From Euzebya pacifica (GTDB taxonomy: Bacteria; Actinomycetota; Nitriliruptoria; Euzebyales; Euzebyaceae), in NCBI RefSeq assembly GCF_003344865.1, contig NZ_CP031165.1, positions 5,027,910 to 5,091,909 of the forward strand: a stretch of 64,000 nt of DNA, given 5' to 3'. The translations under genes and the position numbers were made by a program. The notes under the pieces were generated by a model that worked only from the letters and a program-made list of their open reading frames with translations, was not told the DNA's origin and did not search any database. Shown piece after piece: positions 1-64,000 of the stretch (position 1 is the first letter of the stretch; every line of letters begins with the position of its first letter).

Positions 1-376
1 GATCCTGGTCAGCGCCGACTCGGCCCACGCGGTGCACCCCAACTACGCCGACCGGCACGACCCCGGCCACCAGCCCCGCCTCGGCGGCGGCCCCGTGGTG
101 AAGGTGCATGCCAACCAGGCCTACGCCACCGACGCCGGCACCGCAGCCTGGTTCATCAGCCGCTGCCGCGAGGCGGACGTTCCCGTGCAGGCGTTCACCA
201 ACCGCGCCGACTCCCCCAGCGGGTCGACCATCGGACCGCTGACCGCGACGCGGCTCGGCATCCACACCGTGGACATCGGCAGCCCGTTGCTGTCCATGCA
301 CTCCATCCGCGAGCAGTCCCATGCCGAGGACCTGGCGCACCTGACGCGCGCGCTGGCCCAGCACATGGCAAGCTGA
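1..376 (+). CDS. M18 family aminopeptidase, C-terminal fragment
   Basis: The reading frame is open from the left edge (frame from base 2) to a TGA at 374-376, giving the last ~124 residues of a zinc aminopeptidase; the start lies outside the window. The visible part has the M18 (aspartyl aminopeptidase-type) C-terminal pattern: SADSAHAVHPNY, then DSPSGSTIGP and a closing GSPLLSMHSIRE, where a histidine is a metal ligand in this family. M18 enzymes remove N-terminal acidic or neutral residues from peptides in the cytoplasm. It is followed 41 bases later by a membrane permease gene on the same strand; no functional link is evident. Family assignment is secure; substrate is unknown. Confidence 0.88.
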   Translation, partial: ILVSADSAHAVHPNYADRHDPGHQPRLGGGPVVKVHANQAYATDAGTAAWFISRCREADVPVQAFTNRADSPSGSTIGPLTATRLGIHTVDIGSPLLSMHSIREQSHAEDLAHLTRALAQHMAS

Positions 377-417
377 CCGCCGCACACCGCCGCGATCGAG
401 GCAGAGAGGAACCCGCC

Positions 418-1668
418 GTGCCGGGTGAGGGGAACAAGGAGAGGGAGCTGACCGCCGCCGAACGGCGCGCCGAAGCGGTGCGTGCCCGGCTGGCCCGTGT
501 CCGCCGTCATGCCCCTGCCAGCGAGACCGGCCCGGCTGGCAACGGCGAGGAGGTCTTCAAGGACGACACCGACGCCTTGGTCCATCCGCCCGACGAACGC
601 CCCGACACCGAGGTGATGCTCAAGCGGCCGCTGACCGAACGCCCCACGGTGCGCGCCGGCGTCTACGCCTGGTCGGGCATCGGCATCACCATCATCGTGA
701 TCGCCACCGCGCTGGTCATCGCGACCCTCTCCAGCGTCGTCATCCCGATCGTGATCGCGCTGTTTCCCGCCGCGGTGCTGTACCCGTTCGTCAACCGGCT
801 GAAGAACGCCGGCGTGCCACCCGCGCTGGCGGCCGCCGTCGTGCTGCTCGGCACGCTCGGGATCATCGGCGGCATCGGGGCCCTCATCGTCCCGGCTGTC
901 GGCGAGCAGATCGACACCCTGAGCACGTCCATCATGGACGGCTACGCCCAGATCGACACGTTCCTCCGCAGCGGGCCGTTCGGCCTGGACCCCATCAACC
1001 TCGACGAGCTGGTGGAGGGGTTCTCCGAGGGAATCTCCGGCGGCGTCGGCGCCGCAGCCGGCAGCGCCCTGGGTGTGGCCCAGGCGTTCTTCCAGGGTGC
1101 GACCAGCGTCCTGCTGACCCTGATCGTGCTGTTCTTCTACCTCAAGGACGGCCCGACGATCGGGCGCTGGGTCAAGAGCCTGTTCCCCCACGCGCTGCAC
1201 CGCGACGTGGAGATCCTCGGCGATCGCATGTGGACCACGATCGGTGGCTACATCCAGGGCCAGCTCGCCGTCGCCGTGGTCGATGCGGTGTTCATCGGCC
1301 TTGGCCTGTGGCTGCTGGGCGTCCCCCTTGCGTTGCCGCTGGGTGTCATCGTGTTCTTCGGTGGCCTGTTCCCCGTCGTGGGTGCCAGCATCTCCGGGTT
1401 CCTGGCCGCCATCGTGGCGCTGGCCACCAACGGGCCGGGAACCGCGTTGCTGGTCATCGGCGTCGTCGTGGCCGTCCAGGCGCTGGAGGGCAACCTGCTC
1501 CAGCCGCTGATCCTCGGCCGGGCGCTGGAGCTGCATCCGCTGGCGATCGTGATGGCCCTGGCCACGGGCGGCTTCCTGCTGGGCATCCTCGGCGCGTTTC
1601 TGGCCGTCCCCGTGGCCGCCGCGTCGGCCCAGACGGTCGGCTACATCCGCAACCGCGTCCCCGGCTGA
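418..1668 (+). CDS. AI-2E family transporter (PerM/YdiK-like permease)
   Basis: A 416-residue membrane protein starting with GTG at 418, chosen because a purine-rich ribosome site (gagagga) ends about 10 bases upstream. The first ~75 residues are charged and cytoplasmic. Hydrophobic segments follow at about 83-115 and 138-165, then an amphipathic loop of ~60 residues, then several closely spaced membrane segments from ~225 to the C-terminus. This is the topology of the AI-2E transporter family, with the typical FFYLKDG segment at ~238. Members export autoinducer-2 in a few bacteria or act as Na+/H+ antiporters in others; the substrate here is not inferable. The gene converges with alr, leaving only 8 bases between the stops. 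Confidence 0.88.
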   Translation: MPGEGNKERELTAAERRAEAVRARLARVRRHAPASETGPAGNGEEVFKDDTDALVHPPDERPDTEVMLKRPLTERPTVRAGVYAWSGIGITIIVIATALVIATLSSVVIPIVIALFPAAVLYPFVNRLKNAGVPPALAAAVVLLGTLGIIGGIGALIVPAVGEQIDTLSTSIMDGYAQIDTFLRSGPFGLDPINLDELVEGFSEGISGGVGAAAGSALGVAQAFFQGATSVLLTLIVLFFYLKDGPTIGRWVKSLFPHALHRDVEILGDRMWTTIGGYIQGQLAVAVVDAVFIGLGLWLLGVPLALPLGVIVFFGGLFPVVGASISGFLAAIVALATNGPGTALLVIGVVVAVQALEGNLLQPLILGRALELHPLAIVMALATGGFLLGILGAFLAVPVAAASAQTVGYIRNRVPG

Positions 1669-1676
1669 CCCGGGGG

Positions 1677-2795
1677 CTACTCGCCCAGGTGGACGCGGGG
1701 GATGCGGGCGCCGATGCCGCAGGTGACCTCGTAGGTGATGGTGTCCAGCCACGCGGCCCAGTCCTCTGCCGTCACCGGGTCCTCAGCCGGGCCGCCGAGC
1801 AGCCAGACGTCGTCGCCCGCCTCGGCGTCGGCGTCGGGGCCGAGGTCGACCAGCAGCTGGTCCATGCACACCGTCCCCGCCATCGGGACCCGACGGCCGC
1901 GGTGGGTCGCCTGTCCCTTCCCGGTCAGGCCCCGACGGATCCCGTCGGCGTAGCCAGCCGGCACCGTGCCGATGACCGTCGGCTCGGTCGCGGTCCAGCG
2001 GCGGCCGTAGGACACGGTGTCGCCCGGCTGGACGCGCTTGACCAGCGACAGCCTGGTCCGGATCGACATCGCCGGCCGCAGCCCCTCCAGCTTCACGCCC
2101 GGCGCCGCCTCCAGCCCGTACAGCGCGATCCCGGTCCGGACCATGTCGTGGTGCAGCGCCGGATACAGCGTGGTCCCGCCGGAGTTGCACAGGTGGCGGA
2201 GGTCCGGCCGCAGGCCGACCGCCTCGGCCATGGCCAGCCCCCGTGCGAAGCGTTCGCCCTGGAGCTCGTTGAAGGCGTTCCCAGCTTCGTCGCCGACCGC
2301 CAGGTGGGACCAGATCCCCGCCACCCGAAGGGAGGGGCTGGCGGCCAGGCGGGCGAACGCGGGCTCCCAGAACTCCTCGGCCAGCCCCACGCGGCGCATG
2401 CCGGTGTCGAGCTTGAGGTGCACGTCGACCACCCCGTCACCAGCCGCTGCGGTCAGCGCCGCCGCGAAGCCGTGGGTGTAGACCGTCGGGGTCAGCTCGG
2501 CAGCCAGCAGGGCCGCGGCCGCCTCGGCGGGTGGCTCGGACAGGACCAGCACGGGAGCGGTGATGCCGGCGTCCCGCAACGCGATGCCCTCCTCGACCAG
2601 CGCGACGCCGAGCCACGTCGCCCCGCCCTCCAGCGCCGCCCGGGCCACGGGAACGGCGCCGTGGCCGTACCCGTCGGCCTTCACGACGGCCATGAGGTGC
2701 TCGACGCGCGCGTGGGCCTTCAGGACGGCGGCGTTGTTCCGGATGGCGTCGAGGTCGACCTCGGCCCAGACGGGACGGTGGAGGGGAGGGTTCAC
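1677..2795 (-). CDS. alr: alanine racemase
   Basis: A 372-residue PLP-dependent racemase interconverting L- and D-alanine for peptidoglycan. The N-terminal TIM barrel carries the cofactor lysine in AVVKADGYGHG near residue 35; the C-terminal domain has SYGRRW with the conserved tyrosine of the opposite active-site face and the GTVCMDQLLVDLG strand. The frame remains open upstream into nnr, but the family start (MNPPLHRPVWAEVDLDAI) corresponds to the GTG at 2795-2793, four bases after the nnr stop, so the genes are probably cotranscribed and translationally coupled. Length matches the family (~370). It ends a minus-strand envelope operon glmS-acpS-nnr-alr. Confidence 0.95.
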   Translation of the reverse strand: MNPPLHRPVWAEVDLDAIRNNAAVLKAHARVEHLMAVVKADGYGHGAVPVARAALEGGATWLGVALVEEGIALRDAGITAPVLVLSEPPAEAAAALLAAELTPTVYTHGFAAALTAAAGDGVVDVHLKLDTGMRRVGLAEEFWEPAFARLAASPSLRVAGIWSHLAVGDEAGNAFNELQGERFARGLAMAEAVGLRPDLRHLCNSGGTTLYPALHHDMVRTGIALYGLEAAPGVKLEGLRPAMSIRTRLSLVKRVQPGDTVSYGRRWTATEPTVIGTVPAGYADGIRRGLTGKGQATHRGRRVPMAGTVCMDQLLVDLGPDADAEAGDDVWLLGGPAEDPVTAEDWAAWLDTITYEVTCGIGARIPRVHLGE

Positions 2796-2799
2796 GTGG

Positions 2800-4374
2800 T
2801 CAGATTCCGAGCTCGAGGGCGGCCGCGGCGACGTGGTCGGCGACGTCGCTGGCCCCGGTGGCGCGAGCCGAGAGGTGCTCGGCCGCCAGGTCACCGGCCA
2901 GGCCGTGCACGTGGACGGCCGCCGCCACGCTGGCGGGGTCACGATGCTGGGCCATCATCGCGGCGGTGATGCCGGTCAGCACGTCACCGGTCCCGCCGGA
3001 CGCCAGCGCTGGTCCGCCCGTGCCGTTGATCCACACCCGGCCGTCTGCGGCGGCGATGACCGACCGGGGTCCCTTGGCGACCAGCGTGGCCCCGAACCGT
3101 CGAGCCTGCTCGACCGCGGTTTCGGTCCGGCGGGCGTGGACGCCGTGGCCCGAGCTGCCCGCGAGGCGGCCGAGCTCCTTCGCCTGTGGGGTCAGCACGA
3201 GCTGCCGGTCCTCGGGGCGTCCGTCCGGCGCCTCGAGCAGCTCGGTGTGGTCGCGGAAGGCGTTGATGCCGTCGGCGTCCAGGACGACGGTGCGATCGGC
3301 CTCGGTGACCAGCCGGCGGACCGCCTGCTGCGTCGCCTCGGCAAGCCCGAGCCCCGGACCGATCGCCAGGACGTGAGCCTTCTCGGCGGCCTCGAGGACG
3401 CCAGCGACGATGCCGTCGACGTCGTCGGGCAGCGGCACGGTCATCGCCTCGGGAACGGCAGCGGAGATGCGTGACGCCGCCGCTCGGGGCGTGGCGACGG
3501 TGATCAACCCGGCGCCGGCCCGAAGCGCCCCCTTCGCGCAGAGGATCGCCGCACCCGCCATGCGGTCGGACCCGGCGTGGATCGCGACGACCCCACGGGA
3601 TCGCTTGTGGTCGCGCGGACCGGGCGGCGGCGCGAGGCCGGGAAGGTCGGCGCTCTCCAGCACGCGGGCGACCGGCTGCGCCTCGTCGTCGACCACGCCG
3701 ATCTCGCCGAGGACGAGCTGGCCCACGTGTTCGGCGGCCGGGTGCAGCCACAGGCCCTGCTTGTGGGCGCCGAGGGTGACGGTCAGGTCGGCCACTACGG
3801 CGTCGCCTGGCACCCGGCCGGTTGCGGCGTCCACGCCCGTCGGCAGGTCGCACGCCACGACGGGGCAGCCCCGGTCGTGCACCCGGCGCAGGGCGCTGAC
3901 GGCAACGCCGAACGGGCCGCGGGGTTCACCGGAGGCTCCGGTCCCGAGCAGGCAGTCCACGGCCACGTCGGCATTTCGGAGGGTTCCGTCGAGGACGTCC
4001 CCGAGATCCGCACCCTCGCCGGCCTCCTCGCCCAGGGGCACGATCCGTCCGCCGGCCCGGCGCAACGCCGTCGCCTCGCGAACGCTGTCCTCGCCGAGCT
4101 CGTCCTCGGGGGTGACCAGGACGCAGGTGGCGGCGACCCCGCGGCGCAGCAGGTGCCGAGCGGCCGCCAACCCGTCCCCACCGTTGTTGCCCTTGCCGCA
4201 CAGCAACACGCCCCGCAGGCCGTACCTCCCCAGCCCCCGCTGCTCGGCGATCGCCAGCACCCCCTGCGCGAGGTGCCGGGCGGCGTGGTCCATCAGCGCG
4301 GCCGGCTCGACGCCACGGGCGAACGCACGCCGGTCCATGGCCTGGACGTCCTCGGGCAGGTACAGGTCGATCAT
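2800..4374 (-). CDS. nnr: bifunctional NAD(P)H-hydrate repair enzyme (epimerase/dehydratase)
   Basis: A 524-residue two-domain enzyme that repairs hydrated NADH and NADPH. Residues 1 to ~215 are the YjeF-N epimerase domain (GKGNNGGDGLAAARHL near 60, and a CLLGTG stretch near 141). Residues ~245 to the end are the ribokinase-like ADP-dependent (S)-NAD(P)H-hydrate dehydratase, with DADGINAF near 370 and the C-terminal signature ASGGTGDVLTGITAAMMAQ. ATG at 4374. It lies 28 bases downstream of acpS and 4 bases before alr on the same strand, the order usual in actinobacteria. Full length, no anomalies. Confidence 0.95.
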   Translation of the reverse strand: MIDLYLPEDVQAMDRRAFARGVEPAALMDHAARHLAQGVLAIAEQRGLGRYGLRGVLLCGKGNNGGDGLAAARHLLRRGVAATCVLVTPEDELGEDSVREATALRRAGGRIVPLGEEAGEGADLGDVLDGTLRNADVAVDCLLGTGASGEPRGPFGVAVSALRRVHDRGCPVVACDLPTGVDAATGRVPGDAVVADLTVTLGAHKQGLWLHPAAEHVGQLVLGEIGVVDDEAQPVARVLESADLPGLAPPPGPRDHKRSRGVVAIHAGSDRMAGAAILCAKGALRAGAGLITVATPRAAASRISAAVPEAMTVPLPDDVDGIVAGVLEAAEKAHVLAIGPGLGLAEATQQAVRRLVTEADRTVVLDADGINAFRDHTELLEAPDGRPEDRQLVLTPQAKELGRLAGSSGHGVHARRTETAVEQARRFGATLVAKGPRSVIAAADGRVWINGTGGPALASGGTGDVLTGITAAMMAQHRDPASVAAAVHVHGLAGDLAAEHLSARATGASDVADHVAAAALELGI

Positions 4375-4402
4375 CGCCGACCATCCTTGCAGCCCGGCAT
4401 CC

Positions 4403-4768
4403 TCACCTCTCGGCGACGGCGTAGGCGGCGACGGTCTCGGTGGCGGTGGTCAGCGACAGGTGGACGGCGATGATGCCCAGCCGGTCGGCGGTGATCGCCG
4501 CGCGGCCGAGCAGGACCGCGGAGGGGCGGCCGAGGTCGTCGTTGGTCACCTCGATCTCGAGGAACGCGAACCCCCGGATGCCGGTGCCCATGGCCTTGGC
4601 GACGGCCTCCTTGGCGGCGAACCGGGCGGCCAGGCGGTCGACCCGGTCGCCGCACCGCTCCAGCTCCATCGGCGTGAACAGGCGGCCACGGATGGACGGC
4701 GTCCGGTCGAGGGTGCGTTGGAAGCGCGGCAGCTCGACCAGGTCGATCCCCACGCCGTGGATGGGCAT
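4403..4768 (-). CDS. acpS: holo-[acyl-carrier-protein] synthase
   Basis: A 121-residue phosphopantetheinyl transferase that moves 4'-phosphopantetheine from CoA to the serine of apo-ACP, activating fatty acid synthesis. The AcpS signature is clear: GVGIDLVELPRF at the N-terminus (Mg-binding Asp) and RFAAKEAVAKAMGTG near residue 50 (catalytic Glu and Lys). Its ATG (4768-4766) directly abuts the glmS stop at 4771-4769 with no intervening base, so translation is probably coupled. Length is typical of trimeric AcpS (~120). Confidence 0.96.
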   Translation of the reverse strand: MPIHGVGIDLVELPRFQRTLDRTPSIRGRLFTPMELERCGDRVDRLAARFAAKEAVAKAMGTGIRGFAFLEIEVTNDDLGRPSAVLLGRAAITADRLGIIAVHLSLTTATETVAAYAVAER

Positions 4769-6601
<1,833 letters not shown>

Positions 6602-6607
6602 GGGGCA

Positions 6608-6613
6608 AGGCTA
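6608..6613 (-). promoter_or_regulatory. -10 element of a likely leaderless glmS promoter
   Basis: On the minus strand TAGCCT is followed by six bases and the glmS ATG. No Shine-Dalgarno fits in that space, so transcription probably starts at or near the A of the start codon. The same hexamer precedes cofE, fbiC and the ROK repressor at eight bases. No good -35 is visible. Confidence 0.5.
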
Positions 6614-6687
6614 CGGCGTCCGGCCACCGTTGCGGGGCTGCCCGGACGGGCACGCCCCGACGGTTGGCGACAGCGGGCCACCGAACG

Positions 6688-6721
6688 CCATGACGGGGCC
6701 GCCGCAGCAGCCCCGTCATGG
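6688..6721 (-). terminator. hairpin terminator after the DUF3105 gene
   Basis: A perfect 12-bp inverted repeat (CCATGACGGGGC / GCCCCGTCATGG) with a 10-base loop lies 24 bases downstream of the minus-strand DUF3105 stop and before glmS. There is no U-tract, as is common in GC-rich actinobacteria. It probably separates the two transcripts. Confidence 0.6.
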
Positions 6722-6745
6722 GTGATCCTCCTCGCCGAACGGCGA

Positions 6746-7645
6746 CTACTCGGTGGCAGCCTCGACCGGCTCGTCCTCGGCCGGCTCGGCGGCCTCGGTG
6801 TCCTCGTTGCCCGGATCGATGGCGGACGCCGGGTCGGTGCCCTCGACCTCGTCGACGGCCGACGTGCCACCGAACTCCTCGTCCAGCGGCGGCAGGAACA
6901 GGTCCTCGCCCTCGGGGTCGATGACGCCCTGGGCGCCGACGTTGTGGGTCGGGATGCCCTTCTCCGGGGCCTCACCGGCGGTGTCGTAGTGGGTCCGGGT
7001 GAACACCTCGGCCACATCGGCGTCGAAGGTGTCGCACGTCTGGCGGAAGAACCAGGCCGTGTAGGCGAAGTTCGCGTCGGGGATGTCCTCGTAGTACTCG
7101 CTGACGATCAGCTTGGGGTAGTCCCCGTCGAGCATCTCCTCGCCCCAGGCCTTCAGCTCGGCGACCTCGTCCTCCGGCGCGTCCGCGTCGTACCAGGCGA
7201 CGACGTAGCCGTGCTCGAGGTTGTGGGTGGTGAAGCGCGGGTCGATCTTGACGTCGTAGACGCCGGAGGGCGCGACCTGGCCGATGTGGCGGCCCGAGGA
7301 CGGCGGCGCGTCGGGGTAGATGGCCGACGGCGGCTCCTGGGAGAGGGCGTCGGCGGTGCCGGAGATGTGGCCGCCACCGAGGTCGGCCTGCCGCTCGTCG
7401 GGCGTGCAGCCCAGCTCGTCGAGGCGTGCGGCGACCTCGGCCGCCTGCTCCTCCTCCTGCTGGCCCTTCTGGATCTGCCGGAACACCAGCAGCCCGATCA
7501 GCGCGACCACGACGAGGCCGACGATCCCGTAGGTGGCCGTCCGACGGACACCCTGGACCTTGGCCTGCTGGGCCTCCTGCTCGAGGCGGGCTGCGCGACG
7601 GGCCTTCTGGCGCTCACGCTTTGATTCGAACTGTTCTTCGGACAC
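6746..7645 (-). CDS. DUF3105 domain membrane-anchored protein
   Basis: A 299-residue protein starting with GTG at 7645, preceded by a ggagga ribosome site eight bases away; the open frame further upstream is ignored for that reason. The first ~33 residues are highly charged (KRERQKARRAARLEQEAQQA), one membrane helix follows (~37-57, ATYGIVGLVVVALIGLLVF), and the rest is an extracytoplasmic DUF3105 domain with the conserved HNLEHGYVV and SSGRHI stretches. The last ~60 residues are acidic and low complexity. The histidines resemble a metal or redox site, but the function of DUF3105 is unknown. It has its own hairpin terminator and appears monocistronic. Confidence 0.85.
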   Translation of the reverse strand: MSEEQFESKRERQKARRAARLEQEAQQAKVQGVRRTATYGIVGLVVVALIGLLVFRQIQKGQQEEEQAAEVAARLDELGCTPDERQADLGGGHISGTADALSQEPPSAIYPDAPPSSGRHIGQVAPSGVYDVKIDPRFTTHNLEHGYVVAWYDADAPEDEVAELKAWGEEMLDGDYPKLIVSEYYEDIPDANFAYTAWFFRQTCDTFDADVAEVFTRTHYDTAGEAPEKGIPTHNVGAQGVIDPEGEDLFLPPLDEEFGGTSAVDEVEGTDPASAIDPGNEDTEAAEPAEDEPVEAATE

Positions 7646-7818
7646 GACGAGTGGTTCCTCCGTCTGGGGGCACGCTCGGGGGGCCGAGCGCGGCGTCCCC
7701 TGAGCTGGCAGTGATGACGCGTGGGCACCGGACGAACGGCGCACGACCGCAGAGTGTATCGAGGTCGCGGAACCAGTCGCGTTCGACCAACGACGCACCC
7801 CCCACGACCCGGGCGCCG

Positions 7819-8430
7819 TCAGTCCTCGTCGAGGGGCAACGCGGCGTGCTGCAGGCCCGCGAGCAGGACCTCGCTGACCACCTCGGTGGCACGGTCGGGG
7901 TCCAGCCGTCCGCTGGCGACGGGAAGCCGGTAGCCGCCGATCGTGGCCGACAGCAGCTCGACGAGGTCCTCGGTGCGCCCCCGGAAGACCCCGGACGCGA
8001 CCCCGTCGGCGACGATCTCGTGGAGCATTGCCCGGATCGGGGCCAGGGCGTCCCGCATCCGCTGCTGCTCGTCGCTGTCCAGCAATGGCATGAGGTCGTC
8101 GGCGGCGGCCGGGACCGCGGCGTACATGGCCATGTTCATGGCGATGAAGCGGCGCAGGCGCGCAGCGGCGCCGTCGACCCCCTCGAGGCCGGCCTGCAGC
8201 TGCTGCGTGGCACCGCCCATGGTCCGCTCGGCGTGCAGCAGGACCAGGCCGTGCTTGTCCTTGACGTAGTTGTAGAGGGCGCTGCGGGCGATCCCGGCCC
8301 GCTGGGCCACGGCGGTCAGGGTGACGGCCTCGACCCCCACCTCGGCCCGCAGGGCCTCGTAGGCCGACAGGACCTTGCCGAGCACCAGCTCGCGGTGCTC
8401 GTCGAGGGAGTCGGCCCAGAGCGACGGCAT
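7819..8430 (-). CDS. TetR family transcriptional regulator
   Basis: A 203-residue repressor. Residues ~20-68 form the TetR DNA-binding domain with the helix-turn-helix TLTAVAQRAGIARSALYNYV; the remaining helices are the ligand/dimer domain. It is divergent from a three-gene ABC exporter, and the 54-base intergenic space contains a perfect 18-bp palindrome covering promoter positions of both genes, so it very probably represses itself and the exporter and is released by an exporter substrate. A TACGAT -10 lies six bases before its ATG, implying a leaderless message. Effector unknown. Confidence 0.92.
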   Translation of the reverse strand: MPSLWADSLDEHRELVLGKVLSAYEALRAEVGVEAVTLTAVAQRAGIARSALYNYVKDKHGLVLLHAERTMGGATQQLQAGLEGVDGAAARLRRFIAMNMAMYAAVPAAADDLMPLLDSDEQQRMRDALAPIRAMLHEIVADGVASGVFRGRTEDLVELLSATIGGYRLPVASGRLDPDRATEVVSEVLLAGLQHAALPLDED

Positions 8431-8436
8431 GGGAGG

Positions 8437-8478
8437 ATCGTACCCAGTTGTTTACGACACGACGTCGTGTCGCATACT
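8437..8478. promoter_or_regulatory. TetR operator with divergent leaderless promoters
   Basis: Positions 8455-8472 read CGACACGACGTCGTGTCG, a perfect 18-bp palindrome and the expected size of a TetR operator. To its left, TACGAT on the minus strand (8442-8437) lies six bases from the repressor ATG. To its right, CATACT (8473-8478) lies six bases from the permease GTG at 8485, with a possible -35 TTGTTT at 8448-8453. The palindrome fills the core promoter space of both genes. Confidence 0.78.
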
Positions 8479-8484
8479 GGCCGC

Positions 8485-9594
8485 GTGTTCATCGCCCTCG
8501 CCGAAATGCGACGCGCTCCGGGACGCTTCGCGCTGCTCGTCGGCGCCGTTGCCCTCCTGGTGCTGCTCCTGCTGTTCTTCCAGACCGTTGCCGGCGCCCT
8601 GACCAGCGGGTTGACGGGTGCGTTCGAGGCCAACCGAGCCGACGTGTTCGTCTACTCCGACCGGGCACGGCTGAACCCGTTCGCCAGCGTCGTGACCGCC
8701 GATGTCGCCGATGCCGTCGCCGGCGTCGACGGCGTGCAGGACGCCACGCCCGTCGGGGTCAGCGTCTTCACCGCGTCCACCGACGTGGGCGACACCGACA
8801 TCGCGATGGTGGGTGGCGACCCCGACGGGCCCGCCAGCCCGCAGGACGTCGAGGAGGGACGGCGACCCGAGGCCCCCGACGAGGCCCTGTTCAGCGGCAG
8901 CAGCCTGGACAGCGCGTTCGCGGTCGGGGACACCGTGCAGGTGGGCGATCGCACCCTGACCGTCGTCGGAACCAGCAGCGACGCCGCGCTGAACGTGCTG
9001 CCGACCTTCTACGTGCCGCTGGACACCTTCACCGAGGCAGTGCGGGCCCGTGCCGGTGCCCCCATCGACGTCCCCGTGTCGTGGATCGGGGTCACCGTCG
9101 AGGACGGCGGGGACGCGGCGGCCGTCGCCACGGCGATCACCGACGGGGTGGAGGGGCTCGAGGCGGTCGACCGCGCCACGGCAACCGACGCGATCCCCGG
9201 GGTCGGCCAGATCACCCGGTCCTTCTCCATCCTCTACCTGCTGCTCTACATCGTGGTCACGATCGTGACCGGGGTGTTCTTCCTGATCCTGACCGTGCAG
9301 AAGACCGAGGCCCTCGTGCTGCTGCGTGCCATCGGCGGCAGCCGTGGCGACGTCGTCAAGCCGGTGCTCCTGCAGGCCGTGGCGGTGGTCGGACTCGGAT
9401 CGGTGCTCGGTGTGCTCGCGACATCCGGCCTGCTGTCGGTCACGCGGGACGTGTTCGGGTCGACCCTGTCGACCGGCACCACCGTGACCTCGGTCGGGGC
9501 GATCGTCGTGCTGGGGCTGCTGGCCTCCGTCGGTGCGGTCAGACGGGTGCTGGCCATCGACCCGATCGACGCGACCACCGGAGGGGTGGCCTAG
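8485..9594 (+). CDS. MacB/FtsX-type ABC transporter permease 1
   Basis: A 369-residue permease starting with GTG at 8485, six bases after a -10 box. It has the MacB/FtsX layout: an N-terminal helix (~16-38, LLVGAVALLVLLLLFF), a ~220-residue extracytoplasmic domain, then three helices (~250-285, ~300-330, ~338-360). The coding sequence ends in TAG immediately followed by the ATG of permease 2. First gene of a three-gene exporter under the divergent TetR regulator. Such systems export macrolides, peptides or lipids or act mechanically on the envelope; the substrate is not evident. Confidence 0.88.
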   Translation: MFIALAEMRRAPGRFALLVGAVALLVLLLLFFQTVAGALTSGLTGAFEANRADVFVYSDRARLNPFASVVTADVADAVAGVDGVQDATPVGVSVFTASTDVGDTDIAMVGGDPDGPASPQDVEEGRRPEAPDEALFSGSSLDSAFAVGDTVQVGDRTLTVVGTSSDAALNVLPTFYVPLDTFTEAVRARAGAPIDVPVSWIGVTVEDGGDAAAVATAITDGVEGLEAVDRATATDAIPGVGQITRSFSILYLLLYIVVTIVTGVFFLILTVQKTEALVLLRAIGGSRGDVVKPVLLQAVAVVGLGSVLGVLATSGLLSVTRDVFGSTLSTGTTVTSVGAIVVLGLLASVGAVRRVLAIDPIDATTGGVA

Positions 9595-10674
9595 ATGCGC
9601 ATCGCCATCCGCGAGCTGCAACGACAGCCCGGCCGCTTCGTCCCCGTGACCGCCGCACTGACCCTGCTGGTCGTGCTGCTGCTGGTCCTCGGCGGGTTCC
9701 TCGACGGCCTCGAGGGCAGCCAGACGGGTGCCTACCGCGCCCACGACGGCCTCGTGCTGGTCTTCGCCGACAGCGCCGAGCTGCAGCTGCAGCGCTCCGT
9801 CGTGCAGTCCGGCATCGCCGACGAGCTGGACGTGCTGGACGACGTCGATGCGGTCGGCCGCCTCGGCCGGGTCGACACGACCGCCGCCCCGCAGGGCACC
9901 GACGACGTCGAGGACGTCGCCGTCTTCGGCTACGAGCTTGGCACCGACGTGCTGCCGGCACCGTCGGAGGACGGCGCGGTCGTGGACGCGACCCTGGCCG
10001 AGCTGACCGGGATCGAGGTGGGCGACGTGCTGGAGATCGGCCCCGCCGCCACGCCAGTGACGGTCGCCGAGCTGGTCGACGACCTGACACAGGGATCCCC
10101 GACGGTGTGGCTGCCGTGGGACCAGTGGGGGCAGGTCGCCACCGACGCCGCCCCCGCCGACGTGCTGCCCGACGGCGCGTCCCAGGCGCTCGCGCTGCGC
10201 CCGACCGGATCTCCGGCCGACCTGACCGGGACGTCGCTCGCCGAGGGGGTCGAGGCCGTGACGCCCGAGGACGCGATCCTTGCCCTCGACGTGGTCCAGC
10301 AGCAGTCCTCGACGTTCGAGGGGATCATCGGCGTGACGTTCGCCGTGACCCTGCTCGTCATCGCCCTCTTCTTCGCCCTCATCGTGCTGGAACGCGTCGG
10401 GCTGTACGCGGTCCTGAAGGCCCTCGGCGCAGGGACCCGCGACCTGCTGACGGGCCTTGCCGTGCAGGCCGTCGCGATCAGCGCGGTCGCCCTGGTGACC
10501 GGCATCGTCGTCGCGTTCGCCTTCACCGGGCTGCTGCCCGCCGACCTGCCCATCCGGATCCTGCCTGCACGAGTCGGGCTGATCGCGGGCGGCACCGTCT
10601 TCACCGCGCTGCTCGGCAGCCTCCTGACCCTCCGGCGGATCGTGCGCATCGATCCCGCCTCTGCGATCGGATGA
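9595..10674 (+). CDS. MacB/FtsX-type ABC transporter permease 2
   Basis: A 359-residue paralogue-like permease with the same architecture as its neighbour: N-terminal helix (~17-38, ALTLLVVLLLVLGGF), long extracytoplasmic domain, and three C-terminal helices from ~245. It starts at the base following the upstream stop codon, and its own TGA overlaps the ATG of the ATPase gene by four bases (ATGA), showing tight translational coupling. Two separate permeases and one ATPase suggest a heterodimeric membrane unit. Confidence 0.88.
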   Translation: MRIAIRELQRQPGRFVPVTAALTLLVVLLLVLGGFLDGLEGSQTGAYRAHDGLVLVFADSAELQLQRSVVQSGIADELDVLDDVDAVGRLGRVDTTAAPQGTDDVEDVAVFGYELGTDVLPAPSEDGAVVDATLAELTGIEVGDVLEIGPAATPVTVAELVDDLTQGSPTVWLPWDQWGQVATDAAPADVLPDGASQALALRPTGSPADLTGTSLAEGVEAVTPEDAILALDVVQQQSSTFEGIIGVTFAVTLLVIALFFALIVLERVGLYAVLKALGAGTRDLLTGLAVQAVAISAVALVTGIVVAFAFTGLLPADLPIRILPARVGLIAGGTVFTALLGSLLTLRRIVRIDPASAIG

Positions 10675-11393
10675 CCTCCATGAACGCACTCGAGCTCGAC
10701 ACCATCCGCAAGACCTACGGGGAGGGCGAGCAGCAGGTCGTCGCCCTCGACGACGTCTCCATGCAGGTCGCCAACGACGAGATGGTCATCCTCGTCGGCC
10801 CGTCCGGGTCCGGCAAGACGACCCTCCTGACCGTCGCCGGTGCGCTGCTGCAACCCACCAGCGGCCGCGTCGTGGTCGGTGACGAGGAGATCGGCACCCT
10901 CAACGGCAGGCAGCTCGCCGCCTTCCGGCGCGACCGGATCGGCTTCGTCTTCCAGTCCGTCAACCTGGTGCCGTTCCTGACGGCCCGCGAGAACCTGCTG
11001 GTCGTCCGGGACTTCGGTGGCAGCCGCATCGACAAGGCCGCCAAGGAACGTGCCGACCAGCTGCTGGAGGAGCTGGGGCTCGGCGGACGGGCCGACAACC
11101 TGCCCTCGCAGCTGTCCGGCGGCCAGAAGCAACGCGTCGCCATCGGGCGGGCCCTGATGAACGACCCGGCGCTGGTGCTGGTCGACGAACCCACCTCCGC
11201 CCTGGACAGCGAGCTCGGCCAGCAGGTGATGGAGCTGCTGCGTCGCGAGGTGAAGGACCGCGGTGTGGCCGCGATCGTGGTGACCCACGACGAACGGGTT
11301 TTGGACTACGGCGACCGTTCGGTCCGCATCGTCGACGGTGCCCTCGAGGAGGGTTCCGTCGAGGGCGTGGCCAAGGCCGACAACAGCGGCTGA
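10671..11393 (+). CDS. ABC transporter ATP-binding protein (LolD/MacB type)
   Basis: A 240-residue ATPase. Walker A GPSGSGKTT (near 41), Q-loop FVFQSVNLVPF, signature LSGGQKQRVAIGRAL, Walker B VLVDEPTSALD and the switch histidine in VVTHDERVLDYGDR are all intact. The ATG at 10671 overlaps the upstream stop (ATGA); a second ATG at 10680 is possible. Last gene of the TetR-controlled exporter operon, converging with cofE eight bases downstream. Confidence 0.94.
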   Translation: MTSMNALELDTIRKTYGEGEQQVVALDDVSMQVANDEMVILVGPSGSGKTTLLTVAGALLQPTSGRVVVGDEEIGTLNGRQLAAFRRDRIGFVFQSVNLVPFLTARENLLVVRDFGGSRIDKAAKERADQLLEELGLGGRADNLPSQLSGGQKQRVAIGRALMNDPALVLVDEPTSALDSELGQQVMELLRREVKDRGVAAIVVTHDERVLDYGDRSVRIVDGALEEGSVEGVAKADNSG

Positions 11394-11400
11394 CCCCCCG

Positions 11401-12369
11401 TCAGCGCGCCGGTCCCCCGACCGGCCGCACGACCACCGTCCAGCCCTCCCCCGGGTGCACCACCGCGTCGTAGCCGAGGTCCAGCAGCGCGGCCTCGGCA
11501 CGGCCCGCCGCCAGCCCGTCGGCGACGTCGATCCGGTCGGCCACGAACGACCCGCCACCGGCCGCCCCGGCAACCCGCTGCCACTCCCAGTCCTCGGGCA
11601 GCCCGGCCCGCACCGGCGCCCCCTCCCCCGTGGCCAGCCGCCGGGCCAGCCATCCCCGACCGTGCGGGAACAGGTCGGTCTCGGGCGGGCGGACCAGCGC
11701 CTTGCCACCACCGGTTGCCGAGGTGTCCACGACGTCCAGGCCGCGGACGACCACGACGGGCACCCCGGCGGACTTGTCGCGGACCATGTCGGCCGCGCCC
11801 GCGACCTGGTCGGCCTGGGCGATCAACGTCACCCGCAGCGTCTGGCCCTCCCGGTCGACGGTGCCGCGCTCGTCGCGGAGCGCGTCCATGCCGGCCACCC
11901 CCAGCGCCACGTCGGTCTGCCCCTCGCGCCAGGCCCGACCGAAGGTGTCGGACACGATCACGGCAACGTCCACCGCGGCCAGCCGGCGCAGGCCGTCACG
12001 GAGCGCCTCGGCCGCAGCGTCGACGTCGTCCGGCAGGAGCAGCAGCTCGCCGCCGGGCACGTTGGAGGCATCGATCCCGGCGTTGGCGCACACGTAGCCC
12101 TGCCTCGTCCGGACCACCACCACGTGGGGCGTGTCGACGACGACGTCGTCGGCCACCTCGGCGGACATCGCGATGCGCCGTCGGGCGTCCTCGACCTGCT
12201 CGCCGGGCAGCGGGCTGGCAGTCAGGCCCATCGCCTTGCTGACGACCTTGGAGGACACCACCACGACGTCGCCGTCACGCAGGCCGATCGCCGCGCTGAT
12301 CAGGCCGGGCAGGTCGTCGCCGGGGCGAACCTCCCCGATACCCCTGACGGGGAGGAGCGTGATGTTCAT
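11401..12369 (-). CDS. cofE: coenzyme F420-0:L-glutamate ligase
   Basis: A 322-residue F420 gamma-glutamyl ligase that adds glutamates to F420-0 using GTP. The N-terminal ~240 residues match CofE: LPVRGIGEVRPGDDL, VVVSSKVVSKAMGL, and SDTFGRAWREGQTDVALG near 145. Unlike mycobacterial FbiB it does not continue into a full nitroreductase/FMN domain; the last ~80 residues are a short divergent tail. It diverges from the LLM oxidoreductase across 32 bases, with TAGCCT eight bases before the ATG (likely leaderless). cofD and fbiC lie within 7 kb. The CofE domain call is firm; the role of the tail is unknown. Confidence 0.93.
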   Translation of the reverse strand: MNITLLPVRGIGEVRPGDDLPGLISAAIGLRDGDVVVVSSKVVSKAMGLTASPLPGEQVEDARRRIAMSAEVADDVVVDTPHVVVVRTRQGYVCANAGIDASNVPGGELLLLPDDVDAAAEALRDGLRRLAAVDVAVIVSDTFGRAWREGQTDVALGVAGMDALRDERGTVDREGQTLRVTLIAQADQVAGAADMVRDKSAGVPVVVVRGLDVVDTSATGGGKALVRPPETDLFPHGRGWLARRLATGEGAPVRAGLPEDWEWQRVAGAAGGGSFVADRIDVADGLAAGRAEAALLDLGYDAVVHPGEGWTVVVRPVGGPAR

Positions 12370-12377
12370 TGCGGGTC

Positions 12378-12383
12378 AGGCTA
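12378..12383 (-). promoter_or_regulatory. -10 element of a likely leaderless cofE promoter
   Basis: TAGCCT on the minus strand, separated by eight bases from the cofE ATG, with no Shine-Dalgarno. Same hexamer and spacing as at fbiC (16921) and the ROK repressor (50659). Confidence 0.5.
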
Positions 12384-12401
12384 AGCGGGCAGAGTGGGGC
12401 C

Positions 12402-13337
12402 ATGGCAAACAACGACGCAATCAACCTCATGGTCGAAGGCCAGGAGTCCGTGACGTGGGCGCAGTGGGTCGCGCTCGCCGAGGCGGCGGAATCCGCCGGC
12501 CTGCAGGGCCTGTTCCGCAGCGACCACTACGCCAGCGTGCAGGGCCGCACCGAACGCAGCGCCCTCGACGCGTGGTCGACGCTGGCTGCCCTGGCCGCCC
12601 TGACCGACACCATCCAGCTGGGCACGATGGTCTCGCCCGCCTCGTTCCGCCACCCGTCGGTGCTGGCCAAGCAGGTCGTCGTTGCCGACCACGTGTCGGG
12701 TGGACGGGTCGAGCTCGGCTTCGGCGCCGGCTGGAACGAGCTGGAGCACACGATGTACGGCTTCGACTTCGCTGACCTCGGCACGCGCTACGACGTGATG
12801 GCCGAGCAGATCGAGATCATCCGTCGGCAGTGGACCGAGGAGTCCGTCGACTTCGACGGCGAGCACTACACGCTGGCCGGCTGCGAGGCCCGCCCCAAGC
12901 CGCTCGGCCACGTCCCGATCATCATGGGTGGGCAGGCCCAGCCGCGCGGGGCAGAGCTCGCCGCCCGGTGGGCCGACGAGTACAACACGACCTTCCCCAG
13001 CACCGACGCGGTGCGCGAACGCAAGGCCCGCCTGGACGCGGCGTGCGAGGAGGCCGGCCGTGACCCGCTGCCGATGTCGATCATGACCGGCTGCATCCTG
13101 GGCGAGACCGAGGCCGACGTGCACGCGAGGGCCGAGCGGATCATGGCATGGTCCAACGCCGACGGCAGCGCCGAGGAGTGGCTGGCCGGGCTGCGACACG
13201 AATGGGTCGTCGGCACCGTCGAGCAGGCGCAGGCCCGGCTGGAGGAGTACCGCGAGGCGGGGATCAGCCGCTTCTTCCTGCAGCACCAGCTCCACGACGA
13301 GACCGACATGGTCGCCCTGATGGGCCAGCTCAACTAG
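12402..13337 (+). CDS. LLM-class F420-dependent oxidoreductase
   Basis: A 311-residue luciferase-like TIM-barrel oxidoreductase. Motifs: SAGLQGLFRSDHYASV near 34, HPSVLAKQVVVADHVSGGR (typical LLM substrate/cofactor loop) near 87, FGAGWNELEH near 114 and PIIMGGQAQPRG near 178. The position between cofE and cofD makes F420 the most likely cofactor rather than FMN. Start ATG at 12402; the frame extends upstream only into the divergent promoter space. The physiological substrate cannot be read from sequence. Confidence 0.88.
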   Translation: MANNDAINLMVEGQESVTWAQWVALAEAAESAGLQGLFRSDHYASVQGRTERSALDAWSTLAALAALTDTIQLGTMVSPASFRHPSVLAKQVVVADHVSGGRVELGFGAGWNELEHTMYGFDFADLGTRYDVMAEQIEIIRRQWTEESVDFDGEHYTLAGCEARPKPLGHVPIIMGGQAQPRGAELAARWADEYNTTFPSTDAVRERKARLDAACEEAGRDPLPMSIMTGCILGETEADVHARAERIMAWSNADGSAEEWLAGLRHEWVVGTVEQAQARLEEYREAGISRFFLQHQLHDETDMVALMGQLN

Positions 13338-13358
13338 CCCACGTTCGAGGTGCACGGA

Positions 13359-13382
13359 CCGGCCGGGTCGGTGCCCGGCCGG
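13359..13382. terminator. bidirectional hairpin between the LLM oxidoreductase and cofD
   Basis: A perfect 9-bp inverted repeat CCGGCCGGG / CCCGGCCGG with a 6-base loop sits in the 49-base gap between two convergent genes, 21 bases after the first stop and 4 bases from the other. It can serve both strands. Confidence 0.6.
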
Positions 13383-13386
13383 CTCG

Positions 13387-14328
13387 TCAGGCCGCCTGGA
13401 GGGTGCCGAGCATCCCCACGGCGGTCTCGGCCAAGCGGGTGGAGACGTCGACGTCGACCATCATCGTGTCGGTGACGGCGACGTCGACCCCGGTCGCGCG
13501 GATGGCGTCGGCGCTGGCGGCGTCGGCGGTGTCGATGACCCAGCCGTCGAGGAAGTCGGCGTAGAGTCCGGCGACGCCGGCGGCGCTGACCTCGGCCCCG
13601 ACCGCTGGCAGCAGCTTGTCGGCCATGCCTCGCACGACCCGCCCGCCGACGATCGGGCTGACCCCGACGACGGGCTTGTCGCGCAACAGCTCGCGGACGG
13701 GGGCGATGTCCAGGATCGTGCCGATCGACACGACGGGGTTGGAGGGGCACAGGACCACCAGGTCGGCGCCCTCGATGGCGGCGACCACGGCGTCGGTCGC
13801 CCGTGCGTCCTCCCCGCCCTCCAGCCAGACCCGGTCGATCGGTGATGCCGCTCGTTCACCGACCCACCACTCCTGGAAGTGCAGCTCGCGTCCGTCGCTG
13901 GTCCGCACCCGGGTGGCCACCGTCGCATCGGTCATCGGCAGCAGCGCGAACGGCAGGTCCCACGCCGAAGCGATCGTGCGGGTGGCGTCGGTCAGCGTGC
14001 CCCCCTCGCCGATGACGCGGGCCCGGACGAGGTGGGTGGCGATGTCGCGGTCGCCGAGGGTGAACCAGTCCGGCTGCCCGTAGCGACCCTTCAGCTCCGC
14101 GGCGACGGTGAACGTCTCCTCGGCCCTGCCCCAGCCCTGCTCGGGGTGGACCCCGCCACCGAGGGTGTAGGTGATGGTGTCCAGGTCCGGGGAGACGTGG
14201 AGGCCGTGGATCGCCAGGTCGTCACCGGTGTTGGCGACGACGGTCAGCGACGCGGGGTCGACGGCACGGACCAGGCCGCGGAGGAAGCGTGCGGCACCGA
14301 TGCCGCCAGCGAGGGAGACGACGTTCAT
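13387..14328 (-). CDS. cofD: 2-phospho-L-lactate transferase (F420 biosynthesis)
   Basis: A 313-residue CofD/FbiA that joins the activated lactate/PEP moiety to the deazaflavin Fo, giving (dehydro)F420-0. Motifs: MNVVSLAGGIGAARFLRGL at the N-terminus, VVANTGDDLAIHGLHVSPD, and GGGVHPEQGWGRAEETF around 73-89, a family hallmark. ATG at 14328; a TAGGCT box ten bases upstream suggests a short-leader or leaderless promoter. Together with fbiC and cofE this gives three of the four core F420 steps; the guanylyltransferase (CofC/FbiD) is not in the window. Confidence 0.95.
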   Translation of the reverse strand: MNVVSLAGGIGAARFLRGLVRAVDPASLTVVANTGDDLAIHGLHVSPDLDTITYTLGGGVHPEQGWGRAEETFTVAAELKGRYGQPDWFTLGDRDIATHLVRARVIGEGGTLTDATRTIASAWDLPFALLPMTDATVATRVRTSDGRELHFQEWWVGERAASPIDRVWLEGGEDARATDAVVAAIEGADLVVLCPSNPVVSIGTILDIAPVRELLRDKPVVGVSPIVGGRVVRGMADKLLPAVGAEVSAAGVAGLYADFLDGWVIDTADAASADAIRATGVDVAVTDTMMVDVDVSTRLAETAVGMLGTLQAA

Positions 14329-14382
14329 GTGGCCCGGCAGCCTATTGGCGGCCGGGCCACGACGCACAGGCGACAGGTGGCC

Positions 14383-16752
14383 CTAGCCGCCCGAGCCGGT
14401 GCCCTCCTCGATCTGGGTCACGACGGCCTCGCTGACCACGGCCACGCCACCGACGACCGTCAGGCCGGGCGGGGTGGTGAAGCCGATGGCGTCCAGGAAG
14501 TCCTGGGTCTCCTGCGGCAGTCGCGTGGGCTCCACACCCAGCTGCGGAGCGCCCCGACGCACGGCCAGCGGTGCCGACGCCAGCGCGTAGGTCCAGGCGT
14601 CGCCGTCACGGCTGTTGGACAGGTCGACGACGATGAACTCGCGCGTGGCCGGGTCGGGGGTCCCGATGACCTCCGGCCACAGGTCGCTGGCGATCAGCGC
14701 CCCGGTCTCGAACCGGTTGGCACCGGCCAGTCGACGACCGCCGGGGGCCTGGTTGACGGCCGCGTCGGGCACCACGGCCGAGCCGCCGAGCGCGACGGTG
14801 GAGGTGATGTTCTCGTCAGCCAGCAGCTGCGCGGTCGCGGGGTGCAGGTCATCACCCACGGTCAGCAGGATGGGCTGTCCGACCGCGCCACCGAAGGCGC
14901 CACCGAGCACCGAGTCGGGGAAGTTGTTGCCGGTCGCCAGCAACGCCTCGGTGGTCCCGGGGTGCTGCCGCAGGACTTCCACGGCGATCTCGACCGCGGT
15001 CTCGACACGGCTGGCGCCGCCGAAGCGGACGACCTCGTAGCCGGCGTCGCGCAGCTCCTGTTCGACCGCTGCGGACACCGCGTTCTCGGAGCCGAGGATG
15101 TTGACCCGTCCGCCGTCGGGCAGGGCCCGGTCGATCTCCGCACGGGTGTCGGTGTCCAGCGGGATGTCCGGGCCACCGTCGGTGTAGAGGATGCAGGCGT
15201 CGTCCCCGGCCAGCGGTGCCCCGGCGAGGGCGTCGGCGAACACGTCGTTGCGGGCCAGGACGATCCCGCCGGCGGTGTCGTCGGTGGGGAACAGCAGCTG
15301 GCAGATCTGGATGGCGACGTCGTCGGGGGTCTCGGCGTCCAGGCGCGCGGTGCCCTGGCTGACGGCGGCCAGCTGCAGTCCGACCCCGCTTGCGGGAACG
15401 GAGAAGGCCGTGTTGACCATGATCACCCTGCCGTCGTCGGTGATCGGGGCGATCCGTTCGCCCCGGAAGTCACCGAAGAAGGCGTCGGGGTCATCACCCG
15501 TCGTGGTCACGAGGTCGCCCGTGCGGCTGTCCACGGCGGAGAGGCCGAAGCCGAACGCGGAGTACCACACAGTGCCCTTGGCGTCGACCTTGGGCTCGCC
15601 GGTGTTGAGGAAGCTCGGGGTCGGGTCGTGGGTCCAGACCGGCTGGCCGGTCTCGAGGGAGATGGCGAAGACGCTGTCGCCGCTGGGCTCGACGGTGACG
15701 ATCACGTCGTCGGCGAGTGCCAGCCGGTCGACCCAGTAGCCGAGGCCCGCCTGGTCGGCGGTGTCGTCCCGCTCGTAGACAACCGACCAGTCCTCGACCA
15801 GGTCGTCCCCGGACCGGTCGTAGCGCGTGACGGTCTCGGGGAAGGCGTCGTCGTGGACCACGATCCCGCCGTCGAGCGCGACCACCTGCGCGACGTCGCC
15901 GACCTCGATGGTGGACAGGGTTGCCCCCGTGGCGACGTCGAACACCCCGAGGAGGTTGGGCGTGTCGGTGTCGAACCCGAGCCGGAACGGGAAGTAGAAC
16001 GACGCCTCGTCGGGCGCGACGACCAACCGGGGGAAGAAGGACCCCTCCCAGCCATCGAAGTAGGTCTCCCAGGCCATCGTCATGTCGGCGCCGGACAGGT
16101 CGATGCCGACCAGCCAGCGGTCGAAGTTGCGGCGCTGGTTGAACATCAGCATGTCGCCGGCCAGGACGAGGTGGCCGCTGTCGAGGTCCCCACCGAGGCA
16201 CGCCGGGTTGCCGTCGTCCGGCACGTCACCGGGCGTGTTGGTGACCGGCCCCTCCCACGCTCGCACGACCGAGCCGTCGGCAGCATCGATCTCGAGGATC
16301 CCCGGCAGGTCGGCGACGGTGTGGCCGGCACCTCCGGTGGTGAAGGCGTAGACGAACCCGTCGTCGCTGGCCACGGGCAGGCATCCGGAGTCCATGTTGT
16401 CCAGCTGCCATGCGACCGAGCCGTCATCGGCATCGATGGCGACCAGCACGTCGACGGTGGTGCCGTCGGGCTGGGACTCGTGGGCGTTCAGCACCACATG
16501 GCCCTCGCTGTCACGGATGACCTGTGTTGCGTGGCTGCCGTCGCGTCCGAGCTGTGGGTGCTGCACCGCCCACTCGAGCCCAGCCACCGTCGGGCCGGCA
16601 CCGGGGCTGGAGAAGTCCCCCTGTGACGACCCGGCTGCGCTGCCACCCGGGAGTGGGCCGGCGAAGGCGGGCAGCGGGCCCAGCAAGGCAACGACGATGG
16701 TCACGGCCAGGGCAACGGCCCCGGGGCGAAGTCGACGGGTGAGCAAGTACAC
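14383..16752 (-). CDS. secreted PQQ-like beta-propeller protein with cell-wall-binding repeat 2 domain
   Basis: A 789-residue exported protein. GTG at 16752 is preceded by aggagg six bases away. Signal peptide ~1-31 ending GPLPAFAG. Residues ~50-450 form a PQQ-like/WD40-type beta-propeller with blade motifs such as [13 protein letters not shown] and [13 protein letters not shown]. From ~465 to the end are cell-wall-binding repeat 2 units ([63 protein letters not shown]), which attach proteins non-covalently to the actinobacterial or firmicute wall. The propeller may be a scaffold rather than a quinoprotein. No operon partner; divergent from fbiC. Ligand unknown. Confidence 0.85.
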
Positions 16753-16920
16753 AGGTTCCTCCTGGCGCGTGGGCGCAACCCCCTCAGGGCTGCATGTCTG
16801 GGCGGCGACGACGAGTTCCCCGCTCGTCGATCGAGGTCACCCTAGGTCATGCTCTCCGTCTTCCGGAGCTCCCGTCATCGTTTCGTTCCCGGCGCTCGTG
16901 GCGTCGGGACCCGCCGGCTA

Positions 16921-16926
16921 TAGCCT
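16921..16926 (+). promoter_or_regulatory. -10 element of a likely leaderless fbiC promoter
   Basis: TAGCCT eight bases before the fbiC ATG, with no Shine-Dalgarno between them. Identical to the arrangement at cofE and the ROK repressor. Confidence 0.5.
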
Positions 16927-16934
16927 TGTCGCCC

Positions 16935-19529
16935 ATGACACAGACCGACTCTGGTCACCTGTCCACCGCCGACGCAACGCCTGTCACGCCCGACCCCGTG
17001 AACGCCCACGCGATGCGCCGCGCCCTTGCCCGCGCCGACGCGGGCAAGCAGCTGAACGCCGACGAGGCCGCCGTGCTGATCCGCGCCCGTGGCGAGGACC
17101 TCCAGCGGCTGATGGCGCTGGCCGCCCGTGTTCGCGACCAGGCCTTCGGCGACCGCATCACCTACAGCCGCAAGGTGTTCATCCCCCTCACCCACCTGTG
17201 CCGCGACACCTGTGGCTACTGCACGTTCGCATGGCCGCCAAAGGGCGACATCCCCGCGTTCATGTCCCTCGACCAGGTCGTGGAGGTGGCACGACAGGGC
17301 GCCGCTGCCGGCTGCAAGGAGGCGCTGTTCACCCTCGGCGACCAGCCGGAGGAGCGCTATCCCGCCGCCCGCCAGTGGCTTGACGAACGTGGGTACGACT
17401 CGACCCTCGCCTACCTGCGTGCGGCGGCGATCCACGTGATCGAGGAGACGGGGCTCATCCCCCACCTCAACCCGGGCGTGATGTCGTGGACTGACCTCGC
17501 GACCCTCAAGCCGGTGTCGGGCTCCATGGGGATCATGATGGAGTCGACCTCCGACCGGCTGCACGAGAAGGGCATGCCGCACCACAACTGCCCGGACAAG
17601 GTGCCGGCGGTGCGCCTGCAGGTGCTGGAGGACGCGGGCAAGCAGTCGGTGCCGTTCACCTCCGGCATCCTGATCGGCATCGGCGAGACCCCCGAGGAAC
17701 GGGCCGACACCCTCCTCGCGATGGCGTCATCGGCCCGTCGGTACGGTCACCTCCAGGAGGTGATCGTGCAGAACTTCCGGGCCAAGCCCGATACCGCGAT
17801 GCGCGACCACCCCGAACCGGACCGCGACGACCTGCTGGCCACCGTCGCCACCGCCCGGTTGGTCCTGCCCACCCGCGTCCACCTGCAGGCCCCGCCGAAC
17901 CTGTCCCCCGAGGACGTCGAGGTCATCGTCGGCGCCGGCATCGACGACTGGGGAGGGGTGTCGCCGGTCACCCCCGACCACGTCAACCCCGAGGCACCCT
18001 GGCCCCACCTGGACGAGCTGACGGCCCGCACCGCCGCGGCGGGCAAGGAGCTGACCGAGCGCCTGTGCGCCTATCCCGAGTGGGTCCGCCGGCCCGACCC
18101 GTGGCTGGCCGGGCAGATGCGTCGCCCGATCCAGGCGCTGGCCACCGACGAGGGGCTGGCCCGTCCCGACACCGCCCCGCAGCCGCAGCCGTGGCAGGCC
18201 CCCGACATGCTCGAGGCGCAGGGCGGCGACGACCGCTGGACGTCCGCAGCGGCCGGCGACGGCGTCACCGGCTGGAGCCGCGGCGAGGGCGAGCTGCGCA
18301 CCGACGCCGACGACGTCTACGGCGACACCGGCCTGATCGCCGCCGAGTCGCTGGCCCGCCGGCCCGTCCGCGAGCGGCTGACCGGTGACGTGGCCGGCAT
18401 CCTGCGTCGTGCGGTGGACGGCACCCCGCCCACCGAGGAGGAGGCGCTGGTCCTGTTCGGCGCCGAGGGCCCGGACCTGACGGCGGTCACCGAGGCCGCC
18501 GACGAGGTACGCCGTGCCCGCGTCGGCGACACCGTCACCTACGTCGTCAACCGCAACATCAACTTCACCAACGTCTGCTACGTCGGCTGCCGGTTCTGCG
18601 CCTTCGCCCAGCGACGCGACGACCCCGACGCCTACACCCTGTCCCTCGACGAGGTCGCTGACCGGGCGGAGGAGGCCTGGGCGTTCGGTGCCACGGAGGT
18701 GTGCATGCAGGGCGGCATCCACCCCGACCTGCCGACCGACCACTACGAGCACCTGCTGCGGGCCGTGAAGGCCCGCGTGCCGGACATGCACATCCACGCG
18801 TTCTCCCCCATGGAAGTCGTGACCGGCGCCACCCGGGCCGGCATCAGCGTCAAGGAGTTCCTGGGCCGGGCGAAGGCCGCGGGCCTGGACACCATTCCGG
18901 GCACTGCCGCGGAGATCCTCGACGACGACGTCCGCTGGGTGCTGACCAAGGGCAAGCTGCCGACCGCCGCGTGGGTCGACGTCATGCGCAACGCCCACGC
19001 GCTGGGGATCCCGTCGACGTCGACGATGATGTTCGGCCATGTCGACCAGCCCCACCACTGGGCCGGACACCTGCACCTGCTCCGCCAGCTGCAGGTCGAC
19101 AGCCGCGAGGCCGGCAACCCCGCACGCTTCACCGAGTTCGTGCCGTTGCCGTTCGTGCACGCCCAGTCGCCGATCTACCTGGCCGGCGTCGCCCGTCCGG
19201 GCCCGTCGTGGGAGGACACCCTCAAGGTCCACGCGATCGCCCGCCTGGTCCTGCAGGGCGAGATCGACAACATCCAGCTGAGCTGGGTGAAGCTCGGCGT
19301 CGAGCGGACCACCGAGCTGCTTGACGCCGGCGTCAACGACCTCGGCGGCACGCTGATGGAGGAGACCATCTCGCGCATGGCCGGATCCGACCACGGTGTC
19401 CGCAAGGACCCGGAGGACCTGCGTGCCATAGCCGCAGCTGCCGGTCGTCCGGTCGCCGAACGGTCCACCGACTACCGCCGGAAGGAGCCGGCCGGGATCC
19501 GATACCGGATCTCGCCCGACGCTGCCTGA
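16935..19529 (+). CDS. fbiC: bifunctional 7,8-didemethyl-8-hydroxy-5-deazariboflavin (Fo) synthase, CofGH fusion
   Basis: An 864-residue fused radical-SAM enzyme making Fo, the F420 chromophore, from tyrosine and the ribityl-diaminouracil flavin precursor. The N-terminal CofG half (to ~390) has the cluster motif [10 protein letters not shown] near 93; the C-terminal CofH half (~480-864) has [10 protein letters not shown] near 550. Both CX3CX2C sets are intact. Length equals that of mycobacterial FbiC (~856). ATG at 16935 follows a TAGCCT box. It is followed one base after its stop by an MFS gene, so the two may be cotranscribed. Confidence 0.97.
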
Positions 19530-19530
19530 C

Positions 19531-20793
19531 GTGGACGGGTCGGGGGCGTCCGGCGTCGAGCCGAACCCCACCGACGCCACGACCGACCGCCGGGCCCTCC
19601 TGGCGGTCGCCGCCACGTTCGCCGCCAACGCCGGGGTCTACGGGTCGTTGTTGCCCCGGTTCCCCCAGCTCGCCGATCGGCTGGACGCGGGCGAGGCCGC
19701 GTTCGGGCTGGCGCTGCTCGGTGGCGGGCTCGGCGGGTTGATCGGCAGCACGCTGATGCCGACGGTCGTCCGACGCCTGGGCGGGTTCGTGCCGACCATC
19801 CGCTGGGCCGTGCCGGTCATGCTGCTCGGCGGCGTCGCCACCGGCGTTGCCCCCACCCTCGTGGTGTTCGGGCTGGCGATGCTGGTCATGGGGCTGGCCG
19901 ACGGGGTGCTCGACCCGGCCATGAACGAGCTGGCCCTGGGCGAGCAGCAGCGTCGCGGTCGGTCGGTGATGGGTCGGATGCACGCGACATGGTCGGGGAC
20001 CACGACCGCGGCGGTTGGCGTCGGCACCCTGCTCGCGGCAGCGGACGTGCCCGTCGGCCTGCACGTGGGTGTGGTCGCCGCCGTCATGGGGCTGCTGCAG
20101 CTCGTCGTCGGCCGGGGACTGCGGGAACGAACGCAGGGCGCGGCTGCCCACGCCGACCCCGGCGAGCCGACCCCCACGGAACGGGGCAGCCTGCGCGAGG
20201 GGCTGTGGGTGCGCCCGGGTCCCCTGCTGACCGTGGGCGCGGTCGGCGTGATGGGTGTGGCCGCCGCGTGGGTGGAGGTACCACCGCAGGACTGGAGCGC
20301 CCTGCTGCTGTCCCGTGAGCTCGGCGCGTCGGCTGGCCTGGCCGGTGCCGGTCCGCTGGTGTTCGTCGGTGGGGTGTTCCTCGGCCGGACCGTCATGGAC
20401 CGGCTGGTCGACCGGTTCGGCGGCCGCCGGGTTGCCATCGGTGCGGGGCTGGCCTCGCTGGTCGGCGTCAGCGCCGGCTTGGTCACGACCGCGTCGACCG
20501 GTTCACCCTGGCCCCTGCTGGTCGGCCTGCTGCTCGGTGGCCTGGGCGCCTCGCCGGTGTTCCCGTTGATGTTCACCGCCGGTGACGCGGCCGCACAGCG
20601 GCTGGGTCGCCCGGCGGGAACCGGCGGCAGCCTCGTGTCGGCCGCCAGCCGGCTGGGATTCCTGTCCTCGCCCGTCCTGGTCGGGTTCGTCGCCGAACGC
20701 CTCGACCTGGTCGTGGCGCTGGCGATCACCCCGCTCGGGGCGCTGCTGATGCTGGCGACCCTGCCACGGATGCTGCGAGCCGCCGACCGCTGA
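19531..20793 (+). CDS. MFS transporter
   Basis: A 420-residue major facilitator with twelve predicted hydrophobic segments in two halves. The loop between helices 2 and 3 carries GGLIGSTLMPTVVRRLGG; the second half has GGVFLGRTVMDRLVDRFGGR, the corresponding A-like motif. Start GTG at 19531, one base after the fbiC stop, so probably translated from the fbiC transcript. The family resembles YbjJ/FsrA-like sugar or drug exporters, but substrate cannot be deduced. Converges with the ThuA gene 12 bases downstream. Confidence 0.87.
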   Translation: MDGSGASGVEPNPTDATTDRRALLAVAATFAANAGVYGSLLPRFPQLADRLDAGEAAFGLALLGGGLGGLIGSTLMPTVVRRLGGFVPTIRWAVPVMLLGGVATGVAPTLVVFGLAMLVMGLADGVLDPAMNELALGEQQRRGRSVMGRMHATWSGTTTAAVGVGTLLAAADVPVGLHVGVVAAVMGLLQLVVGRGLRERTQGAAAHADPGEPTPTERGSLREGLWVRPGPLLTVGAVGVMGVAAAWVEVPPQDWSALLLSRELGASAGLAGAGPLVFVGGVFLGRTVMDRLVDRFGGRRVAIGAGLASLVGVSAGLVTTASTGSPWPLLVGLLLGGLGASPVFPLMFTAGDAAAQRLGRPAGTGGSLVSAASRLGFLSSPVLVGFVAERLDLVVALAITPLGALLMLATLPRMLRAADR

Positions 20794-20805
20794 CCCCGGG
20801 TCGGG

Positions 20806-22014
20806 TCAGACGACGGTGACCGTGCCGGACATGCCACCGTGGATGGTGCAGTAGTACTCGTAGTCCCCGGGCTCGAGGTCAGCGACGCCGATGACGGACG
20901 CCATGCCGCCGGAGGACGCGAACTCCGAGCGGAACAGGGGCCGACGGTTGGCGTCGGTCTCCCGCGACTGGATGTTGTGGTCGAGCGTGTCGCCGTTGAC
21001 CAGCATCAGCCCCTGGCCCTCGGGGACCACGTTGATGTTCGGCACGAAGACCAGCGAGCCCGCTGGCGCCGTGACGACGGTCTCGACCAGCGGGGTGGTC
21101 GGCTCGTCGGTGGACGACGGCGGGTAGTGCACGCCATCGTGCACCCAGGCCACGGCGTTGACGAAGCGGGCCTGCCAGTCGGCACGGTCGTAGGTGTCGT
21201 CGTAGTGGCCGAGGTTGGTGTACCAGACACGTCCGGTGCCGTGGCCGTCGGCGGTCTTGACCCACTCGACGGGCTGGTCGTCGTCGTAGCTGCTGATGAC
21301 CGGGCCGAGGGAGGGCGGGTTGCCGAGCCCGTAGGTGTCGGTCTCGTCGAGGCTCAGGAGCACCCGCACGTCCTGGGTGCCACGCGGGTTGACCTGCCAC
21401 TTGTAGTACTCCTCGCGGAGCGGGAAGGAGTCGCCCTCGACATCGGCGTTGATCGGGTGGCTGGCGTTCTCGACCTGCACCGTCGCCTCGTCCAGCTCGT
21501 CGACCGGCGCGACGACGAAGGTGTTGCCCGTGTGGGGGTGGCTGTCGAACGCCGCCCCGACCATGGTCTGGTAGAAGTCCCACTCGTAGTTGGTGTCGGC
21601 GGCCGCGTGGATCCCCATGAACCCGCCGCCGTCGCGAACCCACTGCTCGAACATCGTCTTCTGCGCGTCGGTGAACGGCGTCTCGCCGGTCGTGTTGGCG
21701 AACAGCACGATGTCGGTCTCCGCCAGCGTCTCGGCGGTGAAGTCGGCCACGTCCTCCGTCGCCGTCACGGTGAAGGCCCCGGTCTCTGCGGCCAGCCCCG
21801 TGATGACGGCGACGGAGTGCTCGATGGACCCGTGGCGGAACCCCTCGGTGCCGGAGTACATCAGGATGTGCGGGATCTCCGGTTCCCCCTCCGGCGGGAC
21901 GGTCTCGTCGGCCGTCGCCGGCAGGGCAACGACGCTGGCCAGCAGGACCGCGAGGAATCCGGCGAGGACGCGCAGCCTGGCGGCGGGGAGGATGGTTCCG
22001 GGGATGGTCGGCAT
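20806..22014 (-). CDS. secreted ThuA-like domain protein fused to a cupredoxin
   Basis: A 402-residue exported protein; start ATG at 22014 gives a classic signal peptide (~1-31, ending ALPATADE). Residues ~42-275 are a ThuA (trehalose-utilisation, glutamine-amidotransferase-like) domain with HILMYSGTEGFRHGSIEH, the GGGFMGIHAAADT loop and RVWYTNLGHYDDTY. Residues ~310-402 are a plastocyanin-like domain whose copper ligands are all present: His in DTLDHNIQ and Cys/His/Met in YYCTIHGGMSG. The fusion links sugar processing to copper electron transfer outside the cell. Divergent from the ebo-like operon over 212 bases containing a T-rich element. ThuA family chemistry is only partly known; here it is inferred to act on oxidised sugars. 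Confidence 0.85.
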   Translation of the reverse strand: MPTIPGTILPAARLRVLAGFLAVLLASVVALPATADETVPPEGEPEIPHILMYSGTEGFRHGSIEHSVAVITGLAAETGAFTVTATEDVADFTAETLAETDIVLFANTTGETPFTDAQKTMFEQWVRDGGGFMGIHAAADTNYEWDFYQTMVGAAFDSHPHTGNTFVVAPVDELDEATVQVENASHPINADVEGDSFPLREEYYKWQVNPRGTQDVRVLLSLDETDTYGLGNPPSLGPVISSYDDDQPVEWVKTADGHGTGRVWYTNLGHYDDTYDRADWQARFVNAVAWVHDGVHYPPSSTDEPTTPLVETVVTAPAGSLVFVPNINVVPEGQGLMLVNGDTLDHNIQSRETDANRRPLFRSEFASSGGMASVIGVADLEPGDYEYYCTIHGGMSGTVTVV

Positions 22015-22123
22015 GTCGGCTCCGGCATGATCGGCTCGTGCGGCGGTTCGGCGAATCTTCGTGAGGGACCGCCTCTGCCCTTGTTTTCGCCGCTGGGGAC
22101 GCGAGTTCCTGCTGACCCTCCAC

Positions 22124-22147
22124 ATTTTTGTTGCGAGGTCATACATT
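22124..22147. promoter_or_regulatory. T-rich repeated element in the promoter space of the ebo-like operon
   Basis: ATTTTTGTTGCGAGG (22124-22138) stands out as AT-rich in a GC-rich intergenic region and is followed by a -10-like TACATT (22142-22147). Similar T-rich TGTTG elements occur before the esterase, PQQ dehydrogenase, DUF1080 and isomerase genes. Probably an operator of the divergent ThuA and ebo transcripts; the binding protein is unknown. Nothing else is recognisable between 22015 and 22226 apart from a second T-rich spot at 22081-22090. Confidence 0.45.
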
Positions 22148-22226
22148 CAAGGGCCACAAGAGGGTTTCGCCTCGCTGAGGACGAACTACTGTGTGACGAG
22201 CCGCCGCAGCCGAAAGGTCCGATGTC

Positions 22227-23420
22227 ATGGACGCATCTCCCGTCAACAACCCGCGCTGGGGTCTCTGGCTGCTGGGCGCCAGGGGGTCCGTCGCCACGAC
22301 GATGACCGTCGGCTGGGCGGCGATGGTGGCCAACCTCGCCGGACCCGAGGGCATGGTCACCCAGCTGTCGGCTTTCGACGGTGTCGGCCTGCCGGGGTTG
22401 TCCGACCTGGTCATCGGCGGCTGCGACATCGGCCAGGTCCCGCTGGTCAAGCGCGCCGAACAGCTCGAGACCGCCGGGGTCGTGCCGCGGGGCATCGCCA
22501 AGCGCGTGGCCGACGACCTCGCGACGGTGGACGCTCGGTTGACCGGCGGGGTCAGCGCACAGGACGTGGCCGCGCACCCGGCGGAGGCGCTCGCCCGGCT
22601 GCAGGCCGACCTGGCCGCGTTCCGCAGCGACCACGACCTGGACCATGTGGTGGTCGTCAACGTCGCCTCCACCGAACCGCCGATCGAACCCCACGACAGC
22701 CACAGCGACGTCGACGTCCTCCTCGCCGCGCTCGACGCCGACCAGCCCGTCCTCTCGCCCGCCCCTCTGATGGCGGTGGCCGCCCTCACCTCCGGGGCCG
22801 CGTTCGTCGACTTCACCCCCTCCAGCGCCACCGTGATCCCGGCGATCCAGCAGCTCGCCGAACGCCACGGACTGCCTCTGGCCGGCCGTGACGGCAAGAC
22901 CGGCGAGACCCTGCTCAAGACCGCGCTGGCACCCATGTTCGCCGACCGGGCGCTGAAGGTCCGGTCGTGGTCGGGCATGAACCTGCTCGGTGGCGGTGAC
23001 GGGCAGACGCTGGCCGATCCCGTCCACGCCCGCTCGAAGCTGGAGTCCAAGGCCGCGCCGCTGCAGGCCATCCTCGGCTACCAGCCCGACGGGCCCGTGC
23101 GCATCGACCACGTCGCCGACCTCGGCGACTGGAAGACCGCGTGGGACCTGATCACCTTCGAGGGGTTCCTCGGCACCCGCATGCAGCTGCAGTTCACCTG
23201 GCAGGGCTGCGACTCGGCGCTGGCCGCCCCGCTCGTCCTGGACCTGGCCCGGCTGGTGGCGCTGGCCATGGCCGCCGGTGAGGCCGGCCCGCTGCCGGCC
23301 CTCGCGTACTTCTTCAAGGACCCCGTCGGCAGCAGCCAGCACCGCCTGGCCGAGCAGTTCACCGACCTGATCGCCTGGACCCGGACGACCGCCGCGACCA
23401 CGGGCACGACCGCCCCGTGA
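22227..23420 (+). CDS. inositol-3-phosphate synthase-family cyclase, first gene of the ebo-like operon
   Basis: A 397-residue member of the myo-inositol-phosphate synthase family, which cyclises glucose-6-phosphate with transient NAD oxidation. Seen: an N-terminal Rossmann loop LLGARGSVATT near 14, VVVVNVASTEPP near 138, a FVDFTPSSA segment, then GRDGKTGETLLKTALAP and WSGMNLLGGGDG (the conserved active-site Lys/Asn-rich region), and LITFEGFLGTRMQLQF. ATG at 22227 with aaagg upstream. The downstream gene overlaps by four bases. In characterised ebo clusters a dehydroquinate-synthase-like cyclase (EboD) is present; none is seen here, so this enzyme may supply an equivalent cyclitol. Substrate is inferred. 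Confidence 0.88.
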   Translation: MDASPVNNPRWGLWLLGARGSVATTMTVGWAAMVANLAGPEGMVTQLSAFDGVGLPGLSDLVIGGCDIGQVPLVKRAEQLETAGVVPRGIAKRVADDLATVDARLTGGVSAQDVAAHPAEALARLQADLAAFRSDHDLDHVVVVNVASTEPPIEPHDSHSDVDVLLAALDADQPVLSPAPLMAVAALTSGAAFVDFTPSSATVIPAIQQLAERHGLPLAGRDGKTGETLLKTALAPMFADRALKVRSWSGMNLLGGGDGQTLADPVHARSKLESKAAPLQAILGYQPDGPVRIDHVADLGDWKTAWDLITFEGFLGTRMQLQFTWQGCDSALAAPLVLDLARLVALAMAAGEAGPLPALAYFFKDPVGSSQHRLAEQFTDLIAWTRTTAATTGTTAP

Positions 23421-24307
23421 GCCTGCCGACCGCCGACACCCTCGCCGAGCTCGTCCGGCTGCCTGCTGTCCTGTCGGTGCCCGGGGACGCCTGGACCGGC
23501 GCCGCATCGACGGGCAACCGGCGGGGCTGGGCGATGCCGGCCGCATCGGCGCTGATCTACCTGGGCGGCATGGCCCTCAACGACTGGGCCGACCGCGAGC
23601 TGGACGCCGAGGAGCGACCCGAACGCCCGATCCCCTCCGGCCGCATCAGCCCGACCGCGGCCCTCGCCGTCGGGGCCGGCATGGTCGCCGGGGGCGTGGG
23701 CGTGGCCGGCGCGATCGGTGGCCGGGCGGGGCTGCGCATCGCCGTGCCGCTGGCCGCCTCGGTCTGGACCTACGACGTCGTGGCCAAGGACACCCCTGCG
23801 GGCCCGGCCATCATGGCGTTGTGCCGCGCGCTGGACGTGCTGCTCGGCGCGGCCGGCGGTGACGTCACGAGGGCCCTGCCCGCCGCGGCGTTGGTCGGCA
23901 CCCACACGCTGACGGTGACGACGGTCAGCCAGCACGAGGTGCACGGCGCATCCGTCGACGTGCCCCTGACCGCGCTGCGACGGACCGCCGCGACGGCGTT
24001 GGGCCTGCTCGCCCTGGGACTGCCTGCCCACGAGGAGGAGGGGCGGGGCGCCGCTGGCCTGCGCCGCCTGGCGACCGCCGGCGCAGCCGCGAGCTACCTG
24101 GCCATCGTCGGGGGCGGGTACAAGGCCGCCGTCGCGGCCGACGGCGACGCGGGCGCGGTCCGCCAGTCCGTCGGCACCGGCGTCATGGGGGTCATCCCGC
24201 TGCAGTCGGGGCTGCTCGCCTCGACGGGGTCGTGGCTGCGCGCCGCCATCACTGCCAGCGCCGTGCCCGTGGGCCGGCACCTGCGCAGGAAGCGAGCGGT
24301 GACGTGA
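23417..24307 (+). CDS. eboC: EboC-like UbiA-family prenyltransferase
   Basis: A 296-residue membrane protein of the UbiA superfamily. The first Asp-rich motif NDWADRELDAEERPERPIPS (near 54) is a textbook NDxxDxxxD followed by the RPxPSG substrate loop. About seven to nine hydrophobic helices follow. Start GTG at 23417 overlaps the upstream stop by four bases. UbiA enzymes attach isoprenoid chains to aromatic or polar acceptors; in ebo operons EboC is the predicted prenyltransferase. A plausible acceptor here is the cyclitol made by the first gene (inference). Confidence 0.9.
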   Translation: MSLPTADTLAELVRLPAVLSVPGDAWTGAASTGNRRGWAMPAASALIYLGGMALNDWADRELDAEERPERPIPSGRISPTAALAVGAGMVAGGVGVAGAIGGRAGLRIAVPLAASVWTYDVVAKDTPAGPAIMALCRALDVLLGAAGGDVTRALPAAALVGTHTLTVTTVSQHEVHGASVDVPLTALRRTAATALGLLALGLPAHEEEGRGAAGLRRLATAGAAASYLAIVGGGYKAAVAADGDAGAVRQSVGTGVMGVIPLQSGLLASTGSWLRAAITASAVPVGRHLRRKRAVT

Positions 24308-25179
24308 CCGGCCTGTCCTTCGCCTACGGCAGCAACGGGCTGGGTGACCACCGGCTGGCCGACGCGTGCGCGTTCCTGGCCGACGAGGGCTACGACGGCA
24401 TCGCCCTGACGCTGGACCACCAGCACCTCGACCCGTTCGGTCCCCACCTCAACCGCCGCGTGGACGAGGTGCGTCGGTTGCTGGACGACCACGCCCTGTC
24501 CGTCGTCGTCGAGACGGGCGGCCGCTTCGTGCTGGACCCGCGCAACAAGCACGAACCCACGCTGGTCTCCCCTGAGGACGGGGACCGGCGGGTGGACTTC
24601 TACCGCCGCGCCGTCGACATCTGCGTGCGGCTGGGCTCGCCCGTGCTGCACCTCTGGTCGGGGGTCGACCGGGCGGGCGACGCCGACGCCGCCTGGGGCC
24701 GGCTGACCGACGGGCTCGGGTCCGTCCTGGACGCCGCCGCCGAGGCAGGCATCGTCGTCGGGCTGGAGCCCGAACCCGGCATGGTCGTGGACACCATCGC
24801 AGCGTGGGAGCGGTTGTTGGACCAGCTGTCCCACCCGGCGCTGGCGATGACGCTGGACATCGGCCACTGCCAGTGCCTTGAGGACGCCCCCATCGCCGAC
24901 TGCATCCAGCGGGTCGCCGACCACCTGGTGCACGTGCAGATCGAGGACATGGTGCGTGGCGTGCACGAACACCTGCCGTTCGGTGACGGCGAGATCGACT
25001 TCCCGCCCGCCATGGCCGCGCTGCAGGACATCGGTTACGACGGCCTCGTGTCGGTGGAGCTGACCCGGCACGGACACACCGCCCACACGATGGTGCCCGA
25101 GGCGATCCGCTTCCTGCGTGCGGCGACGCCGACCGTGACATCGACCCCTGACCAGACCAACGGGAGGGTTCCTGCGTGA
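24304..25179 (+). CDS. TIM-barrel sugar phosphate isomerase/epimerase of the ebo-like operon
   Basis: A 291-residue xylose-isomerase-like (AP endonuclease family 2 fold) protein. Conserved metal residues appear in GLEPEPGMVVDT near 158 (Glu), LDIGHCQC near 187 (Asp/His), HVQIEDMVRGVHEHLPFGDGEIDF near 213 and VELTRHGH near the end. GTG at 24304 overlaps the eboC stop by four bases, and its own stop overlaps the eboA start. It probably isomerises a sugar or cyclitol intermediate of the pathway. It is distinct from the longer EboE TIM-barrel protein downstream. Confidence 0.86.
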   Translation: MTGLSFAYGSNGLGDHRLADACAFLADEGYDGIALTLDHQHLDPFGPHLNRRVDEVRRLLDDHALSVVVETGGRFVLDPRNKHEPTLVSPEDGDRRVDFYRRAVDICVRLGSPVLHLWSGVDRAGDADAAWGRLTDGLGSVLDAAAEAGIVVGLEPEPGMVVDTIAAWERLLDQLSHPALAMTLDIGHCQCLEDAPIADCIQRVADHLVHVQIEDMVRGVHEHLPFGDGEIDFPPAMAALQDIGYDGLVSVELTRHGHTAHTMVPEAIRFLRAATPTVTSTPDQTNGRVPA

Positions 25180-25934
25180 CCACCGACGACCATCGCTGGA
25201 CCGACGACATCGACTCGCGGCTGTCGGCCGTGCTCGACGCCGACGCCTCTGGCTGGCTCGGTGACGCCCGCGTGGCCGTCGCCGAGTCGCCCGCCACCAT
25301 CCGTGCCCGGTTCCCCGCTGTGTCGCGCAAGGTCGGGCGTGGCCCGCTGGACCCCGCGGCCGACCCCGACGACCCGTTCGTGGCGACCGTCGACGACGGC
25401 GCACGGGCGCTGCTGATCGCGTCCCTGCCGGCCGCCGACCGGCCCGTCGAGCTGCCCGAGCTGTACCGCCACGGCGACACCCGCGAGAAGCGCGGTGCCC
25501 TGCGGTCCCTCGACCTGCTGGCCGCCGAACCCGGCGGGCTGGACGGCCCCATGCGCCCGGTCGCCCGTGACCTGGTCGACGACGCCATGCGGACCAACGA
25601 CACCCGCTTGGTGGCCGCGGCCCTCGGCACCGCCGGGGTGGCCGTGCTGGACGACGAGGCCCTTGCCCAGGCCGTCCTGAAGTGCGTCTTCGTCGGCGTC
25701 GACATCGACCGCATCCCCGGCCTGCACGACCGGGTCACCCCCGAGCTGTCGCGCATGATGGCGGACTTCGTGCACGAACGGATCGCCGCCGGCCGTGACG
25801 TCCCCGCCCAGGTGTGGCCCGTCATCGACGCCCACCCTCCGACCGACCGGCTCGCCGCCATCGAGGCCGAGCTCGACCAAGCCGAGGCCCGCCGCGCCGA
25901 TGCCGCCCGTCGTGCCCTCGCCCTGCGGGGCTGA
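25176..25934 (+). CDS. eboA: EboA domain protein
   Basis: A 252-residue soluble, mostly alpha-helical protein. The EboA family pattern is clear: ELYRHGDTREKRGALRSLDL near 87, then DDAMRTND, QAVLKCVFVGVDIDRIPGL near 167, and RMMADFVHERIAAGR near 195. GTG at 25176 overlaps the upstream stop (GTGA). EboA has no assigned biochemical activity; in cyanobacteria the ebo genes are needed to move scytonemin monomers to the periplasm, and in Pseudomonas a related cluster deters nematode grazing. It is the most diagnostic gene for calling this an ebo-type operon. A 60-base gap separates it from eboB. Confidence 0.93.
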   Translation: MTTDDHRWTDDIDSRLSAVLDADASGWLGDARVAVAESPATIRARFPAVSRKVGRGPLDPAADPDDPFVATVDDGARALLIASLPAADRPVELPELYRHGDTREKRGALRSLDLLAAEPGGLDGPMRPVARDLVDDAMRTNDTRLVAAALGTAGVAVLDDEALAQAVLKCVFVGVDIDRIPGLHDRVTPELSRMMADFVHERIAAGRDVPAQVWPVIDAHPPTDRLAAIEAELDQAEARRADAARRALALRG

Positions 25935-25994
25935 CCCACGCCACGAGCCACCCCTCCACTCCTCCACCCCACTGCTGACGAACGGACGCGACCG

Positions 25995-26852
25995 ATGCGC
26001 ATCTTCGACCCCCACATCCACATGACGTCCCGGACCACCGACGACTACGAGGCGATGGCCGACGCGGGCGTCACCGCGCTTGTCGAGCCGGCGTTCTGGC
26101 TGGGGCAGCCGCGCACCAACGTCGGCAGCTTCGTGGACTACTTCGCCTCCCTCGTGGGCTGGGAGCCGTTCCGCGCCGCACAGTTCGGCATCGCCCACCA
26201 CTGCACCATCGCGCTGAACCCCAAGGAGGCCAACGACACGGGCCTTGCCAAGGACGTCCTGGAGGTGCTGCCCCGCTACCTGGCCAAGGACCGCGTGGTC
26301 GCCGTCGGCGAGGTCGGCTACGACTCGATGACGCCGGCCGAGGACGAGGTGTTCGCCGCCCAGATCGCCCTGGCGCTGGAGCACGAGCTGCCGCTGATGG
26401 TCCACACGCCCCACCGCGACAAGCTCGAGGGCACCAAGCGGTCGCTGGACCTGCTGCGCGAGCAGGGGTTCCCGCCCGAGATGACGATCATCGACCACAA
26501 CAACGAGCTGACCGTCGAGCTCCTGGCCGACACGGGCGTGTGGATGGCCTTCTCGATCTACCCCGACACCAAGGTCGACGAGCACCGCATGGTCAGCATC
26601 CTCCAGCAGTACGGCACCGAACGGATGCTGGTCAACTCCGCCGCCGACTGGGGTCGTTCGGACCCCCTGAAGGTGAAGAAGACCGCCGACGCGATGCTGG
26701 CCGCCGGGTTCGACCAGGCTGACGTCGACACCGTCGTGTGGGACAACCCGGTTGCGGTCTACGGCCAGTCCGGCCGCCTCGAGCTCGACGGCGGCCCGGC
26801 CGACCCCAACGCGTTGTTCGAGGGATCCTCCATCAAGCGCGGCGGCAGCTGA
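25995..26852 (+). CDS. eboB: EboB-like TatD family metal-dependent hydrolase
   Basis: A 285-residue amidohydrolase-fold protein of the TatD family. Metal-binding residues are visible as FDPHIHM (residues 4-10), the Glu of AVGEVGYDSM near 100, LMVHTPHRDK near 134 (His), TIIDHNNEL near 160 (His) and VNSAADWGRSD near 215 (Asp). Start ATG at 25995. A divergent group of TatD used in ebo operons; typical TatD proteins are nucleases, but the ebo member probably hydrolyses a small-molecule or phosphoester intermediate (inference). Separated from eboE by only 3 bases. Confidence 0.9.
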   Translation: MRIFDPHIHMTSRTTDDYEAMADAGVTALVEPAFWLGQPRTNVGSFVDYFASLVGWEPFRAAQFGIAHHCTIALNPKEANDTGLAKDVLEVLPRYLAKDRVVAVGEVGYDSMTPAEDEVFAAQIALALEHELPLMVHTPHRDKLEGTKRSLDLLREQGFPPEMTIIDHNNELTVELLADTGVWMAFSIYPDTKVDEHRMVSILQQYGTERMLVNSAADWGRSDPLKVKKTADAMLAAGFDQADVDTVVWDNPVAVYGQSGRLELDGGPADPNALFEGSSIKRGGS

Positions 26853-26855
26853 CCC

Positions 26856-28025
26856 GTGCGGTTCCGCCATCCCGACGGCACGACGGTCCACCTCGCCTAC
26901 TGCTCCAACGTGCACCCGGCCGAGGACGTCGACGGGGTCCTCGCACAGCTCGACACCTACGCCCGCCCCATCCGTGAGCGGCTGGGGCGCGATCGGCTGG
27001 GCATCGGCCTGTGGCTGGCCGACGATGCCGCGCTGGCGCTGGACACCGACCCGTCGATGCTGGAGGACCTGCGGGTGCGCCTCGCGACGACGGGCTGCGA
27101 GGTCGTCACCCTCAACGGGTTCCCCTACGCCGGCTTCCACGACGAGGTCGTCAAGCGGAAGGTGTACCGGCCCGACTGGACCGAGCCGGCCCGCCGCGAG
27201 CACACCCTGCGGCTGGCCCGGCTGCTGACCCGCCTGCTGCCCGACGACGTGGAGGTCGGGACGATCTCGACCCTGCCGCTGGGGTGGCGCGAGGGCTTCG
27301 ACGCCGCCCGCACCCGCGCGGCCGTGGACAACATGGCCGGCCTCGCCGAGGACCTGGCGGCGCTGGCCGACGACACCGGACGACGCGTCGCCCTGGCCGT
27401 CGAACCCGAACCCGGCTGCCGGGTGGAGACCACCACCCAGCTGGCCGAGGTGCTGGGCGACGTCGCCGGGCCACACCTGGGTGCGTGCGTCGACCTGTGC
27501 CACCTTGCGGTGCAGTTCGAGGACGGTCCCACGGCCGTCGCCGGGTTGGGCGCCGCCGGGGTGCCGATCCACAAGGCGCAGGTGTCGGCCGGGCTCCGTG
27601 CCGAGCATCCGGGTGACCCGGCGGTGCGTGCCGCGCTGGCCGCCCACGCCGACTCGCCGTTCCTGCACCAGACCCGCGAGCGGTCCGGTGGGGCGGTGCG
27701 CGGCGTGGACGACCTGCCCGAGGCCCTGGCCGGTGGGCTGCCCGGCGAGGAGGAGTGGCGCGTGCACGTGCACCTGCCCCTGCACCACAGCGACGAGGGC
27801 ACCACCCGTCCGGAGCTCGAGGCGTCCCTGGCCGCGCTGGTCGGCGGCCCGACCGCGGTGACCGCCCACCTGGAGCTGGAGACCTACACCTGGGGGGTGC
27901 TGCCCGAGGGCCGCCGACCCGCCGACGCTGCCGACCCGGTCGACGGGCTCGTCACCGGCATCGCCGCCGAGCTGTCCTGGGCCGCCGACCACCTGACCTC
28001 CCTCGGCCTGACCGAGCTGCCCTGA
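26856..28025 (+). CDS. eboE: EboE metabolite traffic protein (TIM-barrel)
   Basis: A 389-residue xylose-isomerase-like protein of the EboE family: YCSNVHPAEDVDGVL near 15, LNGFPYAGFHDEVVKRKVY near 85, STLPLGWREGF near 127, VEPEPGCRVETT near 173 and CVDLCHLAVQFED near 203; the C-terminal half has HVHLPLHH near 308 and HLELETYTWGVLP. GTG at 26856. EboE is conserved with EboA-C in clusters linked to exporting prenylated or indolic metabolites, but its reaction is unknown. The stop codon lies inside a 14-bp triplicate repeat, so the C-terminal EL-P end arose next to a small tandem duplication. Confidence 0.92.
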   Translation: MRFRHPDGTTVHLAYCSNVHPAEDVDGVLAQLDTYARPIRERLGRDRLGIGLWLADDAALALDTDPSMLEDLRVRLATTGCEVVTLNGFPYAGFHDEVVKRKVYRPDWTEPARREHTLRLARLLTRLLPDDVEVGTISTLPLGWREGFDAARTRAAVDNMAGLAEDLAALADDTGRRVALAVEPEPGCRVETTTQLAEVLGDVAGPHLGACVDLCHLAVQFEDGPTAVAGLGAAGVPIHKAQVSAGLRAEHPGDPAVRAALAAHADSPFLHQTRERSGGAVRGVDDLPEALAGGLPGEEEWRVHVHLPLHHSDEGTTRPELEASLAALVGGPTAVTAHLELETYTWGVLPEGRRPADAADPVDGLVTGIAAELSWAADHLTSLGLTELP

Positions 28026-28049
28026 CCGCGCTGCCCTGACCGCGCTGCC
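28008..28049 (+). repeat. triplicate 14-bp tandem repeat spanning the eboE stop codon
   Basis: CTGACCGAGCTGCC followed by two identical copies of CTGACCGCGCTGCC. The first copy is coding (LTEL-P) and the eboE TGA (28023-28025) lies in copy two, so the outer copies are non-coding. Probably a replication-slippage duplication. Confidence 0.85.
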
Positions 28050-28050
28050 C

Positions 28051-28167
28051 CGACGCGTGTCGGGTAATCGGCCACCCGTCGCAACAACCCGACACGCCCG
28101 AGCCAACCGACCCACCCCAACCCCGACGCGTGTCGGGTAACGGGCCGCCCGTCGCAACAACCCGACA
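28051..28167. repeat. two copies of a 44-bp palindromic repeat between eboE and the phosphatase gene
   Basis: Copies at 28051-28094 and 28124-28167 differ at few positions and each folds. Copy one pairs GCGTGTCGGGT with ACCCGACACGC (11 bp, 21-base loop); copy two keeps an 8-bp stem and a CGGG/CCCG inner stem. They are separated by 29 bases. They could be a mobile palindromic element, an mRNA stabiliser or attenuator between operon genes. They contain no open frame of note. Confidence 0.75.
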
Positions 28168-28179
28168 AGGACCCTGCCA

Positions 28180-29571
28180 GTGACCGACCACGCCACCTCC
28201 CGCCGCCCCGTCGTCGTCATCAACGTCGTGGGGTTGACCCCGGCGCTCCTGGAGGAGATGCCGCGGCTGCGGGCCCTGGCCTCCACCGGGTTCACCGCCC
28301 CCATGGACGCCGTCCTGCCGGCCGTGACCTGCACCGCCCAGGCGTCGATGTTGACCGGCCTGACGCCGACCGACCACGGCATCGTCGGCAACGGCTGGTA
28401 CTTCCGCGACCTCGGCGAGGTGTTCCTCTGGCGGCAGCACAACAAGCTGGTCCAGGGCGAGAAGGTGTGGGACGCCGCCCGCGCGGTCGACCCCGACTAC
28501 ACCGTCGCCAACGTCTGCTGGTGGTACGCCATGGGCGCGCCCACGGACTGGACGGTGACCCCTCGCCCGATCTACTACGCCGACGGCAAGAAGGAAGCGG
28601 ACTGCTACACCCGTCCGCCGGGCCTTCGCGACGAGCTGACCGACAAGTTCGGCACCTTCCCGCTGTTCACCTACTGGGGGCCGACCGCCGCCCTCACCTC
28701 CTCACGCTGGATCGCCCGGGCCGCCGCGCACGTCTTCGACACCAAGCAGCCCGACCTGACGCTGGTGTACCTGCCGCACCTCGACTACGACCTGCAGCGG
28801 TTCGGGCCCGACAGCCCCCAGGCAACAGCGGCGGCGCTGGCGATCGACGAGGTGGCCGGTGACCTGGCGGAGGGGGCGATGGCGCGCGGCGCCACGGTCC
28901 TCGTGGTCAGCGAGTACGGCATCACCCCGGCCAGCCGCCCTGTCGACATCAACCGTGCGCTGCGCGAGGAGGGGCTGCTGGAGGTCTACACCCAGGACGG
29001 CATGGAGTACCTCGACCCGTGGGTGTCGCGTGCCTTCGCGGTGGCCGACCACCAGATCGCCCACGTCTACCTCGACGACGCCGCAGACGTCGACGCCGTC
29101 CGCACGCTGCTGGAGGGGCTCGACGGCGTCGACCGGGTGCTGGATGCCGACGGCAAGCGCGAGATGGGCCTGGACCACGACCGCGCCGGCGACCTGGTCG
29201 TCATCGCCCAGCCCGACGCGTGGTTCACCTACTACTACTGGACCGACGACGAGCGGGCGCCGGACTTCGCGAAGATGGTGGAGATCCACCGCAAGCCCGG
29301 CTACGACCCGGCCGAGCTGTTCTTCGACCCCGAGGACCGGGCCGCCAAGGTCAAGGCGGGCGTGGCGCTGGCCCGCAAGAAGGCCGGCCTGCGCTACAAG
29401 ATGCAGGTCGTCCCGCTGGACCCCTCACCGGTGTCGGGTTCGCACGGCCGCCTGCCCGATGACCCCGATCACGGCCCGGTCCTGATCTGCAGCGACCCGA
29501 CCCTCACCCGGGACGCGTGGGCCCTGACCGACGTGAAGGACCTCATCCTCCGCGCCGGCGGGTTGACCTGA
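28180..29571 (+). CDS. alkaline-phosphatase superfamily pyrophosphatase/phosphodiesterase (EboF-like)
   Basis: A 463-residue member of the type I phosphodiesterase/nucleotide pyrophosphatase family. The nucleophile Thr lies in PAVTCTAQASMLTGLTPTDHG near 46-66; metal ligands follow in YLPHLDYDLQRFG near 199 and VVSEYGITP near 242. GTG at 28180. No signal peptide, so cytoplasmic unless associated. It follows eboE after a 154-base gap with palindromic repeats, same strand, and corresponds to the phosphatase gene (EboF) of described ebo clusters. It would hydrolyse a phosphate or nucleotide ester of the product or intermediate (inference). Confidence 0.88.
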   Translation: MTDHATSRRPVVVINVVGLTPALLEEMPRLRALASTGFTAPMDAVLPAVTCTAQASMLTGLTPTDHGIVGNGWYFRDLGEVFLWRQHNKLVQGEKVWDAARAVDPDYTVANVCWWYAMGAPTDWTVTPRPIYYADGKKEADCYTRPPGLRDELTDKFGTFPLFTYWGPTAALTSSRWIARAAAHVFDTKQPDLTLVYLPHLDYDLQRFGPDSPQATAAALAIDEVAGDLAEGAMARGATVLVVSEYGITPASRPVDINRALREEGLLEVYTQDGMEYLDPWVSRAFAVADHQIAHVYLDDAADVDAVRTLLEGLDGVDRVLDADGKREMGLDHDRAGDLVVIAQPDAWFTYYYWTDDERAPDFAKMVEIHRKPGYDPAELFFDPEDRAAKVKAGVALARKKAGLRYKMQVVPLDPSPVSGSHGRLPDDPDHGPVLICSDPTLTRDAWALTDVKDLILRAGGLT

Positions 29572-29590
29572 CCCCCGGACCCTGTTTGCA

Positions 29591-29619
29591 GGACGATCCA
29601 ACAAAAAGACGAATCGTCC
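29591..29619. promoter_or_regulatory. T-rich repeated element inside an inverted repeat upstream of the esterase gene
   Basis: GGACGAT (29591-29597) and ATCGTCC (29613-29619) flank CCAACAAAAAGACGA. Read on the minus strand the centre is TTTTTGTTGGAT, matching the elements at 22124 and 48221. It could be an operator for the esterase gene (start 29699) or a terminator for the phosphatase gene that ends at 29571. Confidence 0.45.
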
Positions 29620-29698
29620 GCAGGACCGCAGTCGGGCACCGTCGAAGCCCGTCATCAGCGTGGGGCGAGAGCGCCCCACCGGATGACAGGAGCCGACC

Positions 29699-32084
29699 GT
29701 GTCGATCCCCCGTGCCCGCACCCGAACCTCGACGGGACTCGTGTCCGTGTTCGTCGCCCTCGTGTTGGCGGCCGCGACGCTCGTCCCCGGCACCGCCCGT
29801 GCCGATGACGCCGACGGCCTGCCCGAGGACGCCCCCGACCAGCTGACCACCGACGAGGACAACGCAGAGGCGGGACACGACACCTGCGGGGGCGAGGCCG
29901 TGCCCGCCAGCGGGTCGGAGATCCACCGAAAGCTGATCGACGGCCCGCGCCAGCCGGGGTCGGATGCCCTGGCGTTCACCTCCGGGGTGTGTATCTACCT
30001 GCCCCCGGACTACCGGACGTCCGGCCTGCACTATCCCGTCCTGTACCTGCTGCACGGTGCGTTCGGCTGGCAGGACGACTGGGTCGTCCAGGGCGACATG
30101 CAGGCGATCATGGACCGTGTCCGCGACGGCGACCCCACACAGGACATGATCGTGGTCATGCCCGACGGCGGGTACATGGCCGAGTGGCGTGACGAGGGCG
30201 ACGGCAGCCTCCAGATCGAGTCCTACGTCATCGACCACGTCATCCCCTACGTCGACACCTGGTTCCGCACCATCCCCGACCGACGCGGCCGAGCGATGGC
30301 CGGGCTGTCCAACGGGGGCGCCGGCACCCTGCGGATGGCTGCCCACCACCCCGACCGCTTTCTCGGTGGTCACCGCGATGTCCGCGGCCCTGCCGGTCAA
30401 CACGGCGGCCGACCGCACCGACGTGCACGCCGTGCACAACGACCCAACCGAGATGGCCGCCAACCTCAACGAGGTCGAGCTGGCCCTCACCTGGGGGCAG
30501 ACCTGCGGGACCGCCGAGGAGTGCACCGACCCCGACCTGCTGGGCGGGTACGGGTTCGAGCAGGCCTGCTGCAACAACTGGGCCTACGTCGCCCAGCTCG
30601 AACGGGTCCGCACGCGCGAGTACGTCCACGAGCCGACCGCCGGGGGCCACTCCTGGCCGTGGTGGCAGCTGTGGCTCGAGGTCAACCACGGCGAGTTCCT
30701 GCGCGACCACCTGGCCGACCCTGTGGCCGACCTCGCCGAGCTGGGCCAGCTCGGGGCTCCCGGGGAGTTCGGCCACCGGTCCATCGACGAGGTGGTGGAC
30801 ATCTACGGCTGGACCATCCGAACTGACGAGACCAGGGCGACGGAGATGCTGGAGCTCTCCGCGGTGACGACGGCTGGGCTGGCGCTCACCGGCTCGGGAC
30901 TCACCACCGTCACCACCCCGCCATCCCACGCCCCGGGGAAGTCGGTGACCGTCCGTGGCACCGGCGTCGACGACGGGCCCGTGGTTGCCGACGATCAGGG
31001 CCGCCTGACGTTCGACGTCGACCTCGGCGCGGCCAACACCACGTCGCTGCCACCCGCGGTCGCCGCCGCGTCGGCCGTCACCCGGACGGTCTCCTTCGAA
31101 GCTGCCGGGACCCTCGCACATCGTTCCCTCGACAACGCACGCGGCGACTACCACTACTACCTCTACACCCCCGCCGGCTACGACAGCTCGGTCCCGACGC
31201 CGGTCCAGCTGGTCATCCACGGTGCCAACACGGTGGCGATGGAGCAGGTCCTGGCCAACGGGCACCACGCCGTCGCCGACCGCGAGGGGTTCATGGTCCT
31301 CTACCCGGACTTCGTCAACGAGGGCGACACGAAGCCCGAGGGTGGCGAGTCCACCATCCCGTCGCTGGTGGGGACACATCCCGGCCGGCTGTGGGACTCC
31401 AACGACCTCACGAGCAGGGCGACAGGGCAGGGCGACGCCGCCGCGATCGTGGCGATGGTGGAGGACGTCGCATCCATCAGGACGCTGGACCGTGACCGGG
31501 TCTACGTGTCGGGCATGTCCTCGGGCGGGATGATGACCAGCCTGCTGATGGGCCTGTACCCCGACGTGTTCGCCGCAGCCGGCATCATCGGCTCCTGCGG
31601 GTTCACGGCGGCGGCGTGTGTTGCCGAGGACGTCCAGGGGTTGGACGAGGTCATCGCCCGCGCCGCCCACGAAGCGATGGGCGACCACGCGCGCGTCGTC
31701 CCGTTCGTCCAGATCCACGGCCTGCAGGACGCGACGATCCCACCGTCAGCCGCCGACTTCTCGATCCGCCAGTGGCTGATGACCCACAACCTGACCGCTG
31801 GCGGCGACACGACCGAGGGCCCGTTCGCCCTCGAACCGGCGGCCCGCCGGGAGGGCATCGTGCCCGAGGGCCACACCTACACCGTCGACACCTACCTCGA
31901 CGCTGACGGCTGCGTGGTTGCAGAGGCCTGGACGATTCCCCAGATGGGCCATTACTGGCCGGGCGGGTCGGACGACCCGACATGGGCGGAATGGACCGAC
32001 CATCGTGCGCCGAGCGGGGCTGAGGCCACCTGGGCCTTCTTCGCCCAGCACACCCTGGACGGCCCGACCACCGAGGCCTGCTGA
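29699..32084 (+). pseudogene. secreted two-domain esterase (esterase D-like plus PHB-depolymerase/feruloyl-esterase-like), frameshifted
   Basis: The first part (29699-~30361) encodes a signal peptide (~1-35, ending GTARA) and an alpha/beta-hydrolase with LLHGAFGWQDDW and the nucleophile motif GLSNGGAGTL. Homology then continues in the +1 frame from ~30359 to 32084: SVVTAMSAALPVN, the catalytic-His region TAGGHSWPWWQL, a spacer, and a second esterase domain with LVIHGANT and VSGMSSGGMMTSLL. Deleting one T from the TTT at 30359-30361 restores one 794-residue frame. Unless this is a sequencing error or a recoding site, the first domain loses its His. GTG at 29699 has an acaggag ribosome site. 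A role in acetyl or aryl ester removal from glycans is inferred. Confidence 0.75.
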
Positions 32085-32099
32085 GCCATTCGGGTCAGA

Positions 32100-32118
32100 G
32101 GCCGCCCCCGGGGCGGCC
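32100..32118. terminator. bidirectional hairpin between esterase and ABC ATPase genes
   Basis: GGCCGCCCC / GGGGCGGCC is near-perfectly palindromic (at least 7 bp of stem with a short loop) in the 47-base gap between convergent genes, 16 bases past the esterase stop. Confidence 0.55.
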
Positions 32119-32131
32119 CACCCGACGATCG

Positions 32132-32851
32132 TCAGGCGACGCGGCCGTCGACCATCGTGATCACACGGTCGGCGGCCGCAGCGACGACCTCCGCATGGCT
32201 GACGATGACGACGGTGCGGGTGGGGGTCACCGCGGCGCGCAGCAGCTCGAGCATCTCCGCCTGCGCGACGCTGTCCAGCGCGCCTGTGGGCTCGTCGGCC
32301 CAGATGACATCGGGCTCGCTGACCAGGGCGCGGGCCAGAGCCACCCGCTGCTGCTGTCCACCGCTCAGCTGTGCGGGGAACGCGTCCGCTCGGTCCCCCA
32401 TGCCGACCGACACCAGCGCGTCGCCGGCGCGCTGGCGGATCTCCACCGCCGGCAGCGCGCCGAGCACCAGCGGCAGCTCGACGTTCTCGCGGACCGTCAG
32501 GGCAGGCAGCAGGTTGAGGGTCTGGAACACGAACCCCATCCGCTGGGCCCGCAGGTCGGTCCGGCCGTCGTCGTCCAGGTCGGCCAGGGCGACCTCGCCG
32601 TCGGCGTCGACCCAGCTGACCGCCCCCTCGTCGGGCGGCAGGATGCCCGACAGGCACTGCAGCAACGTCGACTTTCCGCAGCCGGACGGGCCGCGGACGA
32701 CCAGCAGCTCGCCGAGGCGGACCTCCACGTCGGCGCCGTCCAGCGCGACGATGCGGCCGTCCCCCTCCCCGAAGGCCTTGCGCAGGCCGGTGGCGCGGAC
32801 GACGACGTCACCCACGGTCGGGGTCGGGGACGGGGTCTCGACGTCGGTCAC
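32132..32851 (-). CDS. ABC transporter ATP-binding protein (MacB/LolD type)
   Basis: A 239-residue ATPase starting with GTG at 32851, preceded by aagaggag. Walker A GPSGCGKST near 55, FVFQTLNLLPAL, signature LSGGQQQRVALARAL, Walker B VIWADEPTGALD and the switch region VVIVSHAEVVAAAADR are intact; the D-loop is SGALDSVAQ-like. It probably powers the FtsX/MacB-like permease at 36827-39673 on the same strand. The two are separated by a pair of plus-strand dehydrogenase genes, which is unusual because such partners are normally adjacent. Substrate unknown. Confidence 0.92.
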   Translation of the reverse strand: MTDVETPSPTPTVGDVVVRATGLRKAFGEGDGRIVALDGADVEVRLGELLVVRGPSGCGKSTLLQCLSGILPPDEGAVSWVDADGEVALADLDDDGRTDLRAQRMGFVFQTLNLLPALTVRENVELPLVLGALPAVEIRQRAGDALVSVGMGDRADAFPAQLSGGQQQRVALARALVSEPDVIWADEPTGALDSVAQAEMLELLRAAVTPTRTVVIVSHAEVVAAAADRVITMVDGRVA

Positions 32852-32964
32852 GGTGGCCTGGCTCCTCTTGTAGTCGATCGGCTGGCGTCGGCCTCCGACG
32901 GTACCGCCACCACGGCCCGATCCACCTCCCGACCCATCACCCCGGGGACATTCGTTCGCTTCCA

Positions 32965-32980
32965 CAACATTTTTCGAGCG
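32965..32980. promoter_or_regulatory. T-rich repeated element upstream of the first PQQ dehydrogenase gene
   Basis: CAACATTTTTCGAGCG lies 104 bases before the dehydrogenase start in the 233-base divergent region. Its complement contains AAAAATGTTG, like the elements at 48213 and 22124. No other feature is recognisable in 32852-33084 beyond the ribosome sites. Confidence 0.4.
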
Positions 32981-33084
32981 CACAGGCAGGGATCGGGCTG
33001 GAGCGTGTGGAAGAGGGTGGTCGACCCCCCGGTTCGAAGCCACCACGGGGGTCGAGCCGAACAACCTGACTGGGGAGCCGAGCC

Positions 33085-34830
33085 ATGAGAAGAGCCGCGT
33101 TCGTCGCGCTCGTCGCGATCGCGATGGTCCTACCACTGACGGGGGTGTCGCAGGCCCAGCAGCTGGGCATCGACCCCGCCGTCGAACGGGAGGTCCTGTT
33201 CAACCAGCTGATCACCCCGACCGCGCTCGAGGTCGCCCCCGACGGGCGTGCCGTCGTCGTCAGTCGCGAGGGACAGATCACCGTCTGGGAGCAGGACGGC
33301 TCCACCACCCGGGCGGCCTTCCTGCCCGTCGACGCCTACGACCGCCAGGGCGGTCAGTTCGACGAATCGGCCTGCCCACGGGGCAACGAGTGCCCCGCTG
33401 GCTACAACCTGGCCGAGGGCGGCATCCACGGCATCCTGCTGGCACCCGACTTCATGACCTCCGGCGAGCTGTACCTCTACTACACGCCGGTCGACTCCCT
33501 CGGTGAGGACATCTGGCCGCCGAAGATGCCCAACGCGCGTCCGCACTGCGACGCCTCCGCCGGCAACGGCTGCCCCTCCTCGGGCAACGACGAGGGCAAG
33601 TTCCGCCTGTCGCGCTTCACCATGGACCTCGACACCAACATCATCGACCTCGAGTCCGAGGTCGAGCTGTTCGAGAACCCCGCCGAGTGGTTCTACTGCT
33701 GCCACTACGGCGGCGACCTCGAGTGGAAGAACGACGGCACGCTGCTGATGACGACGGGGGACGACACGACGTCGGACCACTCGGGCGGCTACTCCCCGCA
33801 CGACCAGCGTGCGGACTGGACGTTCAACTCCGCGGCGCTGACCAGCCAGAACCTGGCCGACCGCCGCGGCAAGGTGCTGCGCATCGACGTCGAGGAGCTC
33901 GAGTCCGGCCTGGACGGCCCGCTCGGCGACGGCGTGCCCGGCGACCGCCCGGGCATCGACCCCAACCCGTTCGCCGACGACCCCGACGCCGACCCCTACG
34001 TCTACGCGCTCGGGTTCCGCTCCAACTACCGGTTTGCCTACAACCCGTCCACCGACCACCTCTACGTCGGCACGGTCGGACCCGACGCCCGCAACCCCAA
34101 CCCGACCCGTGGCCCCGCCGCCCACGACGAGATCGAGGTCGTCCCGCCGGGCGGTGGCACCAACCACGGCTGGCCGTACTGCATCGCCAACAACCTGCCG
34201 TACAACCGCTACGACTTCGCCACCGGCACCGCCGGCGAACCGTTCAGCTGCGCCGGCATGACCCCGGCGACGATCTACTACACCTACGCGCCGAGCAACA
34301 CGAGCCCGTTCGTGCAGATGGGGCAGGGCTCCAACACCGCGGTGGGCGGCACGGCGTACTTCCGGCCCGAGACCGGCGCGCTGCGGCTGCCCGAGACCTA
34401 CGACAACCAGCTGCTGTGGATGGATCACGGTCGCGGCCAGATGTGGCGGTCCCCGATCAACGCCGACGGGTCGCTGGACGGCTCGCCCACCTCGTTGCTG
34501 CCCGTCGCCATGGGCGGCATCTACCTGGTCAACACCCTCAGCAACCCGATCGACGCGACCGTCGGCCCCGACGGTGCCGTCTACGTGGTCGAGGGCAACG
34601 GCTTCTGGAACTCCATCGCCGGCCGGCTGACCCGCATCACCTGTGCAGGCTGCACACCCGACGCGGCTGACTACGGCGGCGACGTGGAGGTCCTGGACCG
34701 CACCGCCGAGACCCTGGTCGCCAGCGTGGACGGCGGGATCGTCGACCGGCTGCCCGGCGCCGGCCTGCTCGTCGTGCTGACCACCACGCTGGCGCTGGTC
34801 GCCTGGCGTCGACGGGGGGACGTGGTGTGA
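33085..34830 (+). CDS. secreted PQQ-dependent sugar dehydrogenase (glucose/sorbosone dehydrogenase family), copy 1
   Basis: A 581-residue exported quinoprotein. Signal peptide ~1-24 (ending SQAQQ). The six-bladed GDH/sorbosone dehydrogenase propeller spans ~30-510: LEVAPDGRAVVVSREGQITV, EGGIHGILLAPDF, YCCHYGGDLEW, LMTTGDDTTSDHS, DRRGKVLRIDV, GFRSNYRFAYNP and VVPPGGGTNHGWPYCI. The C-terminus is LPGAG, a hydrophobic helix and WRRRG, a surface-anchor-like tail. ATG at 33085. Oxidises a sugar hydroxyl or hemiacetal outside the cell and passes electrons on, possibly to the cupredoxins encoded nearby. Its stop overlaps the start of a close paralogue, an obvious tandem duplication. Confidence 0.88.
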   Translation: MRRAAFVALVAIAMVLPLTGVSQAQQLGIDPAVEREVLFNQLITPTALEVAPDGRAVVVSREGQITVWEQDGSTTRAAFLPVDAYDRQGGQFDESACPRGNECPAGYNLAEGGIHGILLAPDFMTSGELYLYYTPVDSLGEDIWPPKMPNARPHCDASAGNGCPSSGNDEGKFRLSRFTMDLDTNIIDLESEVELFENPAEWFYCCHYGGDLEWKNDGTLLMTTGDDTTSDHSGGYSPHDQRADWTFNSAALTSQNLADRRGKVLRIDVEELESGLDGPLGDGVPGDRPGIDPNPFADDPDADPYVYALGFRSNYRFAYNPSTDHLYVGTVGPDARNPNPTRGPAAHDEIEVVPPGGGTNHGWPYCIANNLPYNRYDFATGTAGEPFSCAGMTPATIYYTYAPSNTSPFVQMGQGSNTAVGGTAYFRPETGALRLPETYDNQLLWMDHGRGQMWRSPINADGSLDGSPTSLLPVAMGGIYLVNTLSNPIDATVGPDGAVYVVEGNGFWNSIAGRLTRITCAGCTPDAADYGGDVEVLDRTAETLVASVDGGIVDRLPGAGLLVVLTTTLALVAWRRRGDVV

Positions 34831-36581
34831 CGTCGACCCGAACCACCCTGCTCGTCCTCGTCGCCGTCATGGCGATGGTCGTCCCGCTGGGCACCGCTGC
34901 CAGCGCCCAGTCCCTGCTGCCCGACCCGTCGGTGGACAAGGAGGTGCTGTACGGCGAGCTGATCTCGCCGACGGCGCTGGAGGTCGCCCCCGACGGCCGG
35001 GTCATCGTCACGAGCCGCGAGGGGCAGGTGACCGTCTGGGAGCAGGACGGCACCGTGACCCGTGCGGCGTTCCTGCCCGTCGACGCCTACGACCGCCAGG
35101 GCGGGCAGTTCGACGTCGAGAACTGCCCACGGGGCGAGGAGTGCCCGGCCGGATTCAACCTTGCCGAGGGCGGCATCCACGGGATCCTGCTGGCCCCCGA
35201 CTTCATGACCTCCGGCGAGCTCTACCTGTACTACACGGTGGCGAACTCCCTCGGCATGGAGCCGTGGCCGCCGAAGATGCCGAACGCGCGTCCGTTCTGC
35301 GACGACACCGCCGGCGACGGCTGCCCCGCCTCGGGCAACGACGAGGGCATCTGGCGCCTGTCCCGCTTCACGATGGACCTCGACGCCAACACCATCGACC
35401 TGTCGACTGAGGTGCCGCTCTTCGAGAACCCGGCCGAGTGGTTCTACTGCTGCCACTACGGCGGCGACATGGAGTGGCGCAACGACGGCACCCTGCTGCT
35501 GTCCACCGGTGACGACACGACGTCGGACCACTCCAGCGGCTACTCCCCCCACGACCAGCGTGCGGACTGGACCTTCAACTCCGCGGCCCTGACCAGCGCC
35601 AACCCGGCCGACCGACGCGGCAAGGTGCTGCGCATCGACATCGAGGAGCTCGAGAGCGGTCTGGACGGTCCGCTGGGCGACGGTGTCCCCGGCGACCGTC
35701 CCGGCATCGACCCCAACCCGTTCCTCGACGACCCCGACGCCGACCCCTACGTCTACGCCTACGGGTTCCGGTCGCTGTACCGGTTCGGGTACAGCCCCGA
35801 GACCGACCACGTGTACGCCGGCAACGTGGGCCCGGACGCCCGCAACCCCGACCCGACCCGAGGGCCCGCAGCCCACGACGAGATCGAGGTCGTGCCCCCG
35901 GGCGGTGGCACCAACCACGGCTGGCCGTTCTGCATCGCCGACAACGTCCCCTACAACGAGTACGACTTCGCGACGGGCGCGGCCGGCGAGCCGTTCAGCT
36001 GCGCCGGGATGACCCCCGCAGCGGTCTGGTACACCTACGTCCCGTCGACGACCAGCCCGTACGTGCAGATGGGCGGCGGCGGCAACACGGCCCTGGGTGG
36101 CGTGGCGTACCACCGTCCCGACGACGGTGCCCTGCGCCTGCCCGAGGCCTACGACGACCACTTCCTGTGGATGGAGTACAGCCGCGGGGCGGTGTGGCAC
36201 ATGCCGATCGCCGACGACGGGTCGCTGGACAACAGCCCGGCGTCGCTGAACGCCACCGCCAACGGCATCCCCTTCGTGCTGCCGGGACTCAGCAACCCGA
36301 TCGACATGGCGACCGGCCCCGATGGTGCGGTGTACGTCGTGGAGAGCAACGGCGGTTGGAACTCCATCGCCGGCCGCCTGACGCGCCTGCAGTGCGCTGG
36401 TTGCACCCCAGACGCCGCCGACTACGGCGACGGTGTCGAGATCCTCGACCGCCCCGCGGTCGCGTCGGTCGCCGGGGTCGACGGCGGACTGGCATCCGTG
36501 CTGCCGACGGCCGGACTCCTCGGGTTGGTGCTCGTGGCGTTGGGCGGACTCGGCGTCCGTCGGCGCCGCCGCGTGATCTGA
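34827..36581 (+). CDS. secreted PQQ-dependent sugar dehydrogenase, copy 2
   Basis: A 584-residue paralogue of the preceding protein, alignable end to end with most residues identical: DAYDRQGGQFDVENCPRGEE, EGGIHGILLAPDFM, EWFYCCHYGGDMEW, STGDDTTSDHSSGYSPHDQR, DRRGKVLRIDIEELESGLDG and VVPPGGGTNHGWPFCI. Signal peptide ~1-27 (ending TAASAQ). The tail is LPTAG, a hydrophobic helix and RRRRR. GTG at 34827 overlaps the upstream TGA by four bases, so the copies are translated as a pair. They differ in loops, suggesting separate substrate or partner preference. A strong hairpin follows 21 bases after the stop. Confidence 0.88.
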   Translation: MTSTRTTLLVLVAVMAMVVPLGTAASAQSLLPDPSVDKEVLYGELISPTALEVAPDGRVIVTSREGQVTVWEQDGTVTRAAFLPVDAYDRQGGQFDVENCPRGEECPAGFNLAEGGIHGILLAPDFMTSGELYLYYTVANSLGMEPWPPKMPNARPFCDDTAGDGCPASGNDEGIWRLSRFTMDLDANTIDLSTEVPLFENPAEWFYCCHYGGDMEWRNDGTLLLSTGDDTTSDHSSGYSPHDQRADWTFNSAALTSANPADRRGKVLRIDIEELESGLDGPLGDGVPGDRPGIDPNPFLDDPDADPYVYAYGFRSLYRFGYSPETDHVYAGNVGPDARNPDPTRGPAAHDEIEVVPPGGGTNHGWPFCIADNVPYNEYDFATGAAGEPFSCAGMTPAAVWYTYVPSTTSPYVQMGGGGNTALGGVAYHRPDDGALRLPEAYDDHFLWMEYSRGAVWHMPIADDGSLDNSPASLNATANGIPFVLPGLSNPIDMATGPDGAVYVVESNGGWNSIAGRLTRLQCAGCTPDAADYGDGVEILDRPAVASVAGVDGGLASVLPTAGLLGLVLVALGGLGVRRRRRVI

Positions 36582-36602
36582 CGACCCGCCCATCACCGGG
36601 CC

Positions 36603-36636
36603 CCGGGGCCGCACGGTGCGAACCGTGCGGCCCCGG
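36603..36636 (+). terminator. strong hairpin terminator after the PQQ dehydrogenase pair
   Basis: A perfect 15-bp stem CCGGGGCCGCACGGT / ACCGTGCGGCCCCGG closed by a GCGA tetraloop, 21 bases after the stop. No U-tract. The remaining space to 36826 (convergent with the permease gene) shows nothing else. Confidence 0.72.
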
Positions 36637-36826
36637 TGGGCGTTCCGGGCGCCGTCGTGGGCGCGGAGGGAGCACCCGGACCCGGTTCGCCATGGGCCGG
36701 TCCCGGGTACTGACTGTCCCCATGACCCCCTCCCCCTTCCGTTGGTCGAGACGGTTCGTCGGCAGGCCTGACGGACCGTCCGATCGGTCCTTCGGCTCCC
36801 CGGCCCCCCGCACGACCTGACCGGGA

Positions 36827-39673
36827 TCAACCCTGGTCGCGGAGCCCGGCGGCCACGTCGCCTCGGGCCCCCCGCACGGCGGGAACCAGCGAGCTGAGCA
36901 GCACCAGGCCCAGCACTGCGGCGCAGGTGAGTCCGAGGTCGACCCATCCGACGACGAAGGCCAGATCGGCGAAGCCCCGGCGGAACAGCAGCCACAGCAC
37001 GCCCAGCCCGGCCACGACGCCGATGACCACACCGGTGACCGCCTGCAGCATCGGTTCGGCCACGAGGGCGAGGGTGACGTCGCGACGCGTGAAGCCGATG
37101 GCCCGCAGCACCGCGAGCTGGCTGCGGCGTTCCCTGACCGCCCGCGCGACCAGCACGGCCACCCCGACCAGCGCCACGCCGAGCGCCAGGCGGAGCATGA
37201 CGGCGAACGTGTCGGTGAAGGTGCGGTTGACCGCAACGACCTCGCGGGCGGCCTCGGCGACGGTGACCACGTCCAGGCCGACATCAGCTGCCACGTCGTA
37301 CATCTCGCCGGCCAGCGCTGCCGCGTCGTGGCCGTCGTTGGCGGCGGCGATCACGAACGTGGGTCCGCGGGTGGCGAACAGGTCCTCGTAGGCATCCGGG
37401 CCCATCAGGACGCCCTGCAGCAGGTAGGTGTCGAGCACGGCGAGCAGCTCGTGGCTGACCGGGCCGCGCCCGTCGTCGACGACCACGTCGTCGCCGGGCA
37501 TGGCCCCTTCGGGACGGGCGTAGCGGTCCAGCACCACCCCTTCGCCGCGGACGACGTCGTCGAGGACCTGGCCGGCAGAGGTGTACTCGGGCAGCGCGTC
37601 GGCCAACGCGAACGCCTGGGCGGCGGCGAACCCGGGGTCCAGCCGGATGGCCCGGACGGGATAGGGCACCGACGATGCCTCGTCGTCCTCGTCCTCGGTG
37701 GTGAACCAACCCTCGCCCATCAGCGTGTGGTCCATCGCGTCGACGCGCCGAACCCCGCGGACAGCGGACAGCTGGTCGGGGTCCACCCGCGCCGCGGAGG
37801 TGCCGACGACGTCGTAGCCCCCGCGCTGTCGGGCCACACCGATGTCGGTGGCCGACCCGAGCACGGCCAGGGCCGCGACCATGAACAGCACGACGCCGAC
37901 GGTGCCGGTCACGGTGCCACCGCGCGACCGCAGGTGGCCGGCCCAGGACCCGGCGGTGCGCAGGGGGGCCTGAACGCGCCGGTCGGGCAGGTACAGCCGC
38001 ACGACACGCATCAGCTGGGCGGCCCTGGCGGTCGCCAGCACGGTCGCGCACGACACGGCCCCCACCCCGGCCAGCACCAGGATCCCGAAGGACGCTTGGA
38101 CGCCAGCGGCGAAGTCGCCGAGCAGCGCCGGCGCGACGACGGACCACACCAGCCCGACGACCGCGGCGCGTTCGTCCAGCCGGGTCCGCACGGCGCCGAC
38201 AGGCAGGCGGTGGCGAAGGTGCAGCCACCAGGCAATCAGCAGCAGCGAGACGCCCACGTAGCGCAGCAGGTCCCCACCGTCGCCTGCGGTCAGCCCCATC
38301 CCCAGGGTGAGCAGGCCCACGCCGCGCGTCACGGCCAGCCGGCGTTCGCCCCGATCGGGTGTGCCCAGCACGGGCGGGCCGCCGCGGAGCACGTCGGCCA
38401 CGTCCAGTCCGGCCAGCCGACGGCCGGCGGACCATGCGGTCACCAGCGCCACGACGAGGACCGTCACGATCCCGCTGACGATCGCCGCCGGGTCCGGGGT
38501 CAGGTCCAGGTCGACCAGCTCGCGACCGCGACCGGCCTCGATGGCGCCGAAGTGGTCAGCGATCGTGGTCGCCAGCCAGCCGGCCAGGGGCAGGGCGAGG
38601 GCGACCCCGACGACGGCGGCCAGGACGGCGTACACGGCGGCCTCGGCCACGAACAGCCGGCGGACGTGGCGCTGGGCAACGCCGATGGCGCGCATCACCG
38701 CGACCTCGCGGGCGCGTTCCTGACCGAGGAGCACGATCAGGTTGACGGTCACGGCGGCCGAGGCCGCGACGACCAGCAACGCCAGGGTCAGCAGGATGCC
38801 GGAGAACAACCCACCTTCGTCGGCGGCCAGGTCCAGCGCGTCCTCCTTGGCCTCCACCGACACCAGCCCGACCCGACGGTTGATGGACTCGAAGCGCTCG
38901 GTGACGGCCTCCGCGGCGTCCCGCCCGTCCTCGGGGGTGTCCAGGTACAGGGCGGACACGAGCCCCGGCAGGCCGGTGATCCGCTGCAGGGTGTCCAGCC
39001 GGGTGAGCGCGTTGGGGGTCCGTCCGAAGTCGACCAGCCCGGTGTCGTCGGCGATGCCCTCGACCGTGGCGTCCCATCGGACGACCCGTGGGGGCAGCTC
39101 GAGGTCCTCGTCGTCGGGGTCGGTGTGCTCCGGGATGGCAACGACGAACCCGACCCGGTCGCCCGTCCCCACGTCGATCCGGTCGGCCAGACGCCGCCCG
39201 AGCAGCACGCCGTCGGGGCCGAGCAGCAGCGGGTCGGTCTGACCCTCCCCCGTCATGGGCGCGCCGATGTCGATCTCGTCGGCGGAGACCCCCAGGAGGC
39301 GCGCGTCGGGTTCGCGCTGGCCGGGGCCGCCGCTGGCCACCGCGTCCAGGATCAGCCGGCCGGCCCACCGGTCGCCGAGCTGGGCTCCCTCGGTGGCGGC
39401 GAACCGGACGAGGGACTCGCCGATCAGCGGTTCGCCGGGACGGAAGGTCACGACGTCGATGGGGCCCCACTGGGCCCGGGCGTCCTCCACGAAGAGGCGC
39501 TCCAGCGCGCTGCCCCCGACCAGCGACGCGACGGTCGCCACGTGCATGGCCAGCAGGCCGAGCACGACGAGCAGGCCACGACCCGGACGTCGCATCGCGC
39601 CACGCACCCAGAGACCGGCCCCGCGTGTGCGCAGGGCCGGCCTCGGGCGGCGGGTCATGGTGGTCAGCGGCAC
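36827..39673 (-). CDS. large FtsX/MacB-like ABC transporter permease
   Basis: A 948-residue permease with two FtsX domains. A first helix (~35-55), an extracytoplasmic domain, three helices (~285-440), a central four-helix region (~480-580), a second extracytoplasmic domain (~610-800) and three terminal helices (~830-940; FTRRDVTLALVAEP and SLVPAVRGARGDVAAGLRD are typical FtsX ends). GTG at 39673 is favoured over ATG 39658 because a TACCCT -10 box lies nine bases before it. Its probable ATPase is at 32132-32851. The tight end of the gene is convergent with the dehydrogenase pair. Confidence 0.85.
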   Translation of the reverse strand: MPLTTMTRRPRPALRTRGAGLWVRGAMRRPGRGLLVVLGLLAMHVATVASLVGGSALERLFVEDARAQWGPIDVVTFRPGEPLIGESLVRFAATEGAQLGDRWAGRLILDAVASGGPGQREPDARLLGVSADEIDIGAPMTGEGQTDPLLLGPDGVLLGRRLADRIDVGTGDRVGFVVAIPEHTDPDDEDLELPPRVVRWDATVEGIADDTGLVDFGRTPNALTRLDTLQRITGLPGLVSALYLDTPEDGRDAAEAVTERFESINRRVGLVSVEAKEDALDLAADEGGLFSGILLTLALLVVAASAAVTVNLIVLLGQERAREVAVMRAIGVAQRHVRRLFVAEAAVYAVLAAVVGVALALPLAGWLATTIADHFGAIEAGRGRELVDLDLTPDPAAIVSGIVTVLVVALVTAWSAGRRLAGLDVADVLRGGPPVLGTPDRGERRLAVTRGVGLLTLGMGLTAGDGGDLLRYVGVSLLLIAWWLHLRHRLPVGAVRTRLDERAAVVGLVWSVVAPALLGDFAAGVQASFGILVLAGVGAVSCATVLATARAAQLMRVVRLYLPDRRVQAPLRTAGSWAGHLRSRGGTVTGTVGVVLFMVAALAVLGSATDIGVARQRGGYDVVGTSAARVDPDQLSAVRGVRRVDAMDHTLMGEGWFTTEDEDDEASSVPYPVRAIRLDPGFAAAQAFALADALPEYTSAGQVLDDVVRGEGVVLDRYARPEGAMPGDDVVVDDGRGPVSHELLAVLDTYLLQGVLMGPDAYEDLFATRGPTFVIAAANDGHDAAALAGEMYDVAADVGLDVVTVAEAAREVVAVNRTFTDTFAVMLRLALGVALVGVAVLVARAVRERRSQLAVLRAIGFTRRDVTLALVAEPMLQAVTGVVIGVVAGLGVLWLLFRRGFADLAFVVGWVDLGLTCAAVLGLVLLSSLVPAVRGARGDVAAGLRDQG

Positions 39674-39706
39674 GGTCGACGGAGGGTATCCGCCACCGCG
39701 GGACGA

Positions 39707-40381
39707 TCAGGCGAGGGCGAGGCCGAACAGATGGGTCTTGTCCTCGTTGTCGAGCTCGATGGTCTGCAGCGTCATCGTCGGGTCGATGTCGATGGACGCG
39801 GCGAACACGAAGGTCCGGACCTGCTCGACGGTCGTGCCGTTCACGCGGAAGCGTGTTTCCACGACTGTGGTGTTGCCCGCCTCGGGATCGCGGCCGTTGG
39901 CGTTGAGCGTCCAGTCGCTGAACCGAAGGGGCTCGACGACCTCGACCTGCTCCAGCTCGCCGTCGTCGCCGACGCGGGTGTAGTGCAGGGTGACGTCGGC
40001 GGTGACCGGGCCGTTGTGGCTGGCACCGAGGAAGCCGATACGGGTGGCGTCGCCGGGCAGGACCGGGACCATCTGGCCCTTCATCTCCACGTTGTCGGGG
40101 GCACCGGGGTCGGTGTCGGGCCAGGTGAAGGTGAACCCGTCGACGTCGAGCTCGTCGCCCGGCACCACACCGGCCACCGCCAGCGCAGCCGTGGAGTAGC
40201 TGAACCCGCCGCCGTCGAAGTTGCACTGGTGCAACGGGTGCTGGCAGATGCCGACGCTGTTGCGGAAGGCAGCCAGGGAGATCTCGTCGGCCGCCGCACC
40301 GGTGGGGGCCAGCGTGGCCACGAGGGCGAGTACGAGGGACAGGACGGTCAGGGCGGCGCGGGTGGTGCGAGTGGTGGTCAC
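39707..40381 (-). CDS. secreted single-domain protein resembling the accessory domain of actinobacterial glycoside hydrolases
   Basis: A 224-residue exported protein; GTG at 40381 is preceded by caggag and gives a signal peptide (~1-32, ending TGAAADE). The mature part has a recognisable run: FRNSVGICQHP, NFDGGGFSYSTAALAVAGV, VDGFTFTWPDTDPGAPDNV and IGFLGASHNG. I have seen this pattern as a C-terminal module of secreted actinobacterial glycoside hydrolases, where it is thought to bind carbohydrate; here it stands alone. It directly follows the triple DUF1080 gene (44 bases), so probably cotranscribed. Function inferred, moderately sure. Confidence 0.72.
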   Translation of the reverse strand: MTTTRTTRAALTVLSLVLALVATLAPTGAAADEISLAAFRNSVGICQHPLHQCNFDGGGFSYSTAALAVAGVVPGDELDVDGFTFTWPDTDPGAPDNVEMKGQMVPVLPGDATRIGFLGASHNGPVTADVTLHYTRVGDDGELEQVEVVEPLRFSDWTLNANGRDPEAGNTTVVETRFRVNGTTVEQVRTFVFAASIDIDPTMTLQTIELDNEDKTHLFGLALA

Positions 40382-40425
40382 GATGGCTCCTGCGGTGTGG
40401 GCGTGCGGCAGTCGGACGGTCACGG

Positions 40426-43038
40426 TCAGACGGTCACGGTCAGGACGGTGATGGCCTCGACCCGGCCGGCGTGGTCGATCGAGCGGAACTCCACGGTGTG
40501 CGTGCCGGGGGTGTCGATGACGAAGGCAGCGGCCTCGGGCGACAGGTCGGTCACCCGGACGTTGCGGATCTGCACCAGGTCCGAGCTGCCGTGGTTCTGC
40601 AGGCCGATGTGTCCCTCGGCGAACTGCCGCAGGTCGGTACCGGGGTCACCGCTGCGCGACGACTGCTGCCCCGGGCTGTTGGTGAAGGAGTTGATGACCT
40701 CGCCGTCACGAGCGATGGTCGCGGTCCAGTCGCCGCCGCCGGTCAACTCGACCTCGTAGGTGCTCCACGTGCCGGTCGGGACCGCCCGTGCCTGCTGCAG
40801 GTCCAGCGGGGCGAAGTTATAGACCGAACCGGTCTTCTGGGTCTCACCGGTGGCGCCGTCGTACATCTGCAGCTCCTGGCCGCAGTAGATGGCGACCCAT
40901 TCCGGACGGGTCTCGCCGCCGCGCTGGCAGGCGTGCAGATCACCCGCTGCGGCCGCCTCGTCGGGGTTGGGGAAGCGGACGAACAGCCCGGAGTTGGACC
41001 GGCCGCCGTCGGTGCGCAGGTCGCGCCACTCGTAGGTGAGGTGCACGTCACCGAAGGCCCGCGGGTGCCACAGCATCCCGAGGCCGCCGCGGGAGACGAT
41101 CGACCCGTCGGGCTGGCGTTCGAAGGAGCCGGGTCCCGCCTGGATCCACTCGTCGAAGGACGCCTGCGAGGTGCCGAGCAGCGTCTCAATCGGGCCGCTG
41201 TAGTCGGTCCAGGCACCGTCGTCGATGCGGTACTCGGTGCGGGCGACGCCGGCCCCGACATCGGTCGGCTGCAGGGTGATCGTCGCCGGGCCGGTGCCAC
41301 CGGGCTGGTCGACGGTGGCGGTGGTCACGGGTGCGGCGGGGTCGATGTCGATCCGCAGGGTGGTGGAGTCCTCGACGTTGCCGGCACCGTCGACCGAGCG
41401 GTACTCCAGCGTGTGGCGACCGGGTTCGGCGATCAGCAGCGGTTCGGCCGGCTCGAGCCGCTGGACGCGGACGTTGCGGAACTGCATGTGGTCGGGGTAG
41501 CCGTGGTTCTGCAGGCCGATGTGGCCGCGGGCGAACTGGCGGAGGTCGGTGGACGGGTCCCCTGCCCGCGCGGCCTCCTGGCCGGGGCTGTTGGTCCACG
41601 TCTGCAGGACCTGGCCGTTGCGGACGATCGTGGTCGTCCAGTCGCCGCCCCCCTCGACGCGGATCTCGTAGTCCTGCCACTCGCCCTGGGTACCGGGGTT
41701 CGCCTCGTCCAGGGTCAGGGGGGAGAAGTTGTAGATCGACCCGGTCTTCTGCGGCTCGAAGTCGAAGATGCCGGTGCCGTCGTAGACCTGGATCTCGTGG
41801 CCACAGCTGATGGCGACCCATGCCGGGCTGGTCTCCGCGGACCCGGTCTGGCAGGCATGACGGTCCTCGGGGGCTCGCGACACCGCCTCGTCGGGATCGG
41901 GGAAGCGCACGAACACGCCGGAGTTGGAGCCGCCTGTCGGTGCGGGACGCATGTCCCGGAACTGGAAGCGCAGGACCATGTCGCCGTACTCGACGGGGTA
42001 CCAGAGCATCCCCAGTCCGCCGACGGTGTGCATGGTGCCGTCGGGCATCAGCTGGAAGGACCCGCTGGGGGCCTGTCGCCACCGGTCGAACGTCTCGCGG
42101 GTCCCGTCGAAGATGACCTCCTCCGGGGCGCCGTGGGTCGTCCACTCGCCGCCGTCGAGCCGGTACTCGGTGCGCGCCAGTCCCGACCCGCCGAACTCGT
42201 CGCTGGCGTCGAGGGCGACCTCGACCGGGGCGGTCCACCAGCCGGACGGCAGCTGCTCGCCCGTGCTGGACAGGGCGTGGGTGGTCGTCGGCGGCTGGGC
42301 GTCCGACAACATGCGGATGCCGATGTCGCGGAAGCTCACGTCGTCGTCGACCCCGTGGTTCTGCAGGCCGATGTGACCGGCGTCGGTGGCCCGGAAGTCC
42401 TCGGTGCCCTGGAAGACGTTGACGACCTCGCCGTTCAGCTCGACGGTGATCGTCGGGCGGTCCAGCGCCTCATTGCGCTCGACGGTGATGGCGTAGTCGT
42501 TCCACTGCCCCGCGGGGTTGGCGGCGCGACGCAGCTCGCGTTGCTCGTTGTAGATCGAGCCCGTCTTCTGGTCCTCTCCGTCACCGATCGTGCCCTCGCG
42601 CACCTGGACCTCGTACCCCGAGGAGATGGCGAGGTTGTGGGTGTTGCCGCCCGCGGAGGGGAACCCGACGAAGATGCCGGAGTTGTCGGTCGCGTCCTCG
42701 GTGCGCCACTGCATCCGCAGCTCGTAGTCGGCGAAGGACGCATCGGCGTACCAGAGGAGCCCGAGGCCGCCCGTGCTGAGCAGCCGGCAGCCCTCGCCGG
42801 GACCGTCGTCGACCACGTCGAAGCCACCCGGCCCCGACTGGCGCCAACCCTGCGACCGGGGGTCACCCGCACCGTCCCACATGGGCGTGAAGCCCGGCTG
42901 GAGGTCGGGGGCTCGGTCACAGGTGGCGGCGTCGGCGGTGGCCGTCGGCACCGCCAGCAGGCCAACGGCCAGCAGCAGCGCGAGGACCAGCGAAACGGGG
43001 CGACCGCGCACGCGGCCTGCGGTGGGGAGGACTGTCAT
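40426..43038 (-). CDS. secreted protein with three 3-keto-disaccharide hydrolase (DUF1080/PF06439) domains
   Basis: An 870-residue exported protein; ATG at 43038 with gggaagag upstream. Signal peptide ~1-36 (ending ATADA). Three copies of the jelly-roll domain lie at about 45-245, 320-530 and 625-830, each with an YEVQVREG/HEIQVYDG/QELQMYDG strand, a TGSIYN motif and an HIGLQNHG motif near the end. They are separated by Ig-like segments ending in TEYRLDG or TEYRIDDG and VEFRSIDHAG. PF06439 members hydrolyse 3-keto-glycosides after oxidation at C3, so this suits the neighbouring dehydrogenases. A T-rich element lies ~90 bases upstream. Substrate unknown. Confidence 0.85.
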   Translation of the reverse strand: MTVLPTAGRVRGRPVSLVLALLLAVGLLAVPTATADAATCDRAPDLQPGFTPMWDGAGDPRSQGWRQSGPGGFDVVDDGPGEGCRLLSTGGLGLLWYADASFADYELRMQWRTEDATDNSGIFVGFPSAGGNTHNLAISSGYEVQVREGTIGDGEDQKTGSIYNEQRELRRAANPAGQWNDYAITVERNEALDRPTITVELNGEVVNVFQGTEDFRATDAGHIGLQNHGVDDDVSFRDIGIRMLSDAQPPTTTHALSSTGEQLPSGWWTAPVEVALDASDEFGGSGLARTEYRLDGGEWTTHGAPEEVIFDGTRETFDRWRQAPSGSFQLMPDGTMHTVGGLGMLWYPVEYGDMVLRFQFRDMRPAPTGGSNSGVFVRFPDPDEAVSRAPEDRHACQTGSAETSPAWVAISCGHEIQVYDGTGIFDFEPQKTGSIYNFSPLTLDEANPGTQGEWQDYEIRVEGGGDWTTTIVRNGQVLQTWTNSPGQEAARAGDPSTDLRQFARGHIGLQNHGYPDHMQFRNVRVQRLEPAEPLLIAEPGRHTLEYRSVDGAGNVEDSTTLRIDIDPAAPVTTATVDQPGGTGPATITLQPTDVGAGVARTEYRIDDGAWTDYSGPIETLLGTSQASFDEWIQAGPGSFERQPDGSIVSRGGLGMLWHPRAFGDVHLTYEWRDLRTDGGRSNSGLFVRFPNPDEAAAAGDLHACQRGGETRPEWVAIYCGQELQMYDGATGETQKTGSVYNFAPLDLQQARAVPTGTWSTYEVELTGGGDWTATIARDGEVINSFTNSPGQQSSRSGDPGTDLRQFAEGHIGLQNHGSSDLVQIRNVRVTDLSPEAAAFVIDTPGTHTVEFRSIDHAGRVEAITVLTVTV

Positions 43039-43123
43039 GGGCTCGGCTCTTCCCGGGTGACGATGTGGGGCTTCGTCGCAGGCTTTCGACGCCGGCCCCA
43101 CGCCCTCCTGCCGGTCAGCCGAA

Positions 43124-43136
43124 CTTTTGTTGAGCG
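43124..43136. promoter_or_regulatory. T-rich repeated element upstream of the triple-DUF1080 gene
   Basis: CTTTTGTTGAGCG lies 86 bases before the minus-strand start at 43038, and just after the stop of the ThuA/cell-wall-binding gene. Matches the element at 22124 (TTTTTGTTGCGAG) in 9 of 11 core positions. Confidence 0.45.
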
Positions 43137-43146
43137 ATCGGCGAAA

Positions 43147-45444
43147 TCATCCGGTGTGCCCCAAGCGCGTGGCCACATCGGTGCAGACCGCGCCGTCCAC
43201 GAGGGCGCCGCAGACCAGCGGCACGCTGGCGTCGCCGTCGGTCCCGAGCCACGTCGCGGTCTCCGTGGGCAGGCGGTCGCCATCGGCCAGGACGATGGGG
43301 CCGGGGTGGGAGGAGCCGGCAGCGACGAAGCCCTCGGCCCAGGCGGCTGGATCGCCGCCGTCGATCAGCAGGACGCCGTCGGCGTCGGCGGCCGACTCGA
43401 TGTCGAGCAGGTCGGTGGCCACGGCGACGGCCGTGCCGAACCGGGTGTCCCCGGCGATGCGCTCGACCATGACACCCATGTCGGTCAGGTCCTGCTCGAC
43501 GGCGGCACCGACGGCAGCCTCGCCACCGACGACGATCACCTTGGTGGTCCCCCGGGAACGGAGCCAGTCGGCGACCTCCGGCGACAGGCCGTTGCCGTCG
43601 GTGAGGAGGATCGGACGGCCGTCGGCTGCGGCCGCCCGGCCTGCGGCGAGCGCGTCGGCGAACGCCGCCGTCGGGTTGCCCTCGACGCCGTACGCACGCA
43701 GCACCAGCGGGATCTCGTGGGGGTCCTCGACCAGCTGGTCGGCGACCGCGAGCGCGGTCAGGACGCGGGTGTCACCGGCCACGCGCTCCACGGCGATGCC
43801 GAGGTCCTGCAGGTCGGCAACGACGCCCGGTCCGACGGCCGCCTCGCCCCCGAGGATGGTGACGGCGGTGATACCGAGGGCCTGCAACCTGTCGGCGGTT
43901 CCAGGGCTCAGCGACACGCGGTCGGTCAGCAGCAGGGGGGCACCGCTGGACTGGGCGGCGCCGGAGGCGAGGGCGTCGGCGAACTCGTCGTCGCGGGCCA
44001 GGAGCGCACACGCGCAGGCCGGGGTGTCCTCCTCGTCGTTCCAGCCGAGCGCCAGGTCGGTCGGGCGACCGGTGACGGCCGTGATCCGGGTGACACCCGG
44101 CGTGCCGGGGTCTGTCGGATCGGTCGGGTCGGTCGGGCCGGTTGCCTCGTCGGGCACCACCGTCGCAACGATCGTGGGCGCCTGGGTGCTGCTGGCCGCC
44201 ATGTTGTCGCCGGTCACGTGCAGGTAGGCGCAGTGCGGGACATCGGACAGCACGACCTGCTCCTGGGTGGCCCCGGCGTTGGCGTCGGATCCGTACCAAC
44301 CCCACGCGGTGGTGACGCCCAGGTCGTAGTCGTCCAGCGGGTTGGGGATCTCCAGGGTCAAGGTGACCTCGGCTGCGGCCGCCCGAACCGACGACAGGTC
44401 GAGGATCCAGGTCTGGGCACCCCAGCCGAGTCCACCGACGATGCCCGGGGCGACCTGCTGGGTGTCCCCGTCGACGGTCAGGGCCCGTGCTGCGCCGCTG
44501 ACCTCCCACGTGCCGTTGTTGCGCTCCTGCAGCTCGGGCACCACACAGGACTCACCGATCGTGTCGGGATCGGCGGCCGGTGGCGCGGGGGCCGGCGGCA
44601 GGGGTTCGTCGCCGAACAGGCACTCGGTGTCCAACGGGACCTCCGAGACCCAGTCGACGCCGTTGACGAGCGCGGTCTGGAAGGCCGGGTCGCCCCAGGT
44701 CGACTCGGAGTGCCCCATGTTGTTGTAGTAGACGCGGCCGCGGTCGCGGAAGGTCTTGGTCCACGCGACGGGCTGGTGGTGCTCGTACGGCGTGGGACCG
44801 TCCTGGATGCCCTCGTCGACGGTTTCCTCGTCGAGGCTCAGCAGCACGTTGGTGTCGGCGAACTCACGCGGCAGGGACACGCCGTCGATGCCCTTGGCGC
44901 CGCGCCAGCGGTAGTACTCGTCGGGGAAGGTGAAGCGGTCCTGGCCGTCCCAGCCATCGGTGATCGGGTCGTCGGCGTCCTCCACGATCATCTCGGGCGC
45001 GCCGGATCCGGCGTTCTGCGGGTGGCTGTCGAACTGCGCCCCGAACAGCTCGGCGTGTTCGGCCCAGCCGTAGTTGGCGTCCAGCGCCGCGTGGAAGCCG
45101 ACGGTTCCCCCACCGCAGCCGGCGAAGCGGATGATCTCCTCGCGCTGCGCCTCGCTCATCGGCGGCTTGCCGGTGGTGGACACCCACATCAGCACGTCGT
45201 AGTTGGCCAGCACGTCGGCCGTCAGCAGGGCCGGCACCTCGGTGATGGTGGCGTTGAAGTGCCCCTGCTGCGACAGCTCGAGGAGCGTCGTCTGGGCCGC
45301 GGTGATGCTGGGGTGGCGGAACCCGTAGGTGCCGGTCCAGACGAGCACGTCGGGCACGTCCTCCTCCTGCTGCGCGGTGGCTGCGGGGGCGAGGGCGCTG
45401 AGGACGAGCAGGACGACGGGCAACAGGGTGGGCAGGCGACGCAT
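43147..45444 (-). CDS. secreted ThuA domain protein with cell-wall-binding repeat 2 domains
   Basis: A 765-residue exported protein. Signal peptide ~1-25 (ending PAATAQ). Residues ~30-275 form a ThuA domain: VLVWTGTYGFRHPSITAAQ, GGGTVGFHAALD, YYRWRGAKGID and VYYNNMGHSEST, clearly related to the ThuA protein at 20.8 kb. Residues ~300-430 form an uncharacterised beta-rich region containing WEVSGAARALTVDGD. From ~450 to the end are three cell-wall-binding repeat 2 units (LARDDEFADALASGAAQ, ILGGEAAVGPGVVADL, VVGGEAAVGAAVEQDL). It thus anchors a sugar-processing domain to the wall. Minus-strand operon with the double-cupredoxin lipoprotein and a PQQ dehydrogenase. Confidence 0.85.
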   Translation of the reverse strand: MRRLPTLLPVVLLVLSALAPAATAQQEEDVPDVLVWTGTYGFRHPSITAAQTTLLELSQQGHFNATITEVPALLTADVLANYDVLMWVSTTGKPPMSEAQREEIIRFAGCGGGTVGFHAALDANYGWAEHAELFGAQFDSHPQNAGSGAPEMIVEDADDPITDGWDGQDRFTFPDEYYRWRGAKGIDGVSLPREFADTNVLLSLDEETVDEGIQDGPTPYEHHQPVAWTKTFRDRGRVYYNNMGHSESTWGDPAFQTALVNGVDWVSEVPLDTECLFGDEPLPPAPAPPAADPDTIGESCVVPELQERNNGTWEVSGAARALTVDGDTQQVAPGIVGGLGWGAQTWILDLSSVRAAAAEVTLTLEIPNPLDDYDLGVTTAWGWYGSDANAGATQEQVVLSDVPHCAYLHVTGDNMAASSTQAPTIVATVVPDEATGPTDPTDPTDPGTPGVTRITAVTGRPTDLALGWNDEEDTPACACALLARDDEFADALASGAAQSSGAPLLLTDRVSLSPGTADRLQALGITAVTILGGEAAVGPGVVADLQDLGIAVERVAGDTRVLTALAVADQLVEDPHEIPLVLRAYGVEGNPTAAFADALAAGRAAAADGRPILLTDGNGLSPEVADWLRSRGTTKVIVVGGEAAVGAAVEQDLTDMGVMVERIAGDTRFGTAVAVATDLLDIESAADADGVLLIDGGDPAAWAEGFVAAGSSHPGPIVLADGDRLPTETATWLGTDGDASVPLVCGALVDGAVCTDVATRLGHTG

Positions 45445-45478
45445 TGGTGGCTCCGGGGAGGGGGTGTGGCGAACGGGC

Positions 45479-46516
45479 TCAGGAGACGACGACCGTGCCG
45501 GTCATCGCGGGGTGGAACCGGCACACGTAGTCGTAGGTACCGGGTTCGGCGAAGGTGACGCTGAAGGTGCCCCCCGCAGGCCCGTCACCGGACGCCTGAA
45601 GGTAGCCCGAGCGGATAGGGGTGGACCCGTCCCATGGACCATCGGGGTGGTCGGGCAGGGCGTCTGCCGCGGTCGAGTGCACGAGCTCGGGGGGGTGGTC
45701 ATGGCCGAGGTTGACGTCGTGGGGGGCTCGGCCCGTGGCGGACCACGTGACGGTGTCACCGGTCCGGACCTCCACCGTTGCCGGCCAGAACGCGTGCAGC
45801 CGCGTGGTGTCGGTGGCCGGTGCGACGATCACCTGTCCGTCCTCTACGTCCGTGGGTGTGACCGTGTCAGCGGGGTCGGGCGCAGGCGCCGTGCCGGCCG
45901 CCGGGTCCACCGTCGGGTCGTCGGTGACGACGATGTCGACGCCCAGCTCGGGGTGCAGCGCGCACACCAGCCGGTGGGTGCCCGTGGGGATGTCCTCGGC
46001 CAGGGGCACCTCTCGGGTCTCGCCGGGCAGCATCGCGCCGGTCGACCAGTAGTCCGTCCCGTCCCACGCCGTCGGCCCATCGACGGGCAGGACCGGGCAC
46101 TGGCCATCGGTGTCGTCGGGCTCGCCGCCGCGGCAGGCACCCCAGACGGCCGGGTTGGGGATCGCCCCCCCGCCGCCGGTCACGAACACCGGTGGCAGGT
46201 CGAGGCCGTCCGCAGCCGCGGCGACCAGGGCGTGGGTCACGGTGCCCGCGGTACCGGCCTCGGCGGCCTCCCGTCCCTCCACGCCGTGGTTGGCGTTGGT
46301 GATCGCGACGGTGTCGCCGGGCCGTGCCTGCACGTTCACGCCCCGGATCGCCAGCAGGACCTCGGTGCCGCCGTCGATGCCCACGGCCCGCACGACGGGG
46401 TCGGCCGCCGGACCGTCGGCGCACCCCGCGACGGCCATCAGCAGCACGAGGACCGACGCGAGCCTGCGGACACGACCGACCCCCGGCCTGCACGCTCCGG
46501 GGGTCGAGGACGTCAT
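45479..46516 (-). CDS. double-cupredoxin lipoprotein
   Basis: A 345-residue lipoprotein: ATG at 46516, then VLLMAVAGCAD, a lipobox with Cys near residue 31. Two cupredoxin-like domains follow. Domain 1 (~35-200) ends HRLVCALHPELGVDIVV with Cys and His but no axial Met; domain 2 (~220-345) ends YDYVCRFHPAMTG with Cys, His and Met and has HDVNLGHDH upstream. Only domain 2 has the full type-1 copper set. The gene is 5 bases after a PQQ dehydrogenase and 34 before the ThuA gene, so it is a natural electron acceptor candidate for the dehydrogenases. The frame extends upstream into the dehydrogenase gene without support. Confidence 0.84.
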   Translation of the reverse strand: MTSSTPGACRPGVGRVRRLASVLVLLMAVAGCADGPAADPVVRAVGIDGGTEVLLAIRGVNVQARPGDTVAITNANHGVEGREAAEAGTAGTVTHALVAAAADGLDLPPVFVTGGGGAIPNPAVWGACRGGEPDDTDGQCPVLPVDGPTAWDGTDYWSTGAMLPGETREVPLAEDIPTGTHRLVCALHPELGVDIVVTDDPTVDPAAGTAPAPDPADTVTPTDVEDGQVIVAPATDTTRLHAFWPATVEVRTGDTVTWSATGRAPHDVNLGHDHPPELVHSTAADALPDHPDGPWDGSTPIRSGYLQASGDGPAGGTFSVTFAEPGTYDYVCRFHPAMTGTVVVS

Positions 46517-46521
46517 GGGGG

Positions 46522-48117
46522 TCAGATCAGCTCGCGAGACCGGGTGGGGAACAGCAGCACCAGCAGCGCCGCGGCCGCGAGCGCGATGGGGGCGGTGGCG
46601 TCGGTGTCGGCGCCTGCGTCGGTCGGCAGGACGCCGTCCAGGGGGCCGCCGGGGACGATACGGGCGATCGACCCGCCCGCGGCGTTGTAGAAGCCGGCGC
46701 CGTAGTTGGCGACGTAGACCGCACCGTCGGGGCCGATGGTCGCGTCGATGGGGCCGGTCAACGAGCCGAGGGCACCGGGCAGCATGGCGCTGGTGTCCAG
46801 CGTCGCGGTCTCGGCGTCGAAGGGCACGGTGACCATGCTGTTGCGGGAGAACTCCAGCATCAGGAACTGGCCCTGGTAGGCCTCGGGGAAGGCGTGTTCG
46901 CCGTCGCCGTCGTAGCGGTACACGGGGCCGGCGATCGCGGTCCGGGTGACGCCGTGGGCCATGATCGGGAACGACAGGTCGGGGTGGTAGGTGTAGTGGA
47001 TCTGGGCGGGCACGGTGCCGCTGCAGTCGAAGGGTTCGCCGGGGTTCTCCGCGCCGAAGGCGTCGTACTGCACGTAGGGCTCGGCCTCGCCGATGCACAT
47101 GGGCCAGCCGTGGTTGGTGCCCCCGCCAGCAGGGACGACCTCGACCTCGTCGTGGCCCTCGGGGCCGCGGGCCGCGTCGGGACGCTGGGCGTCGGGGCCG
47201 ACGTTGCCGACGATGATCGCCTGGCTCTCGGGGTCGACGTCGATGCGGTAGTTGGACCGGAAGCCCATCGCGTAGACGTAGGGGTCGTAGGCGGCGTCGT
47301 CGACGTGGGGGTTGTCGGCGGGAACCAGCGAACCGTCCTCGTCGATGTCGTCGACGTCGATCCGCAGGATCTTGCCGCGACGGTCGGCGGGGTTCTGGGA
47401 GGTCCGCATGGCGTTGAAGCCGTCACGGCCCTCGTTGGCGTCATGCGGGGAGAAGCCGTTGGACTCGTGGGGGTTGGTGTCGTCACCGGTGGACAGCACG
47501 ACGGTGCCGTCGGCCAACCACTCGATGTCGCCGCCGTAGTGGCAGCACTCGTACCACTCCGTGGCGTTCTCCAGCAGGACCTCCTCGCTGGACAGGTCGA
47601 GGGTGGTGCCGGTCACCGTGAAGCGGGAGAGGCGGAAGATGCCTTCCTCGGTGGGGTCGCCGCCGGCGTCGGGGTGCAGCGGGGTGACAGGGGCGGTTCC
47701 GAGGGAACCGGGCACGGAGTAGTAGGCCAGCAGCTTGCCGCCGGCGGCGGAGAAGTCGGGGTACAGCAGCAGGCCGTGCAGCCCGCCCTCCTCCAGCGCG
47801 AAGTCCTCGGTGGGGCAGTCGGCGCACTGGTTGGCCGACACCGGGATGACCCCGGCCTCGACCTGCGCACCGTCGGGACCGATCAGGTTGACCGCGCCCT
47901 TGCGTTCGACGAACACGATGGTGCCGTCGTCGGCGACCTCGACGATGGTCGGGTCGCTGACGTCGGTGCTGATGGTTTCCACCGACAGGTCGAGCAGTCC
48001 GGTGGCGGGCAGCTGTGCCTCGGCCGCGCGGCCGAAGTCCAGCTGGAGGGCGGCGAGCGACAGCAGCGCCACGGCGACGGCGACCCGTCGCAGGGAAGGC
48101 TTGCGCAGGGAGAACAT
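46522..48117 (-). CDS. secreted PQQ-dependent sugar dehydrogenase, copy 3
   Basis: A 531-residue exported quinoprotein, more distant from the two copies at 33-36.6 kb. Signal peptide ~1-34 (ending GRAAEAQ). Motifs: VEVADDGTIVFVERKG, EGGLHGLLLYPDFS, YECCHYGGDIEW, LSTGDDTNPHESN, DRRGKILRIDVDD, GFRSNYRIDVD and VVPAGGGTNHGWPMCI. The tail is a hydrophobic helix (~505-522) and a short basic end (RSREL), probably a membrane anchor. First gene of the minus-strand operon with the cupredoxin lipoprotein and ThuA/cell-wall protein; divergent from the Tat isomerase. Probably oxidises an extracellular glycan or glycoside. Confidence 0.88.
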   Translation of the reverse strand: MFSLRKPSLRRVAVAVALLSLAALQLDFGRAAEAQLPATGLLDLSVETISTDVSDPTIVEVADDGTIVFVERKGAVNLIGPDGAQVEAGVIPVSANQCADCPTEDFALEEGGLHGLLLYPDFSAAGGKLLAYYSVPGSLGTAPVTPLHPDAGGDPTEEGIFRLSRFTVTGTTLDLSSEEVLLENATEWYECCHYGGDIEWLADGTVVLSTGDDTNPHESNGFSPHDANEGRDGFNAMRTSQNPADRRGKILRIDVDDIDEDGSLVPADNPHVDDAAYDPYVYAMGFRSNYRIDVDPESQAIIVGNVGPDAQRPDAARGPEGHDEVEVVPAGGGTNHGWPMCIGEAEPYVQYDAFGAENPGEPFDCSGTVPAQIHYTYHPDLSFPIMAHGVTRTAIAGPVYRYDGDGEHAFPEAYQGQFLMLEFSRNSMVTVPFDAETATLDTSAMLPGALGSLTGPIDATIGPDGAVYVANYGAGFYNAAGGSIARIVPGGPLDGVLPTDAGADTDATAPIALAAAALLVLLFPTRSRELI

Positions 48118-48169
48118 TGGCGGTTCGGCTCCTCGTTGGATGTCGCCCCGTCGGCAACGGGCGCGTCAC

Positions 48170-48229
48170 TTGTTGTAGTTCGCCGCTGCCTCCCTCGATT
48201 CCTGCCGCTGCACGAGAAATGTTGGATGG
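48170..48229. promoter_or_regulatory. T-rich repeated elements in the divergent region before dehydrogenase copy 3 and the Tat isomerase
   Basis: CTTGTTGTAGTTCG begins at 48170 and CGAGAAATGTTGGATGG lies at 48213-48229; the latter shares TGTTGGAT with the element at 29596. They sit 53-112 bases from the dehydrogenase start (48117) and 105-164 from the isomerase start (48334). Probably a shared divergent operator; nothing else is seen in this 216-base region except the isomerase ribosome site. Confidence 0.4.
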
Positions 48230-48333
48230 TGGGACAAATCGCGCAGGAGTTGCCCTCGACCACGTCGAAGGGTCCGGCACGGCGTGAGCCCTTCCTCACG
48301 CCCTCGAGCCGTAACGAACGAGGAGTGGCGAAC

Positions 48334-49374
48334 ATGTTCGACCGCAGCGCAGCCGTGAGCCGACGACGCCTGATGGGCCTTGGCGCGGGGGTGATCGGTG
48401 CGGCCGCGATGCAGGTGGTGCCGGGCGCCACGCCCGTCCGGGCCGAACCGCGACCGGGCCACTACGAGATGCCGATCGACGACGGGGCGATCGTGCCGCG
48501 CGAGCGGATCGGCATCCAGCTCTACACCCTCCGCGCGACCGTCCGGGAGCTCGGGTACGACAGGGTCTTCCGTCGTCTGGCAGCGATCGGGTACACTCAG
48601 GTCGAGTTCGCCGGGTACGAGGGCGAGGACCCGACCGGCCTGTCCCGTGCCGGACTGGCAGAGCTCCTGGAGGAGTACGGGCTGACCCCCGCCGGCGCCC
48701 ACATGCAGGGTGCCATCAACGACTCCACGATCGACGACCACATCCAGCAGGCGCTGGACCTCGGGGTTCCCGCGATCGGCCAGGCGTCCCTGCCGACCAC
48801 GTTCGACCAGGCGACCATCGACAGCTGGAACCGGTGGGGTGCCAGGGCAGCCGATGCGGGGCTGACGTTCTACCTGCACAACCACTCCGGCGAGCTGCAG
48901 ACCACGGACGCCAACGGCAAGACCCCCTACGAGCGCTACATCGAGGAAACCGATCCGGCCGCCGTGTCCTTCGAGCTCGACGTCTACTGGGCCTTCAACG
49001 CCACGGTGGCCAACCCGTCCCTGGACCCGGCCCAGCTGGTCATCGACCACGCCGACCGCTTCGCGCTGTACCACGTCAAGGACGGCCACGAGCCGGGCAG
49101 CCAGCCGCCGGACGTGTCGAACCCCTTCGGGCTGGTGTTCGGCGGAGCGGGCTACTCCATGACGCACCTCGGGCAGGGCGACATCGACTACGAGACCTTC
49201 TTCAACCGCATCAGGACCGCGGACATCGCCGCAGGCCGTCCGGCCGATGGGCGCCACCGGGGCTACATGCTGGAGAACGACAACACCAACGGGCAGGCCG
49301 ACACCAAGGAGGCCTGGGTCACCGCGGTCACGGGGCAGGCATGGATGGCCCACGGACTGCGGATCGCGGAGTGA
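48334..49374 (+). CDS. Tat-exported sugar phosphate isomerase/epimerase-like TIM-barrel protein
   Basis: A 346-residue protein. Twin-arginine signal SRRRLMGLGAGVIGAAAM (residues ~9-27). The mature TIM barrel has ERIGIQLYTLRATV near 51, GYTQVEFAGYEGED, FYLHNHSGEL near 181, FELDVYWAF near 213, YHVKDGHEP near 242 and YMLENDNTN near 305, providing the usual metal ligands. ATG at 48334 with a gaggag ribosome site. An exported location fits oxidised or 3-keto sugars rather than phosphorylated ones. Such proteins accompany ThuA and DUF1080 proteins in sugar-oxidation clusters. Divergent from dehydrogenase copy 3. Confidence 0.85.
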   Translation: MFDRSAAVSRRRLMGLGAGVIGAAAMQVVPGATPVRAEPRPGHYEMPIDDGAIVPRERIGIQLYTLRATVRELGYDRVFRRLAAIGYTQVEFAGYEGEDPTGLSRAGLAELLEEYGLTPAGAHMQGAINDSTIDDHIQQALDLGVPAIGQASLPTTFDQATIDSWNRWGARAADAGLTFYLHNHSGELQTTDANGKTPYERYIEETDPAAVSFELDVYWAFNATVANPSLDPAQLVIDHADRFALYHVKDGHEPGSQPPDVSNPFGLVFGGAGYSMTHLGQGDIDYETFFNRIRTADIAAGRPADGRHRGYMLENDNTNGQADTKEAWVTAVTGQAWMAHGLRIAE

Positions 49375-49418
49375 CGGCCCGGGGCTGATCGGTCGTCGGG
49401 GCCCGTCGTCGCGCCTGC

Positions 49419-50645
49419 TCAGGCTGCGGCGGCGGGACTCCGTGCGGGATCGAGCAACAACGGCTCGAGCGCGATCTCCAGCGCCCCGAGGAGCGCCGAG
49501 TCCTCCTGCAGCGCGGCCGGCACGATCGTCACGCCGGACCTGCTGGGCGACAGGGTGTGCTGGGCCAGCTCGGCGTCGATGCCGGCTGCGAGGAACTCGA
49601 AGGCGTCGGCGAAGTACCCGCCGAGCACGATGCGTCGGGGATTGAGCAGGTTGACCATGCCGGCAAGGCCCCGTCCGAGCCGGACACCGATCTCGTGGAG
49701 CGACCGCTGGACGTCCTCGTCCCCCGCCGCTGCGGTGGCGATGATGCCGCGGACGGCGTCGGACAGGTGGTCGGTGTGCTGGTGGCCGGTCAACGCAAGC
49801 AGGGCGAGGGCACCGGTCTCGGCCTCCAGGCAGCCAACGCTGCCGCATCGACAGCTCGTCGCGTCGGGTCCGGTGTTGACCGGGATGTGGCCGATCTCGC
49901 CGCTGTAGCCGTCGGCACCGAGCTGGAGCCGGCCGGCGATGATCGTCCCGCCGCCGACGCCGATCTCGCTGGACAGGTAGATCAGGTCCTCCACGCCCGC
50001 GCCCGCCCCGCGCAGGTGCTCGGCCCGGGCCCCGAGGTGGGCCTCGTTGGCGACGAACACCACGATGTCGTCCCCGAGGTGCGCCGCGAGGTCAGCACCG
50101 AGGTTGACCTCGCGCCAACCCAGGTTCGGCGCGAAGTGCACGAACCCGTCGTGGGCCCGGACCACACCGGGGGCGGCGATACCGACGGCGAAGAGGTGCT
50201 GGGTCGGCAGCAGGTCGCCCACGACCTCGTCGAGCAGATCGCAGAGCTCGGCGATCGTCTCCTCGTAGGGACGCCCATCGTTGTTGGTCTCGCGGTGGAC
50301 CCGTGTGACGAGCGTGCCGCCGATGCCACCGATCGCGACGGTCAACCACTTGGTGCCGATGTCCACGGCGGCGGCCACGACATGGTCGGTCGAGGCGCGG
50401 ACCAGCGGCGACGGCCGTCCTGCGCTGCCGGTGGCCTCGGGTTCGCCCTCCTCCACCAGGCCGCACTCGACCAGCTCGGCGACGAGCGCCCCGATGGTGG
50501 AGCGGTTCAGGCCGGTGGCAGCGGTCAGGGCCGAGCGGGACTGTGGCCCCCCACGGTGAACTCGACGCAACACGGTCGCAAGGTTGTGACGCCTCAACGA
50601 GTCCCGCGTCGCGCCCTTCGTCGCTTCTCGTGCCGGGCCCACCAT
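49419..50645 (-). CDS. ROK family transcriptional repressor
   Basis: A 408-residue NagC/Mlc-type regulator. An N-terminal winged helix (~15-75: SLRRHNLATVLRRVHRGG, LTAATGLNRSTIGALVAELVE) is followed by the ROK sugar-binding domain (~85-400) with VDIGTKWLTVAIGG, EIGVGGGTII, EIGHIPVN and the zinc motif SCRCGSVGCLEAETG. Start ATG 50645 gives the usual family N-terminus and follows a TAGCCT box by eight bases; an in-frame ATG at 50696 overlaps the kinase stop (ATGA) and is an alternative. Likely sugar-responsive regulator of the nearby carbohydrate genes (inference). Confidence 0.9.
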   Translation of the reverse strand: MVGPAREATKGATRDSLRRHNLATVLRRVHRGGPQSRSALTAATGLNRSTIGALVAELVECGLVEEGEPEATGSAGRPSPLVRASTDHVVAAAVDIGTKWLTVAIGGIGGTLVTRVHRETNNDGRPYEETIAELCDLLDEVVGDLLPTQHLFAVGIAAPGVVRAHDGFVHFAPNLGWREVNLGADLAAHLGDDIVVFVANEAHLGARAEHLRGAGAGVEDLIYLSSEIGVGGGTIIAGRLQLGADGYSGEIGHIPVNTGPDATSCRCGSVGCLEAETGALALLALTGHQHTDHLSDAVRGIIATAAAGDEDVQRSLHEIGVRLGRGLAGMVNLLNPRRIVLGGYFADAFEFLAAGIDAELAQHTLSPSRSGVTIVPAALQEDSALLGALEIALEPLLLDPARSPAAAA

Positions 50646-50653
50646 GAACGCGG

Positions 50654-50659
50654 AGGCTA
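50654..50659 (-). promoter_or_regulatory. -10 element of a likely leaderless ROK repressor promoter
   Basis: TAGCCT on the minus strand, eight bases before the ATG at 50645; no ribosome site between. It would allow transcription of the repressor separate from the kinase gene. Confidence 0.4.
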
Positions 50660-50692
50660 GCACCGGGTCCCGCTCGGACCTGCGAGGCGGGG

Positions 50693-51685
50693 TCATCCTC
50701 GGCTTGCCGCCAGCAGGGCCGCGCCGATCACACCGGCGTCGTTGCCGAGGCGTGCGGGGACGACCGGCACCTCGGGACGACGCTGGGCCCCGAGGACGTG
50801 GGTCCACATCGTGGCGCGGGCCGTGTCGAGCAGCAGGTCGTCGGCCTCGCCGAGGCCTCCCCCCACGACGATCATCTCCACGTCGAGGAGGTTGACGACG
50901 CTGGCCATGGCCACCCCAAGGTCGTGGCCGAGCTGGTCGAGCAGGGCGACCGCCAGCTCGTCACCTGCGCGAGCCGCCTGGGTGATGACGCCACCGGTGA
51001 TGGTCCGGATGTCACGCAGCGGCGAGCCCTCCGGGGCCCGACCGTCGGCGACGGCTTCCACGGCGAGGCTGCGCAGCGCCGTACCGGAGCAGTAGGCCTC
51101 GACCTCGCCCGGGATGCCGCTGGGCCCGATGCGCTGGTCGGCACGGATGATCATGTGACCGAGCTCGGCGGCGAAGCCGTGGCTGCCACGGAACAGCCGC
51201 CCGTCCAGGACGAGGCCACCTCCCACGCCGGTGCCGAGGGTGATCATGGCCAGGTTGCGCTCGACCGGCTGACCGGCGCCGAGCCGGAACTCCGCCCACG
51301 TGGCGGCCGCAGCGTCGTTCTCGACCACCACGGGAACCCCGATGCGTTGGGAGAGCGCGCTGGCCAGCGGGAAGGACTTCAGCGCCACGTTGGGACCTGC
51401 GGCGATGACCCCGTCGGCGGTGACCATGCCGGGATAGCCCACCCCGACTGCGGTCAGCCGTTCGGTCGGCATGACCTGCAGCGCCGCCGCCACGATGGCG
51501 TCCAGCAGCGCGTCGGGGTCCGCCGGCGTGACCACCCGGTGGCGAGCAACGATGGTGCCGTCGGCGATCAGCCCAGCGGCGATCTTGGTCCCCCCGACAT
51601 CGATGCCCACCGCGGTGCCGTCGATGGTCGACGGTGGGGTCGGGCGGTCCTGCAACACCTCGGCGCTGTCGTGCAGGCGATGCAT
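50693..51685 (-). CDS. ROK family glucokinase-like sugar kinase lacking the zinc motif
   Basis: A 330-residue ROK kinase; ATG at 51685 with gaggag eight bases upstream. ATP-binding VGIDVGGTKIAAG near 30, VGYPGMVTADG near 81, the catalytic ENDAAAATWAEF near 128, LGTGVGGGLV near 154 and AELGHMII near 175 are intact. The CxCGxxGCxE zinc-binding motif common to ROK kinases is absent: after GHMII the sequence is RADQRIGPSGIPGEVEAYCSG. It probably phosphorylates glucose or a derived hexose at the expense of ATP. The stop overlaps the start of an upstream extension of the repressor, indicating an operon. Confidence 0.87.
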   Translation of the reverse strand: MHRLHDSAEVLQDRPTPPSTIDGTAVGIDVGGTKIAAGLIADGTIVARHRVVTPADPDALLDAIVAAALQVMPTERLTAVGVGYPGMVTADGVIAAGPNVALKSFPLASALSQRIGVPVVVENDAAAATWAEFRLGAGQPVERNLAMITLGTGVGGGLVLDGRLFRGSHGFAAELGHMIIRADQRIGPSGIPGEVEAYCSGTALRSLAVEAVADGRAPEGSPLRDIRTITGGVITQAARAGDELAVALLDQLGHDLGVAMASVVNLLDVEMIVVGGGLGEADDLLLDTARATMWTHVLGAQRRPEVPVVPARLGNDAGVIGAALLAASRG

Positions 51686-51765
51686 GGTGAAGACTCCTCG
51701 GGTGGCTGTCCTGGCGGCGGTTCGCGGGTGATCACACCACGCCCGTACCATTTTCGCCTATCACG

Positions 51766-51801
51766 CAACGAATTCCTGCATCGAAGGCACAGATTTCGTT
51801 G
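51766..51801. promoter_or_regulatory. inverted-repeat element upstream of the ROK kinase gene
   Basis: CAACGAA (51766-51772) and TTCGTTG (51795-51801) are perfect inverted arms 22 bases apart, with a further ATTTTCG at 51750-51756. They lie 81-116 bases before the kinase start and relate to the T-rich elements found before the other sugar genes. Candidate site for the neighbouring ROK repressor. Confidence 0.45.
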
Positions 51802-51826
51802 GGCCCCTGGCCCGGTTCGGGCGTGC

Positions 51827-53167
51827 CTAGACCGCTGGGAGCCTGTCGCGGACGACGTCGGCGAGGTCCTCGGCGTGGCGCCTGGCCTCGGCCATGGTCG
51901 ATGCCTCGACCATCACGCGGACGATGGGCTCGGTCCCGGAGGGCCGCAGCAGGACCCGGCCCGATCCCCCGAGGGTCCGTTCGACCGCTGCCACCGCGTC
52001 CCACACCGCGGTCGCCTCGTCGAGGGCCGCCTTGTCGACGCCCCGCACGTTGACCAGCGTCTGCGGCAGGCGCGTCATGATCGAGGCGAGCTCGGCCAGC
52101 GTGGCCTTCTGGGCGGCCATCGCCCGCAGCAGGAGGACGGCCGACAGTACCCCGTCACCGGTGGTGGCGTGATCGCTGGCGATCAGGTGGCCCGACTGCT
52201 CACCGCCGAGGCGATAGCCGGACGCCTGCATGCCCTCCAGCACGTAGCGGTCACCGACCTTGGTCTGGATGACATCGATCCCGAGCCGCTCCATGCAGTG
52301 CATGAAGCCGAGGTTGGTCATGACGGTCGTGACGACACCGTCGAGGCCGGTGAGGGACTGTTCGTGGGCCGCGAGGATCGCCAGCAGCTGGTCACCGTCG
52401 ACGATGTCACCCTCGGCGGTGCAGGCCACGATCCGGTCGGCGTCGCCGTCGTGGGCGATCCCGAGGTCGGCCCCGTGGGCCACCACGGCCTTGGCCAGGT
52501 GCTCGGGGTGGTTGGACCCGACTCCGTCGTTGATGTTGGTGCCGTCGGGGATCGCCGCGATGGCGGTGACCTGCGCGCCGAGTCGGCGCAGCACCGTCGG
52601 GCCGACGCTGCTGGCAGCTCCGTTGGCGCAGTCCAGCACGATGTGGAGGTCACGCAGGTCGATGCCGTCGGCTGCAGCCACCAGGTGGGCGACGTAGGCC
52701 TCGACCGCGCCCGGCACGTGGCGCTTGCGTCCGATCCTCGTGCCGGTCGGACGGTCGGAGTCGAACCGCTGGAGCAGCTCCTCGATCCGGTCCTCCTCCT
52801 CGTCGGTCAGCTTGTGCCCCGTCGGGCCGATCAGCTTGATGCCGTTGTCGGCGACGGGGTTGTGGCTGGCGGAGATCATCACGCCGGCGTTGGCCCCCAG
52901 CGTCGACACCAGGTAGGCGACCCCGGGGGTCGGCAGCACGTCGAGGACGACGGCGTCGCCGCCCGCGGAGCACACACCGGCAGCCACGGCGGACTCGAGC
53001 ATCTCGCCGCTCGCACGGGGGTCGCGACCGACGATGATGCGTGGCCGGGGTGCGCCCTCCTCCCGGAGGGTGCGCACGAGCGCACGGCCGATGCCGAGCG
53101 CAAGCTCGGGGGTGATGTCGTCGTTGGCGACGCCACGAACGCCGTCGGTGCCGAAGTACTGTCCCAT
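51827..53167 (-). CDS. glmM: phosphoglucosamine mutase
   Basis: A 446-residue mutase converting glucosamine-6-phosphate to glucosamine-1-phosphate for UDP-GlcNAc. Starts MGQYFGTDGVRG; the phosphoserine loop ISASHNPVADNGIK lies near residue 100; metal-binding DGDADR near 240, sugar-binding GGEQSGH near 322 and C-terminal phosphate loop RPSGTEPIVRV near 405 are intact. ATG at 53167 with ggaggag; a TAGCCT -10 box at 53212-53207 upstream gives a leader of about 33 bases. In related genomes glmS follows directly; here the next gene is a sugar kinase and glmS is 45 kb away. Confidence 0.97.
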   Translation of the reverse strand: MGQYFGTDGVRGVANDDITPELALGIGRALVRTLREEGAPRPRIIVGRDPRASGEMLESAVAAGVCSAGGDAVVLDVLPTPGVAYLVSTLGANAGVMISASHNPVADNGIKLIGPTGHKLTDEEEDRIEELLQRFDSDRPTGTRIGRKRHVPGAVEAYVAHLVAAADGIDLRDLHIVLDCANGAASSVGPTVLRRLGAQVTAIAAIPDGTNINDGVGSNHPEHLAKAVVAHGADLGIAHDGDADRIVACTAEGDIVDGDQLLAILAAHEQSLTGLDGVVTTVMTNLGFMHCMERLGIDVIQTKVGDRYVLEGMQASGYRLGGEQSGHLIASDHATTGDGVLSAVLLLRAMAAQKATLAELASIMTRLPQTLVNVRGVDKAALDEATAVWDAVAAVERTLGGSGRVLLRPSGTEPIVRVMVEASTMAEARRHAEDLADVVRDRLPAV

Positions 53168-53262
53168 GGGTTGATCTCCTCCCCGGCCGCTGGCCGAGCG
53201 CCAGCGAGGCTAGCCCGCCCGAACCCGGAACGGAGTGACGGTGCACGTTCGGGCGGAACGGC

Positions 53263-53312
53263 GAAGAGCGCCGCGCCAGCGGCACGACGCTCTTCTGACG
53301 CCCTTGGGCGTC
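53263..53312 (-). terminator. tandem hairpins terminating the rplM-rpsI operon
   Basis: Reading the minus strand: GACGCCC / GGGCGTC with a two-base centre (53312-53297) abuts the rpsI stop, then GAAGAGCG / CGCTCTTC (53295-53263, 8 bp with an inner GCCGC/GCGGC extension). Two stacked stems immediately after a ribosomal protein gene make a convincing terminator without a U-tract. Confidence 0.65.
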
Positions 53313-53773
53313 TAACGCTTGGAGTACTGCGGCGCCTTGCGGGCCTTCTTGAGACCGTACTTCTTGCGCTCGACCTGACGGTCGTCACGACGCAGCAGGC
53401 CAGCCTTCTTCAGCGGCGGACGCCAGGACGGCTCAGCGGCCTCGAGGGCACGCGCGATGCCGTGGCGAAGGGCGCCGGCCTGACCGGAGATGCCACCACC
53501 GTGGATGCGGGCGATGACGTCCCACTCACCGAGGCTCTCGGTGGCGGCGAACGGCTCGTTGATCGTCATCCGCAGCACGTCGGTCGGGAAGTAGTCCTCG
53601 ATCGTGCGGCCGTTGATGGTGAACTGGCCGGTGCCACGGGTCAGTCGGACCCGGGCGACGGAGCGCTTGCGGCGACCGGTGAAGATCTCACGGGTACGGC
53701 CGGTGGGCGCGGCGGCAACGGACGCATCGTCAGCGACCGGCTGGAAGTTCTCGAGGGATTCGAGGCTGCTCAT
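53312..53773 (-). CDS. rpsI: 30S ribosomal protein S9
   Basis: A 153-residue S9 with a ~24-residue N-terminal extension before the conserved domain. Signatures: [50 protein letters not shown] and the C-terminal [26 protein letters not shown], whose last residues reach the ribosomal P-site. ATG at 53773; 16 bases after rplM, as a two-gene operon. Terminated by tandem hairpins. Confidence 0.97.
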
Positions 53774-53789
53774 GAAGAGATCCTTGGGG

Positions 53790-54221
53790 CTAGCCAGCGG
53801 CCAGCGGCTGGGGGTTCTGGGCGGTGTGGGGGTGCTCGGCACCGGCGTACACCTTCAGCTTGCGCAGCTGCTTGCGGCCGATGGTGTTCTTCGGAAGCAT
53901 GCCCTTGACGGCGTTCTCGATCAGGCGCTCGGGGTGACGCTCGCGCATCTCACCGATGGGCATGCCCTTGATGCCGCCCGGGAAACCCGAGTGACGCCAG
54001 GCCCACTTGTCGCGGCCCTTGTTGCCGGACAGCTCGATCTTGTCAGCGTTGATGACGATGACGAAGTCACCCATGTCCATGTGCGGGGCAAAGGTGGGCT
54101 TGTGCTTGCCGCGCAGGACGTGGGCGATCCGGGTCGCGAGGCGACCGAGGATCAGGCCTTCGGCGTCGACGATGTGCCACTGGGGGTCGATGTCGGCGGG
54201 AGTTGGGGAGAACGTACGCAT
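53790..54221 (-). CDS. rplM: 50S ribosomal protein L13
   Basis: A 143-residue L13. Signatures: [50 protein letters not shown] and [21 protein letters not shown]. The ATG at 54221 gives the family N-terminus (MRTFSPTP). First gene of the rplM-rpsI operon with a recognisable promoter ~180 bases upstream, leaving an unusually long leader. Confidence 0.97.
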
Positions 54222-54405
54222 GTTGATCGTCCGATGATGATCGGGGGGGTCTGGGCTGCTCGTGGCCGTCGACGACCGGTGAAGGGCGTCGGCGAGTCTC
54301 CTCGGGCGACGAGCGAAGTGGTGCTCGGGGAAGTACCGGAAGGTGCGCCCGTCGCTGGGTCTGCGGGGAGACACCCCACAGCGGCGCCATCGGCGCGGAT
54401 GGAAC

Positions 54406-54435
54406 AGAGTACAGCGACGCCACGCGATCCTGCAA
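54406..54435 (-). promoter_or_regulatory. rplM-rpsI promoter
   Basis: On the minus strand TTGCAG (54435-54430), an 18-base spacer and TACTCT (54411-54406). Transcription would begin near 54399, giving a ~178-base leader before rplM, long enough for an autoregulatory structure. The rest of the 380-base gap 54222-54601 holds a weaker plus-strand promoter for the DJ-1 gene (TTCGAC at 54543-54548, 17 bases, TAGGCC at 54566-54571) and no open frame I would trust. Confidence 0.6.
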
Positions 54436-54601
54436 CCGCCATCTGGGGCGCGGAACGGTGGGCGACCCGGCCGTCCGTCCACCCCTGCTGTCGCGCGGGC
54501 CGGGGACGCAGACGGAACGCAACGATACCGGCCGTTGGGATGTTCGACGGGGAGCCGGTGCGGGGTAGGCCTTCGGTACGCAACCTTCCAGGAGGCCAAC
54601 C

Positions 54602-55198
54602 GTGCAGACCCCCGACAACAGGACCCATGACCTGACCGGACTCACCATCGCCATCGTCGCCACCGACGGGGTGGAGCAGGTCGAGCTGACCCAGCCGCGG
54701 GAGGCGCTCGTCGCCGCCGGCGCCGACACCGAGCTCATCAGCCTCGAGGCCGGCAGCATCACCGGCTACAACCACCTGACGGCGGCTGACGACTTCGCCG
54801 TCGATGCCACCGTTGGTGCGGCCGACGCTGCCCGTTACGACGGGTTGCTGCTGCCCGGTGGTGTCGCCAACCCCGACGCGCTGCGAACCAACGACGAGGC
54901 CGTCGCCTTCATCAAGGCCTTCGCCGACGAGGGCAAGCCCGTGGCGGCGATCTGTCACGCCGCGTGGACGCTGGTCGAGGCCGATGTCCTCAAGGGCCGC
55001 ACCCTCACGTCCTGGCCGAGCCTGAAGACCGACATCCGCAACGCCGGCGCGACCTGGGTCGACGAGGAGGTCGTCGTCGACGGCAACCTCGTGACCAGCC
55101 GCAAGCCAGATGACCTCGACGCCTTCTGCGACGCGGCCATCGAGGCGTTCGCCAAGGCAGGTGCGGCAGCTCCCAACCCGGCGCTGATCGCTCCGTAG
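54602..55198 (+). CDS. DJ-1/PfpI family protein (type 1 glutamine amidotransferase-like)
   Basis: A 198-residue protein of the DJ-1/PfpI superfamily. The nucleophile Cys lies in the elbow [14 protein letters not shown] near residue 118, with the partner Glu in [11 protein letters not shown] near 27 and [14 protein letters not shown] near 83. GTG at 54602 follows aggagg by six bases. Members act as glyoxalases, deglycases, proteases or stress proteins. It is the only plus-strand gene in the ribosomal/core block and has its own terminator. Substrate unknown. Confidence 0.92.
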
Positions 55199-55220
55199 TC
55201 CGACGAACCCCGCAACGTGC

Positions 55221-55253
55221 GACGCCCCCGACCAGTCAGTGGTCGGGGGCGTC
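55221..55253 (+). terminator. hairpin terminator after the DJ-1 gene
   Basis: A perfect 14-bp stem GACGCCCCCGACCA / TGGTCGGGGGCGTC with a GTCAG loop, 22 bases after the stop, followed by tgtgcgt. Convergent with the small minus-strand gene, so it may serve both. Confidence 0.7.
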
Positions 55254-55297
55254 TGTGCGTGCGACGGGGGTGCAGGCCGTCCCACGTGTGCGACGGT

Positions 55298-55564
55298 CTA
55301 GCGGTCCCGGGACTCGGTGCTGCCCTGTGCCTCCTGGAGGTGCTTGCGGCGCTCGGCAATGACGTCGTCCTCGGCCGGCGAGTCGTCGTCGGGAGCGGCG
55401 CTGGACCGACCGGGCTCGGCTGGGTTCATCCCGGTCTGCCCGGGTCCACCGGGACGGTCGGCCTTGTCCCGGGCGGTGTTGTCCTCGGGAGCGGGCCGGT
55501 CCTCACCGAGGGCAGGGTCGTGTGGTTCGGGAGTCGACGGGTCGTCGGAGCGAGGGTTGCGCAT
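55298..55564 (-). CDS. small acidic, disordered hypothetical protein
   Basis: An 88-residue frame starting with ATG at 55564, very rich in D, E, P, S and G (for example HDPALGEDRPAPEDNTARDK) with a basic-helical end (VIAERRKHLQEAQGS). No hydrophobic core, signal peptide or membrane helix. Similar short disordered proteins occur next to truA in other actinobacteria, but I do not recognise a family. It lies 40 bases upstream of the truA end on the same strand. Real expression is plausible because the frame is intact and composition differs from a random GC-rich frame; function unknown. Confidence 0.5.
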   Translation of the reverse strand: MRNPRSDDPSTPEPHDPALGEDRPAPEDNTARDKADRPGGPGQTGMNPAEPGRSSAAPDDDSPAEDDVIAERRKHLQEAQGSTESRDR

Positions 55565-55604
55565 GTGGCGGTCCTACCCGCCGGGGCGTCCGCTCAACCC
55601 AGCG

Positions 55605-56426
55605 TCACGCCGGTCGTGGCGGTCCGTAGCGCACCCCGACCAGCGACAGCCCGTGGGGAGGGGCGACCGGCCCGGCATCGGTGCGGTCCCTGGCGGCGAG
55701 CAGCTCGGCGAACCACTCCTCCGGCCTGCGTCCCTTGCCGACCTCGACCAACGAACCGGTGATGGCACGGACCTGCTGGTGGCAGAACGCGTTGGCGGCG
55801 ATCCGCAGCAGGACGAGCCCCGAGGGCCTGGACCGGCGAACGGTCACGTGATCCACCCGTCGCGTCAGGGGCGCCTCGACGGTGCGTCCGTCCTTCAGCC
55901 GAAGGACCCGCTTGCGACAGAACGAATCGAAGTCGTGGGTCCCGACCAAGGCCTGCCCGGCCCGCTCCATCGCCTCGATGTCCAGGCGCTCACCGACGTG
56001 CCACGTGTCGTGGGACAGCAGCGGTGGCATGACCGGGTGTTCCCACAGCCGGAAGCGATACCGCCGCTGGGTCGCGGAGTGCCGTGCGTCGAAGGTCGCG
56101 GGCACGCGGACCACGCGCTTGACCGCGATGGTCGGTCCGAGCATGCCGTCGAGGTCGCGCCTGACCCGTGGCAGGTCGGCCAGCCGTCGCCACCCCGCGG
56201 GCGCATCCACGTGCACGGTCTGCGCCTCGGCGTGGACCCCACGATCGGTCCGGCCGGCACAGGTCGTCTCCGCCGGCGCGCCCTGGAAAAGCCGATGCAG
56301 GGCGTCCTCGAGGACGCCCTGCACCGTGATCTGATCCGGCTGTCTGGCGAACCCCGCATAGGGGGCGCCGTCGTAGGCGAAGTCGATCCGCAGCCGGACG
56401 GTCGACCCGACGTCGTTGGACGTCAC
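55605..56426 (-). CDS. truA: tRNA pseudouridine(38-40) synthase
   Basis: A 273-residue TruA. Signatures: IDFAYDGAPYAGFARQPDQI, the catalytic Asp in CAGRTDRGVHAEAQ near 60, ARHSATQRRYRFRLW near 114 and FCHQQVRAITGSLVEVGKG near 213. It modifies U38-U40 in tRNA anticodon arms. ATG at 56426, nine bases after rplQ in the same operon, as expected for actinobacteria. Full length, no anomalies. Confidence 0.96.
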   Translation of the reverse strand: MTSNDVGSTVRLRIDFAYDGAPYAGFARQPDQITVQGVLEDALHRLFQGAPAETTCAGRTDRGVHAEAQTVHVDAPAGWRRLADLPRVRRDLDGMLGPTIAVKRVVRVPATFDARHSATQRRYRFRLWEHPVMPPLLSHDTWHVGERLDIEAMERAGQALVGTHDFDSFCRKRVLRLKDGRTVEAPLTRRVDHVTVRRSRPSGLVLLRIAANAFCHQQVRAITGSLVEVGKGRRPEEWFAELLAARDRTDAGPVAPPHGLSLVGVRYGPPRPA

Positions 56427-56435
56427 GACGGAGGA

Positions 56436-57173
56436 CTACTCCTCCTCGTCGGCCGCCTTGTCGGCAGCGTCGGAGGCGGTGTCGTCCTCGGTGACCTCGG
56501 CGTCGTCCGCGTCGGACTCCGCCAGACGGGCGTCGACCTCCTCGGGGCTGACCTCGGTCTCGTCCTCGGCGCGGGCGCCCTCCTCACGGGCCAGGGCCCG
56601 CTCGGTGATGCGACCGGCGTCGACGGACTCGTCGGCGGTGTCGTCCTGCTCGGCCGCGGGGGCCGCGTAGTCGTCACCGAAGTCGCCGGAGTCCTCGGCC
56701 GCCATGATCGCCTGTTCGCGCTCACGTGCGGTCTTGGAGAGGTTGTTGCGACGACGACGCAGCGACCAGCGACGGGCAGGGGCCTCGGTCAGCGAGGACT
56801 CGCCGTCGTCGGACTCCAGGATGTCGACCAGCTCGATCATCGCCATCTCGGCGCCGTCACCCTTGCGGGGACCGATCTTGATGACGCGGGTGTAGCCACC
56901 CGAACGCTCCGCAGCTGCCGGACCGATGTCGGCGAACAGCTTGTGGACGACGTCCTTGTCACGGATGACCGTGAGCACCTGACGACGAGCGTGAAGGTCA
57001 CCGCGCTTGGCGAAGGTGATCATCTTCTCGGCGAGCGGCTGGACCGTCTTCGCCTTCGTCTTGGTGGTGGTGATGCGACCGTGACGGAAGAGCTCCGTCG
57101 CCAGGTTCGACATCATCATGTTGTGATGCTTGGCACCTCCGCCGAGGCGGGTGCCCTTCTTCGGAGTAGGCAT
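56436..57173 (-). CDS. rplQ: 50S ribosomal protein L17 with long acidic C-terminal extension
   Basis: A 245-residue protein. Residues 1-~118 are canonical L17: [61 protein letters not shown]. Beyond that lie ~125 extra residues: an arginine-rich patch ([13 protein letters not shown]) and then a low-complexity D/E/A tail ending [11 protein letters not shown]. Actinobacterial L17 often has some extension, but this doubles the protein. The tail is likely flexible and solvent exposed on the ribosome. 12 bases after rpoA. Confidence 0.95.
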
Positions 57174-57185
57174 GGTTGATCGTTC

Positions 57186-58148
57186 CTATCCGCCGTACGA
57201 ACCGTAGTCGGCGAGGCTGAGGCCCATGTCCGAGAGCTTGGACTTGACCTCTTCGATGGACTTCTGACCGAAGTTGCGGATGTCGAGCAGGTCCTGCTCG
57301 GTCTTCTGGACGAGCTCACCAACGGTGGCCACGCCCTCGCGCTTCAGGCAGTTGTAGGAGCGGACCGAGAGGTCCATGTCCTCGATGGGGAGGGCGAGGT
57401 TCGGCGACATCGGGCCGGTGGGCTCGACCGCGCCGGCACCGATGGCCAGGCCGCCGGGGCCGCCTTCCTCGAAGTCGCTGAACAGCTCGAACAGGTCGCG
57501 CAGGGTCTCACCGGCCGAGGACAGCGCCTCGGCGGGGGTGACGGACCCGTTGGTCTCCACGTCGAGGATCAGGCGGTCGTAGTTGGTCATCTGCTCGACA
57601 CGGGTCGCTTCGACCCGGTAGGTCACGCGGGTGACCGGGGAGTAGATGGAGTCAACCGGGATCACGCCGATGGGCATGTCCGGCTTCTTGTTGCGCTCGG
57701 CGGTGACGTAGCCACGACCGCGCTCGACCGTCAGGTACATCTCGACGCGACCCTTGCGGTTCAGCGTGGCGATGTGGAGGTCGCGGTTGAGGATCTCGAC
57801 CTCGCTGGGGGCGGTGATGAAGTCCGCGGTGATCTCACCGGGGCCCTCACCACCGAGGAAGATCTCGACCGGCTCGTCGGAGTGGCACCGAAGCACCAGG
57901 TCCTTGAGGTTCAGGACGATGTCGGTGACATCCTCCTTGACCCCCTCGATGGAGGAGAACTCGTGGAGCACGCCCTCGATGCGAACCGACGTGACGGCAG
58001 CACCGGGGATGGAGGACAGCAGGGTCCGACGCAGGCTGTTGCCCAGCGTGTACCCGAAGCCGGGCTCCAGCGGCTCGATGGTGAACAGGGAACGGAGACC
58101 GTCGATCTGGACGTCTTCGACGATCGTGGGGCGCTGAACGATCAGCAC
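57186..58148 (-). CDS. rpoA: DNA-directed RNA polymerase subunit alpha
   Basis: A 320-residue alpha subunit. N-terminal dimerisation/assembly domain (1-~230) with [20 protein letters not shown] near 31 and [10 protein letters not shown] near 150; C-terminal DNA/activator-binding domain (~245-320) with [14 protein letters not shown] and [18 protein letters not shown] at 58148. Operon rpsM-rpsK-rpsD-rpoA-rplQ-truA, standard order. Confidence 0.97.
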
Positions 58149-58227
58149 GATAGTGGTCGCCTCCCGGGCGTAGAGCGGTGCAGTGGCAGGAAGGCACGCG
58201 AGCCGCGACGGGCCGCGTGACGTGGTT

Positions 58228-58842
58228 TTACTTGGAGTACAGCTCGACGATCAGCTGTTCCTGGACGGGAACATCGATCTGCTTGCGCTCCGGCTGCGAC
58301 AGCACCGAGATCTGGCGCTTGTCCTGGTCGAGCGAGACCCACCCCGGCTGGTTGCGGGTGCCCAGCAGCTCCAGCGCACCGATGACCGGCACGATGTTGC
58401 GCGAACGCTCGCGAAGGGTGATGACGTCGCCGACACGCACCTCGTAGGAGGGGATGTTGACCGTGCGACCGTTGACCTTGAAGTGCTTGTGGTTGACCAG
58501 CTGACGCGCCTCACGGCGGGTACGAGCAAGGCCACCACGGAACACGACGTTGTCCAGGCGCATCTCGAGGGCGACGAGCAGGTTCTCACCCGTCAGGCCC
58601 TGCGAACGGCTGGCGCGGTCGTAGTAGTTGCGGAACTGGCGCTCGAGGACGCCGTAGATGCGGCGAGCCTTCTGCTTCTCGCGCAGCTGCAGGAGGTACT
58701 CGGACTCCTTGATGCGTCCGCGGCCGTGCTCACCCGGCGGGTACGGGCGCTTCTCGAGCGCGCGTGCCGACTTGAGGTTGGCGTGCAGGACGGTGCGCTC
58801 GCGGCGCGACTGCTTGGCGATGGGACCGGTGTAACGGGCCAT
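58228..58842 (-). CDS. rpsD: 30S ribosomal protein S4
   Basis: A 204-residue S4. Begins [15 protein letters not shown]; contains [26 protein letters not shown] and the S4 RNA-binding fold [21 protein letters not shown] near 100, then QLIVELYSK at the end. The zinc-cysteine type N-terminus is absent (Cys-minus S4). S4 commonly autoregulates its operon, so the hairpin between rpsM and rpsK is of interest. Full length. Confidence 0.97.
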
Positions 58843-58886
58843 GTGTCGACCTTCTCTCTATCTCGTGGTGCCGGTGAAGGTGCGCG

Positions 58887-59288
58887 TCAGACGCGGCGAC
58901 GCTTCGGCGGACGGCAGCCGTTGTGCGGGATGGGCGTGACGTCGCGGATGCCGCTGACCTCCAGGCCCGTGGCCTGGATGGAGCGAATCGCGGTCTCGCG
59001 GCCGGATCCCGGCCCCTTCACGCGGACGTCGACCTTGCGCATGCCGTAGCCGTCGACTGCCACGCGGGCAGCCTTCTCGGCGGCCTGCTGCGCGGCGTAC
59101 GGCGTGGACTTGCGCGAGCCCTTGAAGCCCACGTTGCCCGCCGAAGCCCACGAGATGACGTTCCCGTCGAGGTCGGAGATGGAGATGATGGTGTTGTTGA
59201 ACGACGACGTGATGTGCGCGATGCCGTGCGGGATCGTCCGACGTTCCTTCTTCTTCCCGCGCGAGCGGGCCTTCTTTCCCTGCGCCAT
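58887..59288 (-). CDS. rpsK: 30S ribosomal protein S11
   Basis: A 133-residue S11. Core signatures [40 protein letters not shown] and [19 protein letters not shown], ending [16 protein letters not shown] at 59288. It follows rpsM after an unusually long 205-base gap with an inverted repeat. Confidence 0.97.
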
Positions 59289-59392
59289 GAGGGTGTGCTC
59301 CTGTGTGTGCCGAAGGGCAGTCGCGGCTGCGGTGCCCGTACCCGGTCATCTCGCCGCGTGGGGGACGTCGTCCCGTCTGCGCCGGAGGGTGA

Positions 59393-59425
59393 GGCGAACC
59401 GGCCCGACCGGCTGATCGGTTCGCC
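59393..59425 (-). promoter_or_regulatory. inverted repeat in the rpsM-rpsK gap, candidate r-protein control structure
   Basis: GGCGAACCG (59393-59401) and CGGTTCGCC (59417-59425) form a perfect 9-bp stem with a 15-base loop, extendable by GGAG/CTCC after a small bulge. It lies in a 205-base gap inside a ribosomal protein operon. Could be an attenuator or S4-binding site; no open frame is present in the gap. Confidence 0.45.
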
Positions 59426-59493
59426 CTCCGTTCACCCCGTGGGGAGAAACGGATGTGGGCCGCCCCGTGGGAGCGGCCGCTGTCTGTGTGTTG

Positions 59494-59865
59494 CTACTTC
59501 TTCTTCTTGCCCGCAACCGTGCGCTTCGGGCCCTTGCGGGTCCGGGCGTTGGTGTGCGTGCGCTGGCCGCGGACGGGCAGGCCACGACGGTGGCGGATGC
59601 CCTGGTAGCAGCCGATCTCGACCTTGCGCTTGATGTTCTGCGCCACCTCTCGGCGCAGGTCACCTTCGATCTTGAACTCGTTCTCGATGAAGGCACGCAG
59701 GGCGAGCACCTCGTCCTCGGACAAGGCACCGATACGGGTGTTGGGGTCGATGTTGGTCGCCTCCAGCGCCTCGAGGGCGCGGGTGCGGCCAACGCCGAAG
59801 ATGTAGGTCAGGCCGATCGCTGCCCGCTTTTCGCGAGGCAGGTCGACACCGGCGATTCTGGCCAT
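59494..59865 (-). CDS. rpsM: 30S ribosomal protein S13
   Basis: A 123-residue S13. [22 protein letters not shown], then [38 protein letters not shown] in the C-terminal half and a lysine tail AGKKKK. ATG at 59865. First gene of the alpha operon here; infA and rpmJ, usually just upstream, are absent. A consensus-like promoter lies ~140 bases upstream. Confidence 0.97.
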
Positions 59866-59981
59866 GGGTTGCGATCCTCGGGGGTCGTGGCTGAGGCTTG
59901 GGGGTCACGGCCTGGTGGCCGTGTATCCTGCTGGCCGTCGGGAGCAGCCGGAGTTCGGCGATGACGGAGGACAGCAGGACG

Positions 59982-60036
59982 CCCACGCAAAGGCGTGGGG
60001 ACGGAGCAGTGTAGCAGCGGCTCCAGCTCGCGCCAA
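59982..60036 (-). promoter_or_regulatory. promoter of the rpsM operon with a 5' hairpin
   Basis: On the minus strand TTGGCG (60036-60031), exactly 17 bases, TACACT (60013-60008); start predicted near 60001. The transcript would begin with CCCACGC / GCGTGGG (59999-59982), a 7-bp stem with a four-base loop. It overlaps the region directly after the map stop, so the hairpin may also end map transcription. The leader to rpsM is ~135 bases. Confidence 0.68.
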
Positions 60037-60055
60037 CCCTCGTGGGCTCGTGGGG

Positions 60056-60892
60056 TCAGCCGGCGAGGGTCACCGGGATGCGGGCCGGTTCCTCCAGCGG
60101 GCGGGCCGGCTCGTCGGAGCGGGCGGTCAGCACCCAGGGGCCGTCCGGTGTGATGGCCACGGTGTGCTCCCAGTGGGCCGACAGCGCGCCGTCGGCGGTG
60201 ACGACGGTCCACTCGTCCTCGAGGGTCTCGGTCTCCTCGGTGCCCAGGTTGAACATCGGCTCGACCGCCAGGACCAGGCCGTTGGTCAGCTTGGGGCCCC
60301 GCCCCCTCCGCCCGTGGTTGGGCACCTGGGGGTCCTCGTGCAGGGCACGACCGACCCCGTGGCCGACGTACTCGTGCACGATGCCGTAGCCCTCGCGCCG
60401 CCCGACCGCTTCGACCGCGGCGGAGATGTCCCCGATCCGCTGCTTGGGCCTGGCCTCCAGCAGACCGGCCCACAACCCCTCGCGGGTCGCGCGGACCAAG
60501 CGGGCGACCTCGGGCGACACGGTGTCCTCCCCGCCGACGATCCACGTGGCCGCGGAGTCGGAGTAGTAGCCCTCCAGCACGCAACCGGCGTCGACCTTGA
60601 TCAGGTCACCCTCCTGCAGGACGGTGTCCGGGGAGGGGATGCCGTGCACGATCTCGTCGTTGACCGATGCGCACAGGGTGGCCGGGAAGGGGATCCGCGA
60701 GCCGCTGCCGCCGTAGCCGAGGAAGGCTGGCACCGCGTTCTGGGCACGCACGTAGTCCTCGGCCATGCGGTCGAGCTCACCGGTGGAGACACCGGGGCGC
60801 ACGGCCTCGGCGACCAGCTCGTGCATGTCGGCGATGATCTTGCCCGAGCGGGCCATGATCTCGATCTCGGCTGGGGACTTGCGGATGATCAT
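60056..60892 (-). CDS. map: type I methionine aminopeptidase
   Basis: A 278-residue MetAP removing N-terminal Met. Metal ligands are visible: Asp in VDAGCVLEGYYSDSAATW near 102, His in EYVGHGVGRALHEDP near 174, Glu in LAVEPMF near 205 and Glu in HWEHTVAIT near 243. ATG at 60892. Separated from the HAD gene upstream by 92 bases containing a 21-bp repeat. Confidence 0.96.
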   Translation of the reverse strand: MIIRKSPAEIEIMARSGKIIADMHELVAEAVRPGVSTGELDRMAEDYVRAQNAVPAFLGYGGSGSRIPFPATLCASVNDEIVHGIPSPDTVLQEGDLIKVDAGCVLEGYYSDSAATWIVGGEDTVSPEVARLVRATREGLWAGLLEARPKQRIGDISAAVEAVGRREGYGIVHEYVGHGVGRALHEDPQVPNHGRRGRGPKLTNGLVLAVEPMFNLGTEETETLEDEWTVVTADGALSAHWEHTVAITPDGPWVLTARSDEPARPLEEPARIPVTLAG

Positions 60893-60920
60893 GGGAGGAG
60901 CGTACGCGGCGGCGCCGAGC

Positions 60921-60970
60921 CGTTCACGACCGACCGATCGGCGTTCACGCCCTTCCGATCGGCGTTCACG
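60921..60970. repeat. 21-bp-spaced direct repeats upstream of map
   Basis: CGTTCACG occurs at 60921, 60942 and 60963, exactly 21 bases apart; the last two are preceded by CCGATCGG, giving 16-bp identical blocks. The spacing equals two helical turns, so repeats present one DNA face. They lie 29-78 bases upstream of the map start. Confidence 0.7.
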
Positions 60971-60984
60971 TGCCCCTGTCCGGA

Positions 60985-61830
60985 TCAGCCGAGCAGCTCC
61001 AGCAGTCCCACCCAGCCCCCGCGTTCGGGGACGTCGATGACGTGGTCGGTCGCGATGCCGTTGGCGACGCTGCCCTCGACCGCCACCGTGTGCCCCGCCC
61101 AGGCGAGCATGTCGAGGTCGTTCTCGCCGTCGCCCACCGCCAGCAGGTCATCGGCGGTCAGGCCCTGCGCGGTCGCCCAGCGGGAAATCCCCGTGACCTT
61201 GTTCACGCCGACGGGCGCCGCCAGGACCGTGATGCCACCGAACGTCGTGTCCAGCCCGCAGGTGACGGTTGCATCGTCGGCGATCGCCGTGGCAACCCGA
61301 TGGGCGGCCAGCCCCCGCTCACCGGTCAGGCTGAGCAGCCCGAAGCCGACGGCCACACCCGCCGCGACCGGTTCGTGGGGGTCGGTGGGCACGGTGGCCA
61401 TGTCGAACTGTGCGCGGTGCCGGTCGCTGGTCGGACAGTCAGGGGCGATGACGGCGTCGATGTCGGGCAACGACACGTGCACGACGGGTGACAGGCCCTC
61501 GGCGAGGAAGGCGTCGAGTACACGCTGCCCGGCCTCGGGCGCGAACGCCTGCCGGTGCCACTCCTGACCGGTGTGCAGGTCCGTGCCGACCGCCCCCGCC
61601 AGCAGCACCGCCGGGCCGAGCAGGCCGTGGCGGGCGAGCCGATGGCTGGCCGACCGACCCCGCCGTCCCGTCGCGAACAGCATGGGCACGTCGCGGCGGC
61701 GCAGCTCCGCGAACGCGGCAAGCGTCGCCGGGTGCACCTCCCCGTCGTCGTACCAGAAGGTCCCGTCGAGATCGGTGACGATGCCTGCTGGTCTCTTCGA
61801 GCCGACAGTCTTCGGGCGTGGTGCCGTCAC
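60985..61830 (-). CDS. HAD superfamily (Cof-type) hydrolase
   Basis: A 281-residue HAD phosphatase. Motif I DLDGTFWYDDGEVH near 19 (nucleophile Asp), motif II in LFATGRRGRSA, and motif IV GDGENDLDMLAWAG near 244, with a Cof-type cap between. Start GTG at 61830. It is inserted between adk and map, where most actinobacteria have no gene. Likely a sugar-phosphate or nucleotide phosphatase; substrate unknown. Confidence 0.88.
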   Translation of the reverse strand: MTAPRPKTVGSKRPAGIVTDLDGTFWYDDGEVHPATLAAFAELRRRDVPMLFATGRRGRSASHRLARHGLLGPAVLLAGAVGTDLHTGQEWHRQAFAPEAGQRVLDAFLAEGLSPVVHVSLPDIDAVIAPDCPTSDRHRAQFDMATVPTDPHEPVAAGVAVGFGLLSLTGERGLAAHRVATAIADDATVTCGLDTTFGGITVLAAPVGVNKVTGISRWATAQGLTADDLLAVGDGENDLDMLAWAGHTVAVEGSVANGIATDHVIDVPERGGWVGLLELLG

Positions 61831-61905
61831 GTCGTTCTCCCCCGGGTCTCGGGCGTACGGCCGGTCCTCGGGCGTGCGGCCGTTACCACTCCCCCTGCCC
61901 GGGGG

Positions 61906-62481
61906 TCAGGCGGTCGAGGCCTGGCGGCAGGCCGTCAGAACGCGCTCCTGGACCTCGTCGATGGAGCCGACCGCGTCGACGTCGACGAGCATGCCGACCT
62001 CGCGGTAGAACGGGATCAGGTCCTCGGTCTGGGCGCGGTACTCACGCATGCGGCGCTGGAAGACGGCCGCGTCGTCGTCGGCGCGTCCCTCCTCCGACTG
62101 CCGCTTGGCGATGCGCGCCTCGAGCTCGTCGTCGGGCACGGAGAAGTGCAGCACGGTGTCGAGCGTCTCGTCGAGCATGGCCAGCATCCCGTTGAGCGTG
62201 TGGGCCTGGGCGACGTTGCGGGGATAGCCGTCGAGCAGGAACCCGTTCTCGGCGTCGGGCTGGCGCAGGCGGTCGGCGACCATGCGGTTGGTCACGGAGT
62301 CGGGCACGAGCTCGCCCTTGTCCATGTACCCCTTGGCCTCCTTGCCCAGCGGCGTCTCGCCCTTGACGTTGGCACGGAAGATGTCGCCCGTGGAGATGTG
62401 CGGGATCGCGAAGGTCTCCGAGATCATCGCCGATTGGGTCCCCTTGCCCGCCCCAGGCGGTCCCAGCAGTACCAGTCTCAA
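61906..62481 (-). CDS. adk: adenylate kinase
   Basis: A 191-residue short-type adenylate kinase. P-loop LLGPPGAGKGTQS near residue 5, AMP-binding region STGDIFRANVKGETPLGKEA near 33, FLLDGYPRNVAQAHTLNG near 81 and SEEGRADDDAAVFQRRMREY near 128. The start codon is TTG (62481-62479), since the family begins MRLVLLGPPGAGKGTQ and gaggag lies eight bases upstream. Separated from secY by 397 bases. 75 bases before the HAD gene. Confidence 0.95.
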   Translation of the reverse strand: MRLVLLGPPGAGKGTQSAMISETFAIPHISTGDIFRANVKGETPLGKEAKGYMDKGELVPDSVTNRMVADRLRQPDAENGFLLDGYPRNVAQAHTLNGMLAMLDETLDTVLHFSVPDDELEARIAKRQSEEGRADDDAAVFQRRMREYRAQTEDLIPFYREVGMLVDVDAVGSIDEVQERVLTACRQASTA

Positions 62482-62520
62482 GCGTCCGTCTCCTCGTGTG
62501 GCGTCGCGATAGTTCCGACG

Positions 62521-62551
62521 AGCCTACCGGCCGGTACGCCCAGCGGGCGAA
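62521..62551 (-). promoter_or_regulatory. possible adk promoter
   Basis: TAGGCT (62526-62521 on the minus strand) with TTCGCC 19 bases upstream (62551-62546). Leader to the TTG start of about 35 bases, carrying the ribosome site. Confidence 0.4.
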
Positions 62552-62597
62552 ACGGCGTGGCCCCGGAGGGGCGAAACGACCGAGGCCGCTCGCGACC

Positions 62598-62738
62598 GTG
62601 CGCGTTGCACCGCACCATCGGGCCGGCAACGCGCACACCCTCCGCCGTTGGGTGCGATGGGCAGCCCGTGGGGGCCGGCATCGCACACGCCGGGCCACCC
62701 CGTGCGACTTGGCCTGCCTGTCGAGGCCGGTATCGCAC
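62598..62738. repeat. three tandem palindromic units in the secY-adk gap
   Basis: Three units: GTGCGCGTTGC/GCAACGCGCAC (11 bp, 62598-62636), GTGCGATG/CATCGCAC (8 bp, 62652-62686), GTGCGA/TCGCAC with inner GGCCT/AGGCC (62702-62738). Each right arm follows GGCCGG and runs into a CACAC end. They lie within the 397-base gap 62482-62878 and are the main content of it apart from the secY terminator and adk promoter. Function unknown. Confidence 0.65.
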
Positions 62739-62828
62739 ACGCCGGCCGCGACGGCGGTGCCCCGGACGTATCCGGCGGCCACAGCGGCCCCGACGACGGG
62801 TGCCCACAGGCCAGGGGCCCGACAACGA

Positions 62829-62862
62829 CGAACGCACACACCCCGTGGGGCGTGTGCGTTCG
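62829..62862 (-). terminator. terminator after secY
   Basis: In the minus-strand RNA CGAACGCACACGCCCC pairs with GGGGUGUGUGCGUUCG: 16 pairs including one G-U, with a two-base nominal loop. It starts 17 bases after the secY stop. Confidence 0.65.
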
Positions 62863-62878
62863 GCAGGGTTCTCTCGGG

Positions 62879-64000
62879 CTAGCCGCGGATGAAGCCCTCG
62901 TAGTGGCGCTGCATGAGCTGCGACTCGAGCTGCTTCATGGTCTCCAGGCCCACACCCACCACGATGAGGAGGGTGGCGCCGCCCAGCGGGAACAGCGCGT
63001 CGCCGAAGCTCAGCACGACCAGCGGGAGGATGGCCAGGGCACCCAGGTACAGCGAACCCGGCAGGGTGATGCGGGTCAGCACGCGGTCCAGGTACTCCGC
63101 GGTCGGCCGACCCGGGCGGATACCCGGGATGAAGCCGCCGTACTTCTTCATGTTGTCGGCCACGTCGATGGGGTTGAACGTGATGGCCGTGTAGAAGAAC
63201 GCGAAGAAGATGGTCAGCGCCAGGTACGTGATGATGTACACGGGGTGGGCGCCGGACGCGAAGTACTTGTCGGTGAAGTTCGTCACCGCGTCGTTGTTGA
63301 CGATCGAGGCCGCCAGCGTCGGCAGGTACAGCAGCGACGAGGCGAAGATGATTGGGATCACGCCGGACTGGTTGACCTTCAGCGGGATGTAGGTCTGCTG
63401 GCCGCCGTACTGGCGACGGCCGACCTGCCGCTTGGCGTACTGCACCGGGATCCGGCGCTGGCCCTGCTCGACGTAGACCACGCCGACGATGAGGATCAGG
63501 CCGACGATCACGAACGCGATGAACAGCGGGAGCGACTGCTGGTAGATGGCCGAGAACTGGCCGGGCAGCGCCGCGATGATCGCCGCGAAGATGATGATCG
63601 ACATGCCGTTGCCGATACCCCGCTGGGTGATCAGCTCGCCCAGCCACATGATGAAGGCCGTACCCGCGGTGAGGGTCAGGATCATCAGCGCGCGCTTGGG
63701 CACCGAGTCGTCGGGGATCAGGGCGCTGGTGTCGATGCCGGCGTTGCCGAACAGCTGGCCGGACTGGATCAGCACGATCAGGCCGGTGGACTGCAGGACG
63801 GCCAGGACGACGGTCACGTAGCGCGTGATCTGGGTGATCCGGGCCGTGCCGGTGGCGCCTTCCTTCTGCCACTCCTCCAGCTTGGGGATCACCACGGCAA
63901 GCAGCTGCATGATGATCGACGCCGTGATGTACGGCATGATCCCGAGCGCGAAGACGGCCAGCTGGGTCAGTGCCCCACCGCTGAACAGGTTCAGCAGCTG
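62879..64000 (-). CDS. secY: preprotein translocase subunit SecY, 5'-truncated by the window
   Basis: Frame open to the right edge; 373 residues visible, the C-terminal ~85% of SecY. Seen: LLNLFSGGALTQLAVFALGI, MPYITASIIMQLL (helix 2 region), then successive helices, the central cytoplasmic loop VEQGQRRIPVQYAKRQVGRR, FNPIDVADNMKKYGGFIPGI and RPGRPTAEYLDRVLTRITLPG, ending MQRHYEGFIRG. SecY is the channel-forming subunit of the protein export complex. Upstream start lies outside the window. Confidence 0.97.
   Translation of the reverse strand, partial: QLLNLFSGGALTQLAVFALGIMPYITASIIMQLLAVVIPKLEEWQKEGATGTARITQITRYVTVVLAVLQSTGLIVLIQSGQLFGNAGIDTSALIPDDSVPKRALMILTLTAGTAFIMWLGELITQRGIGNGMSIIIFAAIIAALPGQFSAIYQQSLPLFIAFVIVGLILIVGVVYVEQGQRRIPVQYAKRQVGRRQYGGQQTYIPLKVNQSGVIPIIFASSLLYLPTLAASIVNNDAVTNFTDKYFASGAHPVYIITYLALTIFFAFFYTAITFNPIDVADNMKKYGGFIPGIRPGRPTAEYLDRVLTRITLPGSLYLGALAILPLVVLSFGDALFPLGGATLLIVVGVGLETMKQLESQLMQRHYEGFIRG

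Follow-up and report, generated by a model that had tools for sequence, protein, structure and literature searches.

An ebo-type operon of Euzebya pacifica with an inositol-phosphate-synthase-like cyclase in the place of EboD

The classical ebo cluster comprises six genes, eboA–eboF, and a C7 sugar has been proposed as the substrate of its cyclase, EboD (PMC5133447). In Nostoc, export of the scytonemin monomer needs the ebo genes (PMC6282210). The Ubi-297 enzymes, which are encoded in flavobacterial ebo clusters, farnesylate quinolines in vitro; they are the only EboC-group enzymes to have been assayed, and their acceptors were quinolines, not cyclitols (PMC9235831).

Within the window (the whole 64,000-nucleotide stretch of the E. 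pacifica genome that was analysed), positions 22227–29571 hold a plus-strand operon of seven genes, encoding in order an inositol-phosphate-synthase-like cyclase (MIPS), an EboC-like prenyltransferase, an isomerase (ISO), EboA, EboB, EboE, and EboF (Table 1). The intergenic spacings are −4, −4, −4, +60, +3, and +154 bases, i.e., genes 1–4 overlap; families and spacings agree with a first-pass annotation, which had described seven plus-strand genes, the first four overlapping by 4 bases. ISO likely starts with the GTG at 24304, the longest open reading frame beginning at 24232. As in the classical cluster, EboA, EboB, EboE, EboF, and an EboC-like UbiA enzyme are encoded in one operon, whereas MIPS and an extra PF01261 isomerase occupy the place of EboD (PMC5133447). 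The flavobacterial Ubi-297 clusters likewise include a UbiA enzyme, but as described they contain EboD (PMC9235831). The EboB and EboF proteins of Azospirillum were 61% and 55% identical to those of the window, respectively, and a sequence search retrieved no PDB relative of EboE. The operon order is kept across many genera, which indicates that the arrangement is not due to chance.

Table 1. Positions and family assignments of the operon genes and of their neighbours in the window
Feature	Position	Strand	Family evidence
ThuA + cupredoxin protein, divergent, apparent secretion signal (neighbour, non-core)	20806..22146	-	PF06283, PF00127
MIPS cyclase, 397 aa, EboD substitute	22227..23420	+	PF07994 164 bits, PF01658 108 bits
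EboC-like UbiA prenyltransferase, SCO3242 family	23417..24307	+	NF045897 321 bits (cut-off 260)
ISO, sugar-phosphate isomerase/epimerase-type TIM barrel, metal-dependent	24304..25179	+	PF01261
EboA-domain protein	25176..25934	+	NF035938 135 bits (cut-off 50)
EboB, TatD-like metallohydrolase	25995..26852	+	PF01026 60.9 bits (cut-off 27)
EboE, TIM-barrel protein	26856..28025	+	NF035939 equivalog 386.9 bits (cut-off 250)
EboF, type I phosphodiesterase/alkaline-phosphatase superfamily	28180..29571	+	PF01663 236.9 bits
Tandem pair of genes for GSDH, a beta-propeller glucose/sorbosone dehydrogenase (neighbours)	33085..36581	+	PF07995

The cyclase showed the PF07994 and PF01658 architecture of MIPS, and its best PDB match was Archaeoglobus Ino1 (1u1i, 217 bits). 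Its lysines K271, K275, K303, and K364 aligned with the catalytic lysines K274, K278, K306, and K367 of the A. fulgidus enzyme, the roles of which have been described (PMC11348189), and they were invariant among relatives. The two enzymes thus resemble each other in full-length homology and in all four catalytic lysines but differ in operon context, and MIPS activity is predicted for the operon enzyme. EboD matched DHQS best in the PDB (155 bits), with EEVS (4p53) at 117 and DOIS at 103 bits. No EboD was found in the cluster, as the first-pass annotation had noted, or in the whole 6.37-Mb genome, where the sole DHQ_synthase-type gene was aroB, located between aroK and a pepP-like gene. The idea of a hidden EboD elsewhere, an objection that the annotation had raised against its own proposal, was therefore rejected, the single aroB carrying the motif NYGHT. 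Among the MIPS-type genomes whose DHQS could be read, all 24 lacked the EboD motif DFGHW.AH.

The prenyltransferase, which contains an Asp-rich motif (NDWADRELD) at residue 55, scored 120.6 bits against the EboC equivalog NF035940, below the cut-off of 250. The earlier label "EboC" was hence right in pointing to a related UbiA enzyme but not in the family, and by its sequence the window enzyme falls in a family that is sister to EboC as originally defined. EboC trees split by cyclase type, with one exception. ISO has no counterpart in EboD-type clusters. Its AF2 model had a pLDDT of 94.8, and Glu155, Asp185, His188, and Glu252 were conserved. Foldseek matches included UlaE L-xylulose-5-P 3-epimerase and ketose 3-epimerases, and they singled out no single function. 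ISO–EboA fusion proteins occurred at seven other loci. In genomes with two ISO genes, EboE was found in none of 14; a rule that the second ISO replaces EboE was discarded, as the counts fit but the ISO subgroups map uncleanly.

The strongest evidence on the relationship between the two cyclases came from 119 Planctomycetota genomes, in which the ebo genes are mostly scattered. Among the 78 EboE-positive genomes, 50 had ebo-type MIPS only, 23 EboD only, 1 both, and 2 a DOIS-like cyclase, while 2 were unassigned (G365 and G380, on contigs of only 3.6 and 6.3 kb). The exclusion of MIPS and EboD had a Fisher p of ~1e-14, a value uncorrected for kinship. The third cyclase (G280 and G324) resembles 2-deoxy-scyllo-inosose synthase, and neither EboD nor MIPS was present there. 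G369 was the sole genuine both-cyclase genome of four candidates: the MIPS of G274 and G334 belonged to a different family (71–74 bits vs. >430), and the extra DHQS of G288 was AroB-like. The EboE tree needed a minimum of 9 cyclase switches, 6 of which were forced by strong branches, and in independent pairs drawn from all rows the cyclases were opposite in ~5.9 of 7 and never in the same direction (p ~0.03). Within the EboE-positive Planctomycetota, ISO accompanied MIPS in 47 of 50 genomes and the DOIS-like cyclase in 2 of 2, compared with 0 of the 24 genomes with EboD. As a point against, an ISO2-type isomerase adjoins EboD in one genome, G555. In Actinomycetota, 11 of the 246 genomes were EboE-positive, and all 11 had the MIPS arrangement. 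Given the exclusion between unlinked genes and the tracking of MIPS by ISO, the conclusion that MIPS functionally replaces EboD is well supported, and ISO belongs to this replacement, travelling with the glucose-6-phosphate-type cyclases. The presence/absence comparison that the first-pass annotation had suggested therefore bears out its proposal of a cyclase swap, through near-perfect exclusion, at least nine switches, and MIPS in every EboE-positive actinobacterial genome sampled; the part played by the isomerase had been missed.

The operon is fairly likely to encode a MIPS-type ebo pathway leading to a prenyl-cyclitol for extracytoplasmic metabolite handling. Judging from homology and the conserved catalytic residues, the MIPS paralogue would convert glucose-6-phosphate to inositol phosphate, providing a carbocycle as EboD presumably does in classical ebo. 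ISO, with EboA as its presumed partner, would then adjust the ring or keto form of this product, and the membrane EboC/SCO3242 prenyltransferase would add an isoprenyl chain. EboB (hydrolase), EboE (TIM barrel), and EboF (phosphodiesterase) may trim or remodel the product. By analogy with the ebo genes and the scytonemin monomer in Nostoc, the prenyl-cyclitol could serve extracytoplasmic metabolite handling. We infer a prenylated C6 cyclitol, with a role in metabolite export or as a cofactor for secreted oxidases. Since a C7 sugar has been proposed for classical EboD, the EboD and MIPS routes need not share a product. The ebo product has been elusive since 2016, with the cyclase substrate a guess; the exchange of EboD with MIPS and a DOI-synthase-like enzyme provides independent evidence for a cyclitol ring at the cyclase step and narrows the candidates. 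Because the MIPS reaction is well understood, inositol phosphate offers a concrete starting compound to feed, label, and trace. In aminocyclitol antibiotic pathways, DOI synthase or MIPS acts on glucose-6-phosphate, and there, as in ebo, two unrelated NAD-dependent cyclases feed comparable pathways, although the products are aminocyclitols and no downstream genes are shared. A parallel with the aristeromycin pathway was set aside; Art22, a cyclitol-phosphate synthase among the PDB matches, showed distant similarity only, and the literature search returned no paper settling the matter.

Shared ancestry of the genomes could in principle produce the EboD/MIPS exclusion with no functional replacement, and cyclase labels do cluster on the EboE tree, while within Planctomycetota alone the sign test gave a median p of 0.125, the kinship-corrected pairs being too few for significance. 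This account is nevertheless very unlikely considering the nine switches, six of them on strongly supported branches, the association of ISO with MIPS, and the lack of both EboD and MIPS in both EboE-positive genomes with a resolved third cyclase. Even less credible is general inositol supply by the operon MIPS outside any pathway step, the other objection raised by the first-pass annotation. The gene does encode a genuine MIPS homologue whose catalytic residues are intact, but it is not the sole inositol synthase gene, as an ordinary actinobacterial-type ino1 lies beside a PadR-like regulator gene elsewhere in the genome. Moreover, it is the first gene of the operon and overlaps the next, and it scored 34 bits against mycothiol_INO1 (TIGR03450, NCBIfam; cut-off 638); general supply was therefore rejected.

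The role of the product was considered in light of the flanking genes, as secreted ThuA, 3-keto-disaccharide hydrolase, and GSDH proteins recur around actinobacterial MIPS-type clusters. ThuA flanks 15 of 32 such loci (0.24 expected, from ThuA density alone, ignoring the clustering of sugar genes and the shared ancestry of loci), and ThuA or GSDH lies beside 21. This enrichment would suit a product that, in either version of ebo, derives from a prenylated cyclitol and acts as a cofactor or electron carrier of oxidative enzymes outside the cytoplasm (beta-propeller dehydrogenases, e.g., the GSDH of this locus or, in scytonemin synthesis, ScyE), as opposed to an export carrier; the cyclase replacement would stand, and only the role of the product would differ. 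The 2016 ebo paper left room for a cofactor, and in Nostoc the scytonemin monomer builds up whether ebo or scyE is deleted, its localisation being the only difference (PMC6282210). That very difference, however, with the monomer cytoplasmic in ebo mutants and periplasmic in the scyE mutant, speaks for transport (PMC6282210). Together with the limits of the ThuA chance figure and 11 of the 32 loci at which the flanks covered had no ThuA or GSDH match, it makes a cofactor role rather unlikely. We regard as improbable a sugar- or inositol-catabolic module of MIPS and ISO (e.g., 3-keto-glycoside metabolism with secreted ThuA/GSDH) that is merely co-operonic with ebo. The similarity of ISO to ketose and keto-glucoside epimerases and the neighbouring sugar-oxidation genes would fit such a module, but MIPS is biosynthetic, its presence follows EboD absence in Planctomycetota despite unlinked genes, and the gene set with its prenyltransferase recurs in archaea and several bacterial phyla. 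Beyond the prenyl-cyclitol pathway proposed for the operon, we tentatively suggest, at less than even confidence, that ebo is an ancient modular pathway of many bacterial phyla and haloarchaea leading to a class of prenyl-cyclitol not described before, its ring supplied by EboD, MIPS, or a DOIS-like enzyme (the latter two with an extra isomerase), and that the product serves extracytoplasmic oxidation or export, including secreted beta-propeller sugar dehydrogenases.

Identical sets of the seven genes in identical order were found in Actinomycetota and Rokubacteriota. The MIPS-type ebo was also present in Gemmatimonadota, and reduced versions occurred in haloarchaea, Nitrospira, and Planctomycetota. 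The literature search retrieved no paper describing this variant, which is apparently a widespread, undescribed version of a known pathway, and ebo thus reaches much further than the EboD-based picture implied. In the CDA region of S. coelicolor, the locus annotated as a myo-inositol phosphate synthase, SCO3243, is numbered directly after SCO3242, a putative transferase (PMC3610822), a pair that by annotation alone matches that of the window; the literature searched contained no description of it as an ebo variant. The full seven-gene set was carried on Streptomyces plasmids. Streptomyces therefore seems to hold the MIPS version, as read from the plasmids and, for S. coelicolor, from annotation, which makes the question testable in a tractable laboratory host.

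All seven plus-strand ORFs that the first-pass annotation had assigned to an ebo operon headed by a MIPS-type cyclase were found in the window, with three GTGA overlaps of 4 bases in succession joining the first four genes and gaps of 60, 3, and 154 bases after EboA, EboB, and EboE, respectively. The prenyltransferase scored 321 bits against the NCBIfam SCO3242 family (cut-off, 260) and 120.6 bits against the EboC equivalog, below its cut-off of 250, and thus represents a sister family of EboC. Replacement of EboD, the DHQ_synthase-like cyclase (DHQS) of classical clusters, had also been proposed, and genome-wide checks did not refute it: no second DHQ_synthase was found in the genome besides aroB, the sole match, which has aroK on one side and a pepP-like gene on the other. 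The genome also holds another MIPS family member (G000:C1:5768518), adjoining a PadR-like regulator; it is the ordinary actinobacterial ino1, so the operon cyclase is unlikely to be the general inositol copy.

Features of the window operon and its surroundings, and third cyclases of two planctomycete loci
Feature	Position	Strand	Remark
CofGH	window 16794-19529	+	bifunctional FO synthase (F420 biosynthesis); upstream of operon
ThuA-cupredoxin gene	window 20806-22146	-	divergent; flanks operon
MIPS	window 22227-23420	+	ORF
Prenyltransferase (EboC-like)	window 23417-24307	+	SCO3242 family, NCBIfam
ISO isomerase	window 24304-25179	+	start taken at 24304 rather than 24232
EboA	window 25176-25934	+	ORF
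EboB	window 25995-26852	+	ORF
EboE	window 26856-28025	+	ORF
EboF	window 28180-29571	+	ORF
Two GSDH genes	window 33085-36581	+	flank operon
DOI-synthase-like cyclase	L303 3767-4891 (G280)		best PDB match 2-deoxy-scyllo-inosose synthase
DOI-synthase-like cyclase	L311 3761-4891 (G324)		best PDB match 2-deoxy-scyllo-inosose synthase

Because ebo genes are mostly scattered in Planctomycetota genomes, as noted also in PMC5133447, adjacency cannot drive co-occurrence there. EboE was present in 78 of 119 genomes, with raw counts of 49 for MIPS only, 23 for a second DHQS only, 4 for both, and 2 for neither (Fisher p = 1e-13, ignoring kinship), and a second DHQS occurred in only 1 of the 41 EboE-negative genomes. 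Nearly all second DHQS copies showed DFGHW.AH, the EboD motif, or a slight variant of it, with EboD profile scores of at least 363 bits; the motif of AroB copies was N.GH..(G/A)H. The MIPS genes exceeded 300 bits with the ebo profile, except for six at 54–75 bits, two of which came from genomes first counted as having both cyclases. Reading the genes refined the counts to 50, 23 (EboD only), 1, and 4, respectively (Fisher p = 1e-14, again ignoring kinship); in two of the four genomes lacking both, the relevant loci lay on tiny contigs. On the EboE tree, the cyclase label required 9 changes, 6 of them forced by strong branches, and across 7 independent pairs the cyclases were opposite in ~5.9 and never in the same direction (p ~0.03), a test that lacks power when restricted to Planctomycetota.

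The ISO isomerase belongs to the EboD replacement. A profile search placed it in 66 of 72 MIPS genomes vs 6 of 47 others (p = 5e-19), and among EboE-positive genomes in 47/50 with MIPS, 2/2 with a DOI-synthase-like cyclase, and 0/24 with EboD. Outside this set, EboD stands directly beside an ISO2-type isomerase in a genome without EboE (L415, G555). ISO and EboA form a single fused protein at seven loci, in Catellatospora (L082, L101, L105), Amycolatopsis (L104, L113), Saccharothrix (L114), and L026. The AF2 model of ISO (pLDDT 94.8) resembles UlaE and ketose 3-epimerases, and its conserved Glu/Asp/His residues are metal-site-like. EboD was present and ISO absent in Azospirillum, Roseivivax, Deinococcus, Mycetohabitans, and Aureibacter. 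At 4/4 EboE loci of a further phylum sample, centred on G249, EboD adjoined EboE, with no ISO nearby. Two distant EboD-type clusters have, immediately upstream, a Pfam-less ~600 aa protein followed by a ferritin-like protein (L036 3069-6087, L037 1091-4151).

Two of the four EboE-positive planctomycetes without EboD or MIPS carry another sugar-phosphate cyclase, matching 2-deoxy-scyllo-inosose synthase at 197 and 206 bits vs at most 165 for DHQS and sharing its EYGHT motif; in G280 it adjoins ISO.

The window MIPS retains Lys271, 275, 303, and 364, which match the lysines used for catalysis by the Archaeoglobus enzyme (roles described in PMC11348189), so that it would likely cyclise glucose-6-phosphate. 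If EboD uses sedoheptulose-7-phosphate, its proposed substrate (PMC5133447), the EboD and MIPS versions would yield C7 and C6 rings, respectively. EboC sequences split almost perfectly by cyclase type, whereas EboE sequences do not, suggesting that the prenyltransferase may recognise the cyclase-made ring and that EboE would act at a ring-independent step. The only assayed EboC-group enzymes farnesylated quinolines in vitro (PMC9235831).

In Nostoc, five of five tested ebo genes were needed for passage of the scytonemin monomer into the periplasm (PMC6282210). Genes for secreted ThuA, 3-keto-disaccharide hydrolase, or GSDH proteins adjoin actinobacterial MIPS-type clusters (L018, L020-L023, L066, L074, L082, L089, L095, L101, L105, L106, L108, L114). 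ThuA occurred at 15/32 such loci, where its density in the genomes predicts 0.24 (Poisson 3e-22, with no correction for common descent of the loci), and ThuA or GSDH at 21/32. These neighbours would suit either an export function or a cofactor used by oxidative enzymes outside the cytoplasm, a cofactor role that the 2016 ebo paper had already allowed for.

EboE was found in 11 of 246 genomes drawn across Actinomycetota, with MIPS in the cluster at 11/12 EboE loci (11/11 genomes), gene order mostly the same, and EboD at none of the 12. A MIPS profile scan of 84,980 species, combined with HMM gene tables, revealed full clusters in ~14 named actinobacterial genera, including Thermomonospora, Actinomadura, Amycolatopsis, Catellatospora, Georgenia, Nocardiopsis, and Saccharothrix, and, in actinobacterial order, in Rokubacteriota (L096). 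Gemmatimonadota (L030, L038) have MIPS and ISO with EboG in place of EboA. Haloarchaea, Nitrospira, further proteobacteria, and Planctomycetota have a reduced set without EboA and EboE, made up of MIPS, ISO, EboB, and EboC and in most cases also EboF and a second ISO; at haloarchaeal loci (L032, L033, L061, L117), MIPS and EboF are divergent from EboB and, at complete loci, from ISO and UbiA.

A full-text search of the literature outside subscription journals found ebo papers of 2016, 2018, and 2022 and S. coelicolor transcriptomes listing SCO3243 and SCO3242, but no paper that describes ebo clusters of the MIPS type. The Saccharomonospora loci in Figure 3 of PMC9235831 may be MIPS-type. The seven-gene set is also present on Streptomyces plasmids, every gene bearing a RefSeq name; these clusters (L028, L029) adjoin FAD monooxygenase and methyltransferase genes, and at L029 eboE stands alone beside type II PKS genes. 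The second ebo cluster of G128 (L017) comprises EboC, ISO, EboA, B, E, and F with no adjacent MIPS, and a more distant MIPS family (234–252 bits) adjoins an ISO-type gene, with no other ebo genes nearby, at L409, L411, L412, L414, and L418.
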